Position numbers and translations under genes: made by a program. The notes beneath the pieces were generated by a model, which was not told the DNA's origin, made no database searches, and saw nothing but the letters and a program-made list of their open reading frames with translations. This document shows, piece by piece, positions 1-23,252 of a DNA stretch of 23,252 nucleotides; within the stretch, counting starts at the first letter, position 1, and each line of letters opens with the position of its first letter. Source of the stretch: a virus. The stretch is taken from positions 1 through 23,252 of IMG/VR virus record IMGVR_UViG_3300044678_001571; one strand, 5' to 3'.

Positions 1-1
1 T

Positions 2-1198
2 ATGTTTAGAATATTTTATGCACAATCTGATGCTACATTATATGAAGGAGCTACTACTAGTAGCGCTACTAGTCTTACGAATACCGGACTAGATGAAGTA
101 TTAGAAATTGGTAAACGTTTAAGTACGGATGGCAGTACTTTGTTAAAATCTAGATCATTGATTAAATTTGATATGAGTGAGATTCAACAAGTATTGTCAA
201 CATATTCAGTGCCGTTAAGTTCATGCAAATTTATTTTACAGTTATTTACAACTCATGCAAAAAATTTGCCAAGTGAATATACAATTGATGCAAAAATTGT
301 AGGACAGCCGTGGATAAATGGTACAGGTTATTTAGGTGCGTCGCCAATTATTAAAGATGGCGCACAATGGGCAACGCCATATGCTTCATGGTCATTAGAT
401 AATACATCTGGAAGTTTATGGATTTCTAGTTCTCAACAAATTCAAGTAAACAATTCATCATTATATATATCTGGTTCTGGATATGGCGGAAGTTGGTTGT
501 GGCAATCGGGTAGTGGATTTTTTAATACATCTAGTTTTAATCAAGTATTTTTTCATCAACCTGGTTTAGAAGAAAATGAATCTTTTTCTTATCGTCCAAC
601 TGACATCTACATGGATGTAACTGATGCAATCGATTTATGGATTAGTGGAAGCGGCGGACATACTATAGAAAATAACGGATTCATATTAAAATTTTCCGAT
701 CCAGATGAGTCTGATGCTAATGTAAGTGGTTATATTCGATTTTTTAGTAGAGATACGCATACTGTATATGTTCCTAGATTGATCATGTATTTCGATAATT
801 CGGAATATGCTTCTACATTAGATGATGTTGATTTAGAATCATTTTTAATATATTCAAAATTAAAACCAGAATATAAAGATACCGAAATAATTAAGCTTAG
901 AATTTATGCGCGAGATAAGTATCCTATAAAATCTCCAACAAATTTATTTCCTACACAAACCGTACAAAAATTACCAACTACTACATATTATGCAGTATTA
1001 GATGCTGCAACGGACGAATACATAATTCCGTTTGATAATATTTATAATAAAGTAAGTTGCGATAATACTAGTAATTACATTTACATGGATATGAATGGTT
1101 TTATGCCAGAACGATATTATCGTTTAGAATTCATGATAACAGATGGATTTACACAGCAGTATATCGATGACCAAATTTATTTTAAAGTAGTTAGATAA
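2..1198 (+). CDS. Virion structural protein with DNRLRE-like beta-sandwich
   Basis: 398 aa. No gene name is recognised. The N-terminal part (about residues 8-60) has the layout of DNRLRE/CBM96-type domains: a 'SDATLYEG' opening, then 'KSRSLIKFDMSEI' at residues 49-61. The typical closing segment 'DIYMDVTDAIDLWISG' starts at residue 201 and is followed by 'NNGFILKF'. Such domains form beta-sandwiches in secreted and virion-surface proteins. The composition is Ser/Gly/Thr/Tyr-rich with several SGSG stretches, no signal peptide and no membrane segment, which fits a tail or baseplate part. The ATG is the second base of the window, so the gene may be complete, but an upstream extension cannot be excluded. 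The stop overlaps the next start by one base (TAATG), so translation is probably coupled. The structural role is inferred from composition and neighbours. Confidence 0.75.
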   Translation: MFRIFYAQSDATLYEGATTSSATSLTNTGLDEVLEIGKRLSTDGSTLLKSRSLIKFDMSEIQQVLSTYSVPLSSCKFILQLFTTHAKNLPSEYTIDAKIVGQPWINGTGYLGASPIIKDGAQWATPYASWSLDNTSGSLWISSSQQIQVNNSSLYISGSGYGGSWLWQSGSGFFNTSSFNQVFFHQPGLEENESFSYRPTDIYMDVTDAIDLWISGSGGHTIENNGFILKFSDPDESDANVSGYIRFFSRDTHTVYVPRLIMYFDNSEYASTLDDVDLESFLIYSKLKPEYKDTEIIKLRIYARDKYPIKSPTNLFPTQTVQKLPTTTYYAVLDAATDEYIIPFDNIYNKVSCDNTSNYIYMDMNGFMPERYYRLEFMITDGFTQQYIDDQIYFKVVR

Positions 1199-2415
1199 TG
1201 GCAAAACAACAAGATTTAGCAGGTAGCCCAGGTAAAGATCCAAATTCTGAAGAATTCGTAGTTGCGTCACCTGCATCATTTTATTTACAAAATGGCTTAA
1301 CTGCAGTTTCAAATAATACTGCAATTATACCAAGAGACTCTGCAGGAAATATTATTATAACTGAAAATAGTATTGATAATCCGTTACTTATTATTGAACC
1401 AACCGCTAGGCAGATTAATAAACAAAGTTTTTTAAACACTGTACAAACTAGATTTCAATATTTTAGTTTCCCTGCAATCATTTTTGCTACAGGTAGTTTT
1501 GAACCAGCTCCGATAAATTTAGATGATATTTTAATTGATCCCGTTTATTCAAGATATAAACCAACGGAATCTAGAAGAATACAAATTGCAACTCCTTCTG
1601 GTATATTAATGGATGAATTAGTTGATGGAAATCCTACTCAGAAAATAAATAGATATTTTATCAACAAAGAAATAAAAAATTCTGGTGCGAATCTTAGATT
1701 TAGAATTAAATTGCAACATCGTTTTGATACGCCAAATTCTGCTGATATTGGAACTGCATTTTTTTATATTGGAAAAACTACAACTCAAGATGGTTCAAAC
1801 CGTACGTATTTAGGCCCATTTTATAATTCAAATTTTGAAAATACACAGCAACAAGAAGCATTTGTACAATTAATAAACGATATCATAATAAATGCAAACG
1901 AATATTGCACGTTAGGACAAACAAATGCATCCGATGCAGAAGTTAAGGCAACATTTATATTGATTTCTGATAGTTCATCGCCCATTAATTCAATAATATT
2001 GTCATCAACATTTATTGATAGTTTAAAAAATGTTTTACAAGATGATCCGTTAAATGGACTTGAACCAGCAAGCAGATCTAATTTAATTAATACTAATAAT
2101 CAAATTGATATACTACGACCTAATTTAAGATCTACATTATTAACGCAATTAGATAATTATTTAGATCAAATACAACAAGCATCGCCGGGACGTATAGGAC
2201 AATATGGTGTTCAAGATTTATATATTGATGTTACTATTCCAAATTCATCATTTACGCAAGGCGATGTTTTTGGTATAACTGCAGTTTGTAATATAAATGA
2301 AGAATTTAAATTTCATACGATAAATGCTGATACATCATATTGGTCTGTAACAAATGCAGATAAAGTTGTAGATGAGTGGAATAATTTATTAGTAAGTGGG
2401 TCAAACGCAGGATAA
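1198..2415 (+). CDS. Probable virion structural protein, family not recognised
   Basis: 405 aa, starting inside the stop codon of the preceding gene (TAATG overlap at 1196-1200). I do not recognise the family. The protein is soluble, without signal peptide or membrane helix. It has a polar N-terminus (MAKQQDLAGSPGKDPNSEEF) and a mixed alpha/beta-looking body with many Asn, Gln, Ile and Thr. Segments such as 'RTYLGPFYNSNFENTQQQ' (about residues 201-218) and a C-terminal 'TQGDVFGITAVCNINEEF' suggest beta-rich packing. Its position between a DNRLRE-like protein and a 1208-aa baseplate-like protein, with tight spacing on both sides (1-base overlap and 8-base gap), makes a tail or baseplate component the best guess. 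No catalytic motif was seen. Confidence 0.6.
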   Translation: MAKQQDLAGSPGKDPNSEEFVVASPASFYLQNGLTAVSNNTAIIPRDSAGNIIITENSIDNPLLIIEPTARQINKQSFLNTVQTRFQYFSFPAIIFATGSFEPAPINLDDILIDPVYSRYKPTESRRIQIATPSGILMDELVDGNPTQKINRYFINKEIKNSGANLRFRIKLQHRFDTPNSADIGTAFFYIGKTTTQDGSNRTYLGPFYNSNFENTQQQEAFVQLINDIIINANEYCTLGQTNASDAEVKATFILISDSSSPINSIILSSTFIDSLKNVLQDDPLNGLEPASRSNLINTNNQIDILRPNLRSTLLTQLDNYLDQIQQASPGRIGQYGVQDLYIDVTIPNSSFTQGDVFGITAVCNINEEFKFHTINADTSYWSVTNADKVVDEWNNLLVSGSNAG

Positions 2416-2423
2416 TATAAAAT

Positions 2424-5400
2424 ATGTTAACGCAGTATAAAAATATCGAACAAATATTAATTGCATCCCAATCTTTATCAGCTGAACGATATACTGCATC
2501 TGATGTTTCCGATTTTCGAACAAACGTAACGTTTAATACTGATATCATACAACGAGATGATACCGATCGGGTTGAATTACATGTATATTTAGATCAAACA
2601 TGGATTACGGCAAATCACAATGTTCCTGCTGTAGGAAGTATTCCACAATATTATGATGGTAATAATATTATATCATTTACTACTCAGCCATTAGCTATTG
2701 ATTTATATGCACAATTACAAAATCAATTAAAAATATCAGCTGGACAGTTTAGATTCGTAGTTAACTTTTTTAAAAATTTAATTGGGAATTACGATTTACA
2801 GTATTTAAAAATTCAAGAAATTTCTCCAGATCGAACAGAGATTAGACTGCAACCAACGGATCCAACTAGTTCTGGATATTTACAACAAATAACTAATTTT
2901 ATACAAACTATAAATTTAACTAGTTTACGTACTGGACCTGTTTATAAAACATTGTTGTTAAATTTTAGCAGAAATAATACTGCTACTATTATCAATGCAG
3001 TAGAAGCCAAAGGCGGATTATATATTAAATTATATGAACCATTGTCTGAAGATATTCAGGAAGGGTTTAAATGTTGGATTGTTGAAGAACAAAAACAACC
3101 ATATGTAGACAACGTTGTTATTAATCCAGCAGTTGCACTTCCTACAACAAATGTTTTATCAGGACCAAATTGGCAAGCAAATTATTCATATAATACATCT
3201 GCAGAAACTGGATTCAAAACTTGGACCGATTTATTAGGATCTTCATTATCAACATCTCAACAAATTATCGATGCATATTTCTCCGGAAGTTTGTCGGGAA
3301 TGAAACTAAATATTGATTATTCAGATTTTAATAACTTTGTTTTTTATAGTACAGCAACTGATAGATTAGACAATTTTAAATACAAATTAGAATTACTAGA
3401 ATATTATGCTCAACAAAGTGCATCGTTAGCTTTAACTAATGGTATTGCTGCACAAACAGATGCTGCTTCATATCAAAATCAAATAACTAGTTTAATTGGA
3501 GGATTTGATGGATTTGAACAATATTTGTATAATCAATCGTCGTCAATATTAACAACATTTAATATTCCATTAGAACAGCCAATAGTTGCTAGATTAACTG
3601 GTAGTTACATAACTCCAGTGCCTAAATTAAACTCAACATATCCATATATTAATGCACCAACAACTAGTTCTCAATTTATTGCATGGTATAGTTCATCATA
3701 TGAATATGCAAATATATACGATAGATTTAACATAAATTCATTATATCGAAATATTCCATCATATCAAAGAATTGATGATAATAACATTGATATGATTACA
3801 TTTGTTAATATGTTAGGACATCATTATGATATATTATATACATATATCAATCATATGTCTCGTATTAATAAACGAGAAGAAAATCCTAAATTAGGTATGC
3901 CAAATGAATTGTTATATTCAGTAGCAAAACAATTTGGTTGGAATTTAACTAATGGAAATCAGGATAAAAATCTTTGGCAATATGTACTAGGAACATCAGA
4001 AGCTGGTGCACCATTGACCGGGTCAAATACGGTTGGCGATCCTTCTGTTCCGGCAATGGATATAACATATACAGTATGGCGTAGAATTATCAATAACTTG
4101 CCGTTGTTATTAAAATCTAAAGGTACTAAAAGAAGTATTCAAGCATTGTTATCTTGTTATGGTATTCCACAATCTTTAATTAGTATTAATGAATATGGCG
4201 GTCCTCGTTTAGAACGAGCGCCAATATATGAAAAATTAAATTTTGATTATGCATTAGATTTAAGTGGTAGTTCTGCAGGTACTGTAACAGTTAATTATTC
4301 GCAATCAATAAATGCTGTAGAACTTAGATTTAGAACGGCCGATGTTGTAAAATATCCTACGATACCTAGTACTATGAATTTATTTACAATAGGTTCAAAT
4401 ACAGTAACTTTAAATTTTACTAGTGGGAATAAGGGTGTTGTACGAATAAATGGAACTAGTTCAAATCAAATTGAATTGTTTGATGGCAATTGGCTTAATT
4501 TAGTTTTACGAACGAATGGAACTAATTTAGATATCGTAACTAAGAAATCTAAATATGGATCGATTGTAGCAGCAGCTTCTGCATCGGCAACAGCTTCATT
4601 TGCAGGATCTGGCACATTGACATTGGGCGGAACATCGACTGGTGCTAATAGATTAGTTGGACAATTACAAGAACTTAGATTGTGGTCATCTAGTTTAAAT
4701 GATGAAGCATTTAATAATCACGTTAAAGCTCCTGCTGCATATAATGGGAATATTGATTCATACACAGAATTAGTTTTTAGATTGCCATTAACACAAAATA
4801 TAAATCATAATTTAACGGGTAGTTTAACTGGGGTTGAACCAAAACCGTCAAACATATCCGCATCATTTTCTGGTTGGTCATTAGCAACACCATATGATTC
4901 AATTGAAGAAACATATTATTATGACGCAATTTCATTAGGTGGTAGTACACTTGATGATAACAAAATACGATTAGAAAATAATGAGTTAGTTGGAACTTTG
5001 AGTCCTACGAGTAGAGCAGAACGAAGTCAATTTGATAAAGCTCCATTAGACAGTAAAAAAATAGGAGTATACTTTTCTCCACAAACAATGATTGATGAAG
5101 ATATCATTGCACAATTAGGATTTACTAATTTAGATGATTATATCGGAGATCCGGGTAATACGAATCCATATGGATATCCTGAATTAATTGTTGAGTCTCA
5201 AAAATATTGGAAAAAATATACCGATAAAAATGATTTTAATTCGTATATTTCAATGTTTACGTTGTTTGATTTATCATTCTTTAAACAATTGGAACAATTA
5301 CTGCCAGCACGTGTTGAAAAAATTACAGGTGTTTTAGTACAACCGAATATATTAGAACGAAATAAAGATACAATATTACCAATCCTACAAAAAACAAATG

Positions 5401-6050
5401 ATACATATAATGCACAATTAGCTAGTACGTTGCCAACTGCGTCTGCATATTATGTTCAATATACAGGATCAATTGATGGTAAAATAATGACATTATCTGG
5501 AACTGATGATGATCAACTACAAGGATATTTAACAGCATCAATTGCTCAGAAATATAATGGCACGACATATAGTTATCAATATTTAACATACTCTGGTAGC
5601 ACATATTATACTAGTTCTACTCCATATTGGCGTAGTGAAGTTTCGTTTCCAGCAATTACATCGAGTGTAACATCGGAATATAGATTTGTATCGGGTACGG
5701 TGTTAGCTATAACAAGTTCTGGACCTATAGGGTATTATGGTACCGGATCTTATGGTACTAGCAGTTATGCAATTACGTCTCCTTTAGTATTTACCGGGAG
5801 TTTTGCACAAGTACAAGACTATTTACCACGCGGAATTGAAAATCATCGATATGCTGGATGTAAGATTACTGGTCCAGGATTTAATGCCCCATCAACCGAA
5901 TCAGTAGACGGCGGTCCGGTTGTACAATGGAGTTTATCAAATCCAAATCAATTGGTATATCAACAACTAGGACAAGAAGGTAATTTAGTTATAACAAACA
6001 AAAAAAATCCAGGTAAAAAGTCTACAGGAAAAAGTAGCAATACAAATTAA
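2424..6050 (+). CDS. Large baseplate/tail protein with tail-protein-I-like and LamG-like regions
   Basis: 1208 aa, the longest gene in the window. Residues about 455-510 contain a helical stretch beginning 'MITFVNMLGHHYDILYTYI'. Residues about 550-593 carry 'INNLPLLLKSKGTKRSIQALL' and 'CYGIP', a pattern seen in P2 gpI-like baseplate proteins, where an LLK-x-KGT helix region is followed by a short 'YGIP' turn. Residues about 630-765 look like a concanavalin A/LamG-type sandwich: 'WLNLVLRTNGTNLDIV' is followed by 'VGQLQELRLWSSSL', the usual closing strand. The C-terminal third is Ser/Tyr/Thr-rich, ends with 'VDGGPVVQWSLSNPNQL', and has a Lys-rich tail. No signal peptide or transmembrane helix was seen. 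It most likely forms a baseplate wedge or spike-associated part, with the LamG region contacting sugar or another virion protein. The domain calls are by pattern only. Confidence 0.72.
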   Translation: MLTQYKNIEQILIASQSLSAERYTASDVSDFRTNVTFNTDIIQRDDTDRVELHVYLDQTWITANHNVPAVGSIPQYYDGNNIISFTTQPLAIDLYAQLQNQLKISAGQFRFVVNFFKNLIGNYDLQYLKIQEISPDRTEIRLQPTDPTSSGYLQQITNFIQTINLTSLRTGPVYKTLLLNFSRNNTATIINAVEAKGGLYIKLYEPLSEDIQEGFKCWIVEEQKQPYVDNVVINPAVALPTTNVLSGPNWQANYSYNTSAETGFKTWTDLLGSSLSTSQQIIDAYFSGSLSGMKLNIDYSDFNNFVFYSTATDRLDNFKYKLELLEYYAQQSASLALTNGIAAQTDAASYQNQITSLIGGFDGFEQYLYNQSSSILTTFNIPLEQPIVARLTGSYITPVPKLNSTYPYINAPTTSSQFIAWYSSSYEYANIYDRFNINSLYRNIPSYQRIDDNNIDMITFVNMLGHHYDILYTYINHMSRINKREENPKLGMPNELLYSVAKQFGWNLTNGNQDKNLWQYVLGTSEAGAPLTGSNTVGDPSVPAMDITYTVWRRIINNLPLLLKSKGTKRSIQALLSCYGIPQSLISINEYGGPRLERAPIYEKLNFDYALDLSGSSAGTVTVNYSQSINAVELRFRTADVVKYPTIPSTMNLFTIGSNTVTLNFTSGNKGVVRINGTSSNQIELFDGNWLNLVLRTNGTNLDIVTKKSKYGSIVAAASASATASFAGSGTLTLGGTSTGANRLVGQLQELRLWSSSLNDEAFNNHVKAPAAYNGNIDSYTELVFRLPLTQNINHNLTGSLTGVEPKPSNISASFSGWSLATPYDSIEETYYYDAISLGGSTLDDNKIRLENNELVGTLSPTSRAERSQFDKAPLDSKKIGVYFSPQTMIDEDIIAQLGFTNLDDYIGDPGNTNPYGYPELIVESQKYWKKYTDKNDFNSYISMFTLFDLSFFKQLEQLLPARVEKITGVLVQPNILERNKDTILPILQKTNDTYNAQLASTLPTASAYYVQYTGSIDGKIMTLSGTDDDQLQGYLTASIAQKYNGTTYSYQYLTYSGSTYYTSSTPYWRSEVSFPAITSSVTSEYRFVSGTVLAITSSGPIGYYGTGSYGTSSYAITSPLVFTGSFAQVQDYLPRGIENHRYAGCKITGPGFNAPSTESVDGGPVVQWSLSNPNQLVYQQLGQEGNLVITNKKNPGKKSTGKSSNTN

Positions 6051-6066
6051 CCATTTTTTTAATATG

Positions 6067-6082
6067 TAATATTTATAATAAA
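6067..6082 (+). promoter_or_regulatory. Recurring AT junction motif, copy 1
   Basis: The sequence TAATATTTATAATAAA lies in the 44-base gap between the 1208-aa and 214-aa genes. It ends 12 bases before the ATG at 6095 and is followed directly by a GG that completes an AAAGG ribosome-binding site. It is one of five closely similar junction copies (7973, 14994, 17759, 19836). Read on the other strand it contains TATAAATA, the T4 late-promoter core. Promoter versus leader-RNA function is undecided. Confidence 0.55.
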
Positions 6083-6094
6083 GGTAAAAATATT

Positions 6095-6739
6095 ATGGGA
6101 TATTTAGATAATTCTACAATTACAGTTGATGCAATTTTAACTTTAAAAGGTCGTGAACTTTTAGCTCAGGGCGGAAATGCATTTAACATTACACAATTTG
6201 CAGTTGGAGATGATGAAGTTGATTATTCATTATGGAATCCAGATCATCCACTTGGTACATCATATTATGGCACTATTATTGAAAATATGCCAATTACAGA
6301 AGCTATTCCGGATGAAACGCAGGCATTGAAATATCGATTGATATCATTGCCTAAAAATACTGTATACTTACCTAAAATTAATGTAGGAAATACTACGATA
6401 ATATTACAAACACCAGGCGCATCTTCAGTTATTGCACCTAATACTGCTAATATTATCAGTGGCAATAGTACATTGGGATATACGGCAATATTATCAGACA
6501 ATTCAATTGCAGATTTACAAGTATCTACACCATTGGCTAATGCAACAGCAGCTCCTACCGCTCCTGGATTTATTGGTGATAATTCAGATGCAACTAGTGT
6601 GTCTGCAGTAGGATTCCAATTTAGAGTAGTTGCAAAATCAGTATTTGTTACTGATAAAACTGCGACTATTACTATTATTGGTAATGAAACAGGAGGTAGC
6701 GTTACTATTCAGTTAACCGTTAAAAAAGTAGTTAACTAA
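6095..6739 (+). CDS. Fibre- or collar-like structural protein with Ig-like C-terminus
   Basis: 214 aa. The N-terminus (MGYLDNSTITVDAILTLKG, then RELLAQGG and 'FNITQFAVGDDEVDYSLW') resembles the N-terminal domain of phage tail-collar or fibre proteins. In these, a 'LT-x-x-G' helix is followed by a strand with 'fa-x-GDDE'. The rest is a Val/Thr/Ala-rich beta segment ending in 'TATITIIGNETGGSVTIQLTV' (about residues 188-209), which looks like one Ig-like sandwich. There is no signal peptide or membrane segment. It has its own junction motif and an AAAGG ribosome-binding site 11 bases before the ATG, so it can be expressed separately from the upstream gene. Start choice is firm because of that site. 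The role as a small virion decoration or fibre-attachment protein is inferred. Confidence 0.68.
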   Translation: MGYLDNSTITVDAILTLKGRELLAQGGNAFNITQFAVGDDEVDYSLWNPDHPLGTSYYGTIIENMPITEAIPDETQALKYRLISLPKNTVYLPKINVGNTTIILQTPGASSVIAPNTANIISGNSTLGYTAILSDNSIADLQVSTPLANATAAPTAPGFIGDNSDATSVSAVGFQFRVVAKSVFVTDKTATITIIGNETGGSVTIQLTVKKVVN

Positions 6740-6761
6740 CGCATAAAAGGAAAATATTAAT

Positions 6762-7949
6762 ATGAAAGAATTAATTAAACGATTAAAACAACAACCTAGA
6801 ATAGGACAAAATCAAGAATTTACAAATTTGGGAAATAATGCATTACTTGCACAATTAAATCAAGCAGCACAAAATATTACAGGTAGAACATTTACTAGAT
6901 TTGATGCAGCAAATGATGTCGTTGGAAATCAAACCGAAACTGTTACAGCTGGATTATGGAGTGATAATATTGCTAGTTTGACTACGTTTTTTACATCATC
7001 TGCAGAAACTACGGCACAACGTAGATATTATGTTGATGTTTATCAAGAAACTCCTAGCGCAGATGGCGCAGCAACACAATTTTCTTTAGCATTCGGTCAT
7101 GCTTTAGGTAGTGGATCAGATTCTCAAGGACAGTTAGAAGATTCTCCATCAAAAGCAATTTATTCACAATACCGACAATTATTACTTAATCCTACAGATT
7201 CTAGATTTACAACAGCTGGTTCTGGAAGTACTGATTATATCTATGTTGTTAACTTTAAACGTAATCGTTTACGAGAACGATTAGATGCTGGAAATTTTGA
7301 AATTCCATTACGTACAATTTCTGGTTCTAGACCTACTAATGCAACGGGTAGTGTAAATGTTTCGGGGTCTAGAGTAATCACATTAATCGATGATTCATCA
7401 ATTTCAAATCCAACGGTTGGAGATTCTGGACAAGTTTACAATATTGTATCAGGTTCTATCAACGATGGTGTTTACAATCCATCAGCGCCAGTATATTACG
7501 GATTGGCATATCCAGCATTTGGTACATTGATATTAGATGGAAAGATGTTAGATCAACAATTGAATTTCCAAACAAATACAGGTTCAAGTTCAGAAGGAAA
7601 TAATCATTTTGCATTGTTTCATTCAATATCAGGCAGTTCTGTATTAACTAATCCTAGCACGGGAGATGCATATGGATTCTTAGCACGAAATTCAGAAAAT
7701 GTAACTAGTACAAATTATTTCGTAAGAGTTAAAAACGGTGAATATAATTTTTCAAATAATCCATCGTTTACTAGTGGTTCCAATGGACAATTATCTCAAA
7801 CTACATTTATTGGCGATCCTAAAACATATATTACTACAATTGGTCTTTATAATGATAATCAAGAATTGTTAGCAGTAGCAAAACTTTCTAAACCATTATT
7901 AAAATCATTTCAGCGAGAAGCTCTTATACGAGTTAAATTAGATTTCTAA
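6762..7949 (+). CDS. Tail/baseplate structural protein with shared C-terminal module
   Basis: 395 aa. The N-terminus (MKELIKRLKQQPRIGQNQEF) is helical and basic, and the middle is Ser/Gly/Thr-rich. The C-terminal 60 residues form a module that recurs in the next gene. It runs 'FVRVKNGEYNFSNNPSF', then 'YITTIGLYN' from residue 356, then 'LLAVAKLSKPL', and ends in 'IRVKLDF'. The DNA is also alike there: 17 identical bases at 7827-7843 and 9538-9554. A clear ribosome-binding site (AAAAGGA) stands about 11 bases before the ATG. Just after the stop comes an intrinsic terminator, so this gene closes a transcription unit. The protein probably sits in the baseplate or tail together with its neighbour; no enzyme motif was seen. 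Confidence 0.68.
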   Translation: MKELIKRLKQQPRIGQNQEFTNLGNNALLAQLNQAAQNITGRTFTRFDAANDVVGNQTETVTAGLWSDNIASLTTFFTSSAETTAQRRYYVDVYQETPSADGAATQFSLAFGHALGSGSDSQGQLEDSPSKAIYSQYRQLLLNPTDSRFTTAGSGSTDYIYVVNFKRNRLRERLDAGNFEIPLRTISGSRPTNATGSVNVSGSRVITLIDDSSISNPTVGDSGQVYNIVSGSINDGVYNPSAPVYYGLAYPAFGTLILDGKMLDQQLNFQTNTGSSSEGNNHFALFHSISGSSVLTNPSTGDAYGFLARNSENVTSTNYFVRVKNGEYNFSNNPSFTSGSNGQLSQTTFIGDPKTYITTIGLYNDNQELLAVAKLSKPLLKSFQREALIRVKLDF

Positions 7950-7963
7950 ATCAACACTGATTT

Positions 7964-8002
7964 AAGCCCTGTTATATTTATATTAAATGTAGCAGGGTTT
8001 TT
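7964..8002 (+). terminator. Intrinsic terminator after the 395-aa gene
   Basis: The left arm AAGCCCTG (7964-7971) pairs with CAGGGTTT (7993-8000): seven Watson-Crick pairs plus one G-U. The run of T's continues to 8002 (five T's in total from 7998). The 21-base loop contains a copy of the recurring AT junction motif, so termination and the signal for the next gene overlap. The right arm (GCAGGG) also lies 8-13 bases before the ATG at 8008 and could serve as a ribosome-binding site. It is the only classical GC-stem terminator I can see in the window. Confidence 0.7.
7973..7988 (+). promoter_or_regulatory. Recurring AT junction motif, copy 2 (inside terminator loop)
   Basis: The sequence TATATTTATATTAAAT lies entirely in the loop of the 7964-8002 terminator, ending 19 bases before the ATG at 8008. 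It differs little from copy 5 (19836-19851). If it is a promoter, transcription of the 563-aa gene restarts within the terminator hairpin. Confidence 0.5.
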
Positions 8003-8007
8003 ACTGT

Positions 8008-9699
8008 ATGGAACAAACAAGAATAGGCATAGATAATTTTTTTACGTACGATGGATTATATCCGACAACTTTAAAAAAAGTTGATCCTACGGATATAGCT
8101 ATGAATTCATTTCAAGTATATAAAAATTGGACTATTACATCAGGAAGTGTTACTTCTAGTGCATTACCATTAACTGCAATTTATACAGACACGTTGCCAA
8201 TACTAGATACTGAATTAACATATAATGATGCTGCTAATATTGACGGAAGTTTGCAAACAGTTATTTATTATTCACTCAATCATTTATTTTATCGATATAA
8301 AAATGAACCGTTTATTACATATGGTCCGCCTAATATAACAAAAACAAAAAAAGCATTATTTCAATCAGCTTCAGTTTTATCAATTCCACAAGTTAAAATT
8401 GGCGAACGAATAAAATCTACATCATTTACGTTTACTTCTTCAGTATCTGGATCATTTGCTTCAGATTCATATGAAAATATTTATGATACAAGTTTTAATA
8501 CGGCAGCAATCGTATCAGGTTCTGTATTTTATGAAGGATTTAATGAATATTTTGATATATCACGTACGCCGTATAATACGTCAGGAGTTACATATGTTTC
8601 GGGAATACCTACTACTACGGGACAACAACGAAGTATTGGGTATGCTGCAAATTTTAACGGATCGGGGTCAATTGATCGTATATTAGATGGATTATATGAT
8701 CGAGATCATGATTATGCAATATCATTTTTTGTTAGTGCATCAGATACCAATGTTTTTAAACCGCAAATTTTACTTAGTAAACGAACATCTATACATCAAA
8801 AACAATGGCCATTTGAGATTGTTGCTGTAGGAACTAGTCCAAGTATTGTATGTACAGTTGGTGGGAATCGTGACGTTATTTATCCTGACATTCCGGGTGT
8901 TAACTTACAATTGGGCTACCCAACTTTACGTGTTACTGCATCTATTTCTAATAGTTGGACTCATATACTTTTTCAAAAATCTGGTAGTGCTATTCAACTT
9001 TATACTAACGGAACATTAGTAGCATCACAATCTAGTACATTATTACAACCAACAACTAATCCGTTATCTGCATCGATTCGAATTGATAATAATGATCCGT
9101 TAAAGATAGGCGGATTTTCAATTTCAGGAAGCCAAATATTTAATGCAGGGTATCCTACCGATATAAAGAATTTGTTGCATGATTCTAATTACATTGGAAA
9201 ACTAGATGAAATACGAATTTTTAATAAAGCATTGACAAGTACAGAAATTGGTTATTTAGCTGATAGATCGGAAGGTGGTACTATGTTACAAACTAGAAAT
9301 GTTGGTACCGTGATGCCTGCTCAGGGTTTAGTTGTATTTTCTAGTCCCGATTATCGTTTTCAAAATTTATTAAATGCGTCCTTTACTGCATCATATAAAA
9401 GTACCAAAACAATTCACGAACTAAGTGCATTAGTTAGAATAGACGCGGGAGAATTTAATTTGTCTACAAATGTTACACTAACTAAAGATGATAATTATAC
9501 ATATCAAAGTTTCGTAACAGGTAGCAATTTTACACCTTATATTACTACAATTGGATTGTATAATGCTAATGGTCAATTATTAGCTATTGGAAAATTAGCA
9601 CAACCAATAAAAAAACGAGATGATGTAGATTTAAATTTTTTAATACGTTTAGATTTAGATCGAAATATTTTATTTTCTAATCCAGGATTTGCAAAATGA
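8008..9699 (+). CDS. Tail/baseplate protein with LamG (ConA-like) domain
   Basis: 563 aa. Residues about 175-430 have the pattern of a LamG/concanavalin A-like sandwich: 'FNGSGSIDRI', a central 'YAISFFVSASD', 'SWTHILFQKSGSAIQLYTNG', and the classical closing strand 'GKLDEIRIFNKAL' at residues 397-409. The last 70 residues are the module shared with the preceding gene ('YITTIGLYN' from residue 511, then 'LLAIGKLAQPI'). LamG domains usually bind glycans or proteins, so this could be a virion part that contacts the host surface, held in place by the shared C-terminal module. The ATG at 8008 follows the terminator stem. The stop TGA overlaps the start of the kinase-like gene (ATGA, 9696-9699), which implies coupled translation. 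Confidence 0.74.
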   Translation: MEQTRIGIDNFFTYDGLYPTTLKKVDPTDIAMNSFQVYKNWTITSGSVTSSALPLTAIYTDTLPILDTELTYNDAANIDGSLQTVIYYSLNHLFYRYKNEPFITYGPPNITKTKKALFQSASVLSIPQVKIGERIKSTSFTFTSSVSGSFASDSYENIYDTSFNTAAIVSGSVFYEGFNEYFDISRTPYNTSGVTYVSGIPTTTGQQRSIGYAANFNGSGSIDRILDGLYDRDHDYAISFFVSASDTNVFKPQILLSKRTSIHQKQWPFEIVAVGTSPSIVCTVGGNRDVIYPDIPGVNLQLGYPTLRVTASISNSWTHILFQKSGSAIQLYTNGTLVASQSSTLLQPTTNPLSASIRIDNNDPLKIGGFSISGSQIFNAGYPTDIKNLLHDSNYIGKLDEIRIFNKALTSTEIGYLADRSEGGTMLQTRNVGTVMPAQGLVVFSSPDYRFQNLLNASFTASYKSTKTIHELSALVRIDAGEFNLSTNVTLTKDDNYTYQSFVTGSNFTPYITTIGLYNANGQLLAIGKLAQPIKKRDDVDLNFLIRLDLDRNILFSNPGFAK

Positions 9700-10232
9700 T
9701 ACGTTTAAAAAATTTACTTAAAGAATTATCGCAATCTGATATTCAACGTTGTTTAGATAAGATACAAAACAAACAATTTCGATTAATTGGTGCTGGTGAT
9801 AATGGTCGTGTTTATGAAATTGATGGCGAAGATAAAACTTTTAAAATTACGCAAGAACAGGATGAATATAAAGTTGCAAATATTATCGTAAATCGATATA
9901 CTGAATTTACAACGTTTATTCCGGTATATTATGTTGATGGAAAAAATATGTATATAATGGCAAATGCATCTGAATTGCCGGATCGTTTACGTAAAGTAAT
10001 TGATATGTTCATGGATGATTTTTATTCGTTTGCTAGAGAAAAAGGCGGAGAAGTTTCTATCTTTGATTTTATTCAAGAAACGGATACTATAGATCCATTA
10101 ATGGATAATTTTTTAACTGCATTACAATCGGATGTTGAAAAATTAAATATAAAAGAATTTGATCTAGATCTAGATTTTCGATCAGATAATATTATGTTAT
10201 GGAACGATAAAATGGTTATGGTTGATTGGTAA
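9696..10232 (+). CDS. Minimal kinase-fold protein (Ser/Thr kinase or APH-like)
   Basis: 178 aa. The start overlaps the stop of the upstream structural gene by four bases. The N-lobe signature is clear: a glycine-rich loop 'LIGAGDNGRVYEI' (G32, G34, G37) and the ATP-binding lysine in 'FKIT' (K50). A catalytic loop follows: 'LDFRSDNIML', with D160 and N165 five apart as in HRDxxxxN. A metal-binding aspartate in 'VDW' (D177) lies 17 residues after D160, close to the usual spacing. The protein ends one residue after that aspartate, so the activation segment and the usual C-lobe are absent. No frameshifted remainder is present downstream. The N-terminus MIRLKNLLKEL resembles the short capsid-targeting leaders of T4 internal proteins (cleavage after L-x-E). 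Whether it phosphorylates protein, sugar or a small molecule cannot be told. Confidence 0.7.
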   Translation: MIRLKNLLKELSQSDIQRCLDKIQNKQFRLIGAGDNGRVYEIDGEDKTFKITQEQDEYKVANIIVNRYTEFTTFIPVYYVDGKNMYIMANASELPDRLRKVIDMFMDDFYSFAREKGGEVSIFDFIQETDTIDPLMDNFLTALQSDVEKLNIKEFDLDLDFRSDNIMLWNDKMVMVDW

Positions 10233-10254
10233 ATTAAAATAAAAAAGTTATAAT

Positions 10255-10737
10255 ATGAGACGAAATCATTTTCATAGTTCTGGAAATTCTAAACGAGCAA
10301 ACGCTCTTAAACATGGTTATAAATCGGGATTAGAATTAACTATATCAGAACAAATTAAACAAACAGAGTATGAATTGCGTTATGAAACTGAAACATTAAA
10401 TTACGTAGTTCCAGAACGCAAAGCAAAATATACGCCTGATTTTGTGTTTATAAAACGCAATGGCGCAACCATGTATATTGAAACAAAAGGACGTTGGACT
10501 ACTGCAGATCGTACTAAAATGAAACATGTATTGCAGTCAAATCCTGGAATTGATATAAGAATGGTGTTTCAAAATCCGAATCAAAAATTGTCAAAAACAT
10601 CTCCAACTACATATGAAGCATATGCTCGTAAGTTAGGAATTGTGTATGTTGCGAAAAAAGAAATTCCTGCAGAATGGATGGCAGAATGCATAAAACGAGG
10701 CGAAGAAGCGGTCGATGTTAAACGTTTCTTTAAATAA
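10255..10737 (+). CDS. T7-type endonuclease I (Holliday junction resolvase)
   Basis: 160 aa, close to the 149 aa of T7 gp3. It cleaves branched DNA such as four-way junctions as a homodimer. The family landmarks are all present in order: 'SGLE' (E27), 'YTPDF' (D62), 'ETKGRW' (E76, K78), 'TADRTKMKHV', 'DIRMVF', 'KLSKTSPTTYEAY' and 'IPAEW'. E27, D62, E76 and K78 match the T7 active-site residues E20, D55, E65 and K67. Its neighbours downstream are a primase and an Mre11-Rad50 fusion, so it probably acts in recombination-dependent replication and in removing branches before packaging. T4 itself uses an unrelated resolvase (endonuclease VII, gp49). The 22-base gap before it is AT-rich, with no ribosome-binding site that I can identify. 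Confidence 0.92.
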   Translation: MRRNHFHSSGNSKRANALKHGYKSGLELTISEQIKQTEYELRYETETLNYVVPERKAKYTPDFVFIKRNGATMYIETKGRWTTADRTKMKHVLQSNPGIDIRMVFQNPNQKLSKTSPTTYEAYARKLGIVYVAKKEIPAEWMAECIKRGEEAVDVKRFFK

Positions 10738-10800
10738 GGTTTGTTTTTTGAAAAAAAAATAATATATTCATGAAAATTAATGAAATTTATTTTATTAATA

Positions 10801-10825
10801 GATTGAAGAATTTATTGATTCAATC
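10801..10825 (+). repeat. Inverted repeat (7-bp arms, 11-base loop)
   Basis: GATTGAA at 10801-10807 and its exact reverse complement TTCAATC at 10819-10825. The next hairpin begins at the very next base. Confidence 0.6.
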
Positions 10826-10857
10826 GTTAAGCCAGTAATGAAATGTATGTGCTTAAC
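10826..10857 (+). repeat. Inverted repeat (7-bp arms, 18-base loop)
   Basis: GTTAAGC at 10826-10832 and its exact reverse complement GCTTAAC at 10851-10857. It abuts the preceding hairpin with no spacer, so the two could stack coaxially in RNA or single-stranded DNA. Confidence 0.6.
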
Positions 10858-10863
10858 TAATAT

Positions 10864-10879
10864 ATTATTAATTAATAAT
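10864..10879 (+). repeat. Perfect 16-bp AT palindrome
   Basis: ATTATTAATTAATAAT is its own reverse complement. It lies 38 bases before the primase start. It could be a protein-binding site or an easily melted element. Confidence 0.55.
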
Positions 10880-10917
10880 TAATTGGATTCCTTACAGAAT
10901 TTCTTTATATTATAATT

Positions 10918-11859
10918 GTGAAGAATCTTAAACTGTTACAATTATTAGAATCTGTTTTAGGTAAAGGTAAATCTACTTCAGGTAATAATATTGCATTCTT
11001 TTCTCCGTTTACTTCACATTACAAGCCTAAATTAGAAATTGATATCAATACTAACCACGCCGGAGAAAATCCATGGCATTGTTGGATATCTGATAAAAAA
11101 GGCCGCACTATATCTAGTTTGTTTAAACAAATGGGATTGCCTAAAGAACGGTTTGAACAGCTAGCAAAAATAATCGAATCATCTCGATATCGCAATACCA
11201 CTGAAACAAAAACAGTTACTGCAATCGCATTGCCAGAACATTATGCTCCATTATGGATTGCAAAAACAACACCTGATTATAGAAATGCAATTCATTATTT
11301 AAAACAACGTGGAGTAACTATGTTGGATATTTTAAAGTATCGAATTGGGTATTGTGAACAAGGTGAATATTCTGGCAAAATAATTATTCCTAGTTATGAT
11401 GATGCGGGACAATTGAATTATTTTGTATCAAGAGCGTATTATCGAGCAGATAAACAAAAACATAAGAATCCTAAAATTTCAAAAGACATTATTGGATTTG
11501 ATTTAACAATAAATTGGTCACAGCCAATTATTCTTTGTGAAGGTTCATTTGATGCAATTGCAATTAAACGCAATGCAATTCCATTGTTTGGTAAAATCAT
11601 TCAACCAGCATTGCAAAAGAAAATCATTGAAAAACGAGTACGTGATATCTATATTTGTTTGGATGCTGATGCACTTCGAAATGCAATACAAATTGCAGAA
11701 CGTTTCATGGCAGAAGGCTTAAATGTTTATTTTATACGACTAGAAGATGCAGATGCATCGGAATTAGGTTTTGAACAAATTACAGAAATTATCAACAATA
11801 CTGATATATTAACTTTTGAGCGCATCATGGCACTTAAAATGGACATGTTATGGACATAA
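10918..11859 (+). CDS. DNA primase (TOPRIM, T4 gp61/DnaG-like) with degenerate zinc ribbon
   Basis: 313 aa, GTG start; the reading frame upstream has no ATG, GTG or TTG before a stop at 10876. It would make RNA primers for lagging-strand synthesis, working with a replicative helicase not in this window. The TOPRIM core is intact: 'ILCEGSFDAIA' (E208, D212) and 'ICLDADA' (D249, D251). Before it, 'GKIIIPSYDDAGQLNYFVSR' (from residue 153) matches the conserved strand of phage primases. The N-terminus keeps the frame of a CHC2-type zinc ribbon, but the expected Cys positions read S29-P-F-T32 and C55-W-I-S58, so only one of four ligands remains. The gene follows the 180-bp hairpin segment and overlaps the recombination gene by ten bases, which suggests co-expression. 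The function is firm for the TOPRIM part; activity without zinc is uncertain. Confidence 0.82.
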   Translation: MKNLKLLQLLESVLGKGKSTSGNNIAFFSPFTSHYKPKLEIDINTNHAGENPWHCWISDKKGRTISSLFKQMGLPKERFEQLAKIIESSRYRNTTETKTVTAIALPEHYAPLWIAKTTPDYRNAIHYLKQRGVTMLDILKYRIGYCEQGEYSGKIIIPSYDDAGQLNYFVSRAYYRADKQKHKNPKISKDIIGFDLTINWSQPIILCEGSFDAIAIKRNAIPLFGKIIQPALQKKIIEKRVRDIYICLDADALRNAIQIAERFMAEGLNVYFIRLEDADASELGFEQITEIINNTDILTFERIMALKMDMLWT

Positions 11860-14800
11860 AACGAATAGATTCTCCTTTAGAAAAAATTGACAAAATTTTT
11901 CATATCTCCGATGTACACATACGTACATTGAAACGGCATCGAGAATACCGACAAGTATTTAAAACATTATTTGATCATATTGAAACGCATGCAACAGGAA
12001 ATAGCGTTGCTGTAGTTACCGGTGATATTGTGCATAGCAAATTAGATATGTCTCCGGAACTAGTTCAAATGCTTGTAGATTTCTTTAACGGATTTACAAT
12101 TCCTACAATTGTTATTTTAGGTAATCATGATATGAATCTAAATAACATGCACAGGATTGATGCAATATCTCCAGTATTAGATGTTATTAAAAATCCAAAC
12201 ATTCATTTTATTAAAGATAATGGTTTGTTTGAATTCGGCGGCATAACATGGAATCATATGGCAGTTGATAAAACACCTGCTGATTACATTCGAGCAAAAG
12301 ATTTTGACGCTTCATACAAAATTGCATTACACCATGGTGCTGTTAATACTGCTAAAACTGATATTGGATATCAAATATCAAATGAACATGTAGGTGTTGA
12401 TTTGTTTGAAGGACATGACATTACGTTATTAGGTGATATACATAAGCCGGCACAATTCTTAGATGCTGCGAAGACAGTTGCATATCCTGGTTCATTGATT
12501 CAACAAAATCATGGCGAAGCATTAATCCATGGAATATTGGTTTGGGACGTGGAACAACGCAGTGCAGAGTTTCACGAAATACACAATGAATATGGTTATG
12601 TAACTATAGAAACTCAAGGAGCTGCAATCATTAATGCACCAGCTCGGATGCCACAACGTCCTCGAGTTCGTATTAAATTTAATGAAACGAGTGCAGCAGA
12701 TATGAAAAAACTTATTGCTGCAATTCGTAAAAAATATGATGTAGAAGACATTACAATTCAAAGAACAATTGGTAGTGCTGCAATCGCAACGTCATCTAGT
12801 TTAGCTATTGGAAACGTACGCGACGTTGAATATCAAAACACCTTATTGGCAGATTATATTGATTCAAATTTTCCACAAGCAACTGCAGAAGAAGTCGATG
12901 CTATTCGACATATCAACCGCACAATTAATTCAAAATTACCTGCAGTAGAATCAATACGTCATACAACATGGCATCCCGTATCATTTGAATTTGACAACAT
13001 GTTTTCATATGGCGAAGGCAATGTTTTAAATTTTGAAAACTTATCTGATGTATGTGGTTTATTTGCTGCAAATACATCTGGAAAATCTAGTTTGCTTGAT
13101 GCAATTACTTATACTATATTTGATAAATGTAGCAAAACAAGCAAAGCAAATGAAGTTTTAAATAACAAAAAAACATGGTTCCGTGGTGTATTTCGTTTTG
13201 AAATGAATGGTGTCATGTATACCATAGAACGACGAGGTACTCAAAATAAAAAGAAAGAGACACACGTTAAAGTTGATGTAGAATTTTATACCGATTCAGA
13301 AAATTTAAACGGAGAAGAACGCAGTGAAACAAATAAAAATATTCGTAGATATTTAGGCACATATGATGATTTTATTTTAACTGCATTTTCACTTCAAGCT
13401 GACAACAACAATTTTATTGAAAAATCACAAAAAGAACGCAAAGACTTATTATCACAATTTTTAGATATTACAGTATTTGAACAACTTTATCAGTTAGCGG
13501 CAGATGAAATTAAAGAAACATCAGGACGTTTAAAGGATTATAAGAAAACAGATTTTGCTGAAATTATTGTGCAAGCTGATTCAGTTATTTCAGAAAACCA
13601 AGACAATATTATTTCATTAGAACAACAAGAAGATGCTCAACAAGAAACTAGAAACAATCTACAAGAACAAATTGTTTCGTTGATTGAAACAAAACTTCCA
13701 ACTACATATGATGGTCCAAATATCAATGAATTGCAACGACAAGAACGAGATTTAATTGCTACAATTGAATCAATTCAACAAGACATTGAAACGGCAGAAC
13801 AAGACCTAGAAACATTAACTGCAGAAATTGAAACTCAAGAAGAACAATTGACTCAATTCGATGTTAATGATATTACATCAAAAACAACACAATACGCAAA
13901 AATAGAACATTCAGTTAACACACTTTTACAAAAATATCGACAACAAAAGGAAATCGTAAATGGAAAACAAGAAAAAATTAAACATCTTGAGTCTCACGAA
14001 TATGATCCAAACTGCAAATACTGTACATCTAACGTTTTCGTTCAAAATGCAATCGAAGCACAAAATACAATTGAAACGGATAGAACAATATTAAATGATT
14101 TGCAACAACGCATTGAAGATCTCAATACAGAATTACAATCATTAAAACCAGTATTTGAATTAGAAACTCAGTATAATAAACTTAAAAATACTATTGCAAC
14201 TAAAAAAATTACATTAGAACGAAATGAATTGCAGTTACAAATATTAGAAAGCGATTTACAAACTCGAGAATCTGAATTAGAAACTACCGTAGAACGACAA
14301 GAATCATTTCGTAAAAATGAAACAGCAATTACACACAATCAACATGTTGATACGCAAATCAATGAATGTAAACAACAAATTGCAACATGTACAGATCAAA
14401 TAAAAAACATACAAGAACAAATCAAATCACTCTTTGGTGCAATTGAAGTTGCAAAAACAAATAAAGGTGCTGCAATAGAACAATTAGAACGTTATCGTCA
14501 ATTAGAAACTGAATACAAAGCATATGGATATTATTTAGAATCAGTTAAGCGAGATGGCATTCCATATGAATTAATTTCAAAAGCTGTTCCTAAAATTGAA
14601 TCTGAAATAAACAATGTACTTAATCAGATTGTTGATTTTAACATGGTATTAAATACTGATGGCAAAAATATTAACGGATATATCATTTATGATGAAGATA
14701 ACTATTGGCCGTTGGAATTAACGTCTGGTATGGAACGTTTTATTTCGTCATTAGCAATTCGAATAGCACTTATCAATGTTTCGGCATTGCCTCGTCCTAA

Positions 14801-14996
14801 TTTTATTGCAATCGACGAAGGTTGGGGTTCATTAGATGCAGAACATATTTCATCAGTTGTAAATTTGTTTGATTATTTCCGAACTAAGTTTGATTTCTCA
14901 ATTATTATTTCGCATGTTGATTCTATGCGCGATATGGTTGATAACTTAATTGAAGTAAATAAAACAAACGGATTTAGCAAGATTAATCATGTGTAA
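11850..14996 (+). CDS. Fused Mre11-Rad50 / SbcD-SbcC recombination nuclease (T4 gp47-gp46 fusion)
   Basis: 1048 aa. Residues 15 to about 340 are an Mre11/SbcD/gp47 metallophosphatase: 'HISDVH' (D21, H23), 'TGDIVHS' (D59), 'GNHD' (91-94), 'LHHG' (H161, H162) and 'GDIH' (195-198). From about residue 370 a Rad50/SbcC/gp46 ATPase follows. Its Walker A is 'AANTSGKSS' (K412). Long Glu/Gln-rich coiled coils (about 570-890) flank a zinc-hook C-x-x-C (C722, C725). After them come a signature-like 'LTSGMERF' (957-964), a Walker B 'FIAIDEGWGSLD' (D989, E990) and a closing 'IIISHVDS'. T4 encodes these two proteins separately. The complex resects DNA ends for recombination-dependent replication. The start overlaps the primase gene by ten bases. 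All catalytic residues appear present and no frameshift is seen. Confidence 0.93.
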   Translation: MDIKRIDSPLEKIDKIFHISDVHIRTLKRHREYRQVFKTLFDHIETHATGNSVAVVTGDIVHSKLDMSPELVQMLVDFFNGFTIPTIVILGNHDMNLNNMHRIDAISPVLDVIKNPNIHFIKDNGLFEFGGITWNHMAVDKTPADYIRAKDFDASYKIALHHGAVNTAKTDIGYQISNEHVGVDLFEGHDITLLGDIHKPAQFLDAAKTVAYPGSLIQQNHGEALIHGILVWDVEQRSAEFHEIHNEYGYVTIETQGAAIINAPARMPQRPRVRIKFNETSAADMKKLIAAIRKKYDVEDITIQRTIGSAAIATSSSLAIGNVRDVEYQNTLLADYIDSNFPQATAEEVDAIRHINRTINSKLPAVESIRHTTWHPVSFEFDNMFSYGEGNVLNFENLSDVCGLFAANTSGKSSLLDAITYTIFDKCSKTSKANEVLNNKKTWFRGVFRFEMNGVMYTIERRGTQNKKKETHVKVDVEFYTDSENLNGEERSETNKNIRRYLGTYDDFILTAFSLQADNNNFIEKSQKERKDLLSQFLDITVFEQLYQLAADEIKETSGRLKDYKKTDFAEIIVQADSVISENQDNIISLEQQEDAQQETRNNLQEQIVSLIETKLPTTYDGPNINELQRQERDLIATIESIQQDIETAEQDLETLTAEIETQEEQLTQFDVNDITSKTTQYAKIEHSVNTLLQKYRQQKEIVNGKQEKIKHLESHEYDPNCKYCTSNVFVQNAIEAQNTIETDRTILNDLQQRIEDLNTELQSLKPVFELETQYNKLKNTIATKKITLERNELQLQILESDLQTRESELETTVERQESFRKNETAITHNQHVDTQINECKQQIATCTDQIKNIQEQIKSLFGAIEVAKTNKGAAIEQLERYRQLETEYKAYGYYLESVKRDGIPYELISKAVPKIESEINNVLNQIVDFNMVLNTDGKNINGYIIYDEDNYWPLELTSGMERFISSLAIRIALINVSALPRPNFIAIDEGWGSLDAEHISSVVNLFDYFRTKFDFSIIISHVDSMRDMVDNLIEVNKTNGFSKINHV

Positions 14997-15009
14997 TATT
15001 TATATAAAA
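14994..15009 (+). promoter_or_regulatory. Recurring AT junction motif, copy 3
   Basis: The sequence TAATATTTATATAAAA is identical to copy 4 at 17759-17774. Its first three bases are the stop codon of the Mre11-Rad50 gene. It ends 13 bases before the ATG at 15023. Confidence 0.55.
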
Positions 15010-15022
15010 GATATTTCACACG

Positions 15023-17761
15023 ATGAAACGCAAAGAAGCAATATATTCTGGATTAGATTTAATTCCTGTTTTATTTGAAGACACATCACCAACTTCGCCT
15101 GACTATTTTCAAATAACAGAATTTCCAGTACGCTTAACTGCAGGAAAAAATTTATTTAAGTTTCAAGGAAATCCAACAAATTTAAAAGTTGGAAGTTTAC
15201 TAGGAATTGAAATATTAGATTATAATGGCGATCCAATTTATCATGAAGTAGTAGATTATCTAGATCAAGACAAATCTCGCGTAATAGCAATATATGTTTA
15301 TGATACAACATCTCCGGGTGATTGTACTGTAATTATTACAGGTGAAGCAGTAAATATTGAAGGACAACAAGTTACTGCAGATTGGCAAAATAGAACTAAC
15401 GTACGGTGGACTCGATCATGTCCGGTTAATCCAGTAACAGCAAATGAATCTGAAATTATTTTTGAATCATTACCAACTGTATTAGTTTCAGAACAAATTG
15501 GAGTACAATTAGATCGAATATATCCAAATAACACACAATTTCCAACTTATAGTACCGGCACGATTACATATTTTTCGTATAATGAACAACCAGCAATTTC
15601 TATAACCGGCGGACAATTTGATGCAGATATGACTGGCGGTACTATTACAGTTTCAAATCCAATTAATCCTCGTCCTACGGCTACATATCCTATATCTACA
15701 ACGGCGTATGTTTCTAAGATATCAAAGGTACTATCGCCATCATTGGCATTATTAGAAACAGAGTATACAGCATTTAGCAGCCAAAGCGTATATATTCACA
15801 CATATGATTCATTTGATGCATCTACATTTTCTATAAAATATGAAGCAACGCCAACTTACGTTCCAACAGAAAATTCACAATCATTTGCACTCATACAAAT
15901 TGAAAATTTACAACCAGCAACTGGAGATATTGCACGCATTAAAGTTTTTACAAACAATAAAGGTACAGTTGGTACTTGGGAATTAGTTAATGATTTTGAA
16001 TTAGAAGATACGGAAATTTTTATTTCTAGTACATCATCACTGTTTCCAGATCAATCAATTGGAATATTTACATCTCAAAGCGTTATCAATACATATTGGC
16101 AACCTCATACATATCAAAATGGGTCTGAAATAACTCCAACTACATTGCAATGGATTACATCGTCATTATCAAATGCAATGTTAATTTCTAGTTCAATTAA
16201 TATTGCGGCTCCTAACTCCGTACAGGTTGCACAAATAAGTTCATCATATCAAGGAATTTTTTTAAAAGATTCTTCATATAAAATTTCTTTAGATGCATTA
16301 GGTACAACAATTTCTGCAGCTACTGCAAAATTATCAATATATTTATCTGGTAGCAGCTTTTATCAAGATCCTACCGATTATTTTAATCAATCATTTCCTG
16401 TAAAATTTGGTAAACGAATTGGCGAATTAACATCATATGGAAATCAAAGATTTGATGATCAAATATTTAGTTTTGAAGCAGACTTTGATGGTACTGGTGT
16501 ATTATTATTAGTAGTAGAATCAGGAGAATGGCAAGTTTCAGATATACACGTTACCACAGATAATGATGCCGGATATTCTCCTAATTATACAAGAATTAAA
16601 ACGCCAATTCAAACTACACATAAAATTGACAATCAAATTTCATTTAAAACAGAATATTACAATGTAGCCGGAGTAAAAAGCAAACAAATATCATATGTTT
16701 ATGATAAAAATTGGCAAGGCGGCAATCGATATATTGATGGTGATTATTCAATGCTTACTGGTTCTTTATATGTTGCTGATTCATTAAATAGTGGCGTTGC
16801 AATTAGTGGATATCCTAATTCTGGTTTTATTAGATCATTAGGATATGAAGGATTTGCTGCAGGATTTCCTGGATTTTTACTGTGGTCTGGTTCGGCTCTG
16901 CCAAATAGTGCAGGAACAAAAGGCGGCGCAGCATATAGCGGCGTTGGATTAGAACTTTATGCAAATACTTCAAGTTATTTTAGATATGCAACTGCTAATT
17001 CAGAAATAGATGTTCGTACGAATAGATTCTTTTTTGGAAATCCTGCATCAACTTTTATTAGCGGTGCTAATGGAAATGTTGAAATTTCTGCAAGTGGTTT
17101 CCACTTAACAGCACAAGGAAATGTAACGGCATCATCATTTCTTGCAGTGCAAAATGGCGAAGTTTTATTTGATTCTAACAATGAATTTGTAGATGGATTG
17201 AATATAGGACGAGTTGTATATTTCGATCAATCTGAATATACATTTAACTTAGCTAACATATCTGGTAGTTCTCCTTTACCGACATTTACAACCGGGTCCG
17301 TTTTATCTGGACCGTCATTTCATGTATTCATATTGCCGGGCGAAACGAGAATGCAAATGTCATGTACATGGCAAATTGACCGTACGGATAATATTGGATT
17401 ACCTAATAAATCATTTAATGTATACGCAACTGTAATGAATGCAGTAACTGGTAGTTATACGGGACTTACATCATACGGTATTTTTAATAGCGGATCCACA
17501 TTTACATCACCTATTAATTTAGCAGGAACAACGGTACCAGAAAATTCACAAAGATCGGGAGCTGTTACTGGATTGTACGGCAGTATATCAGACTTAACAT
17601 TAACTAATCGTCAAGGATATTATGTATTAGTACATACATCTATAGTATACTCCGGTGGAACTGCAGCATTAAGTGGCACGTTAAAATTAAAAAACTTTGT
17701 ATTTAGAACAAGTAGAACGGTAGGCGGAAGTATAATTGCACCAACGAATCCGGTATCATAA
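15023..17761 (+). CDS. Large virion structural protein, tail/fibre type
   Basis: 912 aa. The N-terminal part has 'FPVRLTAGKNLFKFQGNPTN' from about residue 34 and 'GIEILDYNGDPIYHEV', a style common in large baseplate and tail proteins of marine myophages. The middle is a chain of Ser/Thr/Tyr-rich beta segments. The C-terminal part has fibre-like short repeats ('GNVEISASGFHLTAQGNVTA', about residues 688-707), then 'VQNGEVLFDSNNEF', and ends in a beta-rich domain. No signal peptide, membrane helix or enzyme motif was seen. It lies between recombination genes and a nucleotidyltransferase, apart from the main structural block, and has its own junction motif. No strong ribosome-binding site stands before the ATG (AGATATTTCACACG). 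Specific role unknown. Confidence 0.65.
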   Translation: MKRKEAIYSGLDLIPVLFEDTSPTSPDYFQITEFPVRLTAGKNLFKFQGNPTNLKVGSLLGIEILDYNGDPIYHEVVDYLDQDKSRVIAIYVYDTTSPGDCTVIITGEAVNIEGQQVTADWQNRTNVRWTRSCPVNPVTANESEIIFESLPTVLVSEQIGVQLDRIYPNNTQFPTYSTGTITYFSYNEQPAISITGGQFDADMTGGTITVSNPINPRPTATYPISTTAYVSKISKVLSPSLALLETEYTAFSSQSVYIHTYDSFDASTFSIKYEATPTYVPTENSQSFALIQIENLQPATGDIARIKVFTNNKGTVGTWELVNDFELEDTEIFISSTSSLFPDQSIGIFTSQSVINTYWQPHTYQNGSEITPTTLQWITSSLSNAMLISSSINIAAPNSVQVAQISSSYQGIFLKDSSYKISLDALGTTISAATAKLSIYLSGSSFYQDPTDYFNQSFPVKFGKRIGELTSYGNQRFDDQIFSFEADFDGTGVLLLVVESGEWQVSDIHVTTDNDAGYSPNYTRIKTPIQTTHKIDNQISFKTEYYNVAGVKSKQISYVYDKNWQGGNRYIDGDYSMLTGSLYVADSLNSGVAISGYPNSGFIRSLGYEGFAAGFPGFLLWSGSALPNSAGTKGGAAYSGVGLELYANTSSYFRYATANSEIDVRTNRFFFGNPASTFISGANGNVEISASGFHLTAQGNVTASSFLAVQNGEVLFDSNNEFVDGLNIGRVVYFDQSEYTFNLANISGSSPLPTFTTGSVLSGPSFHVFILPGETRMQMSCTWQIDRTDNIGLPNKSFNVYATVMNAVTGSYTGLTSYGIFNSGSTFTSPINLAGTTVPENSQRSGAVTGLYGSISDLTLTNRQGYYVLVHTSIVYSGGTAALSGTLKLKNFVFRTSRTVGGSIIAPTNPVS

Positions 17762-17774
17762 TATTTATATAAAA
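17759..17774 (+). promoter_or_regulatory. Recurring AT junction motif, copy 4
   Basis: The sequence TAATATTTATATAAAA matches copy 3 exactly over 16 bases and again begins with the stop codon of the upstream gene (TAA, 17759-17761). It ends nine bases before the ATG at 17784, with a CGGAAC ribosome-binding site between. Confidence 0.55.
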
Positions 17775-17783
17775 CGGAACATA

Positions 17784-19835
17784 ATGAATAAAATAACAGT
17801 TTTATTTCCCGGTGGATTTAAACCATTAACAGGAGCTCATTTAGCATTAGCACAACGATATGCAGAATCTCCGCAAGTAGGTCGAGTAATAATATTAATT
17901 GGACCAAATTCTAGAGACGGTATTACTAGAGAACAAAGCATTGAAATGTTTAATTTACTTAATGATAATCCTGATATCATTATTCAACCTACACAACACA
18001 ATTCACCAATTGTTGCAGCATACGAATATTTGTTTGATTTGCCATCTGATGCAAAAGGACGTTATGCAATGGCAGCATCTACCAAAGGAGATGATTATGT
18101 TAGAGCAAAAGCTTTTGTACCCAATGTAGATAAATATGCAACGATTGGTGACAAAAAAGGACGTAAAATTCCAATGGGAATTGATGCAACAGAATTAAGT
18201 ATTGATGTAGATCCAGAAACATATGCAAACGGAATGCCGATATCAGCAACTACGGTACGACAATCAATTGCAGATCGAGATTATGAAACATTTCGTGCAT
18301 CATATCCTCAATTTAAAGATGCAGTTGTAAAAAATGCATGGCAAATTGCAACGGGATTACAAGAAGCATTGTTTTCAAAAGAATGGTGGGCAAAACAATT
18401 ACAAGAAGAAGTTGATGAAATGTTTGCTGCTACAATGAACAATGCAGAAACACGTCGACATAAAAATAAGATCAATAAATTAAACAAATTTTTAGATAAA
18501 CAAGATGATAGATCATTTGTATATGATTTTGATAAATTTCCAAAAACTGTATATGGTGCAAAATTAATGGAAGGTGGCGCAGCTGGACATATGGCACACC
18601 CATGGGATGATCATGGATTAACTTTTAATGATATGAAAGAAATAGTATCTCGTGCATTAGAAGGGCGTTTAGATATTGAAGCTGCAGTTACAGAAAAAAC
18701 CGATGGTCAAAACATTCAAGTTACTTGGAAAAATGGTCAACCCGGATTTGCTCGCGGCAAAGGAACTATTATTAATCCAATGACTCCTGCAGAATTAATT
18801 GCTGATTTCCAACGCAAACAACAAAAAGCTATAGCAGAAAAAGGAGCTGAAGCGGGAGTAAATTATCAACGAGTAGTAGATGCATATCAAGCTTGTGCTG
18901 AAGATTTAACAGAATCATTGCAACGTATACCTGCAGATAGATTAGCACAAATATTTAAAAATGGTCGAGTATTTGCAAACATGGAAATTATTTATCCTGC
19001 AACTAAAAATGTTATATCATATGATAAAGCACATTTGCAATTTCATAATTTAGTTGAATATGATGAACAAGGCAATATAGTCGAAACAGATTTAACCGGT
19101 GGTGCAATGGTTCAACAAATTATTCAAGATGCAAATGCACATATGCAAAAAACATTTTCATTTATTCCACCTCAAAAAATTAAAATTGGTAAAATATCTA
19201 ATTTTGAAGATCAACAAGCTGCATTCTTTAATGAAATTGATCAACTTAGATCTAAGTTCGGTTTAAAAGAAACAGATCAAATAGCTGAGTATCATAAAGC
19301 GTGGTGGCAAGATGTTATTAAAACACAAGCTGATAAAATGGGATATGAAATTCCAGAAAATGTGTTAAATGCATTAATAAATCGTTGGGCGTTCTTTGAT
19401 AAGTCGGAAAGTATAACCACACTTAAAAAACAAATTACAAATCCAGAATTCTTAAATTGGGTTCAAGAATTTGACAAAAATGAATTCAAACGATATTACA
19501 AACAAAACATGGAACCGTTTGAAACGTTATTTTTACGGTTAGGAGCAGTAGCATTAAAAAATGCAGAAAATTTCTTAGCAGCAAATCCATCAAAAACAGT
19601 ACAAACAATTAAACAAGAATTAGCTGAACTTATTAGAGAATTGCAAACCAATCCAAATCCATCAACCGTTGCAAAATTAGAATTAGAACTTAAACGCATT
19701 GAACGATTAGGTGGATTTGATCAAATTGTTCCTTCGGAGGGTGTTGTATTTACATATGGCGGAAATACATACAAGCTTACCGGAGCATTTGCACCTGTTA
19801 ATCAGATACTAGGAGTATTGAAATACGCACGATGA
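17784..19835 (+). CDS. Bifunctional nucleotidylyltransferase-ligase fusion
   Basis: 683 aa from the ATG at 17784. An in-frame ATG at 17736 lies inside the previous gene and before the junction motif, so it is rejected. Residues 1 to about 175 form a cytidylyltransferase/NMNAT-type fold: 'FPGGFKPLTGAH' (a variant HxGH reading T16-G-A-H19) and 'ISATTVR' (153-159). After a helical linker (about 195-260), residues about 280-683 look like the adenylyltransferase core of RNA/DNA ligases. Motif I is 'EKTDGQNI' (K305 as the likely AMP acceptor, D307, G308), followed by 'FARGKGT'. A motif III-like 'FANMEIIYP' contains E401, motif IV is 'EGVVF' (E652) and motif V is 'YKLTG' (K664). Both catalytic cores seem complete. 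The substrates are unknown: NAD synthesis, end repair of RNA, or nucleotide-modified protein are all possible. Confidence 0.82.
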   Translation: MNKITVLFPGGFKPLTGAHLALAQRYAESPQVGRVIILIGPNSRDGITREQSIEMFNLLNDNPDIIIQPTQHNSPIVAAYEYLFDLPSDAKGRYAMAASTKGDDYVRAKAFVPNVDKYATIGDKKGRKIPMGIDATELSIDVDPETYANGMPISATTVRQSIADRDYETFRASYPQFKDAVVKNAWQIATGLQEALFSKEWWAKQLQEEVDEMFAATMNNAETRRHKNKINKLNKFLDKQDDRSFVYDFDKFPKTVYGAKLMEGGAAGHMAHPWDDHGLTFNDMKEIVSRALEGRLDIEAAVTEKTDGQNIQVTWKNGQPGFARGKGTIINPMTPAELIADFQRKQQKAIAEKGAEAGVNYQRVVDAYQACAEDLTESLQRIPADRLAQIFKNGRVFANMEIIYPATKNVISYDKAHLQFHNLVEYDEQGNIVETDLTGGAMVQQIIQDANAHMQKTFSFIPPQKIKIGKISNFEDQQAAFFNEIDQLRSKFGLKETDQIAEYHKAWWQDVIKTQADKMGYEIPENVLNALINRWAFFDKSESITTLKKQITNPEFLNWVQEFDKNEFKRYYKQNMEPFETLFLRLGAVALKNAENFLAANPSKTVQTIKQELAELIRELQTNPNPSTVAKLELELKRIERLGGFDQIVPSEGVVFTYGGNTYKLTGAFAPVNQILGVLKYAR

Positions 19836-19851
19836 TATATTTATATTAAAA
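19836..19851 (+). promoter_or_regulatory. Recurring AT junction motif, copy 5
   Basis: The sequence TATATTTATATTAAAA starts directly after the TGA stop of the fusion gene (19833-19835) and ends 12 bases before the ATG at 19864, with GGAAAG between. It is nearly the same as copy 2. Confidence 0.55.
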
Positions 19852-19863
19852 TTGGAAAGAATT

Positions 19864-20733
19864 ATGGCTGAACGACATAAAAGCAAGTATAAAACACCGA
19901 AAGATTTTGAGAAGTCTCAAAAACCAAAACTAAGAAAAGATCTTAAAGATTATACCGCAGATGATAAAAAAGGCGGAATGAATCCTAAAACTACTGGAGA
20001 TATGCAACATAATGTTTTGCGTAAGCGAGACAAACAAATGCAAGATGACGGTAAAATGTATCCAACATATAATGATGATGATCGTTTATATAAAGATATT
20101 GAAGATGGCGATTATGATCCAAAGACTGCTGCTAAACGATTAAAAAAACGACAAGATACTGAAGAAAAAGAAACAGCAGATGTATTACAAGATAAAATTG
20201 AAAATTTGACTCGCGAACAACACGAACGATTAGTTAGAGAATATGTTCGCAGAAAAATTGCAAAAATAATAAAAGAGCAAGGCGAACCTGCTCCAGCTGA
20301 TGCACCTGAAGCACCAGCACCTGAAGCGCCAGCGCCAGAAGCACCAGCACCGAATGCTCCGCCTGCAGACGCACCAGCACCTGACGCACCTGCTCCTGCA
20401 GGAGCTCCTGCTACACCTCCACCTGCTCCAACACCGGCACCACCAGCGCCAGAAGCTACAGCACCTGATGCTGCCGCTAAGCCAGATGCAGAAAAAGAAG
20501 CAGAAAAAGAAATTTCTCCAGAAACAAAACAAGCATTAGATGTTGATCGATTTGTTAAACATTTAAATAAACGAGATGGAAATATAGCTAAAGTTAAAGA
20601 TATATTAAAAGTTCTTAATTTAGCTACAAAAGATTTAGACCCAGCTGATATTACAAATACTTATAAAATGATAAAAATTGCAACTACAAAAAAATTAGCA
20701 AAGTTTGGTCAAGAACATACAAATAAAAAATAA
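19864..20733 (+). CDS. Charged protein with Pro/Ala-rich linker, function unknown
   Basis: 289 aa from the ATG at 19864, which has GGAAAG just upstream; a TTG 12 bases earlier is a less likely start. There are three parts. Residues 1 to about 140 are highly charged and Lys/Asp/Glu-rich, ending in an amphipathic helix 'EQHERLVREYVRRKIAKII'. Residues about 142-205 are a Pro/Ala-rich linker built from APE, APA and APD units. The last 75 residues are a compact helical segment ('DVDRFVKHLNKRDGNIAKV' and on). No signal peptide, membrane helix or enzyme motif was seen. The charged ends joined by a flexible linker could suit a scaffolding, core or adaptor protein, and the position a few genes before the terminase fits a head-assembly role, but this is a guess. 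Confidence 0.6.
   Translation: MAERHKSKYKTPKDFEKSQKPKLRKDLKDYTADDKKGGMNPKTTGDMQHNVLRKRDKQMQDDGKMYPTYNDDDRLYKDIEDGDYDPKTAAKRLKKRQDTEEKETADVLQDKIENLTREQHERLVREYVRRKIAKIIKEQGEPAPADAPEAPAPEAPAPEAPAPNAPPADAPAPDAPAPAGAPATPPPAPTPAPPAPEATAPDAAAKPDAEKEAEKEISPETKQALDVDRFVKHLNKRDGNIAKVKDILKVLNLATKDLDPADITNTYKMIKIATTKKLAKFGQEHTNKK
20287..20478 (+). repeat. Degenerate GC-richer repeat coding a Pro/Ala linker
   Basis: Units close to GCACCAGCACCTGAA recur with variations (GCGCCAGCGCCAGAA, GCACCAGCACCTGAC). This gives a local rise in G+C within an otherwise AT-rich genome. All units keep the reading frame, and the repeat codes an Ala-Pro-x spacer inside the 289-aa protein. Such tracts vary in length by slippage. 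Confidence 0.75.
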
Positions 20734-20739
20734 AGTTAC

Positions 20740-21375
20740 ATGTCAAAAAAGTTACAAAACATTAAAGCTGTTCAACAAATGTTGGACGGCACTCATAAGT
20801 TTCAAACCAAAAAAACTGTAGGGTTTTCTGATGCAAAAAACAAATCAGAACATCGAGAAGTTGGTGATGTTTGGGAAGAAACTGATGCAAGTGGAAACGT
20901 ATATGTTGTAGAACAGCGTGAAGGTTTTCGAATTCGTAAAACAAAAAATTCAGATATTTTTCAATCTATAAGAGATGAATTACGTGCATTTCCTAATTGT
21001 AGAAAAGACGTATGCACATGTGTTGGTACGCATCATTTAGATCAACAAATGAGAAAGATTCATGGTATGTGTTTTGATTGTGTAATTGAAATGGAACATG
21101 AATTAAAAAATACCGGAACATATGAAGAATACGAACGCAATAAAATTCATGAAAATGCATTAGCATGGTTACGTGATGCAGAACGAGATGTTGAACTCTT
21201 AAAACAAGCATATACCGAATCAATGAAATTTGTAAGTAATAGTGAAGGCGTTACAGAAACTTGGTCAGCAAAAATGACGCCTGAGGAATTTGAAAATACA
21301 ATACAAAAAGAATGGGATAAATTCAAAGAAAATTTTATAAAACGATTAAATGGAGAATCAGATGAAAACAATTAA
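20740..21375 (+). CDS. Cys-rich probable zinc-binding protein, function unknown
   Basis: 211 aa, six bases after the preceding gene. I do not recognise the family. A cluster of possible metal ligands lies mid-protein: C87, C92, C94, H98, H99, H108, C111 and C114, with the last two as C-F-D-C. This suggests one zinc site of ribbon or treble-clef type. The N-terminal part has 'GDVWEETDASGNVYVVEQRE' (a beta hairpin by appearance), and the C-terminal half is helical and acidic ('ALAWLRDAERDVELLKQAY'). It is cytoplasmic by appearance. No ribosome-binding site stands out before the ATG (AAAGTTAC). The stop lies beyond the start of the next gene (14-base overlap), so the two are probably co-translated. 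Confidence 0.62.
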   Translation: MSKKLQNIKAVQQMLDGTHKFQTKKTVGFSDAKNKSEHREVGDVWEETDASGNVYVVEQREGFRIRKTKNSDIFQSIRDELRAFPNCRKDVCTCVGTHHLDQQMRKIHGMCFDCVIEMEHELKNTGTYEEYERNKIHENALAWLRDAERDVELLKQAYTESMKFVSNSEGVTETWSAKMTPEEFENTIQKEWDKFKENFIKRLNGESDENN

Positions 21376-21697
21376 AAAATATTGGGCAATAATTGCCGGA
21401 GTAATTTTAGCAATCATTGCTGCTATTTTTGTAAGCGATAAACTCAATAAAAAGAAAGTTACAAAATTAGATAAAAAAATTGATGATAATAATCAACAAA
21501 TTGATCAACTTCAAGGCAAAACTGAAGTTATTGAAGAACAGCGTGTTGAAATAAAAGAAGAAATTCAAGAAACTAAAACAGAAATTGAAGAATTGCAAAC
21601 AGCTAAAGAAGAACTACAAGTAGAAGAAAAACCTGTAGAAGAAGCAAAACAAAATATTTTAAACAAAACACGTCGGGGACGTAAATCAAGAAAATAA
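21362..21697 (+). CDS. Small membrane protein with coiled coil (inner-membrane spanin-like)
   Basis: 111 aa from the ATG at 21362, which has GGAGA five bases upstream; an ATG at 21350 is in frame but lies before that site. One membrane helix near the N-terminus (residues 8-25, 'WAIIAGVILAIIAAIFV') follows a short basic segment. This predicts N-in, C-out topology. After it comes a long Glu/Lys/Gln heptad-like coiled coil (about 34-92) and a very basic tail (TRRGRKSRK). This is the shape of Rz-type inner-membrane spanins, which help disrupt the outer membrane at lysis. It overlaps the upstream gene by 14 bases and is followed after one base by another membrane protein. The spanin role is inferred from topology and pairing only; a tail- or injection-related membrane protein is an alternative. 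Confidence 0.6.
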   Translation: MKTIKKYWAIIAGVILAIIAAIFVSDKLNKKKVTKLDKKIDDNNQQIDQLQGKTEVIEEQRVEIKEEIQETKTEIEELQTAKEELQVEEKPVEEAKQNILNKTRRGRKSRK

Positions 21698-21698
21698 T

Positions 21699-22079
21699 AT
21701 GAAACAGTTATTAGTTATATTGTTATTCCCGGTATTTGCATTAACACAAACAAAACCTGATACGTGTTTTACGCAACAAGAAATTGTTGATATTTCATAT
21801 ACATTAGATTCATTATATGCATTAGATTCAATTAACAATGCATTGATTGATAAGTATATTACATTATCAAAACAGCATGACGAATTAATTAAATTAGATT
21901 CATTGCAATTACGTTACAAAGATCAACAAATTGCTCTATTGCAAGAAAACGTAGAAATATATATTCGTAGAGAACGATATCTTAAACCAAAATGGTATGA
22001 AGCAAAGGGATTATGGTTTACTGCAGGAATACTTACAACATTAGGATCTGGAATATTAATCAATGAAATCTTAAAATAA
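21699..22079 (+). CDS. Exported protein with signal peptide, coiled coil and C-terminal membrane helix
   Basis: 126 aa. The N-terminus 'MKQLLVILLFPVFALTQTK' is a signal peptide of a style common in Bacteroidota (short Lys n-region, Leu/Ile/Phe core, cleavage near A-L-T-Q). A cysteine follows at residue 23 but without a normal lipobox. Residues about 30-85 are a predicted helix or coiled coil ('LDSLYALDSINNALIDKYI' and on). A single membrane helix occupies the C-terminus (about 106-125, 'WFTAGILTTLGSGILI'). A signal plus C-terminal anchor resembles unimolecular spanins, apart from the missing lipobox. It directly follows the coiled-coil membrane protein (one-base gap) and ends one base before the terminase start. 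The lysis role is inferred. Confidence 0.6.
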   Translation: MKQLLVILLFPVFALTQTKPDTCFTQQEIVDISYTLDSLYALDSINNALIDKYITLSKQHDELIKLDSLQLRYKDQQIALLQENVEIYIRRERYLKPKWYEAKGLWFTAGILTTLGSGILINEILK

Positions 22080-22080
22080 T

Positions 22081-23252
22081 ATGTCACAAAATATAAAACA
22101 GATTATACAACAGCAGTACACGATGTGTGCTAAAGATCCTGTTTTTTTTATGCGACAATATTGTTATATACAACATCCTAAACGTGGTAAGATTAAATTT
22201 AATTTATATCCTTTCCAGGAAGATACATTAACTGAATTACGAGATAATCGTTACAATGTAATATTAAAGTCTCGTCAGTTAGGTATATCAACATTATCAG
22301 CTGGCTTTGCTCTTTGGAGCATGTTATTCAAAGAAGATTTTAACGTACTTGTTATTGCAACAACTCAAGAAGTAGCAAAAAACTTAGTAACAAAAGTACG
22401 GGTAATGCATGACAATTTACCTAGTTGGTTAAAAGGAAATATTGAAGCAGATAATAAGCTTTCCTTAAAATTTAAAAATGGCTCACAAATTAAAGCAGTT
22501 TCATCCGCAACCACAGGAGCACGTTCAGAAGCATTATCGTTGCTAATTATAGATGAGGCCGCATTCATTCGAAACATTGAAGAAATTTGGATAGCATCGC
22601 AAGCAACATTATCAACGGGTGGTGGTGCTATCGTATTGTCTACACCAAATGGTGTTGGTAATTGGTTTCATTCGGTATGGTCAGAAGCTGAGCAAGAAAT
22701 TAATGGATTTCATACAATTAAACTACATTGGACCGTACACCCAGACCGCGATCAGCAATGGCGAGATGAACAAACTCAATTGTTAGGAGAACGAGGTGCA
22801 GCACAAGAATGTGATTGCGACTTTATTTCATCTGGTCATACTGTAATAGATGGGGCTATACTGCTAGATTATGAAAATAAATGTAGCGAACCAATTGAAC
22901 GTAGAGGCTTTGATAACGGCTATTGGATTTGGGAATATCCAAACTATGAAAAAAATTATATAGTAGTAGCTGACGTCGCTCGAGGTGATGGTGCTGACTG
23001 GTCTACTTTTCATGTTATCGATGTAGAAAATGTATCGCAAGTTGCCGAATACAAAGGAAAAATGCCACCTAAGGATTTTGGTAATATGCTTGTGTCAGTT
23101 GCAACAGAATGGAACAATGCATTACTAGCAATTGAAAATGCCAATATTGGTTGGGCAGCAATACAACCGGCGTTAGACCGAGGATATGAAAATTTATTTT
23201 ATACATATAAAGATGATGGATATGTTGATATAGATGTACAACTTAAAAAAGG
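22081..23252 (+). CDS. Terminase large subunit (T4 gp17-like), 3' end beyond window
   Basis: At least 390 aa are visible and the frame is open to the window end. It packages DNA into the prohead using an ATPase and cuts concatemers with an RNase H-fold nuclease. The ATPase motifs are a deviant Walker A 'LKSRQLGIST' (62-71; Ile69 where T4 has Lys), Walker B 'LLIIDEA' (D158, E159) and coupling motif 'STPNG' (187-191). The nuclease shows 'VADVARGDGADWS' (D298) and 'AIEN' (E352); the third acidic residue would lie beyond the window. Walker A begins about 100 residues earlier than in T4 gp17, so the N-terminal extension is shorter. No terminase small subunit is visible upstream. The ATG follows the previous stop by one base. 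Confidence 0.93.
   Translation, partial: MSQNIKQIIQQQYTMCAKDPVFFMRQYCYIQHPKRGKIKFNLYPFQEDTLTELRDNRYNVILKSRQLGISTLSAGFALWSMLFKEDFNVLVIATTQEVAKNLVTKVRVMHDNLPSWLKGNIEADNKLSLKFKNGSQIKAVSSATTGARSEALSLLIIDEAAFIRNIEEIWIASQATLSTGGGAIVLSTPNGVGNWFHSVWSEAEQEINGFHTIKLHWTVHPDRDQQWRDEQTQLLGERGAAQECDCDFISSGHTVIDGAILLDYENKCSEPIERRGFDNGYWIWEYPNYEKNYIVVADVARGDGADWSTFHVIDVENVSQVAEYKGKMPPKDFGNMLVSVATEWNNALLAIENANIGWAAIQPALDRGYENLFYTYKDDGYVDIDVQLKK

What the first reader, a model, noticed from the sequence alone, without database searches (positions are those of the whole stretch)
17784..19835. One protein joins a HxGH nucleotidylyltransferase to a KxDG ligase-type adenylyltransferase
Both halves keep their catalytic motifs: T-G-A-H and ISxTxxR in the first, and EKTDG, FANMEII, EGVVF and YKLTG in the second. 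A link is conceivable. If the first half makes NAD+ from NMN and ATP, and the second half uses NAD+ as adenylate donor and releases NMN, the fusion would recycle its own cofactor. Alternatives are RNA end repair against anticodon nucleases, or NAD+ restoration against NAD-depleting defences. The variant TxAH (H to T, G to A) may change the substrate.
Basis: partly seen in the sequence, partly recalled or inferred. Interest (0 to 1): 0.68.

Follow-up and report, generated by a model that had tools for sequence, protein, structure and literature searches.

The report
Phage head-packaged RNA-repair polyprotein
A T4-like phage gene joins a nucleotide-transferring enzyme to an RNA ligase, and in hundreds of related phages the pieces sit next to cut sites for the phage's own head protease, which suggests that the phage packs a ready-made RNA-repair kit in its head and injects it with its DNA.

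Summary
In detail: window 17784-19835 encodes a 683-aa protein with a NadM-like HIGH-family nucleotidyltransferase (aa 1-190) and an RNA-ligase-type adenylyltransferase (aa 264-683, K305). Both motif sets are kept in 34 representatives under 90% identity, and the family is in hundreds of contigs. The structure model matches ATP-dependent RNA ligases, not LigA, so the NAD+-recycling idea is not supported. The two domains are probably not meant to stay joined. An L/I-x-E|GG site, the cleavage motif of T4's prohead protease gp21, precedes the ligase in 76 of 76 distinct E-type junctions, in a linker modelled as disordered. All 17 phage records checked encode a gp21-type protease, and the gene lies beside the terminase. 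Marine relatives are 1000-2463 aa polyproteins with T4-like capsid-targeting N-termini, a P-loop kinase, a CCA-adding tRNA nucleotidyltransferase and an HD domain (fused or adjacent). In 13 contigs the ligase is split after motif I and its halves are encoded in swapped order, each headed by its own L/I-x-E site. Best reading: a head-packaged, protease-released RNA/tRNA-repair kit, injected to counter host anticodon nucleases. Processing is strongly indicated, packaging likely, RNA repair probable; nothing has been tested biochemically. The transferase's substrate is unknown.

The parts
17784..19835 (+). whole gene, 683 aa: nucleotidyltransferase - linker with protease-type sites - RNA-ligase-type domain
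17784..18353 (+). NadM-like HIGH-family nucleotidyltransferase domain, aa 1-190
   Evidence: AlphaFold2 and Foldseek hits NadM, NadD, PPAT; profile of relatives hits archaeal NMNAT 9e-7
17808..17840 (+). PGGFKPLTGAH, position of the HxGH motif (aa 9-19)
18240..18260 (+). ISATTVR motif (aa 153-159)
18357..18368 (+). protease-type site 1, LQE|A (aa 192-195)
   Evidence: [LIVM]xE|[ASTE] in 53 of 54 distinct window-type linkers
18366..18407 (+). internal capsid-targeting-like segment ALFSKEWWAKQLQE (aa 195-208)
   Evidence: conserved FSKxWWxxxLxE; similar to the N-terminus of the split-off ligase fragment, MKKYKPLTKEWWDEEIKREILNE; disordered in the model
18564..18575 (+). protease-type site 3, LME|G (aa 261-264)
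   Evidence: L/I-x-E|G in 76 of 76 distinct E-type junctions
18573..19835 (+). RNA-ligase-type adenylyltransferase domain, aa 264-683
   Evidence: AlphaFold2 pLDDT 88.6; Foldseek best 21 PDB hits all ATP-dependent ligases
18693..18707 (+). motif I EKTDG, catalytic K305
   Evidence: invariant E-K-x-D-G
18972..18992 (+). motif III FANMEII (aa 397-403)
19737..19751 (+). motif IV EGVVF (aa 652-656)
19770..19784 (+). motif V YKLTG (aa 663-667)
20740..21375 (+). Cys-rich neighbour gene, conserved beside the polyprotein in both family branches
   Evidence: 80 of 80 window-type and 85 of 90 other loci
22081..23250 (+). T4-type terminase large subunit, running off the window end
15023..17761 (+). 912-aa upstream gene, probable structural protein, usually next to the gene in window-type contigs

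Best explanation
The gene is the minimal form of a phage RNA-repair polyprotein. It encodes a NadM-like HIGH nucleotidyltransferase and an ATP-dependent RNA-ligase-type enzyme. Made late with the head genes, it is taken into the prohead core through capsid-targeting-like segments. It is then cut by the phage's gp21-type (S77) prohead protease at L/I/V-x-E sites, which frees the two enzymes inside the head, and they are injected with the DNA. In the new host the ligase, with kinase, CCA-adding and HD modules in richer relatives, re-seals tRNAs cut by host anticodon nucleases before phage genes are expressed. The nucleotidyltransferase most likely adenylylates NMN or a related 5'-phosphate. Shown by sequence or model: the two domains, their motifs and folds, the conserved sites, the protease in the same phages, the synteny, and the linkage to CCA, HD and kinase modules. 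Inferred: cleavage, packaging, injection, tRNA as target, NMN as substrate.
For: Folds and motifs. T4 gp21 cuts after L/I-X-E and T4 capsid-targeting peptides send proteins into the head (PMC9026906). L/I at P3 and E at P1 in 76 of 76 distinct E-type junctions with 11 residue types at P2; background rate of [LI]xEG inside the domains 2.4e-5 per position. Junction disordered in the model. S77 protease and T4-type portal in 17 of 17 records. Major capsid proteins of the same phages carry V/I-x-E|A/S at the expected cut. Synteny with terminase. N-terminal targeting-like peptides ending in L/I-x-E in the long relatives; T4 IpI for comparison. CCA/HD/kinase modules fused or adjacent. Where E is lost, an ATG with a Shine-Dalgarno-like sequence takes its place, 9 of 9 against 7 of 157. 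Split ligase halves, order swapped, each headed by L/I/M-x-E.
Against: No virion proteomics or assays. The window protein itself has no N-terminal targeting peptide, only the internal segment. The window member lacks kinase, CCA and HD modules; whether its phage has them elsewhere was not tested. Foldseek E-values of the ligase against the PDB are modest (4.5e-3, low TM-score), and the PF09414 RNA_ligase cut-off is not reached. GG after the site is also strictly conserved, so part of the motif may serve the ligase. The kinase's best solved match by sequence is seryl-tRNA(Sec) kinase at only E=0.002.
Confidence: 0.6

Rival explanations
1. A stable bifunctional enzyme in which the NMN adenylyltransferase half makes NAD+ and the ligase half uses NAD+ as adenylate donor, recycling NMN.
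For: The first half is NadM-like and the two domains are fused in all window-type members.
Against: No LigA among the 50 listed fold hits; the best are ATP-dependent RNA ligases. Conserved protease-type sites and disorder between the halves. In LR756500 the ligase is a separate gene, and in many relatives large unrelated domains lie between the two.
Confidence: 0.05
2. Injected NAD+ defence: the nucleotidyltransferase rebuilds NAD+ against NADase-type defences, and the ligase is an unrelated passenger of the same polyprotein.
For: NadM-like profile hits; phage NAD+ salvage as counter-defence is described in PMC9503650.
Against: A NadV-type partner is present in only 2 of 17 records, which appear to be the same phage, although many records are partial. 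The catalytic first His is replaced in most members. The common extra modules are tRNA-type.
Confidence: 0.15
3. The enzymes are ordinary late cytoplasmic RNA-repair enzymes, neither packaged nor cut; the L/I-x-E|GG motif is a structural part of the ligase N-terminus.
For: The window protein has no N-terminal targeting peptide. GG after the site is strictly conserved. T4 keeps its RNA ligases as unpackaged separate genes (T4 record; packaging status from general knowledge).
Against: P2 and the upstream flank vary freely while P3 and P1 are fixed. The segment is disordered in both models. Split ligases carry new L/I/M-x-E sites at the break point. Targeting-like N-termini in the long relatives.
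Confidence: 0.15
4. The nucleotidyltransferase acts on RNA: it adds AMP to a 5'-phosphate end (a cap-like or pre-adenylated end) that the ligase then uses or that protects the RNA.
For: Both enzyme families make 5',5'-pyrophosphate AMP adducts (established chemistry), the domains stay linked across distant phages, and the HxGH variants suggest a changed substrate.
Against: The ligase should make its own adenylylated RNA; no RNA-binding feature was identified in the nucleotidyltransferase.
Confidence: 0.05

Closest known systems
ATP-dependent RNA ligases (T4 Rnl1 and Rnl2, archaeal Rnl, fungal Trl1)
   Same: Motifs I, Ia, III, IV, V and overall fold: the best 21 PDB fold hits are all ATP-dependent ligases.
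   Different: No sequence-level match in the PDB; large helical insertion between motifs III and IV; in the head gene cluster; no OB-fold C-terminus seen (the sequence ends right after motif V).
NadM NMN adenylyltransferase (archaeal MJ0541; Synechocystis NadM-Nudix)
   Same: Fold, GRFQPFHxGH-type motif and SGTxxR in relatives.
   Different: HxGH altered (TGAH in the window type); fused to a ligase instead of Nudix or kinase; NCBIfam cut-offs far from reached.
T4 internal head proteins with capsid-targeting sequence, cut by gp21
   Same: L/I-x-E sites, gp21-type protease in the same phages, head gene cluster, targeting-like N-termini in the long relatives.
   Different: Large multi-enzyme chain with sites between the domains; the window member has its targeting-like segment inside the chain.
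Polyvalent proteins of phages (Iyer et al. 2017, PMC5512222)
   Same: Several conflict-related domains in one chain encoded with virion genes, predicted to be packaged and injected.
   Different: Passages read there do not describe an RNA-ligase member, and report that the 2H domains of polyvalent proteins never associate with RNA ligases.
Jumbo-phage RNA-repair gene sets (PMC7824862)
   Same: RNA ligases together with kinases, phosphatases and CCA-adding enzymes.
   Different: Described there as separate proteins of the infected cell; here fused or adjacent, in the head gene cluster.

Membership tests
ATP-dependent RNA ligase (covalent nucleotidyltransferase superfamily) | Motifs I (KxDG), Ia, III, IV (EGxVF), V (K) | tested here: met
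   invariant in an alignment of 11 diverse members
ATP-dependent RNA ligase (covalent nucleotidyltransferase superfamily) | ligase-type adenylyltransferase fold | tested here: met
   best 21 PDB hits all ATP-dependent ligases, though E >= 4.5e-3 and low TM-scores; BFVD also lists RNA ligases
ATP-dependent RNA ligase (covalent nucleotidyltransferase superfamily) | Pfam RNA_ligase (PF09414) above its curated cut-off | tested here: not met
   12.6-16.4 bits against a cut-off of 27 in five window-type records: not a member of that Pfam family, at most a distant relative
ATP-dependent RNA ligase (covalent nucleotidyltransferase superfamily) | lysyl-AMP formation and RNA sealing | not testable with these tools
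   needs an assay
NAD+-dependent ligase (LigA) | LigA-like fold with NAD+-binding Ia domain | tested here: not met
   no LigA in the 50 listed fold hits; no Pfam ligase hit
NadM NMN adenylyltransferase | HIGH-family nucleotidyltransferase fold | tested here: met
NadM NMN adenylyltransferase | intact HxGH | tested here: not met
   TGAH in the window type, GPHH in most marine relatives; HRGH or HSGH in a few
NadM NMN adenylyltransferase | NMN to NAD+ activity | not testable with these tools
   needs an assay
T4-type internal head protein processed by gp21 | L/I-x-E cleavage motif | tested here: met
   76 of 76 distinct E-type junctions
T4-type internal head protein processed by gp21 | gp21-type protease in the same phage | tested here: met
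   17 of 17 records of relatives; the window contig itself ends before that region
T4-type internal head protein processed by gp21 | N-terminal capsid-targeting peptide | tested here: inconclusive
   present in the long relatives, absent from the N-terminus of the window protein, which has a similar internal segment
T4-type internal head protein processed by gp21 | found in purified virions | not testable with these tools
   no proteomics at hand
Polyvalent proteins (PMC5512222) | several conflict-related domains in one chain, encoded with head or packaging genes | tested here: met
   up to five catalytic modules in relatives, near terminase; the window member has two domains

The most novel reading that the evidence does not exclude
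T4-like phages carry a virion-delivered tRNA-repair kit as a polyprotein that their head-maturation protease cuts into separate enzymes; one lineage has broken the ligase itself into two order-swapped polypeptides, each freed by the protease and reassembled into a working enzyme.
Probability: 0.5. Interest if true: 0.88.

Novelty: new variant of a known kind. Interest (0 to 1): 0.74.

Why it matters
If right, RNA repair is part of the injected first strike rather than an early gene product, so a phage could neutralise anticodon nucleases before its first transcript. It would extend the prohead protease's role from head maturation to making enzymes from a polyprotein, and the cut rule L/I-x-E would give a way to find injected enzymes in uncultured T4-like phages. 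The naturally split, order-swapped ligase is a ready test of both cleavage and reassembly. The family is widespread in viral metagenomes, yet entries that match it are named only 'Cytidyltransferase-like domain-containing protein'.

Tried and rejected
NAD+-dependent (LigA) ligase: no fold hit. DUF6267 as the parent family: no match over the cut-off. Profile search of the PDB with the ligase alignment: only chance hits. PHROG 302 'virion structural protein' (E=0.025) and the Pictet-Spenglerase phmmer hit were judged chance. NadV partner for NAD+ salvage: 2 of 17 records, so not general. RNA-level trans-splicing or a known intron for the split ligase: no Rfam hit in three loci, and the N fragment ends in a stop right after the motif I strand. 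A scan with the ParB-nucleotidyltransferase-ligase protein found no relatives, a scan with the stand-alone ligase only two. GenBank phages: only three records hold the ligase. A text search for the T4 IPIII targeting peptide found nothing, so T4 IpI was read from the genome instead.

Full report
OBSERVATION. The ORF at 17784-19835 (+) encodes 683 aa with all motifs named. Family libraries are nearly silent, but the protein is common in uncultured phages: 290 stretches in viral contigs encode relatives. In 34 representatives under 90% identity PGGFKPxTGAH and the ligase motifs are kept. Among GenBank phages only three records hold the ligase: Microcystis phage Mel-JY01 (annotated 'cytidylyltransferase like protein') and two uncultured huge phages. 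Lak phages hold a lone relative of the first domain.

DOMAINS. AlphaFold2 on the window protein with 67 aligned rows gives two folded units and low-confidence stretches 193-219 and 242-268. The first unit matches NadM, NadD and PPAT. A profile of distant relatives finds archaeal NMN adenylyltransferase (E=9e-7) and NadM-Nudix (3e-6) first. The second unit, folded alone (pLDDT 88.6, pTM 0.85), has ATP-dependent ligases as all of its 21 best PDB hits: T4 Rnl1 and Rnl2, Trl1, archaeal and Naegleria RNA ligases, and an Aquifex entry named 'putative ATP-dependent DNA ligase'. E-values are modest. No LigA appears among the 50 hits listed. EKxDG, ARxK, the E of motif III, EGxVF and the K of motif V are invariant down to about 35% identity.

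NEIGHBOURHOOD. A 912-aa probable structural gene lies upstream, and the T4-type terminase large subunit starts at 22081. A Cys-rich neighbour is near the gene in 80 of 80 window-type and 85 of 90 other loci, and terminase in 69 of 80 and 84 of 90, many contigs being short. All 17 records searched hold a gp21-type S77 protease and a T4-type portal over the curated cut-off.

RELATIVES ARE POLYPROTEINS. In marine phages the ligase is the C-terminal domain of 1000-2463 aa proteins. Of 20 scanned, 19 have the nucleotidyltransferase, 13 an AAA_33/Zeta-type kinase and 2 a CCA-adding-type domain. The 2463-aa protein of L167 has, in order, kinase, CCA-adding nucleotidyltransferase, HD, HIGH nucleotidyltransferase and ligase; the CCA part matches solved CCA-adding enzymes at 1.6e-32. 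A scan for the CCA-HD part found 27 loci; in most of them, where the contig reaches far enough, it is fused to the nucleotidyltransferase-ligase or sits in a gene directly upstream. These are the activities expected for end-healing, CCA repair and sealing of tRNA. The kinase also stands alone in cultured T4-like phages such as HTVC008M.

PROTEASE SITES. T4 gp21 cuts after L/I-X-E (PMC9026906). Before the ligase, 76 distinct junctions with E have L or I at P3 in all cases, E at P1 and G at P1' in all cases, 11 residue types at P2, and a variable flank. The major capsid proteins of the same phages have V-K-E|A/S, I-D-E|S/A or I-S-E|A near the place where T4 gp23 is cut (the alignment to the gp23 site is mine, from general knowledge). 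Window-type linkers carry a further site, [LIVM]xE|[ASTE], in 53 of 54, followed by FSKxWWxxxLxE.

TWO NATURAL EXPERIMENTS. (a) In nine loci the E is replaced by M: LLLM|GGAYGHM. In all nine, nine bases separate AAGGAG or AGGGAG from the ATG; only 7 of 157 E-type loci have a Shine-Dalgarno-like sequence there. Internal initiation seems to replace the cut and gives the same start. Several of the nine are near-identical, so the independent cases are about four. (b) In 13 contigs the ligase is split near the beta-turn after the motif I strand. The part from motif Ia on is fused behind the nucleotidyltransferase; the part with motif I is in a separate gene about 0.5-2 kb downstream, so the order is swapped. 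Each fragment begins at its own site: L/I-x-E|GGAYGHM for one; LNE|G, LSE|G, MSE|G, ITE|AT or ITE|K for the other, where it is on the contig. Intact ligases have no such site at the break. The C fragments are 65-100% alike, so the split probably arose once. No known RNA family, introns included, was found in three loci. Order-swapped encoding makes sense if the parts are freed by proteolysis and assemble afterwards.

TARGETING. The long relatives begin with peptides such as MNKLTEWLTKPFLDE|, MSLKKLVEEITKPILQE| and, for a stand-alone ligase, MKFLKSYEEFLNE|NLILE|GG. T4 IpI begins MKTFKEFTSTTTPVSTITE|A (the cut position is inferred from the motif). The T4 IPIII peptide is known to send proteins into the head (PMC9026906). 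The window protein lacks an N-terminal peptide, but its linker motif FSKEWWAKQLQE resembles the N-terminus MKKYKPLTKEWWDEEIKREILNE| of the split-off ligase fragment, as if two signal-bearing genes had been joined.

INTERPRETATION. The most economical reading is a head-packaged, protease-released RNA-repair set, of which the window gene is a two-enzyme version. What the nucleotidyltransferase does is open. NAD+ synthesis is most likely by homology, but NadV is found in only 2 of 17 records, which appear to be the same phage. Both halves would make 5',5'-linked AMP adducts (established chemistry of the families), so an RNA 5'-phosphate as acceptor cannot be excluded.

LITERATURE. Jumbo-phage RNA repair (PMC7824862), viral NAD+/ADPr systems (PMC9503650) and polyvalent proteins (PMC5512222) were checked by term searches, and the RNA-repair section of the first was read in full. 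None of the passages seen describes this fusion, nor an RNA-repair polyprotein cut by the prohead protease. Further searches found no other candidate. The library holds open-licence papers only, so earlier description elsewhere is possible.

LIMITS. No virion proteomics and no enzyme assays. Most sequences are metagenomic fragments and related to each other. Ligase fold scores are moderate. The window contig ends before the protease gene would come.

Noticed in passing
L171, L218-L220, L224, L225, L227-L229, L236, L237, L240, L242: Naturally split ligase: motif I on a small downstream gene product, motifs Ia to V behind the nucleotidyltransferase upstream, order swapped, both fragments preceded by L/I/M-x-E sites where the junction is on the contig.
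   Followed up: partly
L121, L130, L134, L159, L162-L164, L169, L172: The protease-type site before the ligase is replaced by an in-frame ATG nine bases behind AAGGAG or AGGGAG: probable internal translation start giving the same ligase N-terminus.
   Followed up: partly
window, starts of 11 genes between 9696 and 22081: No Shine-Dalgarno-like sequences before the gene starts; A/T-rich leaders. This would fit a Bacteroidota host, which was not tested further.
   Followed up: no
window 9696-10232: 178-aa protein that looks kinase-like by eye (no library support) and begins MIRLKNLLKE, similar to targeting-like N-termini (MIKLKNLLWEE) of small genes beside the split ligase in L218 and L220.
   Followed up: no
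window 11850-14996: One 1048-aa protein with a metallophosphoesterase part and an SbcC-like part, i.e. an apparent SbcD-SbcC (gp47-gp46) fusion.
   Followed up: no
window 20740-21375 and homologues: Unnamed Cys-rich protein kept beside the polyprotein across both family branches, upstream of terminase; could be a head or packaging factor.
   Followed up: partly
L160 2483-6094; L083 4483-7230; L084 7253-9214: Other module combinations: nucleotidyltransferase with Zn_protease-type and Pol-beta-like parts (L160), ParB_N-type domain in front of the nucleotidyltransferase (L083), and a 653-aa protein with the nucleotidyltransferase behind an unidentified region with an ENLDG sequence (L084).
   Followed up: no
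L085 6001-6624 (Prevotella Lak phages): Stand-alone relative of the window nucleotidyltransferase with an HDGH motif, about 27% identical over 174 aa.
   Followed up: no
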